A stretch of DNA of 64,000 nucleotides from Brachionus manjavacas (taxonomy: Eukaryota; Rotifera; Eurotatoria; Ploima; Brachionidae). The notes beneath the pieces are model-generated. The model saw only the letters and a list, made by a program, of their open reading frames with translations. It had not been told where the DNA came from and did not search any database. Every line of letters starts with the position of its first letter. The stretch's first letter is position 1. Shown in pieces: positions 1 through 64,000 of the stretch. The DNA lies in NCBI GenBank assembly GCA_019054805.1, contig JAHQIY010000011.1, positions 625,001 through 689,000 of the forward strand, given 5' to 3'. The position numbers and the translations under genes were made by a program.

Positions 1-559
1 GTCTTAAAAATAAATTAAATAAAGAGATGATATATAATACACCTTAAAATATAAATCTTTACTTTATTTTTAGGTACTAAGAAAATTTTAGTTGATTGTA
101 TAGAAGCCTCGACAATTAAATGATTATTTTCGATTTCGTGTACAAATTTTACCATAGCACCTTTAACAAACTTAAAAAAATAAGATAAAAAACTTCATTA
201 TACTCTCCTGAAAAATGGGTAGCCATTTAATCACACAGTATTTTACTGCTGTTGAGTTTTAAATAAAATTAATTAATTTTTTCACATCAGGGTGGTACCA
301 TTCACCATTTTTCAGAAGCAGTACAGTATTTTAGAATCCAACTTCTTGTGTGTCTGTAGGCTCAATTATTTTTTCTAAAGAAATGCTCCCCGTAACTTGA
401 TGAAGATGATGAAATGGATGCTTATTATTCTGATTAAAATATTCAATTGCTACCATTTTAATATCTTCATCCTTCATTTTTTTTTTTTTACGGCAAACTC
501 AACATCGGATTCGGCTTCTGACGCCTCGCTAACTACTAGATTATCCTAAAAAAGTTAAA

Positions 560-830
560 AATTTCCGTAAATTTACACAATTTTACATTAAAAAATAAAA
601 AAATTTACTAAATTTTACGTAAATTTTTATTTACATGGTAAAAAGTAGAAAGTCGATGAAAAAGCAGAATTGTAACCTTTTTCAAAAAATCATAACTTTT
701 TTGTCCCTTTTTGATTTTACGTAATTTTTCGTAAAATTACCATTTTTTACATTTGTCAATTTACGAAATTTTACGTAATTTTACGTAAATTTACGCAAAT
801 TTACGTAAAATTACGTAAAATTTGGTAAAA
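560..830. repeat. TTTACGTAAA-rich degenerate palindromic repeat
   Basis: The stretch repeats variants of the palindrome TTTACGTAAA, most densely near 720-820, interrupted by AT-rich filler. No ORF runs through it. It may be a degenerate satellite or the subterminal part of a DNA transposon; no matching inverted arm was found nearby. Bases 1-559 hold no gene that I can support. Confidence 0.5.
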
Positions 831-898
831 ATAAGTGAACAGAACGGGAGTGTATAATTTAGCAACGTTGTAAATAGTCTGCCGAAACAATTCAAAGA

Positions 899-1712
899 CG
901 CCATTTTTGCAGATAATCTCTGCAAAAATTTGGATTACGTGTAAAACAACCAGACTGATCGTAAAAAATCTTCAACCAGCAATCGATAAAATAATTGACT
1001 TTTGCAAAACATGGGTTTTGCCATTAACGTCTCCAAAATGTGCTACACGACATTCACAACCGCTGGTCAACGCAAAAACTACCACAAAAACTACAAACTT
1101 AAACTCACAGTACTTAACTCAGAGATTCCCTTAGACGCAAATCCAACCTTTCTTGATATCAAGCTTGACCCCAAATTATCGTTAAAACCACATCTACAAG
1201 ATCTTGAAAACAAACTAACGTCTAAAACTAACTTTTCAAATGGTCAAACTCACTATCAATCAATCTTGTGCTGTACAAATCTCTCATCCGATCCTTATTC
1301 GATTACTGCTTCGTGATACTAAACAGTGGGACCGAAAAATAAGTTCTTCTCTCCAAAAAACTCAAAACAAATTCTTTCGTATTATTAAGTATTTTCCTCT
1401 CAAAATACCGATTCGTTCCATGCACAAAATACTTAAGCTAGAAACCATTGAAGAAAGAGTCAACAACTTATTTCTTAAGTTTTTGTCTAACAAATCAAAG
1501 CAAGTGCTGATCGCAAAAGAGATCGAACAATTCATGCTGTCAGAACGCCCTAATTTGATTAGATTTTCAACTTCATTCGATAAACTTAGCTTTAATTGAA
1601 TCACTTTTATCTGATTTTAGTTTTTAATGCGGGCTCAAACGAAGGTCTTGAACCATTCGGACGTACTCTGGGGTCACCCATAAATTATTTTTTAAATAAA
1701 TAAATAAATAAT
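899..1712 (+). pseudogene. Non-LTR retrotransposon RT 3' fragment (LINE A)
   Basis: A 5'-truncated reverse transcriptase end. It opens at AIFADNLC, the F-A-D-D catalytic block with the second Asp changed to Asn, followed by the thumb-type segment (FAINVSKMCYTTF, near 1016) and the C-terminal domain up to about 1599. At least two frame changes separate the pieces, so it is dead. The copy ends in a 3' UTR and an (AAAT)n tail at about 1690-1712, as expected for target-primed insertion. The family looks Jockey/I-like, but the clade is not certain. The 3' UTR differs from that of LINE B just downstream, so this is a separate family. Confidence 0.75.
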
Positions 1713-1727
1713 CTAATTGAAAAAAAT

Positions 1728-2152
1728 GACAGATAAACTTGCTCAATAAAAAAGAAAGTGTATCACGCTTGAGACTAAAATAGAAATTATAAATAAACAT
1801 TGGGGTCAAAAAATAAATACCACTAAACTTTCTAAAGAATACGGCGTAAATATATCGACAATATCATCAATTCTCTCGTCGAAGGCAAAAATATTAGAAC
1901 AAGATTTTCTTTAATACTGAAAATATTGTACTAGAAAATTGTAAAACCAAACAATCCAGTATTACAGATTTTGTAAAAAAAAAGCTTAATTTTTAGTGTT
2001 ATTTATCTTTTTTTTTTAACTTTTTCAATAAAAATTTTAATAAAAAAATAAAAATTGCTCATCCTTTTTAATGGGATTTCGATAAAACGAGTTTCGATAC
2101 AACGAACACAAAAATTTTCGCCCAACTTGCTCGTTATACCGAGGAACGACTG
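1728..2152 (+). mobile_element. Internally deleted Tigger/pogo-like DNA transposon
   Basis: The first part encodes a CENP-B-type helix-turn-helix (TLETKIEIINKHWG ... KLSKEYGVNISTISSIL), the DNA-binding domain of pogo/Tigger transposases. The frame then jumps to a typical C-terminal tail (TKQSSITDFVKKK), so the DDE catalytic core is deleted. At the right end, 2110-2152 reads in reverse as CAGTCGTTCCTCGGTATAAC, a Tigger-like terminal repeat, and is followed by a TA dinucleotide (2153-2154), the usual target duplication. The left terminal repeat was not found and may be lost at the LINE A tail. The same terminal motif occurs at 10896, so both belong to one group. Confidence 0.75.
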
Positions 2153-2154
2153 TA

Positions 2155-3685
2155 CCTCAAAATATTCCAAAAGACATTATGTATCTTTTTAGTTTAAGTC
2201 TAAGAGAAAGTAAAATACCGAATGCATGGAAATCTGCCAACATTACTATGATACCTAAAAAGTCAATTTTAACACAAGACCCAGCTAACTACCGACCAAT
2301 CAGTATGACAAGCTGTCTAGGGAAACTTTTAGAACGTATCGTCTACTCAAGATTATATTGTTATTTAGAACAAAACTCATTACTAATTCAAGAGCAATCA
2401 GATTTTAGAAAAAATCGACGAACCGCTGATAATCTCTTCTTCCTTATTCAAAAAATTGAAGAATCATTTAATAGAAAGAAGAAAGCTTGTTCCCTATTTT
2501 TTGATATCTCCAAAGTCTTCGATAGGGTTTGGCATGATGGTTTTATTTATAAACTAATTAAAATGAACCTTCCCTCTTACCTAATACATTGGATTAATTC
2601 TTTTTTAGACTCAAGATCATTTAAAGTAAATGTAAATGGTCACATAAGTGATGAATACCACATTACTGCAGGTGTTCCTCAAGGCTCGGTAATTAGTCCA
2701 TTACTTTTTAGTATTTTTATCAATGAAATAAAACTACTAAAAAGTAATGGACTAAAAGAAAAGAAATAAAACAAATAGTGAATACTTTCTTCTTTTTGCT
2801 GATGACTTGGTCACATTTTATATTTTTAAGAAAAAAGGAAATCTAGAAAAAAAGATACACAAATACTTAGATGAACTAGAAAATGGCTCTACAAGTGGAA
2901 GATGAAAATATCTGTTGAAAAGTCTTGCTTCATTGTCTTCACTAAATATAATAAGGAAAATATTGACTTAAAATTAAAAATATATGAAAACAAAATTGAG
3001 AGTCAAAAGGAAATCAAGTTTTTAGGTATAAAATTTGATTCAAAATTAACCTTTACCCCAATGGTTGATGAAATAAAACAGCGTTGTAGTTCACTGTTGA
3101 ACTTAATAAAAATATTGTCAAACTAGAATCTTTAATCGGATCTATAATTGATTACTCTTTTCTGTGTCTAAATTCATTTTCAGAGACAAACATTAAAAAA
3201 ATTCAAGTCTTACAAAACTCAGCAGTTCGTTTTATACTTAAACTAAAATATGATACTCCTTCCAATATTTTGCATCATATGGCCTTTAAAAAACTTAAAT
3301 TCTTAACGGTCTCGAATCGATTTTTTGAATTGAGCGAAAGATATGTAGCTGGAGGACTGCGTCATTCTGTTCCATTGGTTGTCAAGCTGGTTGATGAATA
3401 TAAAGCGGATTTAGAATCAAGGTATGTTGAATACCCGACTCCATTGTGTAATTGCTATTTTACTATTTCTTCTTTCTTTCATGAACTGTTCAATACTTAA
3501 ATTCTTTGCACATGCAACCTCTTACAATTTATCAATTTTTAATTGTCTTTTTATTATATTTTAACTTATTTTTAATTTTTCTTATAATTTTTCTTTACAT
3601 TTTTCTTTTATTTTTATTTTATTTATTTTTTTTAATCTGAAGGAGCTTTAGCTCGGCACAGATAAAACAAATAAATAATAATTTA
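2155..3685 (+). pseudogene. Non-LTR retrotransposon RT with 3' UTR (LINE B)
   Basis: A reverse transcriptase from the fingers onward: ANYRPISMTSCLGKLLERI (RT motif 1-2), FDISKVFDRVWHDG (first catalytic Asp), AGVPQGSVISPLLFSIFIN and FADDLV near 2794, then the thumb and C-terminal region to 3500 (VKLVDEYKADLESRYVEYPT). The frame is broken near 2767, 2890 and 3126-3270. The element starts right after the Tigger TA site and has no endonuclease, so it is 5' truncated. Its 3' UTR ends in a small hairpin (3637-3660) and an AAATAA-rich tail. A shorter copy lies at 9830-10260, and a minus-strand endonuclease fragment at 7395-8424 may come from a related element. Confidence 0.85.
3637..3685 (+). repeat. 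LINE 3'-end hairpin and AAATAA tail
   Basis: CTGAAGGAGCTTTAGCTCGG, then CACAG and an A-rich tail. GAGCT-TT-AGCTC forms a perfect short stem inside an outer CTG...CAG. The same block recurs at 10218, 16216 and 23590, always right before an AAATAA-type tail, so it is probably the signal the reverse transcriptase reads at the RNA 3' end. Confidence 0.7.
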
Positions 3686-3689
3686 TTGA

Positions 3690-3850
3690 GAGAAGATGAG
3701 TCCCCTAACTTTCGGCAAGACAATGCCTCTTGTCATCATGAAGTCTTATCTTGGTCTGTGAACAGCCCATATCTGAATTACATTGAAAATTGATAGAGTT
3801 GGCTCGATAAAGAGATTGCAAAAGATGCTTCAGATGCACAAAAATAAAAA
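3690..3850 (+). pseudogene. Tc1/mariner transposase C-terminal fragment
   Basis: Translates as FRQDNASCHHEVLSW, then SPYLNYIEN followed by two stops and SWLDKEIAKDASDAQK. This matches the second catalytic Asp region (DNA-x-H) and the D-L-N-x-I-E-N-x-W block of Tc1-type transposases, with stops at the usual Trp position. A short dead remnant beside the LINE B tail. Confidence 0.6.
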
Positions 3851-3994
3851 AAAAGCACTGATTTTCACAATGCTGTATAATCTTATACTCTTATTATGAT
3901 CATATTATTGAATAAAAAATTTAAAAATTTAAAAATTTTAAAAATCTTTTTTTTTGTCCAAATTTATCCTTTTAAAGATAATCGTTACTTGATA

Positions 3995-4216
3995 GGCATC
4001 TTGAAGTTTAGGATCAAAAAAATCAGATCAAAAAGAATTTTATTTATAACTTTTGAATTGTATTTGATTAAATATCTCTGCATAATACTTACTGATGCAA
4101 AAAACATGCTAAATAAGGCTCTGCAAAAACTCTGCAATTAATTTGCGCAGTTAAATTAAAGTTTAAAAAAAAATACTTTTTGATCTAATTTTTTTGATCC
4201 TAAACTTCAAGATGCC
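3995..4216. mobile_element. Short TIR element (MITE, family 1)
   Basis: GGCATCTTGAAGTTTAGGAT at the left end is repeated in reverse complement at the right end (about 4163-4216), giving roughly 50-bp terminal inverted repeats flanked by TA on both sides. No coding capacity. A related longer element is at 12379-12945. Bases 4217-5215 are AT-rich, without a gene that I can support. Confidence 0.7.
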
Positions 4217-5215
4217 TACTTCATATTTATTGCGAAAAGAACAATAGTTTTATAAATAATATACCAAATAATAATTTTTTTTCCTATTCATGTGAAACAG
4301 GTTTTGAAACCAAGTCGATTCTTTAATCGGTTTCAGAAACCATTTTACCTAAGAGCAAGTTTGAAATTGATTTTAAAAAATCGATTCGGTTCTTTAAACT
4401 GGTTTTATTGAACCAGTCAACTATCTTAAGAAGATCTTGTTAGCATTTTATTTTTATAGAAAAAAGTGATTTAATATTTTAATTTTACTTAAGATAAAAA
4501 TTCAAAAAATTTTCTTCTTAATTAAATATTAAAAAAATCATGTTAATCAGAGTTTAGTATATTTTTATTCAAAAATTGATAAAAAAAATACCTTTTTAAA
4601 TTAATCTAAAACTAAAAATTCTATTTAAAATTTACATCTGATCATGAACTTCAATTAGCCCTAAAGCTCTTTCAAATTTTATTTTAAAATCGGTTAATAA
4701 TATTTTTATTGTTTTGCCGTGCTATTTTTGTTTAGTTAAAGAAGAGTTTTACTAGGTATGCTGGACCTTCGTTAACCATTTGAACTACTCAACTAATTCT
4801 TTATTTTAAATACTCGTTCTATAAGATCAGTAGGTTTTTCTGTCTTTTTAATTTTTAAAATTCCAATCAAAAAATAATTAAAAAAAATTAAAAATTTTAT
4901 TTCTGGAAAATATTTAATTTATTAAAAATTTAATTTTTTTTCTGGCAAAATACTGATGAACACAATGCTTCTATTTTGAGGGAACCTTCTTTCTGATCGA
5001 ATATTTAATCCACAGCGCTCAGCATTCTAAAATTTTAAAATGATCCATAAAACTTGGGAAATAATAATTATAAAATAATATTCATGATTTAGAATTTTTA
5101 AATTTTATTCAAAAACTTGGAAAATTTTTCTAAAGAAAACTAAAATTTTATGAGAAAAATTAAATCATAACAAAATATCAACATTATGGGTTATTTTATT
5201 CGGCTAAAATCAGAT

Positions 5216-5752
5216 CTACAATTTTTTATTTCTGCCGATCATGTATCTACAATTCGGACAATAATGCTCCGCATCTTTACATGCTAAAAATAAAAATTTA
5301 ACTAAATTTATTTTATTATTTTAGAGAAAAAAAGCTTACAATCAACACAAAAGGGAACTAGACAGCATCCAGCCCAGAGCCCGATAAAGCATAGACCTCC
5401 GGCTATGAGCCATGTCAAAACTCCGGACTGATATCTGACATTGGTTAGCACGTTTGCGCGACAATTTGGACACATTACTTGAGCTGGACTGTCGCCTAGT
5501 CTAATAGGAAGCCCTACATAGACAATGCTAGGTTGCGGTTGTTGATAAATTAAGGTCTCAGTTGCAAGTCCGGTATCTGGCGCTGATGGCTGCGGAAGGC
5601 TGCCTTGGGTTTTTTGCTCACTTTGACTTTGACTGCCAGTGTAGCCTCCATCTGCATATGGTGGAGGTAAATCATTTTCTTTATCGAAATCTGCTACAGA
5701 ATACAAATTTTTAGAGGATTTGACTTTTTTTTTGTTAACTAGGCTTACACAT
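5216..5752 (-). CDS. LITAF-domain protein 1 (three exons)
   Basis: Small membrane-associated zinc-binding protein of the LITAF (LPS-induced TNF-alpha factor) family, whose members act at late endosomes and lysosomes. Exons read complement(5216..5283, 5340..5693, 5749..5752), 141 residues, with introns of 55 and 56 bases. The N-terminus is Pro/Gln rich and has a PPPY motif (WW or ESCRT docking). Then come CPNCRANV, a hydrophobic segment (LIAGGLCFIGLWAGCCLVPF) that dips into the membrane, and the second zinc knuckle HYCPNC, placed by splicing after VDSCKD. Only four coding bases (ATG T) lie in exon 1, as in the paralogue at 13.5 kb. An in-frame TTG at 5706 is intronic and is not the start. Confidence 0.88.
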
Positions 5753-6435
5753 TTTTTTATTTATAAAAAAATTGTTTATGGAAAATTTTGTTAAATATGT
5801 TGAAATTTATTTGATTGCAAATTATAATTTTGACTTGCTTGCAAATTTTTGCTAACACAAGTACCTGAATAATTTATCTCCTAAAAAAATAGGTTTTGAC
5901 TGAAGCTCTTGGAATTTTTTTTCTAATTTTATTTTTGTTTATTTTATTTTCTGAAAGTCTTTTGCAACAAATAGAATATTAAATTCAAGACAAAATATTA
6001 AAATGATTTAGTTCCTTGAAATGGCTAAATTATGATTTTTTTTAATTTTTAAAAATTTCTCAATTCAAGTTGAATGACTTTACTTCGACTAAATGACTTT
6101 TGAATAATAATTCATTTAGATAATTAATTTTTCCAGACCTGAACCTTATTGAAATTGAATGGAATGAAAAAAATTTAATCCATAAGGTATTCGAAATAGT
6201 AATCAAAAAAGACGGGGGATAATTTGACTATTAATAAAAATAAATATTTTTTGTGAGAGAAAATTTGCAATAAATAAAAAAATTGAATTTAAATTAGTAT
6301 GAACTTGTCTCAGTATTAATAGCACTTAATTCTTTAGTTTAAATATCGTCATATTAAATTTTTACTAGAAAAGAATTAGGATAGATACAAACATTAGGTA
6401 AGAACTTATAAAGACATTTGGGTCTTCTCCGCACA
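5753..6435. other. Intergenic, with a short Tc1/mariner scrap
   Basis: AT-rich and without host genes. Bases 6134-6215 translate as FPDLNLIEIEWNEKN, the conserved D-L-N-x-I-E-x-x-W end block of Tc1/mariner transposases. Nothing else here is supported. Confidence 0.5.
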
Positions 6436-7320
6436 TGTGACCAGTAACTTTATGTCGCTTTTGTGTCCAGATTTTTTTTTATGACTAGTAACCTAATATG
6501 TGACCAGTAAAAGTATTTTTCTGTTTTAACCAGGTCACATAAATAAAAATATTGGTCACGAAAATTTGCAATTTGAATTTTAATGTAAAAATAATTTGGT
6601 TTATTTTTTTGTGTTTGAATTACAAAATGTATCTAATGTTGAAATAAAATTGAAAAAGTGCGTTTCAATTAAAAAAAAATTTAAAGTGAATATTTCAAGC
6701 GTTTAGATATTTTAAATTAGACTTTTTAGTGAAAAAGAATGAATTTAATTTAATGGAAATTTGAAAAAAATACTGTAAATTAAATAATTTATTTAATTAT
6801 TTGTTTATTTGTACCGAGGTAATGCTTCTTCAGAATAGAAATATATGAAAAAAATAAAGATAAACTTGAATAAGATAAAAAAAAAGATAAATAATTCATT
6901 TAGATTAAAATTTATATTAAATCGTTAGAGAAGTATTCAAAAATTGCATCAAAAGTTCTAATTGCTTTTGAAAAAACACAATTTGCAGCCAAAAGAGCCC
7001 TGAACAAACAAACAAACCCAATAGCTTGTCCAGAGTGCAGTAAATTAATGAAAAATGAGCGTAGTATAAAGCAACACATCTCAAAGATGCATAAATAGTA
7101 CTTTTTTTTTATTTTTTTGTAATCAAGTATCTAAAAAAATTTTTTATTTATTCACATAAATTTAATTAATGGTCACCTAATTAAAAAAATCATAAAAAAA
7201 AAATAATTACTAGTTAAAATCAGAAAATACTTAAACTGGGCATATATTTGGTGGCCGGCGAATAGGTTACCTGTCAACAAATAGTATGATTACAAAAGTA
7301 ACATAAATTCGCTGGTCACA
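6436..7320 (+). mobile_element. TIR DNA transposon relic with a C2H2 finger ORF
   Basis: The left end TGTGACCAGTAACTTTATGT is matched in reverse complement at the right end (CTGGTCACA at 7312-7320), and similarity continues inward for roughly 100 bases, including a second internal TGTGACCAGTAAAAG block near 6500. Inside, 6904-7098 is a 64-codon frame ending in a zinc finger, CPECSKLMKNERSIKQHISK then MHK. The finger's two Cys and two His are intact. The rest of any transposase is missing, so this is a deleted copy. The superfamily is not recognised. Confidence 0.65.
6904..7098 (+). pseudogene. C2H2 zinc finger fragment in TIR element
   Basis: A 64-codon open frame with no clear start. The last third is one C2H2 finger (C-x2-C-x12-H-x4-H) ending the frame at TAG. 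Upstream the residues are Lys/Ala rich (KVLIAFEKTQFAAKRAL). It is probably the C-terminus of the lost transposase or an accessory DNA-binding protein. Confidence 0.5.
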
Positions 7321-7394
7321 TAACAGGCCCATAACTTTTTTTAAACAATAACTTTTTTTTTAAATTGAATAATTTTATTATGTATACATTTTTT

Positions 7395-8424
7395 TTATTT
7401 AACTATTTTTGAGTTCTTTGAGGAAAGAGAGAAACTCTTCTTTTTTTATCTTTTCCACTGAAACTGTTCATTTTTGGTATGTTAATGGAACTTTGATCGG
7501 CGGTAAAAATTCTTTCTAGATGCTCATCAGAAAGATTAGCTACTTTTTCGGGTCTTCTGAGGTATTTTCGTTTTTACGAAGTTCAGTTTGTTTGTTGAGT
7601 GAATTCTTGTTGGGATCAAAGAAATTATTGAGTAAATTCCAACATTTCGAAACGGATATGATGAATTGATTTAAGGTTGAAAATTTTTTACTTAAAAAAA
7701 ACCTTTAAAAGCTTTTATATCATTGCTTATTTATCGACTTATTAAGTTTAAGAGCCTTGTTGTTGATTCGGCTTTAATATTTTGGTTCAGACGAGAGAGT
7801 TTTTTTTGAATTTTAATTTTTTTTAAAAAGCTCTTCTGTAATAGGTTTTGTTTTCGTTGGTGTGGTGGTAAGACAAAAAGTTTGATTGCGTTGGTAAATA
7901 CATCTACAATTTTAGCTATTATATTGTCGGCTTCTGTGTCAATGTCTAAGGGGGTATCTAATCTAGTGACGGTCCCTACTACCTTTTTTTACTTTCAAAA
8001 TTTTGTCAAAATTTTAACCAGTCAATTTTCTTAATTGTAAATGCTTTTTTTTTTGGTGTTAGGTTTTTGAATGAGGTAATTGTCAGGTGGTGATCGCTTA
8101 TTTTGTCAGCGAGTACTTTGTATGAGTTAAATAAATTGCACAAACTTAATGAACCGATTGTCAAATCGATAATGGTCTTGCCTCTGAGAAAGCTCGGTTT
8201 CTCAGAATTTATGGCATGACTGTTTGATCCATTTATTAAATTCTCAAGTATTTCACCATTTGTATTTTCTTATTTGCAATGCCAAATTTTACCTTTGCTA
8301 TTGAGATCTCCAAAAATAATGAATTTTGAAAGAGGCTTTTGATAAAATCAAGTCTTTTATCGTTCACTAAAGTAGATGGACAACTATTAATTGTGAAGAT
8401 TGCAATTTTTACGTTTTTACCCAT
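7395..8424 (-). pseudogene. Non-LTR retrotransposon endonuclease fragment
   Basis: On the minus strand the segment starts with NVKIAIFTINSCPSTLVNDK and continues in another frame with IIFGDLNSKGKIWHC, then KTIIDLTIGS and KISDHHLTI. These are the GDxN, D-[LI]-x-I and SDH blocks of the APE-type endonuclease. Downstream comes a linker (YLRRPEKVANLSDEHLERIF) like the one before RT in these elements. Several frame changes and stops make it a relic. The RT part is missing, so it was cut on both sides. Confidence 0.7.
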
Positions 8425-9229
8425 AGTTAGATTAACGGCTCTATTTTGGATATGTGAAAAATATTATGTGAAGAAGACAAATTTTTTGTTGAAAAGTTTA
8501 TGCGAAATTGATTTATGAGAAAAAAAATGAATATGAAAGTGAAATAACTTATGAGAAATAATTAATGTGTATTTTAATTCAATATTAATTATAAACAATA
8601 ATTAATAATAGCGCTTTTTTCATTAAGAAATAAATTAGGAATAAAAAAATTAATTTTTCAATTAGGCTTATAAGTAGAAATACCAAAAATTATCTTCGAT
8701 CATTTTTTAATGAAATTAGAAGACAAGAGGACGAACAAGACGAAGAGGACCACGAAGAAATGCTGAACAAATCAAGACCTGACAAAGACAAGGGGTCCAA
8801 AGCGTTATACCTGGCGACATTTTGAATCTGGAATCTTCTGAAGAATTGATATAACGATTTGGCTTTTAATTTCAGAAAGTTAATTGTCAACTATTCGTCA
8901 AGTGACTCAGATCGAATTGGAAATGCTGATAGTGAAAAAACAACTGCTACAAAAACTTTTTATAATATTAATGAATAATTCAATTCTAGTTATGTGTTGT
9001 TGAGAATGATGGCCATATATATTTGAGAAAATGATCCTGAACGGCCAATAATATTAGCAACAGATGAAAATCTCAGTTTTTAAATTTATCATGGTTGTGG
9101 TGCATATATGAAACGTTTGACATTAGCCCATCTTTATAAAGGCAATTATTTACAACAAATGTCTTAGTTAATGGGCGTAATCTACCAATTCTTATATCTC
9201 TCTGGGTATAATCAAAGCTGGTAGTGTTT
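8425..9229. other. Unresolved AT-rich stretch
   Basis: No intact gene. Plus-strand 8700-8970 contains an acidic, coding-like run (FNEIRRQEDEQDEEDHEEML and later FRKLIVNYSSSDSDRIG) broken by stops. It could be a relic of a transposon-encoded protein, but I do not recognise it. Confidence 0.3.
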
Positions 9230-9745
9230 GATTATACACAGTTCTTTCGAATGATTTTTAATTAAATATAGCAAAATTGAGAAGCGAAAATGGAACAAGA
9301 TAGTTCTCAACTTATTTAATGCTTGGATCGTTTTATTCGGCCTAAGAAAACTTTGCAAAAGGAATGAATGTCCAATTTCAAGAGTTACGTTAGTTAACCA
9401 TCTTAAGATTTTAAATCTCTTGTATTCGCTCTCCCTGTTACCGCAGAAACAGGGAGTACCAAGTTTTATTGAAATAATAAACGGGACTTTATCGGAATAT
9501 AATGAACAAGGTGAATATAAAAATCTTGTTGAATAGGTTATTAAAGAGTTAAACAAAGGATTAGAATATGAATTTAATTCAAACATATATTTGCTAGCTG
9601 CATTATTAAACATTTCAAAATTAAATTTTACAAACCATTCGCTATTGAAATCCCGGAAAACCGGCATTATTGAACATTTTTGTGAAGCTGCTGTTTTTCT
9701 ATTTAGTAATAAGAGCAAATACGTTAAAATAAAAAGAGTGCTGTA
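9230..9745 (+). pseudogene. hAT transposase fragment
   Basis: Plus-strand pieces include GTR, a stop and FSTYLML, matching the T-R-W-N-S-T-Y-x-M-L block of hAT transposases with Trp changed to TAG. Further on come FIEIINGTLSEYNEQGEYKN and YLLAALLNISKLNF, the L-A-t-L-L-d-P-x-x-K position. At least two frame changes and two stops are present. The open 179-codon frame on the other strand is antisense to this remnant. The fragment is followed directly by a truncated LINE B copy. Confidence 0.6.
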
Positions 9746-9829
9746 ATTCAAGGCTTAGCTTTCAAAAATCTCTCAAACAAAAAATGGGGTCTAAAATCAA
9801 AACAATTTGATTACCCTTGCAAATCTCTA

Positions 9830-10260
9830 TTCTCCTTGTTTAAATTCACCTACAGAAAATAATATTAAAAAAATACAAGTTATTTAAAATTGAATAGTTC
9901 AATCTTTTTTGAAGCTGAAATCTATAATCGACTATTTGAGTTGAGTGTTGATTGAGTCATTTAGTTTCATTTTTGGTCAGACTGGTGGACGAATATAGAG
10001 AAGGTTTTGAGTCAAGATATATCGAATATCCAACTCTATTGTGTAATTAATACCTAAAAATTTCTTTTTTTCTGCTGAACTATCAAATATTTAAACATGT
10101 GTAATTTCTATTTCAACTTAACATTTTTATTTTTTTTTTAATTTATCCTTTTTTTTTTATTTTATCTAACTTAAGTTTTTTTTGTTTTTATTTTCATTTT
10201 TTGTATATATTTTTATTCTGAAGGAGCATTAGCTCAGTGCAGATTTACAAATAAAAAAAT
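9830..10260 (+). mobile_element. 5'-truncated LINE B copy
   Basis: The segment resembles 3160-3680: ENNIKKIQV, then NRLFELSVD and VRLVDEYREGFESRYIEYPT, with an internal deletion. It ends in the shared hairpin block (10218-10240, loop CATT variant) and an A-rich tail at 10241-10260. Only the last part of the RT C-terminus and the 3' UTR were inserted, as is usual for incomplete target-primed reverse transcription. Confidence 0.75.
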
Positions 10261-10645
10261 TAATCAAAAACAATCTAAAAGATTAAAAATTAACCAAAAA
10301 AAAATATATTTTTTTTAATTAAGAATTATCAAAATAAATTTACAAATAAAGTTTAAAAATATTCAATTATCACCTTCTTTTAACTTTATTATACTAAATT
10401 TTGAATAAATCATTAATTTGAATAAGCTTTTTAATTGCCTCTAATAAGGATTGTAGTAAAATGCCGAACAAAAGATACGTACTTCAACTGCATTTAATCT
10501 TCGATTGTGCAGCTGTAAATATATATAGAGACAAGTCAGGACTTGGGTCTTAACAATTGAACCAAGTCGTCTTAAAAAGGAAAATGATTGTTTTCATTTA
10601 TAGTAAGACAGCCTATTTTATGTGTGAACGGGATGACAACTTTTA

Positions 10646-10682
10646 AATTAGCTTAGAAAATTGTTAATTTTCTAAGCTAATT
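10646..10682. repeat. Perfect hairpin inside TIR element A
   Basis: AATTAGCTTAGAAAATT, a GTT loop, then the exact complement. About 17 bp of stem with a 3-base loop. It lies about 45 bases inside the left end of the TIR element. Confidence 0.75.
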
Positions 10683-10895
10683 AGAAATCTCTAAAAATAA
10701 GTAATTGAGTGTCCAGAGAATTTAAATAATAAAACCGCTTGTAGAAAAAAAATTTTTTTCTAATCTTTAGACGGAATTTTTTAAAGTGGTGAATTTTTGG
10801 GCCAATTCGGTTAATAGGATATCACCCCATTAGGACCAAAATTCACCCAATTACTGTTAAAATTCACATAATAAACCTTGAAAATAACTCATTTA

Positions 10896-11984
10896 CAGTC
10901 GTACCTCGGTATAACGAAAGGGTCGGTTCGAAATTTTGGTATTCGTTATATCGAAATTCGTTATATCAAAATTTACATGTTAAAGGATTAAGAGAAAAAT
11001 TTTTTTTTTAAAGGTGATTTTTGAAAAAATAATGTTTTAAAAAAAAGAAAAAATAAAACAAAATAAAATGGAAAAATTAATTTTTTTTATTAGACAAAAA
11101 CTCATTCAAAGAAGGTTGTTTAGTAAAAGCATTATCAATCAAAAAGTTTTCCATACTAAACAAATCATTGATAAACTAGAGCAACTTTTTTTAACTATTA
11201 CTTCGTCGCTTAATGTCCCAAAAGCTGGAAGTTCTGCGTCAATAGAAACATATGCGTATTTATCAAAATCGATTTTTTTTTCATAATTTGAAATTTCTCG
11301 ATATTCTTATTCTTCTTCGTCGTTAGAGTCTTGACCGAATAAAAGGCGCCGTTGAATCCAGCTTTTCTGAAACAATTTTGTATTGTTGATACTGAAACGC
11401 TGTCCCATGCACGCTTGATTTTATAAATTGCTGATAAAACGTCAATACTTGGAATTGTTGATCCGTGCTCAATCGTATGTAGTTTTTCATAATATTCCAT
11501 AATTTTGGCTTCTGATTTTAATATAGTTGAAATTGTAGATGGACTACAGTTGTATTGTTTCGCCAGTTCTGTAGATGAAATATTTTTTTCCTGTTTTTTA
11601 ATTATTTCAAACTTCGTTTCAAGTGTAAAAGATTTACGTTTTTTCGAGTCTGTATCTGATGATTTAGACGTAGAGACTTTTGAAACTGATTTTTTATTCG
11701 TTTTTATTTAATGTTTTTTCATTTTTAAATAATTTTCCTTTTTTTATAGAACTGAAAATTAACAAAAACGTGTGAAAAAAATTGATTTTTTATTTCGTTA
11801 TAAGAAGTTAATTTTTAAAAGAAACCTATTTATTTGTACATTGTTTTATTTCGTTGCATCAAAATTTCGTTATATCGAAAATTTTTTGTATAGAATTTAA
11901 AATAGTTATTTCCGGTTCTTAGTTTTCATTTCGTTAATTCAAGAATTTCGTTAAATTGAGGTTCGTTATACGAAGATACGACTT
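10896..11984 (-). mobile_element. Nested Tigger/pogo-like element
   Basis: The left end CAGTCGTACCTCGGTATAAC and an imperfect right end (CGTATCTTCG in reverse) are flanked by TA at 10894-10895 and 11985-11986. On the minus strand a CENP-B-type helix-turn-helix (LTLETKFEIIKK and LAKQYNCSPSTISTILKSEA, about 11720-11520) is joined to IYKIKRAWDSVS and IQNCFRKAGF (about 11430-11350). The latter is the block after the third catalytic residue in Tigger transposases. The DDE core is deleted. The element sits inside the older TIR element A, so it is the younger of the two. Confidence 0.8.
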
Positions 11985-12378
11985 TAACTCATATTAACCT
12001 TTAAAAAATACATGACCACCCCATCTGTGTGATTTTCAGGGCTAACCGGTTGAAAAAATTGTCCAATTGGGTTAAGAGGATTAACCGAATTACCCCTCAT
12101 TCCATTAACCCCAGCAGCTAACCGAGTGACCCAAAAATTTCGGACTAAATGGGTGATTAAATTTTGCGTTTTAGGAAAATTATCAAAAAAACGCTTAGGC
12201 CGTCTTACTATATTTTTTTTTATTATTAATTTATATACTAAATAAAGGATTTATTCACAAGCCTTCATAGAAACCTGCAGTAATGTATTTTCATCATTAT
12301 CATATGTTATCATCACTTATATTACTATTACATTTACCTTAAATGACATAAAAATTCTTTGATCCATTGACAAATGGA

Positions 12379-12945
12379 TTAGGTAATATCGGCAAATTGA
12401 AGTTTAAGATCAAGAACAAAAGATCAAAATATAAATTTTAATATTTTTTTTATAAATAGAAAAGAAAAAAATTTTTTTAAAAGCAATTACTTGATATGTC
12501 ATGTCAAGTTTATTTTCATTTTTGAAATTTTAAAATGTCCCTTTTGATCGAACTTTTATAAGTTTGAATATTTTAATTGATTTTATTGAAAACTTACTTT
12601 TAAAGACAAAAAAATTTACTGTTTTAAAAATTATTATTTATTTAAATGGAAAAATAACACTATTTTAGTTTGAATGAGTGGATATAAAAGTGATAAATTT
12701 GAATTTTTGAATTAACTTAACCTGAATTATTTAAATTGTTGATTGCTTTTGTTAAATAAATTAGAGATCATTTATTTTATTTTTAATTTGATAATGAACC
12801 ATTATTAGACATTATTAGACATGTCAAGTAATGTTTATTATTTATTTCTTAAAAATTTTCAAAATCATTAGATTAATTAATTTAAAAAATTTTAAATGAT
12901 CGTTTTGATCTTAAAATTTGAAACTTCAATTTGCCGTAATATCAT
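12379..12945. mobile_element. TIR element (MITE, family 1 relative)
   Basis: AATATCGGCAAATTGAAGTT at the left end is matched in reverse complement at 12915-12945 (AACTTCAATTTGCCGTAATA). The inner TTGAAGTTTAAGATCAA resembles the MITE at 3995-4216. No coding potential. An inner ATGTCAAGTAAT-type pair (about 12490 and 12825) adds a second inverted arm. Confidence 0.65.
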
Positions 12946-13533
12946 AGAGTTTTTGGGCAAACCTGATTTATGGCTAGCACCCAATAAGTTCTTTCTTCAC
13001 CTTTTCGATTGAAATAAATTTTTTGAATTTGTGTCAGGTATTACTTTTGTCATCTACATTAATTAAATTTGTCAACCCGGAAATATTTGCTAGAAAACTA
13101 ATTTGTCATCTAATGCAGTTATTTTTGTGAGCCCATTAAATGATGGCCTTTTAATTAAATATTAATTAAAATTAAATCTGAAAAAAGTAAAAAAATTATT
13201 TATAAAAACTGAAATAAGTCATTTCAAATACTAAAGAAATTTTGGATAAGATTTTTATTCCATTTATTTGTTTGTCTGTATCAAGCTAAAACTCTTTAAA
13301 ATTAAGAAAAAAATTTTAAATTGAGAATTTTGTAACTTTGAAGCAAATTTAAATTTTGGATTTAAATAAAAAAAATTTTTTAGGCTTAAAACTCGTTCTG
13401 CAAATAGCATCAGCTGATAGATATATTGTGTCAATTTGGGTGATACAAAGTTTGCATCAACTGATGCATTTTGAAAAATGACTTTCATAAAATGTTTTAT
13501 TTAAAAAATTAATCTATTTGAATGTAAAAATAT
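12946..13533. other. Intergenic
   Basis: AT-rich. A 74-codon frame on the minus strand (13264-13488) lies just downstream of the LITAF gene but has low complexity and no recognisable domain, so I do not call it a gene. Confidence 0.4.
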
Positions 13534-14021
13534 CTACAATTTTTTCTTCTTGAAGACAGCCAATTTACAATTAGGACAAAAGTGCTCAACGTCCTTACAA
13601 GCTTTTAAATAGAAAGTTTAATTAAAATCAAGCTTTTTTTCTTAAATAAAAAAACTAACCATTAACTAAAAAAGGAATCAGACAAAATCCAAAAAAACAA
13701 AGTGCGCCGGCTAGCAGCCAAGTCAATAGACCAGATTCGTGAACGACATAAGTAACCACGTTTGCGCGACAATTCGGACACGTCATTTGCATTGGGCTAT
13801 CACCCGAATTGAAAGGAAGATTCATTGCCATGGGTGGCTGATAATGTAAGCTGGGATTTGAAAAACCGGCAAGTGGGGCCGATGGCTGAGGTATCTGTGC
13901 CTTAAATTCATGTTGGAAATTACTTGGATATTTGATTTGTGGTGGAGGAATCTGATTGTTTCTTTGATAATCTTTAACAAAACAAAATTAGAAAAGTCTT
14001 TTTCTAATTAAACTTACACAT
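13534..14021 (-). CDS. LITAF-domain protein 2 (three exons)
   Basis: Paralogue of the 5.2-kb gene. Exons read complement(13534..13601, 13660..13971, 14018..14021), 127 residues, introns 46 and 58 bases. The N-terminus is Pro/Gln rich, then come MTCPNCRANVVTYV, a hydrophobic membrane-dipping segment (LTWLLAGALCFFGFCLIPF) and, across the second intron, ACKDVEHFCPNCK and a short Lys-rich tail. Both CxxC zinc knuckles are intact. Exon 1 again holds only ATG T. No codon breaks or odd residues, so it should be functional. Like other LITAF proteins it probably acts on endosomal membranes; that is family knowledge. Confidence 0.88.
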
Positions 14022-14857
14022 TTTTTGATTGATCTGAATGACTTTTTTTTTTTAAATTGAATAAAAATTAAAATTTTGTCTAAGCTACCAACTTAAAGCC
14101 AGTAAAACCATGGTTCAATTTAACTAAAATAATTTTTGTTAATTAAACTGGTTGAATGAGTAAAAATCTTAAAATCTTTGCTGTACAGGACCCATGTTTA
14201 AACAAGGGGGGTCGGTTTCGACTGGGTAATTATTGTGGTGTAGATGGTCAACACGATGCAGTAGCCTCTATATCAGATCGGAGTCGTTGCTCAAAAAAAA
14301 GATACAAGAAAATGAGATGAGCGCCTCCCCATTATCCGCTAGGATATAAAAAGGACAAATTAGATACCAGAGTAATTTTTAATTTAATTTATTTTTAATT
14401 TTTTAAATTGAACATTAAATGTTTATTATTTTAACTGAGAAAGCAAATTTTTTTTTAATTGATCTTTAATTGATTCTTCTAAAGTCTTTATTTTAAAATT
14501 AAAGACAAATTTAAAATCCAAATTAAGGTATCCAAATTATGGCTTTACAACGTAGCAAAGTTAAATTTTGGACTGAAAAATTTCAAAATATTGATTTAGG
14601 TTTTGTTTTTTCTCAAGATAAAAATTGATATAATTATCCTCCTAATTAAAGATTAAAAAATCATGTTTAGTAAAGTTATTTCATTTATTTAAATAAATTG
14701 ATAAAAATAAGTATTGGACGCGAGAAGACCTAAACGGTTTATTTGGTGAAAGGTTTTTACGATTTACATAACTTTTTTTGAAAGTAATTTTTTTAACAGT
14801 GTTTTTTAACAGTGCTCACAATATCCAGGTGTCATTAATTGACTTCATATGATTGAC
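14022..14857. other. Intergenic
   Basis: AT-rich except 14180-14350, which is richer in GC and reads in one plus frame as FAVQDPCLNKGGRFRLGN. That is faintly like the start of an APE endonuclease (Q-[ED]-P), but it is too short to call. Nothing else is supported. Confidence 0.3.
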
Positions 14858-15455
14858 CAGTTGCGGAGCTACGTTTTGGCGAAGTGTGGCGATCGCCACA
14901 CCATCTTTAGTGGTATTGTGGCGCCACCATAGGAGAAAATTGTTAAAAATTTTAATTAAGAAAAAAATACTTGCTTTAATCTCTCATTCTTAATATTTTG
15001 GACAGATAAAAAAATTATTTAGTTAACTTAACTGCTTTTAAAAAAGTTAATTTCAAATGCGGACGCAGAGAGAACATTTTCTGCTTTAAAAAGAATAAAA
15101 AAATTGTCTCCGAAACAGGACAGGTCAAGAAAGATTAAACAAAGTAAGCCTCATGAATATTGAGTCATCTGAATTTCAAGAAATTGACGTTTACAAAATT
15201 GTTGATATTTTTGCTAGGCAAAAGAATGGAAGACTTAAATTTTTTAAAATATTTTATTTAATTTTGTTAAATTAGTTAAATTTTTCCAATGAATTTAATT
15301 TTTTGCTCTTCTATGTTTTGAATTTTGTAAAAAAAATAACATTTTTTTAAAAGACAGATTTTAAAATTTAATCTCCCTCAACGCACCAATTCTATCCACT
15401 CTTATTTGGTCTTGAAGTTCGCCACACCATTTTCAACTTTCTGGCTCCGCCACTG
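14858..15455 (+). mobile_element. Internally deleted hAT element with target duplication
   Basis: Terminal repeats CAGTTGCGGAGC and, in reverse, CAGTGGCGGAGCCAG, the common hAT end. The flanking 8-mers TGATTGAC (14850-14857) and CGACTGAC (15456-15463) differ by two C/T transitions and form the expected 8-bp target duplication. Inside, 15055-15240 encodes the hAT dimerisation end: ERTFSALKRIKK, then in another frame QERLNKVSLMNIESSEFQEI. Most of the transposase is deleted. Confidence 0.85.
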
Positions 15456-15463
15456 CGACTGAC

Positions 15464-16260
15464 CGTTCCATAAGGCGATTCTGCTTGCCAAGCTATGCGA
15501 TCAGAACGAGATCAACGAACATGAGTACGGCCAGAACTTGACCCGATCTAAAAGTGGCCTGGAACCCGTATCGACGAAGTCATGTTGAGGTCTACGAGCA
15601 AGTTCAGCGTAGATTTGCTAAAATGGTGCCTGAACTGTAAACAAAACCATTCCTCGAGAGAAGAGAGGCTCTAGGCTGAAGCACACTTAAAGAGAGGTGC
15701 GGGCGAGGTGATCTCATTCAGTTACACAAAATACAACATGGTCATGATAGGGTGACATTCATTAATGGGGATCAAAAGCTGGCTTCGGACGATTTTGATA
15801 GCCCGGCAGGAAATACAAGAACTTGTCATAAAGCGATCGTGCGACAACTTATCCAAAATTGTGGAGTGAGACACAACTTTTTTACAGACCGTAAAGCGGG
15901 AAATTTGAACACTCTAGATGCGGAGACTAAGAGCGTTACTAATACGAACATTTTTAAAAAAGAATTGACAAGTTACTGAGATAAAATATTTTATAAAAAC
16001 TCTTTGTTTGATGCGAGTTAAATTTCACGCGTCTACGTGCGCCACTATTTATTTTCATTTATTTATTTATTACATGTAACAATCTTTTCCAATTTATGTC
16101 TTTTCAACTTTCATTTTTTTTAGCTTATTTACTCTATTTTGATTCTTTTTTTTATCTAATTTTATTAACTTTAATTTTAATTTTATTTTTTTTTTTTTTT
16201 TTTTTTTAACTTATTCTGAAGGAGCTCTAGCTCGGTACAGAAAACAAATAAATAAATAAA
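15464..16260 (+). pseudogene. LINE 3' end, CR1/L2-like RT C-terminus
   Basis: Relatively GC-rich coding relic: VWNPYRRSHVEVYEQVQRRF, then RGDLIQLHKIQHGHD and NFFTDRKAGNLNTL, the C-terminal domain that follows RT in CR1/L2-type elements. The last 75 codons (15752-15979) are still open; the earlier part has stops and frame changes. A T-rich 3' UTR and the shared hairpin block (16216-16240) with an (AAAT)n tail end it. The coding part is unlike LINE B although the 3' tail is the same. Confidence 0.75.
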
Positions 16261-16850
16261 TTATTTAATGATACAATTCACGCCACAGAGACGATTTGAA
16301 AAAAAAGCTACATAAAAAAATACATTCAAAATAATAAATATTAACTTAAACCCTAATCAAAGTTAGTTAAAATTAAACTAAGTTACCGAATTCGAGTTGA
16401 CCGTATTCAAGAACCTTGTTAAGCATTGTTTTATAAAGAGAAGAGTTGTCTTTATCCTTTGCGATCAAATCGCAAAGATTGAAAATTTACTAAATTAACT
16501 TTATTTTACATAAATTTTGGAAGAAACAAGATGAGCAACATCACTGTAGTTTATCTTTTTTTCGATTTAATTTATCTTATTTACAGTGATGTTCCCCTTT
16601 TTTATTTTCAAAATATGTTCTGTAAAAAGAAGTTAATTTGCAAAAGTAGAAAATAATAAATTTTCAAATTTTGGTAAAAACAAAAATGTCAAAAGATTTA
16701 ACAGCTAATGTGTCTTTTTTGTTTCTTTGGTAATTTAAAATCTTGATGTTTTCTTTTAAGAAATAGGTTTATTTAAAATTTACAGAAATCTTAATCATAA
16801 TCTTAATCATAAAAATCTCATTCATTACCGCAAATACATTCAATTCAAGG
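16261..16850. other. Intergenic
   Basis: AT-rich; no gene that I can support. TAATCTTAATCATAA-type short repeats occur near 16790. Confidence 0.4.
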
Positions 16851-16856
16851 AGAAGT

Positions 16857-17515
16857 GTCTGGCGGTAGTAAACCAGTGAATGTTGGTGTAAAACCACCAA
16901 GAGCAAGTGGATTTGATTTGGTTATAAATACAGGAGATGATGCTAGTCAAGCTCCTTAATAAAAGACCACCACAAACTAAATTGAAAGAAACTCCAAAGA
17001 AAAAAATGGATACTGATGATCAAGTAGATGAACCAGTTACAATGGAAACAGCAACTGTAGCAGGTGCTGCAGCAAGAGTAGGTATGAATCAAACTATGGG
17101 ATACAGAGGTATGTTTCCAGGCCAAACTTCAAGAAACAATGCATTTGAAAATCGAATATAAGAGAATTACCAATATCACATATAATTAATGAAATCGAAG
17201 GACAATCAGCAGGCGCTTCTGGAAGTTAATCAAAATGTCCAGAATGTTTTTCATTTTTATTTGCACCTTTAGCTCTACCATTTAAAAATGTAAGATTAAA
17301 TGCTACTGGTGCAAACAGAAGAGCTTTAGTAACTCCAGCCATTTACACAGAAGTACATGTACGTACTACTGGTTATTGATTAGGAGTTGATTACCAAGGA
17401 GGAACATTTACTGTCCCAGCAACTAGAGAATTAACTTTAAAAGGAGATCCCTATTTTTCAAATTTATCAGAGTTTAATGCTGAAGTTAGTCAAACTTATT
17501 CTACCCACTGAACAG
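16857..17515 (+). pseudogene. Foreign-looking, possibly viral coding relic
   Basis: Three open pieces in different frames, with composition unlike the surrounding DNA (Gly, Ala, Thr, Val rich): 16857-16960, 16950-17161 (includes MNQTMGYRGMFPGQ) and 17160-17515 (includes FKNVRLNATGANRRALVTP and VDYQGGTFTVPATRELTLK). Three stops fall where a longer protein is expected, two of them TGA at likely Trp sites. The residue make-up suggests a structural protein, perhaps of a small DNA virus such as a densovirus, but I cannot confirm that and see no family signature. It could equally be an uncharacterised transposon protein. Clearly inactive. Confidence 0.4.
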
Positions 17516-17840
17516 CCTAGTGGGTATGACGATTACAACAAAAAACAATTTCATCATTTTCGAGACATGACCAAGTCAGGAAGACATTTTATGACAAAAA
17601 ATGCAAAAAAATCGGATATTTTAGACGTTTTATATCTAATTGTATATTATTTAATTTATTTGTATATATTACTGACATGGCAATACATTTTGCATGTCAT
17701 GTCAGTTTTGGAGCCCGTATGGCCGAATGGTTTGCGTGATAGTCATGTAGTCATGTAAGCAGAAAAAATCTCCTAATCTTAAGCTCTAATCCTTCAAGAA
17801 GTTTTATTTTTTGCCAGTCTGATATTTAGACCAGCACCAC

Positions 17841-18013
17841 TTAACTGTTCTTTGAACCAAGGGTGTCCTCAAGTATTCTTTTATGTAAAAGAGATGTCCA
17901 TTGCATCTCTTCGACAACTATCTGATCTATCTGCGCTCTGGCAGCGTCATCATATTTTAAAACATCTTTTTCGGCGAATTGTTGCCCACTCCAAGTATGG
18001 TATTTACCATAGG
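17841..18013 (-). pseudogene. Unassigned coding-like segment
   Basis: A 57-codon minus-strand frame with balanced, non-repetitive residues (YGKYHTWSGQQFAEKDVLKY, then IDQIVVEEMQWTSLLH) ending in TAA. It has no start codon and looks like an exon or transposon scrap. GC is higher than in the neighbourhood. Function not recognised. Confidence 0.3.
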
Positions 18014-18702
18014 ACTAAGCTAGGATGACATTAGCTGTTGTTTTATACGTTCCTGCATTACATTATTTTTTCATAATATGATATTGATTTTAGAAATATT
18101 TATAAATAAATTATTGCGTCACTCTTTGTAATGCAGCTATTTCTATTTTTATTATATTTTTTTGTTAAACATCGCCAGGCCTGGCGTAATTTTTTGAATT
18201 AAATTAAATAATTAATGCAGTAATATAATTATTAATTAAGTTATAATTAATGTTATAATTTTATAATTAATAAATCAGAAAGGATTAATTAAACTTACAT
18301 TTTATAAATAACTCACTAAATAAGCATTAAAAATATTCAATTTTCTGGACAAACATAAATATTATTTATTTTTTTAATCAAATTATTGAAAAAAGGAAGA
18401 GAATTTTGTCTTTTTCTCGATTTAAATTTTTTTTCAATAAATGAACTGTGTTTTCAAATTTTTTATTTTCAATATGTTTATTTTATATTTGAAAATGCTT
18501 ATTTACTCGCTAATATCTTTAATCAAGCAATGAATTACAGAAGCATAGCGCATTTTTTTAATTCTTCGGTAAATTCAAAATTTTATAAATTTGGAGGTTT
18601 TTTTATTTATAATTGATAAGTGACTAAAAAAACAGTCATGTTTAAAAATAATCTAAAAACAAAGTAATTCAACACTAATAATTAACAATATTAGTTATAC
18701 AT
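18014..18702. other. Intergenic
   Basis: AT-rich. A 76-codon plus frame at 18386-18616 is Phe/Asn rich without domain features and is probably chance. Confidence 0.35.
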
Positions 18703-19873
18703 ATGGTAAGACAGCCTAAATGTGTTTAATGTAAATTCGGTGACGTAATTTGAAAAACCGAAATATATCAGTCGTTTTATTTTTTTTTTTAAAACCCACA
18801 TATTCTTGTAAATCTTGAAGAGATATATATATGAAATATTTTTAAAAAATTTTTAACCTTTTTTTTTTAATTTAGAGTTTTTTTCGGCTTATTCGGTAGA
18901 ATTTTTCAAATTAGTAATTATGTTTGACAATTTTTGATCCGATGACGGAACAAGTTTGAACTGACCTTATTTGCTTATCTTTTACAGTGGCTCTTTATAA
19001 GTAGAAAATAATTTTACTAGAATTTTAAGATAGCCGATGGGTCCGTTGTCTAATGTTGTTATTTTTTATGGGTTAAGAGGTTAATGAGGTATCACCTCAA
19101 TACCCAAAAATCCCACCCATTTGCCCCTAAAAATAAAATATTTAACATAATTAGACTGAATTGACAAAAATGATCACAATGACGTCATTTTTTATGAAAA
19201 ATTTAAAATTTTGTTTCTCCTTTTTTTACAAAAATAATTTGATTTTGTTTGATAAAAATGTTCATTCTGTATTATCAAAAATCGTCAATATATTATAAAA
19301 ATGAATCAGAACAAGCAAAAAGAAGTTAAAAAAAAGTATTCGATGGAAGATCTTGATAACGCAAAAAAAGATGTTTTGAAAAAAAATTGAACACTACTCA
19401 AGCTTCAAAATTATACAACATTCCGAGACAGATCTTTTTATCTAATCTTTTTAACTAAAAAAAAATAAAACATAAAATTTATTTTGAATCCGTTAAAATT
19501 CGTTAAAATTTTTTTCTAAATAGTTATGTTGTAGCGTATATTTAAAAGAATAATTATAAAGAATATTTTAAATATTTATATTTTTAAAAATAACACTTAA
19601 AATCCTTTTTTTAATTATTATCGGGCTAATTGGGTGAATTCGGTGAATATTCTGGAAAAGAGGTTAGTTTTGGGGCAAAATATATATGGTTTTCGGGGTA
19701 TTTCGGTTAACCCAATTATCCCTATTAGCCCTAACATAATTAACCGCAGGAGGTAAATGGGTGAGTCAAAAAAATAGGTCTAATTCGGTGACAATTTTTG
19801 GAGTTTTCGAACAAAATGGGATCGTTTTATGCAATAAAAAAAAATAGGTCGCCCGGTTAGGCTCATTTACCAT
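18703..19873 (+). mobile_element. TIR element (GTAAGACAGCCTA family), copy B, with psq HTH
   Basis: Ends TATGGTAAGACAGCCTAA (18702) and, in reverse at 19873, TATGGTAAATGAGCCTAA. It shares these ends and GGTTAA/ACCC-type internal sequence with copy A at 10601-12210. Near 19320-19430, KKYSMEDLDNAKKDVLKK and, in another frame, TTQASKLYNIPRQ match a pipsqueak-type helix-turn-helix, the N-terminus of some pogo-like transposases. The catalytic part is absent. The family is therefore probably Tc1/mariner-pogo related. Confidence 0.65.
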
Positions 19874-20187
19874 ATTCCTTTCTAAATTAAATTTAATACA
19901 GGAAAGAAGAAAAGGTTTTTGATTTTTAATGCAATTTTTCCATTTAAATAAATTTATATAAATAAAAATAATTTATAATTTTCGAATGCTAAAAAATATG
20001 ATATAAAAAATTAGGTTTTTTTAATTTGAGATAATTTTAGCAAAAACTGAAGACAAAGAAAAAGAATACTTTAAAAGGACCAGATATAATTTTTGCGTTT
20101 AAAAATAAAAAGAATTAAATTTCATTATATTTGGTATTTAAATTTTATTTAGTTAGAATTTTCATTGCAATTGCTAAAAAAAACTAA

Positions 20188-22425
20188 ATGATTCTTAAAT
20201 TTCCTTTTTTGTTTTTTTTGTTTAAATTTTTTCAGCCGGCTCCATCACTAGATATGAATGGATCCTACCAATGTGAAGTATTCAATCATTTAGCTGAATT
20301 TCACATAACCAATATATTAATGAAAATTTATTTAAGAAAGTTTGCTTCTTTTGGAGAAATAAATTTTGAGTGTTTGCCAATAAGGAGAATAGATATTGTA
20401 TACATACTGTTCGAGCCACTTTCTGATCTCTATTTGGACAATTCACTCAATCTTCCATCAGTTTTTCCTAAGTCTAGCTTACTATTTTTTATGTTTACCA
20501 ATTTAAAAGGAATCAACAGCGATTTAGCCATTTTTGATTCATTAATAGCAGATAACGATGATATATCACTTTCTTTTTACAATTCAGTCATTTATTACAA
20601 ATCTGCAAAAGGTGCCACGGCTACATTCAATCATATAAACCATGTCAGGTTTTTTAATGACTGTAAATACAGTTTGTATACAAACTCTGGACTATTTTCT
20701 AAAAGTTACATTAAATTTGTAAAAATAGATGGCTTAGTGGACACAATTTTCAAAAAAAACCTACTCGGCTTCAATAATGGTTCAGCAGACATGAGCAGCT
20801 TTATTGAGTCACTGGAATTGAGATTTTATCTGGCAAGTTTTGACAACAATCTTCTTAAAAGAAATATTTTTAAAAATTTAAATTCATTGTCAATTAATGG
20901 TCGGCTGAAAAAAATAGACCATTTTATTTTTGAAAATTTCCACCACATTAAACAAATAACTATTAATTTTGATTCATTTTATTTAAAAAATGGAATGAAA
21001 TTTTTGAGCAGTCTTAATTCATTTATTGGAAAAAATGATCATACTCAAATAGACAAGTTTACCATTAATCTGATACTTGAAAACTATGAATATCCAGACA
21101 AAGATTTTTGTCTTTTTAGAGCATTTCCGAAAAATCGCCTTATATGGCCAACTATTCCCACAGGTTCCTTCGAATGCACATGCCTGTACATTTGGCTTAT
21201 CAAGCTATACTTTTATGATTTTGGACTTAAAAAATTGGAGAAATTTTGCTTTAATTTTGAAAATAAGTCTTGTGGGTTTGCATCAATGGTCAATAGGTGT
21301 AATTCAGAAAATTTTACCGAAATTATAAAAGAGCATGATTACATTGATGTTTATTATAAGTCCGAAATTTTGTCAGTATTCTTGCTTTACCTGACTCCAT
21401 TATTTTGCATTTTTGGTTCAATTACCAACACCACTTGCCTGATTATATTAAAAAAAATTAAACTATCCGATAAAATCCACACTAAACAAATTATTTATCA
21501 ACTCATGTACATCAATTGCTCTCTGAATCTTATTTTCGCTTTTATTTATTTTTTTCATCCGGCGAGCATTTGCGCCTTTCAAAGCGGCAGCTCCTGCTCG
21601 CCTTTTAACACTTATTTAATTGTTCAATATTTTGAAATTTATGTGGTGGACTATTTAGGTGGAATTATCAAAAGTTGCTCAAATATTTTGAATTTTATAA
21701 TTTCAATTGAGCGATTTAAAAATTTAAAATCGAACACAGTTTTCAAAAAGAAAAAAATCATTTATTTGGCATTTTTTTTTGCACTTTCCTTTGGTCTTGT
21801 GGTCAACATAGATAAAATTCTTACCAGTAAAGTGAATTCGGATTCTTTCAAATTAAATTATGGTGATTATCCAGAATTTCCCGTCAGGAACACTTTTAAG
21901 GGAATATCGGACCAAGAAATTGCGCACGAATACAGAAATTTTGCATTCAAAAAAAAGAATCCACTTTATTATTCTGTTTTTTGCCTAAACATACTTTTCA
22001 ATGACATTGTTTTAGTACTATTCCTAATAACTTGTGATTTATTGCTGATGGTTAAGTTCAAAGGTGAGCTCATGAAAAAAAAAAAGATTACAAATGAAAT
22101 TTTTTCCCAAAACAAAAAAAAATTGAAAAATTTTGATAGAATGTTTTTGAGAAAGTTAAAATTTATTATTGCTTACATTTCTATACTACTTATATTGCGA
22201 AGTGCAGAACTATACATGAACTTTTTGGTTGTCGGTAACAAAATAATTGAAGGAAATTGTGACCGCATTAATAAGACATGCACCAATTATTACCTAACCG
22301 GAAACTTCATCTATTTAGTTTCATCCTGCTTCACTATTTTTATTTATACTTTCCTTAACAAGAAATTCAAAGTTACTTTTTTTGGAATGTTTAAATCTAG
22401 AGAATTAGTCGCTTTGAGAAAATAA
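20188..22425 (+). CDS. LRR-ectodomain 7TM receptor (LGR-like), member 1
   Basis: Single-exon receptor of 745 residues. A signal peptide at 1-20 is followed by an extracellular domain with degenerate leucine-rich repeats (for example NIFKNLNSLSINGRLKKID, about 230-250) and a Cys cap like LRRCT (FECTCLYIWL, about 328). Seven hydrophobic segments lie at roughly 394-416 (with G-x-x-T-N), 439-457, 481-505 (ending ISIERF, the DRY position), 523-541, 597-622, 661-682 and 701-722. A basic tail follows TM7. This suggests a rhodopsin-type GPCR with an LRR ectodomain. Ligand and G protein are unknown. Members 2 and 3 lie at 31.0 and 63.7 kb, so this is a local family expansion, possibly chemosensory. 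The intact frame suggests it is active. Confidence 0.85.
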   Translation: MILKFPFLFFLFKFFQPAPSLDMNGSYQCEVFNHLAEFHITNILMKIYLRKFASFGEINFECLPIRRIDIVYILFEPLSDLYLDNSLNLPSVFPKSSLLFFMFTNLKGINSDLAIFDSLIADNDDISLSFYNSVIYYKSAKGATATFNHINHVRFFNDCKYSLYTNSGLFSKSYIKFVKIDGLVDTIFKKNLLGFNNGSADMSSFIESLELRFYLASFDNNLLKRNIFKNLNSLSINGRLKKIDHFIFENFHHIKQITINFDSFYLKNGMKFLSSLNSFIGKNDHTQIDKFTINLILENYEYPDKDFCLFRAFPKNRLIWPTIPTGSFECTCLYIWLIKLYFYDFGLKKLEKFCFNFENKSCGFASMVNRCNSENFTEIIKEHDYIDVYYKSEILSVFLLYLTPLFCIFGSITNTTCLIILKKIKLSDKIHTKQIIYQLMYINCSLNLIFAFIYFFHPASICAFQSGSSCSPFNTYLIVQYFEIYVVDYLGGIIKSCSNILNFIISIERFKNLKSNTVFKKKKIIYLAFFFALSFGLVVNIDKILTSKVNSDSFKLNYGDYPEFPVRNTFKGISDQEIAHEYRNFAFKKKNPLYYSVFCLNILFNDIVLVLFLITCDLLLMVKFKGELMKKKKITNEIFSQNKKKLKNFDRMFLRKLKFIIAYISILLILRSAELYMNFLVVGNKIIEGNCDRINKTCTNYYLTGNFIYLVSSCFTIFIYTFLNKKFKVTFFGMFKSRELVALRK

Positions 22426-23080
22426 ATTAATCATGATATGATATAATTTCAATCAGTATATATTATTCAAAAGTATGCTTTTAAATATTCTGTTAAATTT
22501 AAATAGCAGTTGCAATAACTTCTGAATTTAGAAAATGGCCATTAATTTTATAAAATAGAGTGAAAATTTACATTGCGGAATTGAGTGGCCTAATGAAAGA
22601 TCTGGACTTTGCTTTGAGCAGTGTGCAATACCACAAAGCAAGAGACGATTGCAGTAAATGAGGATGATTCATCAAAAAGTTAAGTTTGAAACAAAATGAT
22701 AACTATTTAATTAATGATGAATATTTTTAGTATATTGTCCGTTTGCTCTTTATTGGCACCAAAAATGAATGGAAAATTTAGATTTCACTTTTTTTTCATC
22801 ATTTATTTTATGACTCTTTATATTTTTCAATAAAAGATTCGCGTATAATATATTAAAAAACAAAAATAAAATTTTCTAGAACAAAAATACTGATGTTAGT
22901 GTCAATTATTTTTGGGTCTTATTTTTCGTGCTATAATAATTTAATTGTTTGCTATAAAAAAATAATGCTATAAGAATATTATTTTTATTTTATTATTTTC
23001 TGCTATAATTCTTTATTTTTCTAGTATAATAAAAATACAAATGATATAAAAATAAAAAAAAACAAAGAAAAAAAGGTCAA
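22426..23080. other. Intergenic
   Basis: AT-rich. The last 200 bases are nearly pure (ATAA)-type low complexity. No gene seen. Confidence 0.4.
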
Positions 23081-23251
23081 CTATTTTCTTTTTGGTCTTT
23101 TATGAGTATTAGACCCGGTTGATTGATCTTTTGGTTTATTTTTTGAGCCAGCTGGTCTTCCTCTTTTTTTTGCAACTACAATAGGATCAATATTTTCTTC
23201 ATTATCTGATACTGTTACAACAAACCCATAGCTAGTTGATGTATCTGTCAT
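23081..23251 (-). CDS. Small AT-hook protein
   Basis: A 56-codon ORF from ATG to TAG: acidic N-terminus (VSDNEENIDP), an AT-hook (KKRGRPAGSKNK) and a basic end (HKRPKRK). AT-hooks bind the minor groove of AT-rich DNA. It lies 0.8 kb from another AT-hook frame (24082-24339, plus strand) that is joined to a SWIM-like finger, so both may be C-terminal pieces of MULE-type transposases. It could be a free small nuclear protein, a last exon or a relic. Confidence 0.45.
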   Translation of the reverse strand: MTDTSTSYGFVVTVSDNEENIDPIVVAKKRGRPAGSKNKPKDQSTGSNTHKRPKRK

Positions 23252-23469
23252 AGTTTAGTAAGTTAAATTTTTATTATAGGTAAGAAACTTATGCATGTAT
23301 CTTATATATAAAAATTTCTACTCAGCTTAATTTATCAATTAATTCAACATTGAAACCAAAATTCACTAATTAGTTAATGCTAAATTAATATATTGTCATT
23401 ACATATAATTTTATAGCATCGGTATTTTTATTTTATATCACAGGTATTATTTATTATATCAGATTGTGT

Positions 23470-23640
23470 CAATTTTCAGCTTTCATTTTTTTTAGCTTAT
23501 TTACTCTATTTTGATTCTTTTTTTTTTATCTAATTTTAATAATTTTAATTTTATTTTTATTTTATTTTTTTATTTTATTTTTAATTTATTTTGAAGGAGC
23601 TTTAGCTCGGTACAGAAAACAAATAAATAAATAAATAATA
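23470..23640 (+). mobile_element. LINE 3' UTR-only insertion
   Basis: Nearly the same sequence as 16096-16260 (TTTCATTTTTTTTAGCTTAT onward), ending in the hairpin block at 23591-23615 and an (AAAT)n tail. It contains no coding sequence, so reverse transcription stopped within the 3' UTR. It links the hairpin tail to the CR1/L2-like LINE at 15.5 kb. Confidence 0.7.
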
Positions 23641-23877
23641 TATCAATTTTATTTTTTAGTTTATATCATTTCCGTTAATTTTTATATCATTTTATTTTTT
23701 TAAGTCATTATTTTTTGTTAGTACAATTAAATTAAATAATGTCAAATATGATTGAGTTAGTAACTATTTTATTTCTTTGATAGCTAATTTGATCTAATTG
23801 AAATAAATATATATCTAAAAAAACTTTTTATTTCAAAAAATTAATTTAAGACCTTCTAAAGCTGATTCCGACAAGAT

Positions 23878-24339
23878 GAGTTTTTTGGTGTTATACATAA
23901 AGGAAATTATTGAGCTAGACAATACTCACAATTCAAAAAAATGTCTTTTATCGAAGAAATTCCAAACAACTTATGTGATTGCAGTCTGTTCTCGGCTAAG
24001 TAAGTTTTTATTCACCTAACAATCCTCTAAAACTTTTACTTAATTTTATTTTAAGAACTTTGTCATATTAAAGAATTAGCAATGAGCATTCCACTTGAAA
24101 GAAAGTGTCGTCCAGGTTGCCCTAAAGCTACAACCAATGTCTTAACTCGTCAGCTAAATGAATCTCAAAATGTAAATGATTTGGGTATCAGCGTATATAA
24201 AGAATCAGATTCGGACGATCCGCCTGTACAAGGACCAATATCAAAAAAAATTCGCCTTGAAGAGATAATAGGTACTCCAAAGCCCCAAGTTAAAAAAAAA
24301 CGCGGTAGACCAGTAGGATCAATAAAAAAAAAAAAATAA
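23878..24339 (+). pseudogene. MULE-type SWIM finger plus AT-hook fragment
   Basis: The upstream piece reads IPNNLCDCSLFSAK in one frame, then an intron-like gap (GTAAGT at 24000 to AAG at 24055) and LCHIKELAMSIPLERKCRPG. Together they form the C-x-C...C-x-H pattern of a SWIM zinc finger, typical near the C-terminus of MULE transposases. The frame across the junction does not match exactly; an A7 run at 23935-23941 shifts it. The rest is acidic and Ser rich and ends in an AT-hook (KKKRGRPVGSIKKKK). The catalytic domain is absent. Confidence 0.5.
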
Positions 24340-25285
24340 TATTATTTTTGTCTATGTTTAATTATTTTTGTTCTAATTTAATATAAATTGTATTTCTTTT
24401 TTTATTTATGTACCATTATTAATGTAATATAATTCAATAAAATTTAACATAACTAATAGAATTGTAAAAAAAGAAAGAATTCATTCCTAATATTAAAAAA
24501 AATAATTTTTTTATTACAAATTGAACAATTTAATTAAAAAAAAAAACACAGATGAATAGTTTTTTGTTTTGCTTCAATCACCCAGACAATAGAAAAATTG
24601 GTTGTGGACGGTAAAATTTGGCTTTCTTCTATAATTACTTGTCTCTCACTTGAATTGATATTCTTATTCTTAATCTTAATTCTTAATTGTACTTCTTTTG
24701 AAGAAATAAATGAATTTTAAATTAGCTTCACTTATTTTTCCAATTGTGTCAAAGTAAGATCGTTGTTAATTTAAATTTTGTTTTTGTTTGATATCAATTT
24801 TGACCATATTTCTTTAAAAGTTAATAGATTATTTAATTTTAACTGGAGTTAAATTCTGAATTTTTTGTACTTTTTTTAGATTTAATCAAGTGACATGATT
24901 CTTTGTAATTTCGATTATTTTAAAACAAGGATTTTCTGAAAAAAATTGGATCAGGAAAAATGGTTATTTTTTTTTATCATTTTATTAGGGGCATTTATCA
25001 GTCATATCAATAATTAAATTTTCATTTGAAAATAAATGAAATCGTCTTAACCCGAATCCCTAAACGAGGGCTCTAACCCGGACTCCGTTATATGACAATA
25101 AATTTTTTTTTATATGACGATTTAATCATTGATATAACAGCTAAACATTTATTTTTTTAATGACTTAAAAATGATTGTGCCAATCCTTTGAATGAAATTT
25201 TCATATATTATTTGCACTAATTTTTGGTTCAGTATTCTATTTAAGTTCTATACTTATTTGCCCTAAATTTTTAATTATTGGCATA
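24340..25285. other. Intergenic
   Basis: AT-rich. A short GC-richer patch at 25040-25090 includes CCCGAATCCCTAAACGAGGG without a gene. Nothing supported. Confidence 0.4.
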
Positions 25286-25608
25286 TGTGGGCTATCCCAA
25301 TAATTACTAAGTAGAAACTTATTACCCACACTTTAAGCACTCACTTACTTGATGATCAACTCCTGTTTAGATCATATTTACAGAATACGTGACTATGTTA
25401 TTGATTAACACGCCCCGCAATACTTCTAGAATCAGAATAGAATTCAATTCTAGAAGACTCATTATTTCTAACGAGATACAGATGTCAATGCTATATATAA
25501 GAAACGAACACTACCCTTTATAAGACGTGAAATGATGTTACATTATATTTATATTATATTATTGCAATAAACTATTAAACAACTATTCTTGTTATTCTTC
25601 CAGTAACA
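25286..25608 (+). mobile_element. Candidate solo LTR
   Basis: 323 bases starting TGTGGGCTATCCC and ending CCAGTAACA, with a TATA-like box (CTATATATAAG, about 25490) and an AATAAA poly(A) signal (about 25566) about 40 bases before the end. That spacing is usual for an LTR promoter and R region. No primer site or internal region follows, and I see no clear flanking duplication, so the ends may be off by a few bases. Confidence 0.45.
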
Positions 25609-26952
25609 AACTTAAAAAATAAATTTGAAAATGGAATTAAAAAAATATCAAAACGTTTTTTTTAGTAGAAATATTCAATAAATATTGAAGAGATTTTTAA
25701 TCTTTTATACTTAGTTTATTTTAAGAAGATAATTTTCTAAAAAAAGTCATAAAATCGTTAAAGTTTATTTAACTGAAAATTCTCAGTAGATGGAGTTTTT
25801 AAATTTTTTCAAAATTTTTAAATAACATTGCAAATTATTTTTGCCTTAGATTTTTACAATTTTTATTTTAATAATTCAAATAAATGAGAAAATTTCTCCA
25901 CAATAAAGGAATTGAAATTTTTTTAATAATTTGTTAGACGTGACAAAATCGCTTGCAAAAATGATTTCTAATAAAAAAAGTTGCCAAGTGGAGCATTGGC
26001 CGAATTTTAGAAATCTATTTATATTTTTCAAAAAAAAAGAATATTTTTTTGAAATAATCAAATTGGCGATCTAATTTTTTTTCATAATGAAAATTCTTAA
26101 AACGAAGCTAAAAAATACTGCAATATTTTCTTTCTTTTATTTTCATGTTTAGGTGAAGATGGTGATTCCATCTTGACGGAAGTAAATCAAAAATATTTCT
26201 TTTATTTAATAATTTGTTATTTTTTTTATTAATAAAGAAAAATTTCAGAGCAAATTTTTATTTTTGTTTTGTTCTTTGAGTAAACGGTATCTGCAAAGTT
26301 ACCATTTTTGAATGGCTTAACGACCTATTATATAAATATTCTGAAATTTATTTTGGGATAAATAATTTATTGTTAATAAATATTTTTGCAAAAAAATATT
26401 TCAAAAATCGATGTAATTTTTTTTAAATTTTGAAAATGTATAAAGATAATTTGTCTAAAAACAAATTTATATTTTTTGAGTTTTAAACCTTTTCACTGCA
26501 TATAATTTTCGACAGAAAAATTAAACATTTAAAAATTAAAAAATTTTCAAAAATCTTACTTCATAATATAAATTGAATTTCAATAATAAATAAAAATTTA
26601 AATTAGAAAATAATTAAGAGGCAAAAATTGCAGTTAAGTAATTATCATTTTATCTGCTTGAAAATATTCATTTGAATAATTAAAAAAAAAAGTTGAAATT
26701 AAAATTTTTTTTTTCAATTTAAACCAAGCTATTAAATTGAAAAAAATTACAAAATAAAAACTTTCAAATGATTAAAATAATCTCAATTTGTTTTGATCTT
26801 TAGAATAAATACTTGAGTTAAGTCTAAATGGCAAAATCCAAGATGACTAATACTCATCTAAAAACAAATTTAAAGAATACTAATGCCAATATTTACTATT
26901 TTTTTCTTTTGCTCAAATTATTTAAATTTAAAATTTTTAATTACTTCTAAAA
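25609..26952. other. Intergenic
   Basis: About 1.3 kb of low-complexity AT-rich DNA upstream of the tetraspanin. Small frames here are Lys/Phe/Asn rich without motifs. No promoter motif could be called. Confidence 0.4.
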
Positions 26953-27681
26953 ATGATAACCTCAAATAAAATCCATAGGATTCTACGCATTTTATTAATT
27001 ATAATTAATGTTATTTTTATACTATTAGGACTAGGCCTTATAACGACCACATGTGTGCTCAGATGGGGCAACATTATCAACATATCCTCGCTAGAAGAGA
27101 TTAAAGATATTCAAAATTTGAATTTAGTGCTAAACGGCATCCCAATCGCTCTAATTGTCTATGGCTTAGTGGTTTTTTTGGTCGGAGTTTTTGGGTTCTT
27201 CGCAGTTTGGACTAGCAATAGACTCTTGCTTATTATTCAGGAAATAATCGTGATTATAATATTTTTGATTCACATAGGTGCAATAATAGCTATTTTGGTG
27301 GCATGGCCTACCATCGAGTCTCAATTTCAAAAGGAATTAAACAAAACATTGGAAGATGTAAACAACAAAGTTGATATTTTTAATTTGTCCGAGCTGCTCA
27401 GTTTAGAAAAGCAGTGCAATTCTTTGCTTGAAGTGTCCAAACAATACGATTGTTGTGGCATTATGTCTCCAAATGATTTCAATTTTTTAATCAGGCTCAA
27501 GTGTTGCAAAGTTCCAACTCCAAAACAGGGATGTTTAGACCTTTTGATCAACAAGACGAAGGAATATTCTATAGGTTTAATTGTGGTACCTATGAGTGCT
27601 ATTTTTTTAATGGTTATTTTAAACATTATTTTGGTGCCTATTTTGATCCATCAATTGAGAAATAATATTAACAGCTTTTAG
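26953..27681 (+). CDS. Tetraspanin
   Basis: Single-exon, 242-residue four-pass membrane protein. TM1 about 12-34, TM2 about 62-85, TM3 about 91-118 and TM4 about 206-232, with short cytoplasmic ends. The large extracellular loop (119-205) has the signature CCG at 167-169 (YDCCGI) and the partner cysteines at 184-185 and 194, the usual set for two disulfides. Tetraspanins organise membrane microdomains and bind integrins and other receptors. The length and order match the family. Lack of introns is unusual for tetraspanins and could mean a retrocopy, though the frame is intact. Confidence 0.9.
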   Translation: MITSNKIHRILRILLIIINVIFILLGLGLITTTCVLRWGNIINISSLEEIKDIQNLNLVLNGIPIALIVYGLVVFLVGVFGFFAVWTSNRLLLIIQEIIVIIIFLIHIGAIIAILVAWPTIESQFQKELNKTLEDVNNKVDIFNLSELLSLEKQCNSLLEVSKQYDCCGIMSPNDFNFLIRLKCCKVPTPKQGCLDLLINKTKEYSIGLIVVPMSAIFLMVILNIILVPILIHQLRNNINSF

Positions 27682-29138
27682 ATAACTTTTTATTTTGGAT
27701 AAAAAATATGACGTAATTTTTTTTTTACTGATGCTAAAAGAATTTGTAAAATAAACGCTAATAAACTCTAAAAAAATTTTCAATTTTTTTCTTATAAATC
27801 TAGGTTGCTCTAAGGAATTCACTTGTGTTGGGTGTCAGCCAAAAATTTAGACCAACTTATTATTTATCTGTCATAAAACTCTTAAGTTTAAATAAGTTTA
27901 AATCATTCGAATATTTTTATTCAAGATTAAAGAGATCAATGTTTCAAAACTTAGTTTTTTTAGAGTTTGTTTCAAAATTTGAATTATTCAACTTGAATAG
28001 CTTGTTGCTAATTTTTTTTCAAATAATTATGTAATTAAAAAAATTAGATATTTTAAGATTTTAAATTTTTAAATATTATTAATATTTTATAATGAATGTA
28101 AATAAATGAAGTCTTTTTAGACATTGGCTATAGCCTCTTGATTAACCTTGAAATTAAATTGATCTTTTTTTATTTAAATTTTTGCAAATATCACCCTCAA
28201 ACTGTGGTATATTGCAATGATATTAATTTGATTAAACGTATGATAATATGTTATATTATTTTTTTGTTAGATAAATTTTTCATGAACAGATTTGGGCCAA
28301 ATTCAGATAACTTAAATCAAAAGAGTTTTTGGTTAAAACTAAAAATTTTAAAAATATTTAGCAGATTTACCTGATTTTGTGTAAAAAATGTTTTACTTAA
28401 AATTAACTTTTTTTAAGAAAATTTATCAAATTTTGCTTAATTTTTTGTCATATTATTTAAAAAAAAAAATTTGAAAATTTAAGTTTTTCAAGAAAAAGGA
28501 ATTTTTCAAAAAATTTTGGCATAATTTTAATATGAGTTTTTAATCAAATTTTTATTAAATTTAGAGATAATGAATTTTATTGATTAGAGAAAAATTTATT
28601 TAAACAAAATATTTTTAATATTTTCATTATAGAATATAAATTTTAATTAAAGCAAAAAAGCAGCACTGTTTTATTAATAAATAAAGCTATTTTTTTAGAT
28701 AAAGAAGAGCTTTAATAGAAAATTATTTCTCTTTTATCTTTATTAAAATTTCCAATTCGTAGATCAGAAATCTGTCAAAATTCTAATTAGTAACTTTTTT
28801 AATAAATTTAAGATAGGCTTGTATTTAAAAGATCAGTAAATATTTTGATCAGTAAATTTACCAGTATAATATATATATGATCAGTTTTTAATAAAAAATG
28901 AAAGTTAATAATTTTTTGATCAATATCCGGTTGATTAGTAAATAATAGTGTCGATCAGTATTTAATTGACATGATCGGTTTAAATTTGATTTATCGGTAA
29001 TTTACTAGAACTGATTAGTATTTAAATGAAAATGATATTTAAAGATAAGAAAAATTTATAATGCCAAAAATAAAATGTATGAATCATTCAAACATAACCA
29101 ATTTTGCAAATTAAAATTTTCAACATAAAAATTTTATT
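27682..29138. other. Intergenic with GATCAGTA-rich patch
   Basis: AT-rich, with several short frames without domains. At 28830-29025 variants of GATCAGTAAAT recur at least six times with irregular spacing. No gene seen. Confidence 0.4.
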
Positions 29139-29507
29139 ATGGCATCAAGTATTCCAGAGTATGTGTTGGATGATGAAGTTGAGATGGAAGTTGAAGAAGA
29201 TTGTCTTTCTCAACGAAGAGCAAAACGAAGTCACATTTGGATAATGGAGGAAAAGTACCCAAACAGGGAAGCAGCATTGACAAAAATAAACGAAGAAAGA
29301 ACGTGGAGCTACCATTATGAAAATAAAACTCAAGATGGAAAAAAGATTTATTATAGATGTAATAAAGCTAAATTGAGAGGTGCACAGTGTCCAGGTGGAG
29401 TTTACTTTTTGTTCGACAGCCGCAGTGACGATGTTATTACAACTTATTACATTATCCAGCTTTCGAAAGTTATTTACGTGAAAATTTCTTATAGATTAAA
29501 TTTTTAA
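29139..29507 (+). CDS. FLYWCH-like zinc finger exon (partial)
   Basis: Starts at ATG with an acidic leader, then a FLYWCH/WRKY-like finger module: REAALTKINEERTWSYHYEN, YYRCNKAKLRGAQCPGGVYF and FDSRSDDVITTYYI. The Trp, Tyr-Arg-Cys and Cys positions are present. The expected distal His-x-His is missing because the frame runs into non-homologous sequence after about residue 108, most likely an unrecognised intron or a truncation. Such modules occur in host DNA-binding proteins and at the N-terminus of MULE-like transposases. I cannot tell which this is. Confidence 0.5.
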   Translation: MASSIPEYVLDDEVEMEVEEDCLSQRRAKRSHIWIMEEKYPNREAALTKINEERTWSYHYENKTQDGKKIYYRCNKAKLRGAQCPGGVYFLFDSRSDDVITTYYIIQLSKVIYVKISYRLNF

Positions 29508-30961
29508 TATTCTTTTTTAATTTTTTAATTTAAATAAAGTCTAATGATATAAACCGATTTTTAAACTTTAGGGTTTTTAATTAACTCATAAATCTAAATT
29601 CAAAATTTTTCAATAAACGTAAATCTTATGAGAATTTTTTTAAATAAAAAAAAATACATTTTAATTTTTTGGTAGAAAATTTATTAAAAATTTTTTTATT
29701 TATTTCTTTAAAACTTTCAGAGAACATCAACAAATTTCTTCGGAAATTTTTTTTTGGGCGTTCGTCTACGCGGTTTTGTTCGCGTAAATAAAAATTTTTG
29801 GACCCATTGACGACCACTTGTATGGTTTCCAACACTAGTATTCACGCCAAATCCCTTAGACTAACATGCGTCCGTGAAAAAATTGCTTAAATTTGAAACT
29901 AAAAACGTCACTTACTTAAAGAGGCTGTTTCCTTTTTTTTTAATTTTTTCAATTAAATTATTTAAAATGGCATAAAATTTTTTTAGCACCAAAAATTAGT
30001 AAATTTTGTAAAAATCAATAAAAAAATCATAGAGTTTTCAAAATATTAAATGGAAAATTTATTTACCAATTTCAAATAAATCTTTTTTATATCATGTTTC
30101 AAAGTTTTTAGATATTTCTAATTAATTTAACTCCTTTCAGAACTTAAATTTTTTTTTAAAGTGATTTCTTACTAACCAACTATAAATAAAATATTTTTGA
30201 ATAGGAATTGGTGTCCCTTAGGGTTGAGTTTAGTTTTACACCCGTAGTTTGACGATAAAAAAATTTTAAAATAATTATTTAGATATTCTTTGAAGGGTTC
30301 ATATCCGACAGTTTATATTTTTAGGCTTATCAATTGGAAGATTTTAAGTTTAATACTTTAACTTTAGTTTAAAAAATACCATAATAACCAACACCTTAAA
30401 AGTTCATTTTTAAAGCCTTTGCAAAACTATGAATTTAATCTTTCTCTTTGGGAATTTTTTTCAAAAACCAAAAAATTTATGATTCAGAATTCATTGTTTG
30501 TGTTACACGAAAAAGTTTGAGTAAAAATTAATTATTTCCTTTTTTTTTTCAGTATAAATGATAAAGCTAAATATTTCAATTTCAATCAACATGTCATAAA
30601 AGACTTATTGATACTACATTTATTTAATTGTTAAGATAAAAATTAAAAAAAATTTAAATTGATTAAAATTGTCAATATCTGTAAACATCATCTAGAAAAA
30701 TTATTTGATTCATGATTTGAAATAATCTTCATAATCTAAATAAAAGAAATAGAATAAATTATAATAGTTTGTTTTTAAATCGTTAATTTTAAACATCAGT
30801 GCCATACCATCAATTATCGGAGAAAAAAAATTAATTTAAAATTAAAAATGATTTTAAATTCCAATTTAAAATAAGCGAATTTTTATCTACATTAAAATAT
30901 TCATTTACAATCTTAGACTTATAAAAATATTTTATAGAATCTTATTTTTGACAGTTTTAAA
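29508..30961. other. Intergenic
   Basis: AT-rich. 29740-29880 is a little richer in GC but has no convincing ORF. Nothing else supported. Confidence 0.4.
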
Positions 30962-33260
30962 ATGAAAATTAAATTTATTTTGATGATTTTTATGTGGTTT
31001 TATGGTCAACATTCGTATATGGCTAGCACCTTAAGAAAAAATATAAAAAATGAATGTGGGCTTTTCAACAAAATATACAGCTTTAAATTAAAATATTTTT
31101 ACATTGAAATACAGTTAAAAAATTTCATCACATTTACTGAGATAAAATTTAACTGTTTGCAAAAATTTTTCAATTACGGCAAAGTTATTATTTTTTATCC
31201 CAAGTTTCCTTTATTCTTAGATAATTCCCTTAATTTCAGCCTCGTTTCTCCAAAACATGGTTCAGTACACATTCAGTTTTCCAAATTAAAGGGTTTCATA
31301 AGTGACTTGAACATTTTCAATATTTTGGTTGACAACGGTGATTCTGTTCAAATAGTTTTCAGTTTATCTGACATAAAATTAAAGTATTCCAATACTCACA
31401 ATCAATCAAAAGATTCAATATCCATATTCAAAAAAATTGATAAAGTTTATTTCTTAAATGATTGTTCATTTTATTTAAACACAAGCCCATGGATGTTTTC
31501 TAAAAGTAAAATCAGCAATCTTTTTTTCAATGGAATAGTTGACACAATCTTGAAAAAAAATCTTCTAGGTTTCGGCAATGTGTCAGAAGATATTGATTCA
31601 ACAATAGATAACCTGAGTCTCAGGTTTTATCAAGTATCATTTGATGAACAATTATTAAATAAAAATATTTTTAAAAGTGTCAGTTTTATTTCAATAGATG
31701 GACGACTAAAAATGATTAGCAAAAACATTTTTCAAAATTTGAGCTTTTTAAAAGAAATTTATTTAAAAAAAAATTTTGATATCTACTATGTTAAAAGTGG
31801 TCTCAAATTTTTGACTAGCATTAAATCAAAAAATATCAATTTTCAAAATAATTTTACTGTCAAATTAAGAATATATTTTTACAGTTATCCTGATCAAGAT
31901 TTTTGTCTATTCAAAGATTTTCCAAGCAAGCGCTTTATTTTGCCAGTTCCCGAAGTCGATGAATTTAACTGTTCATGTTTATATCTATGGCTGATCAACC
32001 GATCCTACAGCGATCTGAATTTTGTCCGGAACACAGCCAAAAAATACTGTTTTTATTCTGAAAACCAAATTTGTGATTTTAAATCAATGTTGAACAAATG
32101 CAGTTCTAACAATTTCTATAAAATAAAATACAATTATGTGGATTTGTTTTATCAAACAGAATTGTTGTCGGTAATGCTATTTTTATTCACCCCTTTTTTC
32201 AGTGTATTCGGTCTGATAACCAATTTTTTAAGCATAGTCATTTTATCAAAGCTTATAAAATCAAAAAATGTCATTTGCCTAAGAGTCTACCAATGCATGT
32301 ATTTAAATAGTGTTTTTAATTTTATTTTTGCCTTAATCTACTCCTTCCATACCTTGAATATTTGCGCTTTTCTCAGCGGTGAATTTTGTTCAACAGTCAG
32401 TCGTTCTGTTTTCATTCAGTATTATGAAGTCTTTGTAGTTGATTTTATAGGTGGAATATTAAAAACCTTTTCAAATGTTTTGTCTTTATTTATTTCATTC
32501 GAAAGGTACAAAAATATAAATTCAAAATCAAGTATTTTATTGAGCAAGAAAAAATATGCCATAATGGCACTCTGTTTGATTGCTTGCTTTGGAGTTTTGT
32601 TCAATATAGACAAAGTGCTGACTAGTGAAATCAATTTTAATCCTTATGTGGAAAATTATGATGATTATCCTGAATTTCCATCAAGAAATACATTTAAGGG
32701 AATATTCGACCCCGAAGTAATTAGGCATTATAGGGCACTAATTTTAAAGCAAAGAAATCCTGTGTATTTTTCTGTTTTTAGTCTGAATATATTGATGAAT
32801 GATTTTGTTTTGGTTTTTTTGCTCATGATATTCGACTTGCTTTTAATGTTTAAGTTCAGATCAGATCTAGACAAAAAAACAATTGATAAAAAATGTTTTT
32901 GCGAATGATAAGTACAAACTGAAAAAGAACAATGGAACAACAATCAGAATGACAATTGTTATTTTAATCTATATCAGTTTGTTGCTTTTTTTTAGAAGTA
33001 TTGAACTTTTTTTTAACATCAAGGTTTTTTTTGACAATGTATTCGAGCGAAATTGTGATCACATTAATAAGATTTGTACTAATTATTATTTAACCGGAAA
33101 TTTTATTTATTTGATTTCATCAAGTTTGATGATATTTTTTTATATTCTTTTAAACAAAAATTTTAAAAATTGTCTTCTTTCCGTTTTTAATTTTAAACTA
33201 TTTTTTTTAGGATTTCAAAAAATGGATCACAGTTTATCTACGAAATACAATCAAAAGTGA
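30962..33260 (+). CDS. LRR-ectodomain 7TM receptor, member 2 (frame break)
   Basis: Close relative of the 20-kb receptor, with the same layout. It has a signal peptide, LRR-like ectodomain (NIFKSVSFISIDGRLKMIS), an LRRCT-like cap (FNCSCLYLWL) and TM1-TM5 in a first frame to 32908. TM6 and TM7 (ILIYISLLLFFRSIELFF; NYYLTGNFIYLISSSLMIFF) follow in a second frame from about 32883 to the stop at 33260. The E-R-Y triplet after TM3 (ISFERYKN) is kept. The break lies among A7 (32873-32879), A6 (32888-32893) and T5 runs and is the only lesion in 760 codons. A homopolymer error or a very recent pseudogene are both possible. Confidence 0.8.
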
Positions 33261-33390
33261 AATTATTTTAATTAAATAATTTTTCTTTTTAGCTAAAATT
33301 GGAATTAATTAAAAATTTAATAAAATTATTTTCTTAATCATTTTGTCATTTAAAATAACTCTTTTTTTTTCAAAAATACATTAACATAAC

Positions 33391-33945
33391 TTGGCAAAGA
33401 GCGCGTGAGGGACAAGGAATTCATAGTGGAAGGTGAGAATATCGGTGGAGGGAGCGAAGTAGGCGTCCATCTCTAATCTTTCCCTAGATTGATATGTGAG
33501 ATGCTCTGTCCTGAATCTGATAAGCATCGTACCAAGCGAGAATTCTGCCGTTCCGGTTGCACTGGAACTGGTGAAAGTAGTGGAGGAGGCTGTAGGAGAT
33601 CCCTCGCCTTTTTGGTCATTTTCCTGATCATTTTGTTCCTGAAGTTAGTTTTTGAGCTTTCTGGAATTTCATCGTACCTCCCGATTCCACAACAAAGAAA
33701 TATTTGCTCGTGTTGTTGTCCCAGAAAAAATTACAAAAGACTAGGTGATCGAACTCCCACTTTTGAATTTTTGAATTAAGATGATCAGTGGTGGGTGTAA
33801 GAATATTATTGACTAAATCCTTCCTGATCCCCGGTGACAGCCTTGATAGCTCCTTAAAACCGCATCCTGCTTTTTGAGCGGGTGCCGGACTTAGCTGTAG
33901 CTGTCTATTTGCTTCCGGTTTTAGGAGGCCTCCCTGAAAACCTTC
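33391..33945 (-). repeat. GC-richer dispersed repeat, copy A
   Basis: Much richer in GC than its surroundings. Its reverse complement matches 55049-55632 over most of its length, including GGATGCGGTTTTAAGGA and the end CGCGCTCTTTGCCAA. Coding-like frames exist on both strands (for example MDAYFAPSTDI on the minus strand), but none is intact. The family is unknown. Confidence 0.6.
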
Positions 33946-34361
33946 AGCAATTACAATTTTCTCTTCCTTTTAGTTTGTGTAAGGACTAGCTAGTCAAAGG
34001 ACTATAAAAAATAGAATCGAAAAATATTCAGTAAAATTAATATTAAAAAGTAATTTATTACTTTATAAAACTTTATATTTTAAAAGTAATTTTTTTTAAT
34101 ATTTTTTTGTTTATTTGTTTATGTTTTATTAAATTAATTTTTGATTAATTGATTTTATATTTTTTTGATCAAATTTGAAAAATTAATATCTTTTAAAAAA
34201 ATCCAATATATTGATGATTGGCTCCAATTCATCCATCTATTTTCCTTGATCAAAGACGAAGCTCAAATGCAAAAATTGTTAAGATTTTATCAATTAAGTC
34301 AAATTTTTATTCAAAAATTTTTTTTGAAATAAAGGTGATAATTCCAAATATCTTTTAAAAA

Positions 34362-34431
34362 TAGTAGTAGTAGTAGTAGTAGTAGTTTTGACTGTAGCTG
34401 GCTAGCCAGCGAGTGTGCTGATAAGGCACAC
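34362..34431 (-). repeat. LINE 3' terminus: two hairpins and (TAG)n tail
   Basis: GTGTGC-loop-GCACAC (34413-34431), then the perfect palindrome GCTGGCTAGCCAGC (34397-34410), then eight TAG units (34362-34386). The ORF2 stop lies at 34431-34433, so the first hairpin begins right at it. Tandem short-repeat tails are known for CR1/L2-type elements. Confidence 0.75.
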
Positions 34432-37290
34432 TATGACAGCTGATGTGATTGATTGCTGCTCATCCAGCAATCAATGCCTACTTTAAAGCTGTTAACATTA
34501 GGGGCTTCAACTAATTGATTTGGCAGTGAGTTCCATATGTTAGCGGTTCTGTTGAAAAAAAGTTATCTCTATGTTGGAGCCTCGAAATTTCTTTGTGATA
34601 TTTGAAGCAGTGACCTCTTCCTTGGATTTTGGTGACATTAAAATTGTTGCTTTTTTCAACCAATTCTATTCCATGCATGAACTTGTATAATTGAATTAGA
34701 TCACCTCTTTTTTTTCTTTCCACCAGATTTGGAATGTTTAAAGCCTTCAATCTGCTTTCATACGGTTTGTTTCTAATTGAAGAAACAAATTTCGTAGCTC
34801 TGCGTTGAATCCTCTCAAGATTCTCACAATCCGACTTAAGAAATGGAGACCATACAGGCACAGCAAATTCCAAAAGAGGACGAACAAAAGTTAAATACAA
34901 TGATCTAAATAACTTACAATCAAAACGAGCGAATGATTTCCTGATGCGACCCAACATTTGATTTGCTTTGTTTGTAGCCTCTATCACTTGGTTTTTCCAT
35001 TTGAGATTTGTATTGAAGATAACTCCAAGATCTCTTTCGGTTTCAGACGTTGATAACTGTTTACCATTAATAGAATAAGTGAATTCTTTGTTTTTATGAC
35101 CGTAATGCATAACCACACATTTTGATGTGTTGAAGAGAAGAAGCCAATCTTGAGTCCACTTGAAAATTAAATCTAAATCTGATTGAAGTTTCACTGCGCA
35201 CATTTCTGATACCGTTTGCGAGAATATTTTTGTATCATCTGCAAACATTTTGACAATATTCTCTATTCCTTTTGGTAGATCATTGATATACAAAACGAAC
35301 AAAAGTGGACCAATCACTGATCCTTGTGGTACACCGCTAAAAATCTCAACCCAATCCGACAAAATTTCACCTTGAACAACTCGTTGTCTTCTATTTTTTA
35401 AAAAAGCTTCAATCCATTTTAGTGTCAGACCATCAAAGCCATACGCTTTCAATTTAGCTATTAGTCGTCTGTGCGGAACAGTTTCAAATGCTTTCGCAAA
35501 ATCTAGCAGAATTACATCAACAGGAATTTTTTGTCTAGACTCATTGAGATGAAATCTAGAGTTTCCATAAGATTAGATGTACATGACTTTTTCCTGACAA
35601 ATCCATGCTGTTCTTTAGATAAAATATTGTTCATATAAAGATAGTCTTCCATTTTGGTTCTTATTATGCTTTCCATTATTTTGCACGGAATTGAAGTTAA
35701 AGACACGGGACGATAATTGCTGGCCGTTGATTTATCACCTTTTTTAAAAAATGGAGTAATATTTGCTGATCTGAATTGTATTGGAAGCTGACTATTAGAT
35801 AAAGACTTTCTGAAAATTAAAGTTAAAGGAACAGTAAAGGCTTCTGCACAGTTTTTTAGCAATAGCAGATGAAGCTTGTCTACACCACATGATTTATTTT
35901 GATTAAGGTCTTGTAATTTTTTATAAACCAATTCATAACTAATATCATTTGGTTCAATGTCAATATATTCTGAACAGTTTTCATTTAGTTCAGCTACAAA
36001 AGGTGGAAGCTCCCCATCTTGTTCAGTAACAAAAACATCTTGAAAACATTTATTTAGTAGATTTGATATCTCTTTCGGTTCTTGCGTTAATTCATTGTTT
36101 GACTTCTTTAATGCTTTGATTGATTCTCTGATTACTTGTTGATCATTTAGATATTTGTATAATAATTTTGGATTCTTCTTAGCTTTATCTACTAAATTTT
36201 GTTCATAAGTTAGTCTGGCTCTTTTTATTTCCGAAGAAACTAATTTACAGATACTTTTGTAATCATTATAAAGATTCATATCCTTCCAGTTACATGAACA
36301 GTTCCTGTATCTAAGATTTTTCTTATTCCTAATTAAGATCTTGAGATCATCTTTTATCCAAGGTTTTGAGATACTTTTCTTTTAGAGCCATCCGTCACTG
36401 GAATGAATCGATGACTAGCTTCGCTGACATAGAAAATAAACTCATTGTACATTTCCTGAATATTTAAATTCTCAAATAAGTGCACCCAATCAATATTTGA
36501 TAAAAAATCAGAAATTTTTCAAAGTCAGCTTTACTATAAAAAAATTTTTCAATAATATATGATTCCTTACTAACCTTGTTTTTAAGTACAAAATTGAAAA
36601 CGATAACCAGATGTCCTTTATTAATGTTACCAAGCACAAATGTTGTATCGATTGCATACACACTGCCAGACTGAGTCTTGAAAATCAAACCCAAAGTGTT
36701 GACAGCTTTTTCGTTTGACATTTGAAATGTTGGAACATTTACATGCTGATATAAAAAAGTGTCGCTTAGCGTCTCGCTGAACTTATGTTCGATGCCATTT
36801 TCGTTTAAGATTTCTGAAACACAGCCATTTGACCAAATGATTGATGGAAAGTTAAAGTCACCCATTATTAGAATATCCTTAAAACCTCTTTCATCCACAT
36901 AGTCTTTAGCTTGTTTGAAGACTAAATCAAAATCGTTCATATCAACAAAATCGTTTGGCCTATAAAGACAGCCAACTAAATACTTTTCACAGTTAAAGTT
37001 AACAACTACCCAAATTTGTTCTATTTTACTTAAATTAAAACTTGCATCATTTAATTCAAATGAATCGATATTTTCATCAATGTAGAGACATACACCCCCG
37101 CCTCTGCGTCCATCACTTCTGTCCTTTCTGTACAAATTGTATCCTTTAATGTTTGCGTTTGAGTTCCTCTTAACCAAGTCTCACTAACTGCCACAATTTG
37201 TGGGCTATATGTTTCAATAACAACACTGAATTAATCAAGTTTATTGTCCAAGGAAGTAGTATTTAAACACATACATTTTAAAGATTCGAG
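34431..37290 (-). pseudogene. LINE ORF2: APE endonuclease and reverse transcriptase
   Basis: The APE part starts near MCLNTTSLDNKLD and has IVAVSETWL and MGDFNFPSIIW. The linker (KIQQ-type, Lys rich) precedes RT: ASNYRPVSLTSIPCKIMESI, SKEQHGFVRKKSCTSN, VDVILLDFAKAFETVPH (first Asp), FSGVPQGSVIGPLLFVLYIN and VKMFADDTKIF (catalytic pair). The C-terminal domain has VWSPFLKSDCENLERIQRRA and ends in another frame with FFFNRTANIWNSLPNQLVEA. Breaks: a stop near 37228, frame changes near 37160 and 36300-36470, one at about 35510, and one at the A7 run 34555-34561. The catalytic residues are all present. Confidence 0.85.
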
Positions 37291-37324
37291 ATTATCCACA
37301 TGTGATGACGCTTTTGATGAACGA

Positions 37325-38083
37325 TTATTGCTTCTTGAATTTGACGATCTGATTTCCACCGATGCCATATCGAAAGGGCGAGTCTTGTGAAAGACCATTA
37401 TTTGCTTCGTTTCTTTGTTTCCTCAATTCATAGTCTAAAGCTCTTTCGGTTTCAGTCAAATCTGGACTAAGATAAATAGATTTGAAATTATTTGAATCTC
37501 GCAACTTTTTGGCTGCTAGGAGTAGTGGATTTCTGTTTGCTTCTTCTTTGAGTTCTACTAGAATTGGGCCTGGTTTACTTTGGTCTTTCGATCTCAAGCT
37601 TCTTGAATACGCTGGCTTGACATCACCTTTTCCAATAGTGGTCAAAATTTGTTTGATTTTTTCTTCATCTTCTGCCCTCCTGTCTGTTAGAATCTCTTTC
37701 TTTGATTCTGGCACACCATAAATGATCACATTTTTTTTTCTTTTGATTCTTTCATTCATTTCGCTGATGGTTGCATTTGCTACAGCTATCTGGTCGGCTG
37801 GTTTTTTTGCATTTTTTGTCCCTTGTTTTACAACTTGAACCCACTGACTACTGATGTTGGATGAGTTTGCAGTTTTATTTGCTGCTGCTAATTCAAATTT
37901 CAGTTTGTTTATTTCAATGTCTTTCTCAATTTCTCTTTCCTCTAGATGTTTCACATGATTTGAAAGCTCCAGGACGAATTTCGAAATATTACCGCACCAT
38001 TCATGCAAAGTTTTTGAATGCCCAGATACGGTTCCCTGTCCAAACGTTGGCCAGTTTGTTTCAAGCATAAAATTTGAGTCCAT
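37325..38083 (-). CDS. LINE ORF1 protein
   Basis: Intact 252-codon frame from ATG. An N-terminal region with a coiled coil (LSNHVKHLEEREIEKDIEIN, about 37-70) is followed by an RRM-like nucleic-acid-binding core (RKKNVIIYGVPESKKEILTD, about 115-135) and a C-terminal part with VELKEEANRNPLLLAAKKLR and LSPDLTETERALDYELRKQR. That order is the usual one for ORF1 proteins of CR1/L2 and L1-like elements, which bind the element RNA and act as chaperones. It ends just upstream of the endonuclease start. Confidence 0.8.
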   Translation of the reverse strand: MDSNFMLETNWPTFGQGTVSGHSKTLHEWCGNISKFVLELSNHVKHLEEREIEKDIEINKLKFELAAANKTANSSNISSQWVQVVKQGTKNAKKPADQIAVANATISEMNERIKRKKNVIIYGVPESKKEILTDRRAEDEEKIKQILTTIGKGDVKPAYSRSLRSKDQSKPGPILVELKEEANRNPLLLAAKKLRDSNNFKSIYLSPDLTETERALDYELRKQRNEANNGLSQDSPFRYGIGGNQIVKFKKQ

Positions 38084-38180
38084 TTGACAAATACTGCGTG
38101 CTTTTTATTTTATTTTGGCTTACTTGTGCTTTTTTCCTTACTTTTGGCTTACGTGTGCTTATATTTTGGTGCGTTCTTTT

Positions 38181-39079
38181 CAATTTTTTTTTTGAAAAAA
38201 ATTCAAAAATTCAAAAGTCTATTTTAATTAATAAGTTAAATTAGGAAATAAAATAAAAATTTAAATGATTCCATTTCTCTATTAAAGTTTTTCCCAATGA
38301 TATTTTTAATTTTTTTAAAGCAATTAACAATCTTATAAAATAAACACGAGAAATAAAAAATTAATTTATGCAATCAGTAAGTTAAAGTTTACTAATAAAA
38401 GAATTTTACATCGAATTCAATTGATTGATTTTTTTTATTTTCTTCTTTATTTAAACCAGAAAAGGTTCTACAGAAAACCATTCATCCTGAAGCATCGTAT
38501 TCAGCATGAATCCGAAACATGCCAATTTTTAAACGAATTTCGCGTTTGGTTCAGTTAGAGATTTTCCGCCAATTCAGGCATTTGGATTCTTTGTTGATAA
38601 GCACAAATTTTTAATATTTATCATTTAATTTTAATTTTTCTTAAAAGGTTCATTATCATCTTTCCTAAGTTCTCTTTTTTCTTAACTTTCAAAAGACATC
38701 GAAAAAAGATTTTTAAAGAATTTAAGATCATTTTGAAGCATCGGTAGAAATTCTAATATTTAGCTGAGGCTCTTAGAACTGTAAATAAAACATTCGAATT
38801 TAAACGAATTGATGCCATTTAAAAATAATCTAAAACTCTATGATAAAGAGATTTAAATAAATTCTGAAATGTTTTTTGTATCAAAAAAACTTATTTGTGA
38901 ATTTTTTCATAAAGAAAATTTTAAGCCTTTATTTATGTTATGTTGAAACCAATAAAGACAAGAATTTGTGCTTAAATACAAATTGTCTTCATTTCGACGA
39001 ATAATGCTTAATTCTTGAAAGTATCTACGAAATGTTGAAAGCTGTTCCACTCACATTGACTTATTACTGAATATAATTC
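38181..39079. other. Intergenic
   Basis: AT-rich. No gene or repeat that I can name. Confidence 0.4.
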
Positions 39080-40030
39080 TAACAGCGTTCCTTGTCTTTT
39101 GGTTTGAATGTTTCTTATTCCTGTAATGTATTTTCTACTTTCTTTACATTTTTTTTGGAGGTCTTTGTCTTTTTTCTGCTTGTTGATGCTTGGGTCGATG
39201 TTGAAGCTTGGGTTGATGTGGATGTCTGGTTGGCCTTCGGTGTGCGTTGGACGAAAAAGTAAGTTTTACCACCAAATTTTGTCTTAACAATTTTAAGTAT
39301 CTGCCATGCAAAACCTTTTTTGAAGTAGTCTATAGTGACATTGAGCGCTTTTAAAAATTCTTACAGACCCGGACTGATGTCATTACTCTGAAACGACATA
39401 AAATTAAAGAACAGCATTGATTTTTTTCATAAGAAAATCAGCTAATGGCATAGACTTTCTCTCGACCAAATCTTTGATTAATTTGTTGTGGATTTCAAGT
39501 GCATTGTTTGTTACTGAATGACTTTGTGATCTACCATCAAACACCTTCTGCATTATCTGCGTGTAAAACTGTTGGTTGAATTAGTCGCTCAAATAATTTC
39601 TTTACTCTCTATTTGAGAGCTTGAAATAGAAATTCAAAGTCATTATTTTATTCGCACATTGTGACAGCAATTCCAAAAAGATGGAATTTTTTACCTCTTT
39701 CGCATTAGTCAACTAACGGAGTCTTATATCCATTCCAAACCAATTTGCATGTAGAATCGGTTGCTTACAAATAATTTAAAAATAATTTTTATATACAAGA
39801 AATTTAAAATAAATTTTGAAACTTACCATCTTCTTCTACTTAAGATATCAGCTTGATTGTAGTCAAGAAAATACTCAATGCTGTTATTGTTCCACGGTCA
39901 CCATCGGTTTGATGAATTGGACAAAACATTACATTTGGATCATTTGGGATAACCTTATTATCCCTACACCAAATGAAAAGCGCGTCAAGCGCAGTTATTT
40001 TCTCAACTGTCTTGCTTTTCAAATGTAGCC
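39080..40030 (-). pseudogene. MULE-like transposase remnant
   Basis: The minus strand reads YTQIMQKVFDGRSQSHSVTN then NALEIHNKLIKDLVERKS and LADFLM. This is the T-N-N-x-x-E-x-x-N block after the catalytic core of MULE transposases. A further minus frame at 39840-40022 (ALDALFIWCRDNKVIPNDPN) may be part of the same element. Gaps and stops separate them. A Gln/Ser/Thr-rich tail follows at 39170-39270. Confidence 0.5.
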
Positions 40031-40379
40031 TGTCCCCAATCGGTTTGAAAAATGTCTTGATTTTTGATACTTTGGGAATAATAGTGATTTTTTTGTCAAA
40101 TATTGTAAACCCGCTTAATTAAAAGTTAATTTGGTGAAAACTTTTGGACCCTTCAAAAATCTCGCTCCTGTAAAATAAAAGTATGAAAAACCCGTATTAT
40201 TCTTGTAGATGTTTTCAAGCTCTATCTAGTTATGAATCGTCCGACTCCAGAAATTTCTCAGCTGATTATAAATCGGTCTCAAAAGAAAAATCATTTTGAA
40301 AGAAAAAAGACAAAAAGAAGATAAGAAGAAGCAAAATTAAATAATAAAAAGATTTAAGAAATCTAATCTGGTTAGTGGG

Positions 40380-40850
40380 TCCCCTTGAGCTCTGAGCTTT
40401 GGCCAAAGTCGTTGCCTCTACCTCGTCCGATGACCGCTACGATCAGGGTGTCCAGGCGAACACTGATCTGTGATTCGGGGTTAGAGGACAACATACCCTT
40501 CTCCACACCTAAAACCGACCTGGTGTGGTAATGGGTATGATGTCGGTCGTCTTCTCCGTCTCACTGTTGGTTGTATTGCTGGTTGTTGTCTTTGCGGGAG
40601 TGGTCTGATCCCACCGATCAGTGGGCTCTGAGGGTACGGAAATTTAGTTTTCCGGTCCGCAAGTAATTAACTGCCTTCCAAAGGGTGTGGACCGGATCAT
40701 TTTTAAGAGCCATCGTTTCTCCTGAATCTTGTTCATGGTCAAGAGAAAAAGTGGATGTGGACGCCTTTCAACAATGCGGCATCTCAGCAGTCCACAACGT
40801 TGGCTACCACCATTAGTCCAGATCCACTCTTTTTTCTTTTTTTTTTTAAC
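40380..40850. other. GC-richer unassigned segment
   Basis: Clearly higher in GC than its flanks, no intact ORF. It lies downstream (in minus-strand sense) of the Gypsy integrase remnant, so it may be that element's 3' region or LTR. No direct repeat partner in the window was found. Confidence 0.3.
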
Positions 40851-40923
40851 GAGCTATAGAAAGCATAAAAGCATAACTATCTTAATAAAAGTTTTTTTTT
40901 TTTTTTTAAATTGTCTAATGTAA

Positions 40924-41830
40924 TTAGGTATATAGCAACCGATCTGATGGCCTTCTAGATCTTTTGAAACCCACGGTTTCTTCCGGTTTACCCCCGTCAA
41001 ATTCTTTTTTTGCAACCTCCACTTGGTTAGGCTCGAAAACGGAGATATCCGTATCATCCGATTTGGGACAGGCTACTGGCTGGCTCTTGTTTTCGTGCAG
41101 ATCCAGGAAATTTGGATCCATCCAGTAACTGCCATAGTCCCCTTCAGCAGCGCTGCTCTGTACCTCGTTTGTTTCGGTTACTTGATTTTCGGCGTCTGGC
41201 GACCATTCGACTTGGCCGCCACCTTGACTGGTCATCGATTTTTCGATAATTGTTTTATAGCAAGTTTTACTAGGGGTTTTAATACACCTTTTTAACCTAT
41301 TTGCGTGGACCAACTGTTTCTTCATTTTTTCTATTTATGGCTCAGTTTCTTTGACACACCTTTTTTGCTCGCCTGTTTAGCAAGTATACCCGGTCCCCGA
41401 GGGAGTAGCCAAAATGTCTTACATTTCTGTCCGCGTTGAATTTAAATTTGCTCAACTTGACGCCTCCATTTAGGGCTACGGTGTCATAACATCTGAGCAG
41501 ATTGGCTTGGGATTTACTTGCATATGACAGTACATCTAAATTCAAATCCAAGTCTGGGGCAGTGAACAACAGATCCATGGATAACTTTGGTTTTCGACCA
41601 TAGATGGTTCCTCGGTCCGACGGCGTAGCTTCCGGTTTTCTGTGCCGACTGATAAATTGAATCAAATAATCCGCCACTTCTTCCGCTTTATGAGACTTTA
41701 GCGGAAACAACTCCACAAATTTCGAAAAATGGCAGACAATCACCACAATGTAAAGAAAATCGCTATCTGTCCGAGGTAACCGAACTAAATTATTGAGCCA
41801 AGTTAATGTCCCAAGTTATTGAGTGGAAAG
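40924..41830 (-). pseudogene. Gypsy-like integrase remnant (element 2)
   Basis: Minus-strand LVRLPRTDSDFLYIVVIVCH followed by FSKFVELFPLKSHKAEEVAD is the start of a retroviral-type integrase core with its first catalytic Asp replaced (VCH instead of VDH). PSDRGTIYG is the second Asp region. After an internal deletion it reads FGYSLGDRVYLLNRRAKK and, in another frame, KQLVHANRLKRC, the typical end of Gypsy Pol. 40924-41325 is a long Ser/Glu-rich tail. Its 5' side stops exactly where the LTR of Gypsy element 1 begins, so element 1 or a rearrangement cut it. Confidence 0.65.
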
Positions 41831-41833
41831 GTA

Positions 41834-42151
41834 TGCTGGGTGTAATACACCCTACGTATCACTTGATCATCAGCTTCTCAACTGATGCGCAAAGATAAGT
41901 AAGAATTAATACACTTGTCACGTATCTCAGAAGATAGACGCTTCTAGATGCTGATATAAACATTTACATAATAGCTCACATCTTGTCTTGATTATAAGCC
42001 CGTGTTCTTGACACGAACCCATGGGTATAAATAATGATTCCATTCTCAGTGCTGAGGGAGATATTTTAGGATCACACTAAATATATTAATTGTTAGAGCT
42101 CAACAATTATTTAATAAACTTTTCAAAAGTATACTTGTTTTGTCATTCACA
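41834..42151 (+). mobile_element. 5' LTR of Gypsy element 1
   Basis: Begins TGCTGGGTGTAATACACC (the end could be 3 bases in) and ends GTCATTCACA. It contains a TATA-like GGGTATAAATAATG (about 42013) and AATAAAC (about 42112), about 40 bases before the end. It is followed after three bases by a primer-binding site. The matching 3' LTR was not found in this window. Confidence 0.65.
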
Positions 42152-42154
42152 TCT

Positions 42155-42172
42155 TGGTAGCAGCGATAAGTA
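42155..42172 (+). promoter_or_regulatory. Primer-binding site
   Basis: TGGTAGCAGCGATAAG directly after the LTR. Similar TGGTNGCAGCG sites pair with the 3' end of a host tRNA in many Gypsy elements. A close variant, TGGTGGCAGCGGTTAAG, lies on the minus strand at 61531-61547. Confidence 0.6.
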
Positions 42173-42175
42173 ATA

Positions 42176-42801
42176 ATGTCCAAAATGAGTTTCTTTTCAT
42201 TGCCAATATCCATGGAATATTGCGAAAGTTTACCCGTTCAGGCACTTGTACACATGATAAAAGCTCAGAACCACTTGGAAACCGATTTTCACTAGCTTGA
42301 GGAAAATGGAACATTAGTAAATGGTTCAGAAGTAGGACAAGCTGATTGGTTAGAAAAAATAACGGCTACTACGGCTCCTAAGAAACTTTTAATTACTCTT
42401 CTGACCCAAAGAGCGGTACTTGTAGCAAAGAAAAAGGAACAGCCAAATGCAAGCCATCACAACAAATCAACACCCCAATCAAGCTTATCAACTTCAACGG
42501 AAAGTACTCTTCAACAACAGCAAATTACTGAACCAGACATGTCGCCAATAGAAAATAGGGTTTCCAATAGACGTCCACAGTTTAAGATGGATGATATCCC
42601 AAAACTACATGGTAACGACAAGGATAAAATTGAGGAATGGATCTACCTTGTCGAAACAGAGGCGGAAAACCAGGGATTTGATAAAAATAGATTTGTCACT
42701 GCAGTTAACAAATTTTTAAGAGGAAATGCTTTGCAATTGGTCAGGAATCTTAAGAAAAAGAAAGAAAACCTGACATGGGTTGAGTTAAATCTCACTTGTT
42801 A
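42176..42801 (+). pseudogene. Gypsy element 1 gag
   Basis: Starts at ATG 42176. A stop (TAG, about 42293) interrupts the first 40 codons; after that the frame includes FKMDDIPKLHGNDKDKIEEW, the start of a retrotransposon capsid domain (IPKL-x-G...I-x-x-W). It ends after RKFLRGNALQLVRNL-type sequence and LTC. The capsid is shorter than usual and no CCHC knuckle is visible, so part of gag is deleted. Confidence 0.65.
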
Positions 42802-45384
42802 GCCACTTATAAGCCAGACGATGTTCAAAGAACTTTAAGCTCCGAATTAAAGGCAATCAAATTGGACGTTTGCATAACAGGTAACTTACTGAGAATAAAT
42901 GGTCTTGTAGACGGTAGACCAGTTAAGTTCGCTATAGACAGCGGATGCACAAGCTCTATTATTTCAAGCAAAACTGTAAATAATTTTGGATTAAGAATTT
43001 TACCATCCAGTTCGAAAATTAAAACAGTTGATAATACAATAAGCATGGTTGTCGGCAAAACAGAAAAAATAAATCTGGACATTCGGGGTCATGTATGCTT
43101 TATGGAGTTTTTGATAATAGACAACGAGGGTAACGATTGACTTCTAGGTCTCGATTGGTTTATGCAAACAGTTGCTAGTCTAAATCCTAGTTAAAAATTG
43201 ATAAAATTTCCTAGCGATTTAATCTTGATGAACTCGGATGAAGACGAAATGGACACACTGCTCACGGAAGAAGCGTGTAGTACCAAATTCGCTGATGATT
43301 TTGAACTGTCCGAGGACGAATGGCCTCTAGAAAAATCAAAAACTAAATTCGTTATTAAACCACAAGAGGACCTAAAAGATAATGATTTCAACCACTTTAG
43401 GCAAGCTATTAATGCTCTAAAAGATAGATTCGCAGCAGGAGTAAGTCATCTTAAAAAATCTAATGTCGACAAGCATTTCATTAAGCTAACGGAATACACA
43501 CCAATCTTTATCAGACCATACAGAAAGTCTGTTATGGAAAGAGTATATATTGGGAAAGAAGTTCAGTCCATGCTCGAAAAAGATATCATTGAAGAATCAA
43601 GCTCACCGTGGTCGGCACCAGATGTCTTGATGCCCAAAAAGGACGGCTCATAAAGATTTTGTGTCGATTACAGAGAGTGAAACCATAAGACGGTTACTGA
43701 AATTGGCCTCTTCCAAGAATTGACGACATTCTCAGACGTTTAAGTGGCTCAGTATATTTCTCCACACTTGACTTGACGTCTGGCTACTGACAAGTAGAAA
43801 TGCACCCAAATTCAAAGGATAAAACAGCATTCTCCACTCCAGACGGATATTACCAATTGAAAAGGTTACCTTTTGGATTAAAAAATGCCCCAGCTAAATT
43901 CAGCAGATTAATGCACAGGTTATTTGGCAATAAAATGTTTGTAGATGTATACCTTGACGATATCATTATTCACTCGAAAGCAATAGAAGAACATCTAGAG
44001 CATCTGATAGAAGTAGGAAACATTCTTAGAAAAGCAGAACTTAAGGTAAAACCAAACAAATGCACTTAGTTCGCCAAAAAAGTAAAGGTTCTTGGTCATT
44101 TTGTATCAAGATCCACAGTAGAAATGGATCCAGCTAAACTTGAGACTATCAATAAAAGAATAGCTCCCAAAAATGTTAAGCATGTTCAATGTTTCATAGG
44201 TTTATGTGGTTATTATAGAATTTTTGTAAAAGATTTTGCGAAAATTGCAAAAACATTGAACGACATAGTAAAAAAAGATGTTAAATTTGAATGGGGAAAA
44301 CCTCAACATGAATCGTTCGAAAATCTAAAATTGATCATGACGTCAGAACCTGTCCTTAGACAACCTGATTGGAAACGAAAATTTATACTTCATTGCGACG
44401 CTTCAGGCTATTGGATTGGCGCTATTCTAGCACAAATTGTTGCAAAATGGAAACGAATATGTATGCACTTACGCGTCACGACTACTCAAAGGTGCCGAAA
44501 TTCATTACAGCAGCACTAAAAGAGAATATTGGCAGTTATGTCAGCAATTAAAGAATTTCGCAACGAGCTGTATGGATTCAAATTTCTAGTGAATACGGAT
44601 CACTACACGTTGATGTGGCTTATGAACTTCAATGAACCTACGGGAAAATAAGCCCGTTGGGCTATCTATTCACAAGCTTATTACTTTGAGATAGTCCAAA
44701 GGAAAGGAACCCAACATTTAAACGCGGATGCTGTTAGTCGGCCAGTGCTTTAACTAAAAACTATTACTGATAACGATTATATTGACACAACTGCACGTAA
44801 AAGTCTTGATGTCTATGTAGATGATATCAAGACTTTATTTTCCAAAAAATGGTCGATTTCAAAATGGATTGTCCAAAAAGCAAATTAAAAGAATTAAGAA
44901 AGCAGCAACTCAGTATTACAACGATAGAGAAAAAGATAAAATTTTTAAAATGGGACGAGATAATATATCACGCTTGGTACCAAAACCTAGTAACAGAAGC
45001 GGTATTATTTTAAAAGCACATTTTTTGGGTCATTTTCAAGTAGTGTCAACAACAAAACGAATTAAAGAGGATTACTTTTGGAAAGACTTGGAAAAAAACA
45101 TTGAAGCTTTTGTACAAAGTTGCGAAGTGTGTAAGAGAAATAATTTAGCCCCTGCAAAGGAACATCCTGCGAAAGCAATTACCATTAATGGTGTCTTTGA
45201 TAGAATCGGAAAAGATTTGGTATTTAGCATACCAGTAACAGAGGAAGGCTTCACTGGAATAATGGTAATTACCGAATACTTAACCAAGTTCCCATATGCC
45301 GAACTTATAAAAAGTAAATCAGACGAACAAATTGCTAATATTTTATGGAAATTCATATGTACAGCGCTTCTGAAAAAATCGTAA
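42796..45384 (+). pseudogene. Gypsy element 1 pol: protease, RT, RNase H, integrase start
   Basis: Retropepsin: VKFAIDSGCTSSIIS (DSG near 42930) and LLGLDWF. RT: SMLEKDIIEESSSPWSAPDV, RLPFGLKNAPAKFSRLMHRL and VYLDDIIIHS (catalytic YxDD, about 43950). RNase H: ILHCDASGYWIGAILAQ. Integrase: HHCC finger (KAHFLGHF...CEVCKRN, about 45015-45150) and the first part of the core (GIMVITEYLTKFPYAELIKS). About eight stops or frame changes are present, several at Trp codons. The core is cut at about 45384 by the giant TIR element, and about 100 codons (second Asp and Glu) are absent on the far side as well. Confidence 0.88.
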
Positions 45385-45392
45385 CGCAGTTC

Positions 45393-45650
45393 GGTCGGCC
45401 GGCACGGCCTCGGCCATTTTGTCGGCCCGGCCTTTCGATGGCGTCGGCGCGGCCGGCCTAGTCGGCCAAGTTGATCGGCCATGTCAGCCAAATTGTTCGG
45501 CCATGTCGACCAAGTTGTTCGGCTATATCGGCGATTTCGGCCAAGGGTTTCGGCCATGTCGGCCAAGTTGTTCGGCCATGTCGGCCATGGTTTTCGGCCA
45601 TGTCGGCCATGGTTTTCGGCCATGTCGGCCATGGTTTTCGGCCATGTCTA
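45393..45650. repeat. CGGCC minisatellite, left end
   Basis: Tandem variants of TCGGCCATGTCGGCCA with units of about 20-30 bases, such as three copies of CATGTCGGCCATGGTTTTCGG near 45590-45640. It is strongly GC-rich against an AT-rich background. The right end (59612-59735) has a shorter, differently arranged array. Confidence 0.85.
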
Positions 45651-45849
45651 CCATTTCACATTTTATTAAAACTTTAATATTTTTATCTTAAAATTTTTTT
45701 TTAATTCAAAAAATTTTAATTACTTTTGTTAATTTAATTTTGATACCGCTATTAAATTTTAAATTTTAAATTTTATTCGTGGAGTGTTTTACTCTTTTTT
45801 GTATCTTCAAATAAAATTTAATTTTCCAAATTTATTCTTATTTTTTTAT

Positions 45850-46092
45850 TTAAGCCAACTCTTCAGAGCAATAAATGAATTTTTTTTCTTTTTTTTCCTT
45901 AAGCAAAGAAATTAAAAATTTTTTATTTTTAGCTCGATTTGTCAGCAACACAGTCTGCCATTCCACTCGTCTGATCATGTCCACTATTTCAGACAACCAG
46001 TTCGAACCATCCGACTCATATAACTTTCTCAGTGAACCCGCCCAAACCATCCGAGTCATCACTTTCTCAATCAACCCGTCCGACCCCTCCAA
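45850..46092 (-). other. ORF within left TIR
   Basis: An 80-codon frame reading outward. It ends VEWQTVLLTNRAKNKKFLIS, then Lys-rich residues and a stop. The same frame, 74 codons or more, is at 59186-59410 on the plus strand in the right arm. The complementary strand is also open, so coding status is uncertain. The N-terminal part is made of the 39-base repeats (SDGLIEKV units). Confidence 0.3.
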
Positions 46093-46604
46093 CTCATCAT
46101 TAAAAAAAATTTTTTAACTTTAATTGTTTTTTAAATAAAGAAAAAAATTAAAGTTACTTTTCAATTTTATTTATTTAGAAATATACAAAAAGAAATTAAA
46201 GAACAATACACTGTTTCCATTGAAATTTTGCCCTTTTATATTTTATTTAAAAAAAGAGGGTTCAACTTAATTTTTATATCAAAATAAAGGTTTTTTACTC
46301 ATCTTTCGGCAAAATTATCTAATTTTTTTAGATTTCCAAAAAAATGTCAATTTTGGCAAGATGAAAATCTACATTTTTTCATAATAAACTTTACAATTTT
46401 ACTTGCAAGCAGTCGTTGTTTCTTTTTTTTCTTGGTGAAAAAGAATAATTCTCTATTAAGGATTTATTTTGCTTAGAATTGAATTAAATAACAATTTAAA
46501 AATAATAAAAAATATCTTTTGATAAAAGTTATGTAATTTTTAAATAAAAATTCAGATTAAAGATGCAGAAAACTTAATGAACCTTATTAAATACTTAAAA
46601 TCTT

Positions 46605-47457
46605 ATTTTATATTTATTTAATTTATTTTTAAAAAACAATGATTTATTTTATTTGGGATGATATTCATGATTTGAAAAATTTTTTTATCTAAATGATTAT
46701 TTCCCTTTAAAGGCTTTACCAAAATAAAAAGGTAAATAATTTAAAGTATTTTGGATTATCAATAATTTACTTATTTTTGATCATAAATTTTTTTTCATCA
46801 ATTATCGACTACTTTTTAAAAAGAAATAAAAATGAAAAAAAATGAATTTAAACCAGTAACGCAGAGGAAAGCAAAAGCAATTAAAAATTTAATATAATCT
46901 AAAATATTTAAACTTTTTGTTAAGTTTTATTTTGTTTCATTTGTCAATATTCATTTTGAAATATTATTTTCAATTTATTTTTTCCATATTAATGATTTAA
47001 AATTAATAAAAAATTATAGCATACATCTCAAGAAAAATTTTTTTAATTGTTTATTGAAACAAAATTTTCAAAAATGATTAGTCATTTTAAAAAATGAATT
47101 TTTTGATTTTGAAATTTCAGTCAGTCTCTTTTTAACCTAGCTCAAAATTTTAATGGCCTTATGAAATCTGTTTTAAAAGAAGTTTGAACCGATTTCTTTG
47201 TATTTTGATCTTCTTTTCTAATCTATTTTTTTTACTCAAAAAGTTTCTTTAAGCTTTTCTTTACCATCCGGTTTCAACTTGTTTTTTTTCATTAATATTT
47301 CTTTTATAAAGTGAGTTCGTTCAATGCGTTTTTGGAGAAATTTTGGTCAAGTACAAAAATTGCAGCTAAAAAGTCTTCGATTTCAACGAATTTGACAGTT
47401 TCAAACTTTTTGAACAATTCTAAAAATTCAATAGATATCAGAATTGATATAAATATG
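46605..47457. other. AT-rich spacer inside giant element
   Basis: Low-complexity DNA between the left arm and the first gene. A frame opens at 47289 but has no ATG before 47458. Confidence 0.4.
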
Positions 47458-48108
47458 ATATCAATGACCAGATTTTTTATAGTTCTTTTGACTGTATTTT
47501 TAATTTGCTTATCTGTATCATTACTGAAAAAAAATTATTTTTCAAAAAAATGTAATTTCTTTTTCTAAAAGCTGAGCAATTTTTTTATTTTTAAATTAAG
47601 AACCCAAATTCAGATTTGAACTTAAGTATTGGTCAAAATGGTGTCTCACGTTTTTCAGCTGATAATCGGAATCAGATTTTGGTAATAAATTGTCTTGCAT
47701 TTTCCTTTTAAATATTTTTAAAGGGCCAGGACCAAAATGTTCCTATAATTGATCGACAGCCTTGTCTGTGCGCACAACCAAAATTTGCCAAAGCATTTTT
47801 GAGAGATCTTAACGAGGTTTTTTCAAAAATATCTTATAAAAGAATAAGCAAAATTTTTTTTAAGCTTCAATCTGCAATCGTTTCTGAAGAAGTGTATAAT
47901 CAGACAAATGACGATAGCTTCGAAGTAATTTACAAAGATAAAAAAATGGCATTTTTTTACACAATTTCATTAAAAGGATGTTTGTATTTATGAAAACCAA
48001 TATGAAAATTCTCAATTTTTAAGGGAACATTTTAAATTAGAAAAACTAAATGATACTGATTCAACCAGAACAAGAGAATTAGTTTCTCATCCTGTTTCAT
48101 GTTTCTGA
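47458..48108 (+). CDS. Putative secreted protein, three exons, giant-element cargo
   Basis: Starts with a signal-like peptide (MTRFFIVLLTVFLICLSVSL). Two further segments are spliced on with good sites. Exon 2 is 47601-47681 (NPNSDLNLSIGQNGVSRFSA) and exon 3 starts at 47724 (DQNVPIIDRQPCLCAQPKFA, then EVFSKISYKRISKIFFKLQS). The frame is open to a stop at 47991. A second frame carries YENQYENSQFLREHFKLEKL to 48108, which would follow after one indel. The exact exon 1 donor is uncertain. Unknown family; a role outside or at the surface of the cell is only inferred from the leader. Confidence 0.45.
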
Positions 48109-48376
48109 TCCATTGTTTTTGTATTAATATTTCCTTCTAACTTGTTCTGGTTAATTGTCTTTGTTGCTTTTTGTATAATTTAATTGTAAAAAATTTGCTG
48201 CGATCCATTAAAATTTTGTAAATATATTAGTTGTAATTAATATTTAATTTTTTTACTTATCAACATATATTTAAAAAATCAACATACGTCTAAATTTTTT
48301 TTTTGTTATAACGTTTAAATGTTAGTAAATAGAAAATGAATTAATAATTTGTTTATTCAAAAAAATTTTAAAAAAA

Positions 48377-51300
48377 TTAAAAACTATTGATTAAATAATA
48401 AAATGAATAACTGATGGTTGCTTTTTGAAAATAAAAATGATCTCTCTTCTTTTTCAGATTTTTTCCATATTTAGATAATTTTTTGACAGTTTTATATATG
48501 TCATCAACCACATAAAAATCATTTTTTAGCTTAAAAATTGAAACAGTATGGCCTGGTTTGTTTAAAGTTGCACAAAGAAAATTATAGTTTCTATTATCAC
48601 ATGTTATAACATCTGGTAATTCATGGATAAAAATGTTCTTCTCTGCTGATTTTATAAACAAAAATGTAGGCTGATTAAAAAATTTAACGTTGAATTCAAA
48701 AGTCAACTTGCATGACTTGCATCTTTCTTCATTTTCAGCTGATAACTTAATTTTTGAATTAGATTTTTTAAAAAGTATGACATCAGATTCTTTGGGAATA
48801 TTTCTCTCATTTTTTCACATCTTGAACAACTTTGTTGAATAAATACATACTTTTGAAATTCTTTTAAATTCTTTGAAAAATTATCTTCTTCATTATTATC
48901 AAGTGATATTTCAATAAAATTTTCAGAAAAATTTAATTTTGTATCATAGCTCATTATTTGTTTAATCCATAATTCTTTAGCTTTATCGAAATTCTTTTTA
49001 TCCACTTCATCTATAATGTCTTTTATAACTATAGTCAACTTGTTACTTATTATATTTTGAAAATAAGAAGAATTTTTTTATAAAGATACCAGAATGCTAA
49101 AAGAATATAATCAATTGAGCAAGTTTTTGAAACAAAAACGTTTTTTTCCCCTTTGTATTCAATGAAAGCTCCCCACTTTGGTATGTGATTTTTGAATGAT
49201 TCAATACTTGTTAAATCGTTTGATGATATTTCATGAGTTTGATTCAATTCCTTTTGAAGGATTTCAATTTCAATATCACTTGAATCTGAACAACTAGTAG
49301 TATATTCCGAATCACTTGAACTTTCTTTTCTACTTCTCTTTCCTTTAATATTTTTCGGTTTGTTAGGCAACTGTTGATTCTGTATATCGATAGGAATTTC
49401 GTTTAAATGTCTTCCTTTTGATATGATACCAGGTGTTCTATATTTTAAATAGCTTAAATAATAAATCACAGTTGCGACATGGCTACAGCATCCGACTATT
49501 CGACGACCTGACAAACATGTGCATATATGAGCTTAAATAAAAATTAAAATCAAAAGATTACCTAGTAAATAGTGTAAAATTTTGAATTTACCTTGAATTG
49601 ACTTCGAATGATTTAATCCAGGTATATATTTGATAAAAACTTTGTATGTATTTTTAAACTGTTTAACATAGCTGGTTTGCCCAATATCTTTTAGATTTTT
49701 TTAGATCTTCTATGACGTGAAATTATTTCAAATGCAAGGATTTTTGAATTTTCATATTCATCAGTTAAAACCCTATTTGACATATTCTTCATCAATCTTG
49801 AGCTAACAATGTAAGCTGTTTTATTAAATAAAAGGTCATCAGCGTAGGCTCTAGCTTGCTTTAACTGATATGATCCAAGAAATAACTTTCTCATCATTTG
49901 TTTTGGTCTTAGAATTGGAAAATCAACAATACTTGAAATCGAAATAGATGCTATCAATTTTGTTTCCAAATGTTTTCCTATTAAAAACTCTAATTCATTC
50001 TTGGTTATTTTTGATTTTCTAATCATTCTTCGCGCAATTTTTTTTCCATGATTTCCATCAGGGGAACAACTAATATGGCTGAAATTAATCATTGCTGATG
50101 CTATTCGATAGTCAATTTGAATATGACCAATAGCTGTATTTCGAACATTTTCTAAAGCCCTAAATTTTTTAATTTCGCCGATTTTTTTTTCAACTATGAA
50201 TCGACACTTAATTAATCAAATAAAATTTTAATAAAAAACATAATTTAATTTACCTTTGTTACCATTCGTGTTTCATTAGCCTGTTTGGTAGAAAGCTGTT
50301 TAGATTTTAAATTAGACTCATCCAAATCATTATTTAAAAACTGCTGACAAGTTGGAATTTTTACATCAAAATCGTATTTTTCTCTAAGTTGTAATACGAC
50401 ATCTCTAAATCCTTTTAAATAAATCTTTTATTTTTAACAATTCACATAATAAAATTCTTTAGTGCAAATTATAAATTTTTACAAACCTCTATCGAGAAAG
50501 ATAATTGTTTTTCCAGGAAGAAGAATCTTTTCTTTTAGAGCTAAGTCTGTCTTCAATATATATTCAAATATACAAGCATCGTTCATATTTGCAGAAAATG
50601 ATCCATAACAGTCAATAATATATCCATCACTACAGCATATAATAAAAGGCTTAAGTAATGATGTTGATTTTTGAACACTCCAACTTTTATACTGGAAGTT
50701 ATTATTCTGACTTTTTTCAATGCGAGTATAGGTACCATCACAAACAATAACAAGTTCTTCATTCTTAATTGATAGAAGTTCTGTTACCATTTCATTGTTG
50801 TGTTTCAAAAAAAATTCTCTTTTTCTATCAGCTCCAAGAAAAAATGGAACAAAATCATCGTTTATTGCCTTTCGTATTTGAGACAAGTATTTACTAATGG
50901 CTTGTTGAGAACATCCCTTTTTAAAAATTTTAGCAAGTACTGATTGGTTTGTTCCTGTTCTTAACCAGTATCGATAAAGAGCAATCAGCTGTTCTTTCGA
51001 ACGATTTTTACTATTTTTTATGCTAGTGATGAATTTAGAAAAGTCTAAAAATTGTTTTTTTGTCCAACCTGTAATTTCAATACAATGTGAGTCTTGAACA
51101 GAAGAAATATCTTTAAATTTTTCAAACACACTTTTTTCACCGACTTCAAACATATCAAACATTTTTATTAATTGATTCTTATAATTTTTTTTTTGTACGA
51201 ATTTGACCATAAAGTTCCTCTTTAATACAACCATTATTATCAAGATGGTTTCTGCAGCATCTTGCATTTTCATCAATAATTATTCTTTTCATTTTGAATG

Positions 51301-51418
51301 CATGAATAATTGAATTTTTATTAATTGTTCGCAGTTTAATCCTATCAGAACGCTTCCGTCTACAAATAAAACAGCAATTATGCGAATTTATAGCTGTTTC
51401 TATCTTTTTCGTGGACAT
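48377..51418 (-). CDS. DDE transposase with SWIM finger and USP-like protease
   Basis: Long gene with introns at 50412-50486, 50207-50253 and 49532-49591 (75, 47 and 60 bases). N-terminus: a Cys pair (CCFICRR...CCRNH). HTH-like stretch: QQAISKYLSQIRKAI. Transposase core of the DDE_Tnp_4 type (Harbinger/ISL2EU-like): LVIVCDGTYTRI (first Asp), FSANMNDACIFEYIL and FLDRGFRDVV (second), and TRMVTKCRFIVEKKIGE (Glu). Then a SWIM zinc finger, CTCLSGRRIVGCCSHVATV. Last, a USP-like protease: SKTCSIDYILLAFWYL (Cys), two CxxC pairs (CSRC, CKSC), NKPGHTVSIFKL (His) and FYVVDD (Asp). Four frame breaks, all at homopolymers: A10 51185-51194, A7 49696-49702, A7 49073-49079 and A6 48810-48815. Probably one protein of about 950 residues. 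Confidence 0.75.
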
Positions 51419-51564
51419 TTTAATTTATTTTTTTATCTAAAAAATGAAGATTGAGTTCTTAAAAATTTCATAAAAATAATATTTTGTGTTATTATCGATT
51501 AGAGTGATATAATAAATATAGTTTAAACTTTTATTTGAAAAAAATACAAAAAAAATTGAAAAAT

Positions 51565-52356
51565 CTACTTTGATTTTTTGGTTTCATTAACTTTTTTTAT
51601 CTGACATTTTACTCTTGATTCTTCTGTTAAAACTTTAATACAAATGTAAATTATGCACAGTTTTGTATAAATAGATTTCACTGTAAGAAGACAAGCTCCG
51701 ATAAACACTAGATCCTAAATAGATAACAAATTTTAAATTCAAATCTTCAAATAAAAAAATACTTTTAATCCAACAAAATAAAAAATTCTGTTTTTTTCTT
51801 CATCGTATAATCCAAATGAGAACATAAGCCAACAAGCGAACTCATTATTTTTAAATAAGAGCCATTCAATTGTCTCTTCTACATTTTTTATGTCGCTAAT
51901 TGCTATTGTTTCCCTAATTATAATTAGAACTTGTTCTTCATTTATTTTAAACCTAACAAAAGAAATTAGAGTAAGAAAATTAAAATTTACTGCAATCAAA
52001 AAATTACCTTTTAATTTTTTGACATGTTTCTGAATTTTTTGATGGTAAAATAAAATGCCTCCATCCCGTGGATAAAAACCAATCTGAGAATCGCCAAAAA
52101 TAATTGGTAGATATTTGTCGAAACAATTCAATGAATGATTTGGAGATATTGAAAATTCAATAATTTTTAGGCAACGAAGTTTATCATCACATGCCACAGC
52201 GTTGCTTACACCATGAAAAGTGTTTGGAGGAAAATGACTAGAAAATGTTTCAGTGTTTACATTTTTTTTATTAGAAATTATATGGGCAGATGATAAAGTT
52301 TTACTTTTTTTGAAATTTAAACAAAATAAAAAAAGAAAAAAAATATATAATTGCAT
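51565..52356 (-). CDS. Putative membrane protein, giant-element cargo
   Basis: Starts MQLYIFFLFLFCLNFKKS, a signal-like leader. A luminal or extracellular domain of about 170 residues follows (NTFHGVSNAVACDDKLRCLK, FGDSQIGFYPRDGGILFYHQ). The C-terminus is hydrophobic once the last intron (51715-51762) is removed: DLVFIGACLLTV then LCIIYICIKVL. A second GT...AG pair (51953-52007, 55 bases) lies in the open frame. Removing it keeps the frame only if the T6 run at 52015-52020 is one base short. No family recognised. It lies 147 bases from the transposase gene, same strand. Confidence 0.5.
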
Positions 52357-52470
52357 CTCCTTTTAGATTTTGTTTGAAAAAAAATTATTTTACTACAACT
52401 TTTTTATCGAAATAAAAAAATATTATATTTTTAAGAATATCTTTTTTGAATCAAGTTTCAGCGAAAATTC

Positions 52471-53215
52471 TTACTTTTTAACATAAAAAATCGATATTGA
52501 CCTCAATAAAGATTTTTATACTAAAAAAACTTATTTTAAGGCAGAAAACATATCTTTAAAAAAGATAAAAATTATAGTTTTTTCTTCCAAATTCTATTTT
52601 TTTAACATAAAAAATCGATATTGACCTCAATAAAGATTTTTATACTAAAAAAAACTTATTTTAAGGCAGAAAACATATCTTTAAAAAAGATAAAAATTAT
52701 AGTTTTTTCTTCCAAATTCTATTTTTTTAACATAAAAAATCGATATTGACCTCAATAAAGATTTTTATACTAAAAAAACTTATTTTAAGGCAGAAAACAT
52801 ATCTTTAAAAAAGATAAAAATTATAGTTTTTTCTTCCAAATTCTATATTTTTAACATAAAAAATCGATATTGACCTCAATAAAGATTTTTATACTAAAAA
52901 AACTTATTTTAAGGCAGAAAACATATCTTTAGAAAAGATAAAAATTATAGTTTTTTCTTCCAAATTCTATTTTTTTAACATAAAAAATCGATATTGACCT
53001 CAATAAAGATTTTTATACTAAAAAAACTTATTTTAAGGCAGAAAACATATCTTTAAAAAAGATAAAAATTATAGTTTTTTCTTCCAAATTCTATTTTTTT
53101 AACATAAAAAATCGATATTGACCTCAATAAAGATTTTTATACTAAAAAACTTATTTTAAGGCAGAAAACATATCTTTAGAAAAGATAAAAATTATGGTTT
53201 TTTCTTCCAAATTCT
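52471..53215. repeat. 124-bp satellite, six copies
   Basis: Six tandem units of 124-125 bases; TCGATATTGACCTC starts at 52491, 52615, 52740, 52864, 52988 and 53112. Units are nearly identical, differing mostly in A or T run length and a few single bases (for example TTTAAAAAAG versus TTTAGAAAAG). Each holds the short hairpin ATCTTTAAAAAAGAT. It lies between the membrane protein and the homeodomain-like gene, inside the giant element. Confidence 0.95.
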
Positions 53216-53315
53216 ATATCTTTTACCTTAAAAATTTTTTCTTGTCGTTAGTATTTTAATTTTAGATTTTTTTGATATAATTATTATTCCAATATTTTAT
53301 TTTAATCTTTTTATC

Positions 53316-53890
53316 TTGATGTTTAAGATTATTTTTAAAATGGCATTAATTCGTTATTCAAACATTTTACTCACTTCACTTAGAGCTTCAGCTAACTTAA
53401 GCTGGAGATTTTCTACCAATGCTTTTAAAATGTTTTTTAATTCTTCGAAAGTCTCTTTTCGAAGTTTATCGAAAGTTTTCAATACATTTATCAATAAAAA
53501 ACAGTCCAAGAAAAATGATAATCAGCCTATTAAGAAAAATTCAAAAAAACGAATAAATTTTAAAAATCGCAGGATTCTTTACGATGCACTCATATACCAA
53601 AAAGATTTTCTCGAAATGAAAAGATTCAATTAGCTAAAAAAACAAATTTGTCGGTCCGTCAAATATCAAGATGGATTTCAAATTCAAGAAATAAAAAATT
53701 TAATTCGTCTAAACGCATATCATTAAACGAAGAAATAAAACTGAATGAATTTTTTGAAAATGTGTGTGCATATCCACAAAAAGAACAAATATCTGAATTG
53801 GCAGAGAATCTCGAGATCACAAGAAGACAAATCAGTCAATGGTTTTACAGAAAAAGAAGAAAAGAATTAAAAAAAAATAAATCAATTTAA
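53316..53890 (+). CDS. Homeodomain-like gene, two modules
   Basis: The second half (53648-53890) carries a homeodomain-like fold: KRISLNEEIKLNEFFENVCA, ELAENLEITRRQISQWF, then YRKRRKELKK, matching helix 1 to helix 3 (W-F-x-x-[KR]-R-R). Just before it, KIQLAKKTNLSVRQISRWIS then NSRNKKF repeats the helix 2-3 pattern, so there are two adjacent modules. The first frame (53316-53633) has a Ser/Lys-rich leader and FKNRRILYDALIYQKDFL, which would be helix 1 of module one. One frame change near 53610 separates them. No intron is obvious. It is probably a DNA-binding factor of the element, or a captured host gene. Confidence 0.6.
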
Positions 53891-54990
53891 TTTTATGTAA
53901 ATTTTTTTTAAATAAATTTTTACTTGCTAAATACAATAATTAACTTTTTAAACATAGTGTATATTTTATTAGATTATTAATAGCGATAAAAAAATTTAGA
54001 GAAAAGGAAAAATATCATTTTTTTAGAATATCACTTTTATTTCAAAAAACAATGTTTAATTTTAAATTTCACTTGAATGATAAAATCTTAATTTTTGCAT
54101 CTGAACTTGGTTTTTGATTCAGGAAAATAGATGGATAAATTCGAACGAATCATCATTTTATTGGAATTTTTTATAAGATATTTAATATTCACATTTATTT
54201 AACAAAAATATAAAATTACAAATAAACAAATAAATTATTTACCATTAATGGTATTGTGAATTTAAAAAACAGAAAATAGAATAAAAAAATTTTATTTAAG
54301 GCGATAAAGTGTAACATACTTTGTTGCAGTTTGTGGCCTTATTTTTTCTAATATTTTTTATTAACTCTAATTTTGATTTATCAAAACATGATGAATTTTT
54401 TTTCTATTTGTTTTTGAAATTCACAACACCCCAAAAAATCAAATCAAATGTCAAAAAGAGCCCAAATCTGAGCTGAAGAATAAATAGGTTTTTTTTAATG
54501 TTATATTTTTGTGACATGATTTGGATTCGAATTCTTAATAAAAAAATATTATCTCTTTTTACTCATTTACATATGCAATGAATTATCAATAATCATTTGA
54601 ATTTAATAACTTTAAAAAACTTAAAAACTTTCATAATTTTATTTAACCTGCAAATCTAAGACTTATTCATTTTTTTATGCTGACTGTTTTAAGTCCTAAT
54701 GCTCCTGCAAATTAATCACAATTTTACTTGTGGTACTCTACAAATAGCACCAATTGTCATTAAAAAAGCTGACCTCGTATCCTTGAGCCACTTATTGATT
54801 AGAAAAATTTAATAATTAATATTTAATTTTTTAATCGTTTTTTATAATTGTGGTTAAAAACTATTATAAACTTTAAAAGACTTTATTCTAATTCAATTGA
54901 AGTTTTTTGTTTTGGTAGTTAAGTAGTCTCTAAAGGAAGCTGGGATAGGACCCTAAATTTTTTGAAGATCATGATATTCTCATTAGATAA
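53891..54990. other. AT-rich spacer in giant element
   Basis: About 1.1 kb without a gene that I can support. Confidence 0.4.
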
Positions 54991-55048
54991 GGCAAGCTAC
55001 ATCCCACAGAGGGACAACGTAGTAGTGGTAGCCACAAAGCCTGCTAGC

Positions 55049-55880
55049 TCCTCAGGAAGGCTTCCTAAAACAGGAGGCAACAAGACAGCTACAGCTAAGT
55101 CTCGCACTCGCTCAAAAAGCAGGATGCGGTTTTAAGGAACTAGCAAAGCTCACACCGGGGATCGATTTAGTCAACAATATCCTTTCACCCACCACTAATC
55201 ACCCTAATTATTCATTAATTCATAAGTGGAAGTTCGGTCGCCCGGTAATTAGTAAATACTTCTGGGACAAAGACACGAACATTATTAATTAATTATGGAA
55301 TTAATTAGTAATGTTCCATAATTCCTTATGGAATCGTGGAGGTACATGGACAATCCAGAAAGCTCGGAAGACGAGCTTCAAGAGCAAAATGATAAGGAAA
55401 ATGATCAAATAGGCGAGGGATCTCCAACAGCCTCCTCCACCTACTACCACCAGCTTCTTTGCAACCAGGTCGAAAGAATTTTCGCCCAGTTCGATGATTG
55501 TCAGATTCAGGCCAAGGGTCTCACAGCTCACAGCTCTATATCTAGGGAAAAGTAAAGGTGGACGCCTACTTCGCTCTACCCACAGATATCTTTCCATTAG
55601 GAATTTCCAATCACTCACGCGCTCTTTGCCAATCTACAAAACGGTCTCATGATTCGGTCGGCAGCTGGTTGCGCTCGTATTAAGAGCTATTAGCACAAAA
55701 TTAGTCCAGCGATAAGGATAAGGACTCGTGCTGGTCTCTCTTTAAAAGGCCAGAATAGTCGAATCATCCCGATATTGCGGAACGATCAAATAGGAACGAT
55801 ATTGCGGAACTTTTTTGCTGGTCTCGAGACCCAGGACGAAAGTAAGACCCATAGCGGACTTCTCTGCATTAACAAGGTCC
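55049..55880 (+). repeat. GC-richer dispersed repeat, copy B
   Basis: Inverted relative to copy A at 33391-33945, and longer at its right end (55633-55880 has no partner in copy A). A 75-codon frame at 55328-55555 (NPESSEDELQEQNDKENDQI) is open here, but the matching stretch in copy A is broken. A direct internal repeat GATATTGCGGAAC occurs twice near 55770-55810. It lies inside the giant element, so this family is still spreading or was carried by it. Identity unknown. Confidence 0.6.
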
Positions 55881-55946
55881 ATAAAATAATATTTTTCTTA
55901 TTTAAATTTTAAAAAAATTTTATTTTTTAAAGAAAAAACAATAATA

Positions 55947-56571
55947 TTACACTAATTTTTTTCTAGCATATAAACATATAAAAAAAATTAAAGTTAAAAA
56001 AATTATAACAAAGGTGATCACACAAATAACAATTTGAAAAAATCCAAAAATTCCAACATTTGTAAATAATCCTTTAAAAAAAATTTAAGTAGAGACCACC
56101 ACAATGCCCTATACTAGAAGCTATATCAGAAAAAGTAACAAGGATTGCTCTTAGAAAAGAAGGACTCTTTGAACAAAAGTCTGTGAAAAAAAAAACAAAA
56201 AAACTTAAATCTTTATACGGCAAGCACTTATTATATGCTATTTCTTGTTCAACATAGTTAACATAAACACCTTCCCCAATCAAAATTCCAAACAAACTAA
56301 AAATGACAACCATCAATGATATTAAGAATGTTTTAAGGGAAAAATATTTATTTTTAACAAGCTTGACGTCCTCAATTCGAAGATTTTTTGCAAAAGTCCT
56401 CTGATTACTATTCCATACCAGCTCTAATTTTTCTTGATTTATACTCTTAATAAATCCTATTTGAATTAATCCTTAAAAAAATTTTAAACAATATTTAATT
56501 ATAATGCATGATATTAATTTTATACCATTTGATCTTTTAAATGAAACTTTATCATTGATTTTTAAATTCAT
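55947..56571 (-). CDS. Two-TM protein, giant-element cargo
   Basis: Starts at ATG 56569-56571. Exon 1 encodes MNLKINDKVSFKRSN; a 54-base intron (56472-56525) separates it from GLIQIGFIKSINQEKLELVW, together a small Tudor- or chromo-like barrel pattern (weak). Then TM1 (FLISLMVVIFSLFGILIGEG), a Cys-containing loop (YNKCLPYKD, DFCSKS, IGHCGG) and TM2 (GFFQIVICVITFVIIFLTLI), ending Arg/Lys rich. TM2 is reached only if the A8 run at 56076-56083 (T8 in sense) is one base too long. As printed, the frame stops at 56074. Family not recognised; topology somewhat claudin- or tetraspanin-like. Confidence 0.5.
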
Positions 56572-57298
56572 TTTTTAGCTTCAGTTAAACTTTGTCTAAA
56601 ATTTTTAAAATGAATTTATATATAAATTAATTTATGTGCAATTTTTAAAAAATATGCTATGTCCAATTTAATATGTAATGCTCTATTTTCAATTGGAAAA
56701 AAATTTGATTATTGAAAAATACGAAGAAGATGACTCAAAAATTATCCTCTTTTTTAAATAGATATTTATGTAATCTTATTTAAAAACTTTTTGTAACTAA
56801 AATTATTTTTTGTTAAATGAAATAAAAATTACAACTTAAATCTTTAGAAAAATAACTCTCAAACGCTAAAATTTTCGTTGTATTCTTGAAGATTTTAAGT
56901 ATTTAATAAGGTTCATTAAGTTTTCTGCATCTTTAATCTGAATTTTTATTTAAAAATTATCTAACTTTTATCAAAAGATATTTTTTATTATTTTTAAATT
57001 GTTATTTAATTCAATTCTAAGCAAAATAAATCCTTAATAGAGAATTATTCTTTTTCACCAAGAAAAAAAAGAAACAACGACTGCTTGCAAGTAAAATTGT
57101 AAAGTTTATTATGAAAAAATGTAGATTTTCATCTTGCCAAAATTGACATTTTTTTTGGAAATCTAAAAAAATTAGATAATTTTGCCGAAAGATGAGTAAA
57201 AAACCTTTATTTTGATATAAAAATTAAGTTGAACCCTCTTTTTTTAAATAAAATATAAAAGGGCAAAATTTCAATGGAAACAGTGTATTGTTCTTTGT

Positions 57299-58580
57299 TT
57301 ATTTTTTCCTTTTTTTCTTGCGTCGACGCTGTACGCCCACATCTTCTTCCAGTCTGACACGTGTTTTAAGATACATTCTTTCATAAAAATATCTTAAAAA
57401 TAAAATTAATTCTTTAATTAATAAAGATTTAAAATAGATGTTACCTTTTATTTTTAATATTGAATTTGGAAATTCAATTTTTAAATTGTCCAGGCCTAGA
57501 TTTTTTAATCTTTCCGGAATCTCACATTCGATATATTTTATTAAAAGGTTTTTAAAATATTACCTGTGCTTATTATCCTTTAAAAAATATAAATTTAGGA
57601 ATGATTTTTTAATTTTTTTTAAAATTACTTTAAGTGATTCATCTTCAGCAAATATGTCGTCATCACTTTTATTTGATGATTCAACACTTTCTGTGCGCTG
57701 GCTCACTTTTTCAAGAGGATCTTCCGGTGCTCTTTTCTGTAGAATTTCAGAACACTTAAATTAAAAAATTAATGGATAAAATTATATATCTTTTTAACTT
57801 ACATTTATGACTTTAGGATTATGCTCTAATGAGTCAAGTTTTTTTACTCATTTCCCTCATTGTCTGCTGCATTTTTTCCATTTGATGAATTAACTTATAA
57901 AATTTATCATAAAATTTTAAATTTAAATTAAAAAATCAGAAATTACTTTTTGCTGATTAGCAAGAAAGTCACCAGCGATCCTATTTATTAGATCGTGGGA
58001 ATTTTTCCTGCTATTTTTGCTTGACCACTCCTGATCATCAGCAAAAGAAAGATTATCAAATGATTTTGATAATGTCAGCTTTCTTTTTCTTTTCCTGGTT
58101 TGATCCGATGGTCCAGCCTGAATTTCTGTCTCTGAACCTTGGGCAGAATTTTCATCCACAATTAGTTCCGATTGCTCCACAACAGCAGATTCTTGTATGC
58201 TTGGGTCGGAATTGACCTGGTGCCCGGGTCGAAATTCATCGGCCTCCATTAACACAATTCCTGGCTTTTCGCTTTGTACGGTTTTATTTAAAAGCTCAGC
58301 CAGAACTTCGAATTTTTTTTTCCGGCTGTATAAAAAAACCGAAACCATGCCATTGATTTCAAACTTTTTTAAAAAATTAAATTAAATAAATTAGCATTAA
58401 TAAAATTAATAAAATACTAACTTTTTCAAAATTTCTAAAATCTATACAGTCTTCTATTGGAATATTACAAACTGCTCCAAGATAATTTGTAATACTACTT
58501 GGAGCTTTTTCTATATTTGCCTGATTTTTCATTATGCGTACTTGAATGCAATTTTTGGTTTCATGTTTCTTTGGTGGCAT
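57299..58580 (-). CDS. Nuclear-type basic protein of nested element
   Basis: Six exons are readable. Exon 1 58580-58422 (MPPKKHETKNCIQVRIMKNQ); exon 2 from 58373 (FEINGMVSVFLYSRKKKFEV, then an acidic part and SDQTRKRKRKLTLSKSFDNL). Then LIHQMEKMQQTMREMSKK (coiled coil), an acidic exon (VSQRTESVESSNKSDDDIFA), a tiny DNKHR exon and the last exon YFYERMYLKTRVRLEEDVGV plus QRRRKKKRKK. Introns have GT...AG ends and most are about 45-60 bases. One frame change sits at the T7 run 57839-57845. Lys/Arg clusters suggest a nuclear, DNA-binding protein. No known family. Confidence 0.5.
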
Positions 58581-58734
58581 TGTTGATAATTTATTGAGAT
58601 GATATACTTTAAAAAAAAATTATTCTTTTTGACTAATAGAACTGGGTTATGTATATAGAAGAGCGCGGGGAAGGACAAATTTAAATCAAATGAAAAAGAG
58701 GCAAAGAGAAGATTTTCAATATTAAAAAAAAAAG

Positions 58735-58882
58735 TTACCATCTATTTTAAATCTTTATTAATTAAAAAATTAATTTTATTTTTAAGATATTTTTATGAAA
58801 GAATGTATCTTAAAACACGTGTCAGACTGGAAGAAGATGTGGGCGTACAGCGTCGACGCAAGAAAAAAAGGAAAAAATAAAC
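58735..58882 (+). repeat. Orphan copy of the last exon in the other TIR arm
   Basis: The plus strand of the right repeat reads the same last exon (acceptor TTTTTAAG, then YFYERMYLKTRVRLEEDVGV) facing outward into the arm of the giant element. It has no upstream exons of its own. A transcript entering from the left could splice onto it. Confidence 0.6.
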
Positions 58883-59185
58883 AAATTTAATTTTTTTCTT
58901 TATTTAAAAAACAATTAAAGTTAAAAATATTTTTTTTAATGATGATAGTTTAAAAAAAAAAAAAGATAGATAAAAAAGAAGATTTAAATAAAGAAAAAAA
59001 TTAATTTTAAAAATATTTTTTTTAATTTTTTTTTGTATATTTCTAAATAAATAAAATTGAAAAATAACTTTAATTTTTTTCTTTATTTAAAAAACAATTA
59101 AAGTTAAAAATATTTTTTTTAATGATGAGTTGGAGGGGTCGGACGGGTTGATTGAGAAAGTGATGAGTCGGAGGAGTCGGACGGG

Positions 59186-59410
59186 TTGATTGAGAAAGTG
59201 ATGACTCGGATGGTTTGGACGGGTTCACTGAGAAAGTTATATGAGTCGGATGGTTCGAACTGGTTGTCTGAAATAGTGGACATGATCAGACGAGTGGAAT
59301 GGCAGACTGTGTTGCTGACAAATCGAGCTAAAAATAAAAAATTTTTAATTTCTTTGCTTAAGGAAAAAAAAGAAAAAAAATTCATTTATTGCTCTGAAGA
59401 GTTGGCTTAA
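59186..59410 (+). other. ORF within right TIR
   Basis: Counterpart of the 45850-46092 frame, ending at the same residues (CSEELA). One Trp/Thr difference (MVWTG versus MVWAG) separates them. Preceded by three or four 39-base repeats (GGGTTGATTGAGAAAGTGAT and variants). Confidence 0.3.
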
Positions 59411-59611
59411 ATAAAAAATAAGAATAAATTTGGAAAATTAAATTTTATTTGAAGATACAAAAAAGAGTAAAACACTCCACGAATAAAATTTAAAATTTAA
59501 AATTTAATAGCGGTATCAAAATTAAATTAACAAAAGTAATTAAAATTTTTTGAATTAAAAAAAAATTTTAAGATAAAAATATTAAAGTTTTAATAAAATG
59601 TGAAATGGTAG

Positions 59612-59735
59612 ACATGGCCGAAAACCATGGCCGACATGGCCGAACCCCTTGGCCGAAATGGCCGATAAAGCCGAACAACTTGGCCGAAATCGCCGATATA
59701 GCCTAACAACTTGGCCGACATAGCCGAAATCCTCA
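59612..59735. repeat. CGGCC minisatellite, right end
   Basis: Reverse-orientation copy of the left-end array, with fewer units (about 125 bases) and a different order of variants such as TTGGCCGAAATGGCC. Confidence 0.8.
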
Positions 59736-59739
59736 CAAA

Positions 59740-60250
59740 TTAAGGCTCAAAATAATAAAAGACCTGTTACAAAGACAGTAATATCTACCGGATCAAAACG
59801 GTCTGGATCCGCATCATGGTACTGAATGGAAAATTACACCCTAATATCGTGTCCCGTTCACCGTTCTAGGTCAAACAAGAAATGGTAACTAAATTGTCGA
59901 AGATGTCTTCAAACAAAAACTTCCTGACACATATCCACTTCAGAGATTAAAATTAGATAAGTCGCCTTCTACTAACGGGGTAAAGACGAAGCTATATTTG
60001 AAGTCGAAAAAATAATAAATAATCGACTAAATAAAAAAAAAGTATGAATTTTTAGTCAAATGGAAAAACTATTTACTTAAACATAATTCTTGGGAACCTT
60101 TGGACAGTTTCTTGGGAAAGAAACCAATTGAAGATTTTTGGTCAAAAATTAAACAAACCAAAAAAAGTTGGACGACCAAGAAAAACAAATGCCAATCATG
60201 TGACATTCCGAAAATGTTGAATATTTTAATAACAATTTTATTCTTCCTCA
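59740..60250 (+). pseudogene. Gypsy element 1 pol, integrase C-terminus and chromodomain
   Basis: Resumes the pol gene beyond the giant element. PFTVLGQTRNGN and later LPDTYPLQRLKLDKSP match the GPY/F module. After the A9 run at 60033-60041 a chromodomain follows: KKYEFLVKWKNYLLKHNSWE then PLDSFLG. This identifies a chromodomain-bearing Gypsy lineage. Stops and frame changes throughout. The catalytic centre of integrase is not present on either side. Confidence 0.75.
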
Positions 60251-61268
60251 TAAAACCTTTTCAACAGTAAGAATTAACGGAAGTTTTACTGTCTGTGGAA
60301 CACCGGACCAAACTAATATTGAAAACACCCTGCCATCGGAGGAGAGTGGACTTGCTATTCAAAAAAATACTAACCATAGATGGAAATGGATACAAATGTA
60401 GTAAACAGAATATTATACTTAAGGCATACGTTAACCTGTTTGGTTCAAGAAGCTCATCTAAAAGTATTCATAAGGCGGAAATTGGTAAGAAAGAATGTGA
60501 AAATATGGTAAGTTTAAGGACATGTGAAGGATCAAAAATGTCCTGTGAGAATGATGATTGTATATTTGATGGTACGCCTAAAGAAATATTCAAGTGGCTT
60601 AACCCTGTAATGAGTTATGGATTTGTCTGTACTGCTAAGAGAGTTACCTTGAAAAGCAAATCAAACTTAATTTTCGATACCCGTGATATTAAACAATTGG
60701 AATGTAAACTTAATTCGTCATTTGTTTACTGGACTTTATATGACAATTGGTTTAAATTTACCGTTTAATAATGTTTTTAGTAATACGAATGGCGATCAGA
60801 TTTTTAAATTAAACCAAACCTTAAACGAATCTGGTATGAAACTTTATGGTTCTACGGAAGGTATATTTTTTACTTGTAATCCTACAAATTTGCCTAAAAT
60901 CAATGCTGATTTTGTAACAATTCACAACCTTATCTTGGCAGAAAGTGACGGAATCGAACTCAAAACTTATACAGCTCGAGACATTGGGTTAGAAAAATTA
61001 ATAATAAAACAATATGAATTGATAAAAATGGAATTACTTGGGTGAAATCCGATAATTTAATATCAGTAAATAGCATCACTAGTGAAGTCGAATCGTTAAA
61101 ATTCAATCATTTTATGTCGATTAATGATTTAATTAATCTAAATATAGAGCCATCGACATCTAAAAATCAAAATTTAGTTAATGAAGGTTTTGATAACTCC
61201 TATTATTATCAAGGATTACCTGTATTAGGAAAAAAACGTCGCCGACTATTCCCATTGAATCCTATTTA
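60213..61268 (+). pseudogene. Env-like third ORF of Gypsy element 1
   Basis: A leader-like hydrophobic start (about 60213-60265) and Cys-rich ectodomain-like sequence in three overlapping open pieces (60295-60768, 60683-61045, 61042-61269), each in a different frame. Cysteines are regularly placed in the first piece; the last piece ends in a basic cluster (KKRRR). A membrane anchor is not visible before the end, so the 3' part may be missing. Position after integrase suggests an envelope-like gene, but this is a weak call by layout, not by a known domain. It is broken in at least three places. Confidence 0.45.
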
Positions 61269-61504
61269 ATCATCATTACGCCATTTGTTTCTCGGTTCGG
61301 TTTTGATCGCTGACTTTTCCAAATATTCTTGGCGAATATTTTCCAGAGTGTTGGCGAATTAAAGACCAGCATTTGAATTTTTATTCTGACCAGTCCAGAA
61401 GTTTTTAAAAATTTAAAAGCACTCGTTACAACAATCATAGTTAAAGCCAGCACAGCTATGCTAAAACACAGCTGTACAAGCAAAAACACGTGTTCATCCA
61501 ACAT
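61262..61504 (-). other. Short ORF downstream of a minus-strand primer site
   Basis: 80 codons from ATG: MLDEHVF, a hydrophobic segment (LLVQLCFSIAVLALTMIVV) and a basic tail. It begins 27 bases beyond the minus-strand primer-binding site at 61531-61547, where the leader or gag start of an LTR element is expected. The hydrophobic segment is not gag-like. Function unknown. Confidence 0.3.
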
Positions 61505-61530
61505 CGTGTACTTTAATCTTTTTTTGTAAG

Positions 61531-61712
61531 CTTAACCGCTGCCACCAATTTAATAGCGTGTGCTTTTAAAGAAAATTAAGAGAGAGAGGGAGAGAAGTTT
61601 AATTCTTCCCTAACTTCTTTATTATTCAACAACAAAAGGGAAAAAATACAAACATATATAAAGAAATCCAGCAAGGCCCCAGAAGACAAGAGTCAGCTGG
61701 AGGGGGTGTTAA
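61531..61712 (-). mobile_element. LTR end and primer-binding site (minus strand)
   Basis: On the minus strand, sequence with TATATATG (about 61655) and AATAAAG (about 61620) runs into TGGTGGCAGCGGTTAAG at 61547-61531, a primer-binding site like that at 42155. It is probably the 3' part of an LTR. Its own 5' end is not defined and it differs from the LTR at 41834. Confidence 0.4.
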
Positions 61713-62848
61713 ACGAAGTATAAAAATTTTTCCGAAAAATGAGAAAAAAACCTTAATTTCTATAAATTAATCAATGCTTCCTTTTTTTTAAATAAAGCAT
61801 AAAGTAACATATTTTCAATGGAAATAATGTTTTGTTTTACAAAACTTTCAAAAAAGGGTTAGGGCTAGGTTTTAGGTTTAGGAAGTGAACCTAAAACAAT
61901 AAAAATAAAAAGGATAATCAAATTTGATTTTGAGATTCACATTAAATTTTTTTTTTTAAAGCGAAATAAAATATTTAAAATTTTATTTTGAGAACCCCGA
62001 CTTGACAATTTAAAATCCTGTTCAAATATTTTTTATTATTTTATAAATAATGCTTTATAAAAAATTTCCTAGGTTAGTTTTTTTTTAAATTAAATTAATG
62101 TTATTTTTGTTATTTCTCACTATTTTATTTCGATAATTTAGCCGATAAAAATTACTTAAACAGATTCGATGCAGTTTTTATAGAATCATGTAGACTAAAA
62201 ATAGATTGTGATCAATTTAATTGATAAATTCCAAATATTGATATCTCGATTATATTAAATGGAGCAAGAAAATATTAGCATTTTAGACATGCTAATATTT
62301 TGGGACAATTATTACCTATTAACAATAGTTTAATGCACAATGACTTTTTTTAAAAAATTAAAATAATTTTTATCTAAAATTGGATTTTTTTTAATTATTT
62401 TTTTTAAAGATTAATTTTTGACTTTTCTTGAGTAAAAATCCCATTGAAAATTACATATTTTGGATATATTTTGATAAAAGAGTAAAGTTTTAAAATAAAG
62501 ATAAAGTGATACATAATTAAAAAATCGAAAAAAAAAGTGCTGTGAGATTAAAAAAAAAAAAAAATTGTTGATTTAATTGATGAATTATTTGATAGAAATC
62601 AACCAAAATAACAAAATAAAAAAATTTCTAATAGATTATTCAGGAAAAATTATGTCTGGTAATTACAAAATATTTTAAAAGAATATTCAAAATTTTTTTA
62701 ATTTATTGAAAATAATTTGTCAAGTTTAACTTATCATATTATTATGAATTCATAGATGATTCAGTCTATTCATAAAATAATTTTTGAGCTTAATCCAAAT
62801 CAACAAGATTTAAAAGAACAATCTTTAGAAGTTTTGGGATTTCAAAAT
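61713..62848. other. Intergenic
   Basis: AT-rich. GGGTTAGGGCTAGG near 61857 resembles degenerate telomere repeat. Plus-strand 62780-62860 is weakly coding-like (ELNPNQQDLKEQSLEVLGFQ). Otherwise nothing. Confidence 0.35.
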
Positions 62849-62887
62849 GCATCAGCTACTAAATATAATATATTTAGTAGCTGATGC
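62849..62887. repeat. Perfect 39-base palindrome
   Basis: GCATCAGCTACTAAATATA, one central A, then its exact reverse complement. Both outer arms continue into coding-like sequence with the residues NASATKY on one strand and ALASATKY on the other, so it looks like an inversion junction. Confidence 0.9.
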
Positions 62888-63220
62888 AAGGGCGTTTTTA
62901 AAAATTTTATTTTTCTCCGCGTCGTCAATTGCTAGAGAAATAGTGCTGAGGTTTTTAATCCAATCGAACGGGTCAAATATTTCCTTACCAAATTTTTTAC
63001 TGAGGATGGTGTAAGAACTAACTTTATTTTCTTGAAATTTTCGATATACGAGGTTTTAAAATTTTTCTCTGCTTTTTTAAGGTAGTTTTCAAAATTTTAA
63101 AAATTGGTACAAGAAGTGACTCGTTTAGGTCGTCTTGGTTTGATGTTCAACCTGGCCAAGAATATGATATGGTGTGATTTTGGGCGGATTTTCTGGGGAG
63201 AATTTAATTCAAATTTAAAA
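62888..63220 (-). pseudogene. Gag-like fragment
   Basis: The minus strand reads FGKEIFDPFDWIKNLSTISL then AIDDAEKNKIFKNALASA, resembling the capsid region of LTR elements (F-[DE]-P-F-x-W...L). Upstream on the same strand, LVPIFKILKTTLKKAEKNF-like pieces are in other frames. No LTR is close. Identification tentative. Confidence 0.35.
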
Positions 63221-63702
63221 ATGAAATTTTAAATTTCCTTTCAGAATAATTTACACTTACTCACACACATAAAGTAAAAATAAAAAAAAAATTATACAGA
63301 CATTATTTATAGAAAAATTCTTTCTAATTTTTTCTTTTTCTTTCAATATGATTAATGCTTCATAGGAACAACCAAATCAAAAATTGAATCCCACATATTT
63401 TTCAAATATTGATAACGGAAATAAACTATTCAAATGGGTTTATCAACAGTTAAATCTAAAAATAAATATTTTTAAAATTTAAAATAGTATTTGGTATAGT
63501 AATTAAAATTTTAAAATGTAGAAAGACATTGTATATCTAGTTAAAAATTTGTTATTAAAATTTCATTCAAATCCGTATGATTTAAATTAAGTAGTTAAAA
63601 GCATACTAAAAATTTCACTAATTTTCATAAGCATTAAAATATTAATTTACAATTTTAGGTGTATATTAAGAATTTAAACACACAACATTTTCAAAATGTT
63701 CA

Positions 63703-64000
63703 AAATGAAAATTAAATTTATTTTGATGATTTTTATGTGGTTTTATGGTCAACACTCGAATAAGGCTAGCACCTTAAGAAAAAATATCAAAAATGAATGT
63801 GGGCTTTTCAATAAAATATACAGCTTTAAATCAAAATATTTTTACATTGAAATACAGTTAAAAAATTTCATCACATTTTCTGAGATAAAATTTAACTGTA
63901 TGCAAAAATTTTTCATTTACAGCAAAGTCATTTTTTTTTATCCCATGTTTCCTTTATTCCTAGATAATTCACTTAAATTCAGCTCACTTTATCCAAATTA
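63703..64000 (+). CDS. LRR-7TM receptor, member 3 (cut by window end)
   Basis: Start ATG at 63703 (a second ATG is three codons in). The first 99 residues follow member 2 very closely: the same leader (KFILMIFMWFYGQH), NECGLFNKIYSF and FITFSEIKFNC. Differences are scattered single residues. The frame is open to the window end. The close match over both coding and about 40 bases of upstream sequence points to a recent duplication. Confidence 0.8.

Follow-up and report, generated by a model that had tools for sequence, protein, structure and literature searches.

The DNA analysed here is a 64,000-nucleotide stretch of Brachionus manjavacas (the window), which lies on contig C11 of the assembly that was searched (114.17 Mb, 61 contigs). 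A region of about 14 kb within it (45385..59735) contains long inverted arms, a DDE transposase gene and, also between the arms, four further genes in both orientations (Table 1). These features, together with the CGGCC-type minisatellite ends, had been claimed in a preliminary description and were borne out by arm pairing, a tandem-repeat search and profile matches. The left arm of 1,220 bases given there is present, but it is not a single arm: arm pairing resolves it into the arm of an outer repeat followed by the terminal inverted repeat (TIR) of a second, inner element. The outer arm resumes beyond the inner element, such that 45496-46200 and then 57294-57464 together pair with 58715-59730, and the last 405 bases of the composite pair with a stretch that stops 2.4 kb short of the region's right end. 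Because the arm pieces pair separately, the region holds two nested repeats and not one. An Rfam search over 45300-59900 gave no match, and a tRNA scan of the whole window found none.

Table 1 Features of the nested region (positions in the window) and of diverged loci (positions in the contig named)
Feature	Position	Strand	Basis and remarks
Outer repeat, left arm, first part	45496..46200	+	CGGCC minisatellite, 38-bp repeats; tandem arrays; pairs with about 59018-59730, 91-95% in main blocks
Target half-site AAA	46198..46200	+	15 of 15 compared copies; single occurrence in empty sites
Inner Spy-like transposon, 11,093 bp	46201..57293	.	15 full-length copies, 99.70-99.97% identical
Inner left TIR	46201..46605	+	402 of 406 columns identical to right TIR
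Gene A, small protein with hydrophobic span; at least two pieces, exon limits uncertain	47296..48108	+	Open frames
Transposase	48377..51418	-	Cys/His-rich N terminus, helical region, DDE_Tnp_4, CxC...CCSH (SWIM-like) motif, predicted C-terminal USP-like domain
Secreted-type protein, N-terminal hydrophobic stretch; end may take in intron sequence	51739..52356	-	Relatives at diverged loci; B. calyciflorus gene models
124-bp tandem array, 6.1 units in window copy	52475..53234	.	Between secreted-type and homeobox genes; unit number varies among element copies
Double-homeodomain (HD) protein	53319..53890	+	PF05920 1.5e-13 and PF00046 1.9e-13, two stretches
Membrane (TM) protein, weak Tudor-like N terminus, one short intron	55947..56571	-	Relatives at diverged loci; weak PF22923
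Inner right TIR	56889..57293	-	Arm pairing and TIR alignment; pairs with 46201-46605
Target half-site TTT	57294..57296	+	Element copies and empty sites
Outer repeat, left arm, second part, past insertion	57294..57464	+	98% pairing with 58715-58885; joined to first part in empty C4 copies
Outer-repeat gene, several exons	57560..58619	-	Multicopy in genome at 66-97% identity; no Pfam match above cut-off
Outer repeat, right arm	58715..59730	-	Pairing with left arm
C4:1.05 Mb locus	TM 1,049,861; HD 1,052,859; secreted-type 1,057,939; transposase 1,059,133	+; -; +; +	Transposase fragmentary, with stops, 65%
C10 locus	HD 2,286,213; secreted-type 2,287,845; transposase 2,288,844	-; +; +	HD 32%; transposase 52%
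C13 locus	Transposase 3,163,205-3,166,222; secreted-type 3,166,605	-; -	Transposase 45-66%
C4:34-38 kb locus	TM 34,991; HD 36,315; secreted-type 37,193	+; -; +	
C50 locus	HD 35,230; TM 38,294	+; -	HD 55%; TM 50%

Outside the arms, Gypsy sequence lies on both sides in one orientation, as the preliminary description held, with RNase H and integrase H2C2 domains on the left and a chromodomain on the right. By eye, the left piece ends early in the integrase and the right piece starts near its C terminus. The middle of the integrase is thus missing, and the flanks do not add up to one clean empty site.

The transposase gene has several exons and, in the window copy, a frame shift at a homopolymer run. 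It encodes a PHIS-type DDE domain, matching PF13359 at 2.8e-6 with one exon and at 6.5e-15, above the cut-off, with the exon-joined protein, and the catalytic D, D and E columns are invariant or nearly so in the transposase alignment (A1). The exon carrying the SWIM-like motif and the USP-like domain is open for 385 codons in 3 of 15 element copies. A search of solved structures with alignment A1 gave two weak, unrelated matches, and a search of phage records with one transposase exon found none.

Among the other genes, gene A was detected only in the 11.1-kb family and its decayed C24 relatives. Three secreted-type sequences all have Cys57, Cys63, Cys79 and Asn74, and in each of them Asn74 lies, by eye, within an N-x-S/T motif; the structure model of the secreted-type protein (pLDDT 34) is unusable. 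The homeobox gene has one frame change in the window copy and a stop-to-stop frame of at least 208 amino acids in 7 of 15 copies. Its best solved structure is CDX-1 (2.6e-4), and a protein search found none at E ≤ 0.01 among 113 candidates. For the adjoining array, the DNA fold of one 124-bp unit gave a z of -2.1. The membrane protein, with an 86% match in B. plicatilis, matches PF22923 below the cut-off both here (0.0017) and in B. calyciflorus model P0006 (8.8e-6), and in 6 of 15 copies its second exon is open for 173-175 codons. Broken frames are common among the element copies, most of them due to homopolymer-length differences, and such breaks may be assembly error.

Searching the genome for the inner element yielded at least 15 full-length copies (40 of 115 candidates were scored). 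These copies, the window included, are 10.7-11.2 kb long, carry the same gene set and, with gaps ignored, share 99.70-99.97% pairwise identity; the comparison omits two partial copies (C16:42452 and C7:6115647) and three stretches on C24, decayed relatives of about 93% identity. They occupy 14 sites, the window and 13 others, copies a and b on C26 counting as one site because their flanks are shared. The C7 copy has lost 171 bp; all other length differences of at least 10 bases fall in the 124-bp array. A pattern search for the TIR ends listed 47 exact matches and, at up to three mismatches, 57 and 55 against 12 and 20 in a backwards control.

All 15 copies read AAA/GAACAATAC...GTATTGTTC/TTT, the slashes marking the element ends, and two independent empty sites show what preceded insertion. 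The first is on C4, where the outer repeat stands in three tandem copies, with 97% identity in the core, that lack the insertion; being tandem, they count as one site. The sequence is ATATACAAAAAAAAATTAAA/TTTGTTTATTTTTTCC in two of them and one A shorter in the third; in the window the inner element is flanked by ATATACAAAAAGAAATTAAA on the left and TTTGTTTATTTTTTCC on the right. The second belongs to the C16 copy, which lies within a roughly 337-bp satellite. When the two flanks of this copy are joined, all 240 bases align to the best empty monomers, at 6 mismatches, and AAA/TTT falls at the join. Because the empty sites hold AAATTT once, the element contributes GAAC...GTTC and duplicates nothing. 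At C26, GAT stands on both sides outside AAA and TTT, by eye unlike any other copy at that length, and we take the pair as chance.

These data establish the ends of the 11.1-kb unit, its AAA^TTT target, the lack of target duplication, the copy number and the high similarity of the copies. A chance inverted duplication is excluded for this unit because its TIRs match in 402 of 406 columns and it is present at 13 other sites. The 11.1-kb element is recently mobile, and we are confident that the mobile unit is a cut-and-paste DNA transposon spanning 46201-57293, working like a Spy element and lying inside an older, unrelated long-armed repeat. The earlier proposal of one mobile unit with a transposase and cargo thus keeps its core, in that other genes do move together with a DDE/SWIM-like/protease-like transposase, and changes in extent and kind, the unit being 11.1 kb long with its own TIRs.

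Without the inner insert, the outer repeat measures about 3.3 kb, of which each arm takes up about 0.9-1.0 kb. The three tandem C4 copies, spaced about 13.55 kb apart and free of the inner unit, have the outer gene with a single arm, and on C8 the outer arm occurs alone; the C4 and C8 stretches examined contained no pair of arms. For the outer repeat, a transposon of foldback-like or long-TIR type and a chance inverted duplication seem to us about equally probable. Matched arms, minisatellite ends and a multicopy gene between the arms speak for a transposon, and its long inverted arms with internal tandem repeats are of the foldback type. Against this, a second two-armed copy was not seen (one arm on C4, a lone arm on C8) and the flanking Gypsy integrase is discontinuous. 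Of the ends and target duplication for which an alignment of arms had been proposed, the ends are defined for the inner element, with no duplication; for the outer repeat, no target duplication was recognised.

PHIS groups are told apart by target and duplication, and insertion into AAATTT without duplication is the mark of Spy (PMC4482050), seen likewise in the active cgSpy (PMC11304231). In the parts of these papers drawn on here, intact Spy elements have 1165-5910 bp, a single ORF and TIRs of 5-691 bp, and the hosts named in the published survey are arthropods, cnidarians and molluscs (PMC4482050, PMC11304231). The inner element resembles Spy in its DDE_Tnp_4 domain, its insertion between AAA and TTT without duplication, found in 15 of 15 copies and at both empty sites, and its TIR length, which falls in the published range. 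It differs in its 11.1-kb length, in having five genes within the TIRs in place of a single ORF, in the USP-like domain predicted on the transposase and in its rotifer host. We call it Spy-like by target, lack of duplication and DDE type.

Two other PHIS groups share some of these traits. ISL2EU has a DDE_Tnp_4-superfamily transposase and an AT-rich target of related form, but its AT duplications and YqaJ-domain second ORF (PMC4482050) are not seen here; we reject it by target, as an AT duplication is absent at the empty sites. In PIF/Harbinger and Nuwa, too, a second gene encodes a DNA-binding protein of helix-turn-helix type, but theirs is Myb/SANT, with 3-bp duplications (PMC4482050), whereas here the second DNA-binding gene matches homeodomain profiles and no duplication occurs. 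PIF/Harbinger is rejected by target, the TWA duplication being absent from copies and empty sites. A separate PHIS lineage, ISL2EU-related or new, could also have reached the AAA^TTT, no-duplication mode independently of the Spy clade. The size, the five genes and the fused protease, all unlike published Spy, and wasp and bdelloid transposase relatives that are only about 30% identical argue for such a lineage. We nevertheless find it rather doubtful, since the target and the lack of duplication are exactly the features that separate Spy in the account of PMC4482050, and the wasp relatives have about 700 amino acids, as stated for Spy transposases in PMC11304231.

The transposase looks like the carrier of a ubiquitin-specific-protease (USP) fold, nearest the SUMO protease USPL1, as judged from a predicted structure. 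A structure search with the model of the B. calyciflorus homologue P0002 returned matches that, as listed, are USP chains aligned to model residues 739-1019, the other domains being hardly covered. Among these matches, TM-scores are at most 0.47 of the target, and identity to USPL1, CYLD and USP14 (C19 peptidases) is 8-15%. The putative catalytic Cys, His and Asp are invariant in 8 of 8 aligned domains, the window included (alignment A2, which omits the partial model P0011; P0001, P0007 and P0010 carry little of the domain). The truncated B. plicatilis model P0001 has Ser at the Cys position, and P0011 has Leu at the His position. Pfam gave no USP match in any of the 8 domains scanned, and a profile search of solved structures with the protease domain found no USP match by sequence. 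Transposon proteins of other superfamilies are tied to proteases of the ubiquitin/SUMO system, as in Zisupton; the proteases of Ginger and Zisupton are Ulp1-type, not USP-type. Such a tie is described for Ginger with Ulp1 (PMC2836005).

The element's genes also recur in part at five diverged loci (Table 1), with a shared order of membrane gene, homeobox gene (on the opposite strand), secreted-type gene and transposase; all four occur together only at C4:1.05 Mb. The end motif AAAGAACAATACGCTATTTG, found exactly at 21 places against 0 in the control, borders three of these loci. At C50:39,184 and C4:34,614 it lies outside the membrane gene, and at C13:3,160,934 on the side of the transposase; 87 bp at C4:34,614 can be aligned with the beginning of the window TIR. 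No transposase was found in the stretch where it would be expected at C50, nor at C4:34-38 kb among the 48 of 242 candidates scored, and the C4 stretch examined at the latter locus showed no second TIR. In B. calyciflorus, models P0006 and P0010 contain secreted-type homology (9.7e-14 and 3.7e-6) within the transposase gene model, and P0006 also contains weak membrane-protein homology (0.003). These matches, together with the 86% membrane-protein match in B. plicatilis, point to a host from the B. plicatilis group.

These recurrences bear on whether the four extra genes are chance passengers with no role, only the transposase and TIRs mattering to the element. The many broken frames and the restriction of gene A to the 11.1-kb family and its close C24 relatives would suit passengers. 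We nonetheless think passengers unlikely: diverged loci, at 32-55% protein identity, keep the order and orientation of the membrane, homeobox and secreted-type genes, the C50 homeobox and membrane genes have no internal stops, and B. calyciflorus gene models combine secreted-type homology with the transposase.

Foldback elements have long inverted repeats built partly of tandem repeats, as the arms of the outer repeat are, but here it is the inner element that carries the transposase and cargo. A single 14-kb foldback-like transposon, with transposase and cargo between the outer arms as first proposed, is rejected as scarcely credible: matched long arms with minisatellite ends do enclose all the genes, but the inner unit lacks the outer arms at 13 other sites and the C4 outer repeat preserves the exact pre-insertion sequence. 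The second 14-kb copy that the preliminary description had called for did not turn up, none having the same gene set between outer arms among 40 of 115 candidates scored, and outer arms apart from the gene set, which it had named as grounds against such a unit, do occur. Mavericks (Polintons) carry a protein-primed DNA polymerase and a retroviral-type integrase; when the main open frames were scanned with Pfam, neither was matched, and on those frames a Maverick appears unlikely.

Blunt cut-and-paste into AAA^TTT would fit the observed product best, with the steps taken by analogy from Spy. The N-terminal regions of the transposase would bind the 405-bp TIRs, the DDE domain would cut bluntly at both ends, and joining would place the element at the midpoint of an AAATTT cut without stagger. 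In the window, a long-armed repeat older than the Spy-like element sits between two Gypsy fragments, and the element entered the left arm of this repeat. The USP-like domain might strip the transposase or chromatin of ubiquitin or SUMO, protecting the enzyme or relieving silencing, a role that we favour. The double-homeodomain protein may replace the extra DNA-binding protein of PIF/Harbinger, perhaps at the adjoining 124-bp array, and the membrane and secreted-type genes travel along with the element. Against the Spy-like reading stand the single ORF and length of at most 5.9 kb of published Spy, the broken frames in many copies and a protease fold without sequence support.

A bolder interpretation, which we put forward as improbable, is an undescribed, accessory-rich PHIS lineage of rotifers. 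It would turn its own deubiquitinase or deSUMOylase, borne on the transposase, against silencing or turnover that depends on ubiquitin or SUMO, use the homeodomain protein to drive its own transcription or transposition complex via the 124-bp array, and carry conserved secreted and membrane proteins for a life beyond cut-and-paste, perhaps for spread between cells or individuals.

Within the accessible parts of the open-licence literature, we found neither a Spy with several genes nor one from a rotifer, nor any transposase bearing a USP domain. Spy has been described as the simplest PHIS group, with one gene and at most about 6 kb, and here a Spy-like element with five genes has spread recently, its partial gene order common to diverged families. 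Its natural cargo size is relevant to the development of Spy as a gene-transfer tool (PMC11304231). Two questions can now be tested: whether a DNA transposon turns its own ubiquitin/SUMO-type protease on host control, and of what use homeodomain, membrane and secreted-type genes may be to a cut-and-paste element.

The transposase of the inner element, an 11.1-kb Spy-like transposon, has a distant homologue on contig C1 of the genome assembly (33% over residues 11–916), encoded in a single open frame of 1,073 amino acids free of stops. The truncated Brachionus plicatilis homologue P0001 carries the source name ‘vacuolar sorting-associated 13c’, apparently a misnomer. Relatives of the inner element occur in the assembly as a cluster of decayed copies, and a motif search of the assembly recovered four pairs of facing terminal inverted repeat (TIR)-end motifs. 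These four are possible shortened or non-autonomous derivatives. One Spy-like element copy is inserted within a satellite that forms arrays on several contigs.

Within the inner element, one stretch differs in composition and is possibly an old nested insertion; in the B. plicatilis protein model P0022, part of this stretch, compared by eye, seems also to follow the membrane-protein gene.

In the Gypsy flank, the chromodomain lies upstream of an open reading frame matching a rhabdovirus spike glycoprotein fusion domain, a putative envelope-like gene next to a rotifer Gypsy element.

Coordinates of the features in the assembly and the window
Feature	Location	Strand	Detail
Transposase homologue	C1:123941-126622	+	
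Decayed relatives	C24:687-776 kb		~93% identical
Facing TIR ends	C1:11859288-11860007		720 bp apart
Facing TIR ends	C31:199339-206397		7.1 kb
Facing TIR ends	C10:138794-145233		6.4 kb
Facing TIR ends	C6:1569631-1575114		5.5 kb
Satellite	C16:40-42, 50-51, 62-71 kb; also C48, C19, C8, C38, C35, other contigs		monomer ~337 bp
Differing stretch	window ~54930-55900		
Fusion-domain ORF	window 60271-60768	+	PF00974, 26.4 bits, cut-off 22
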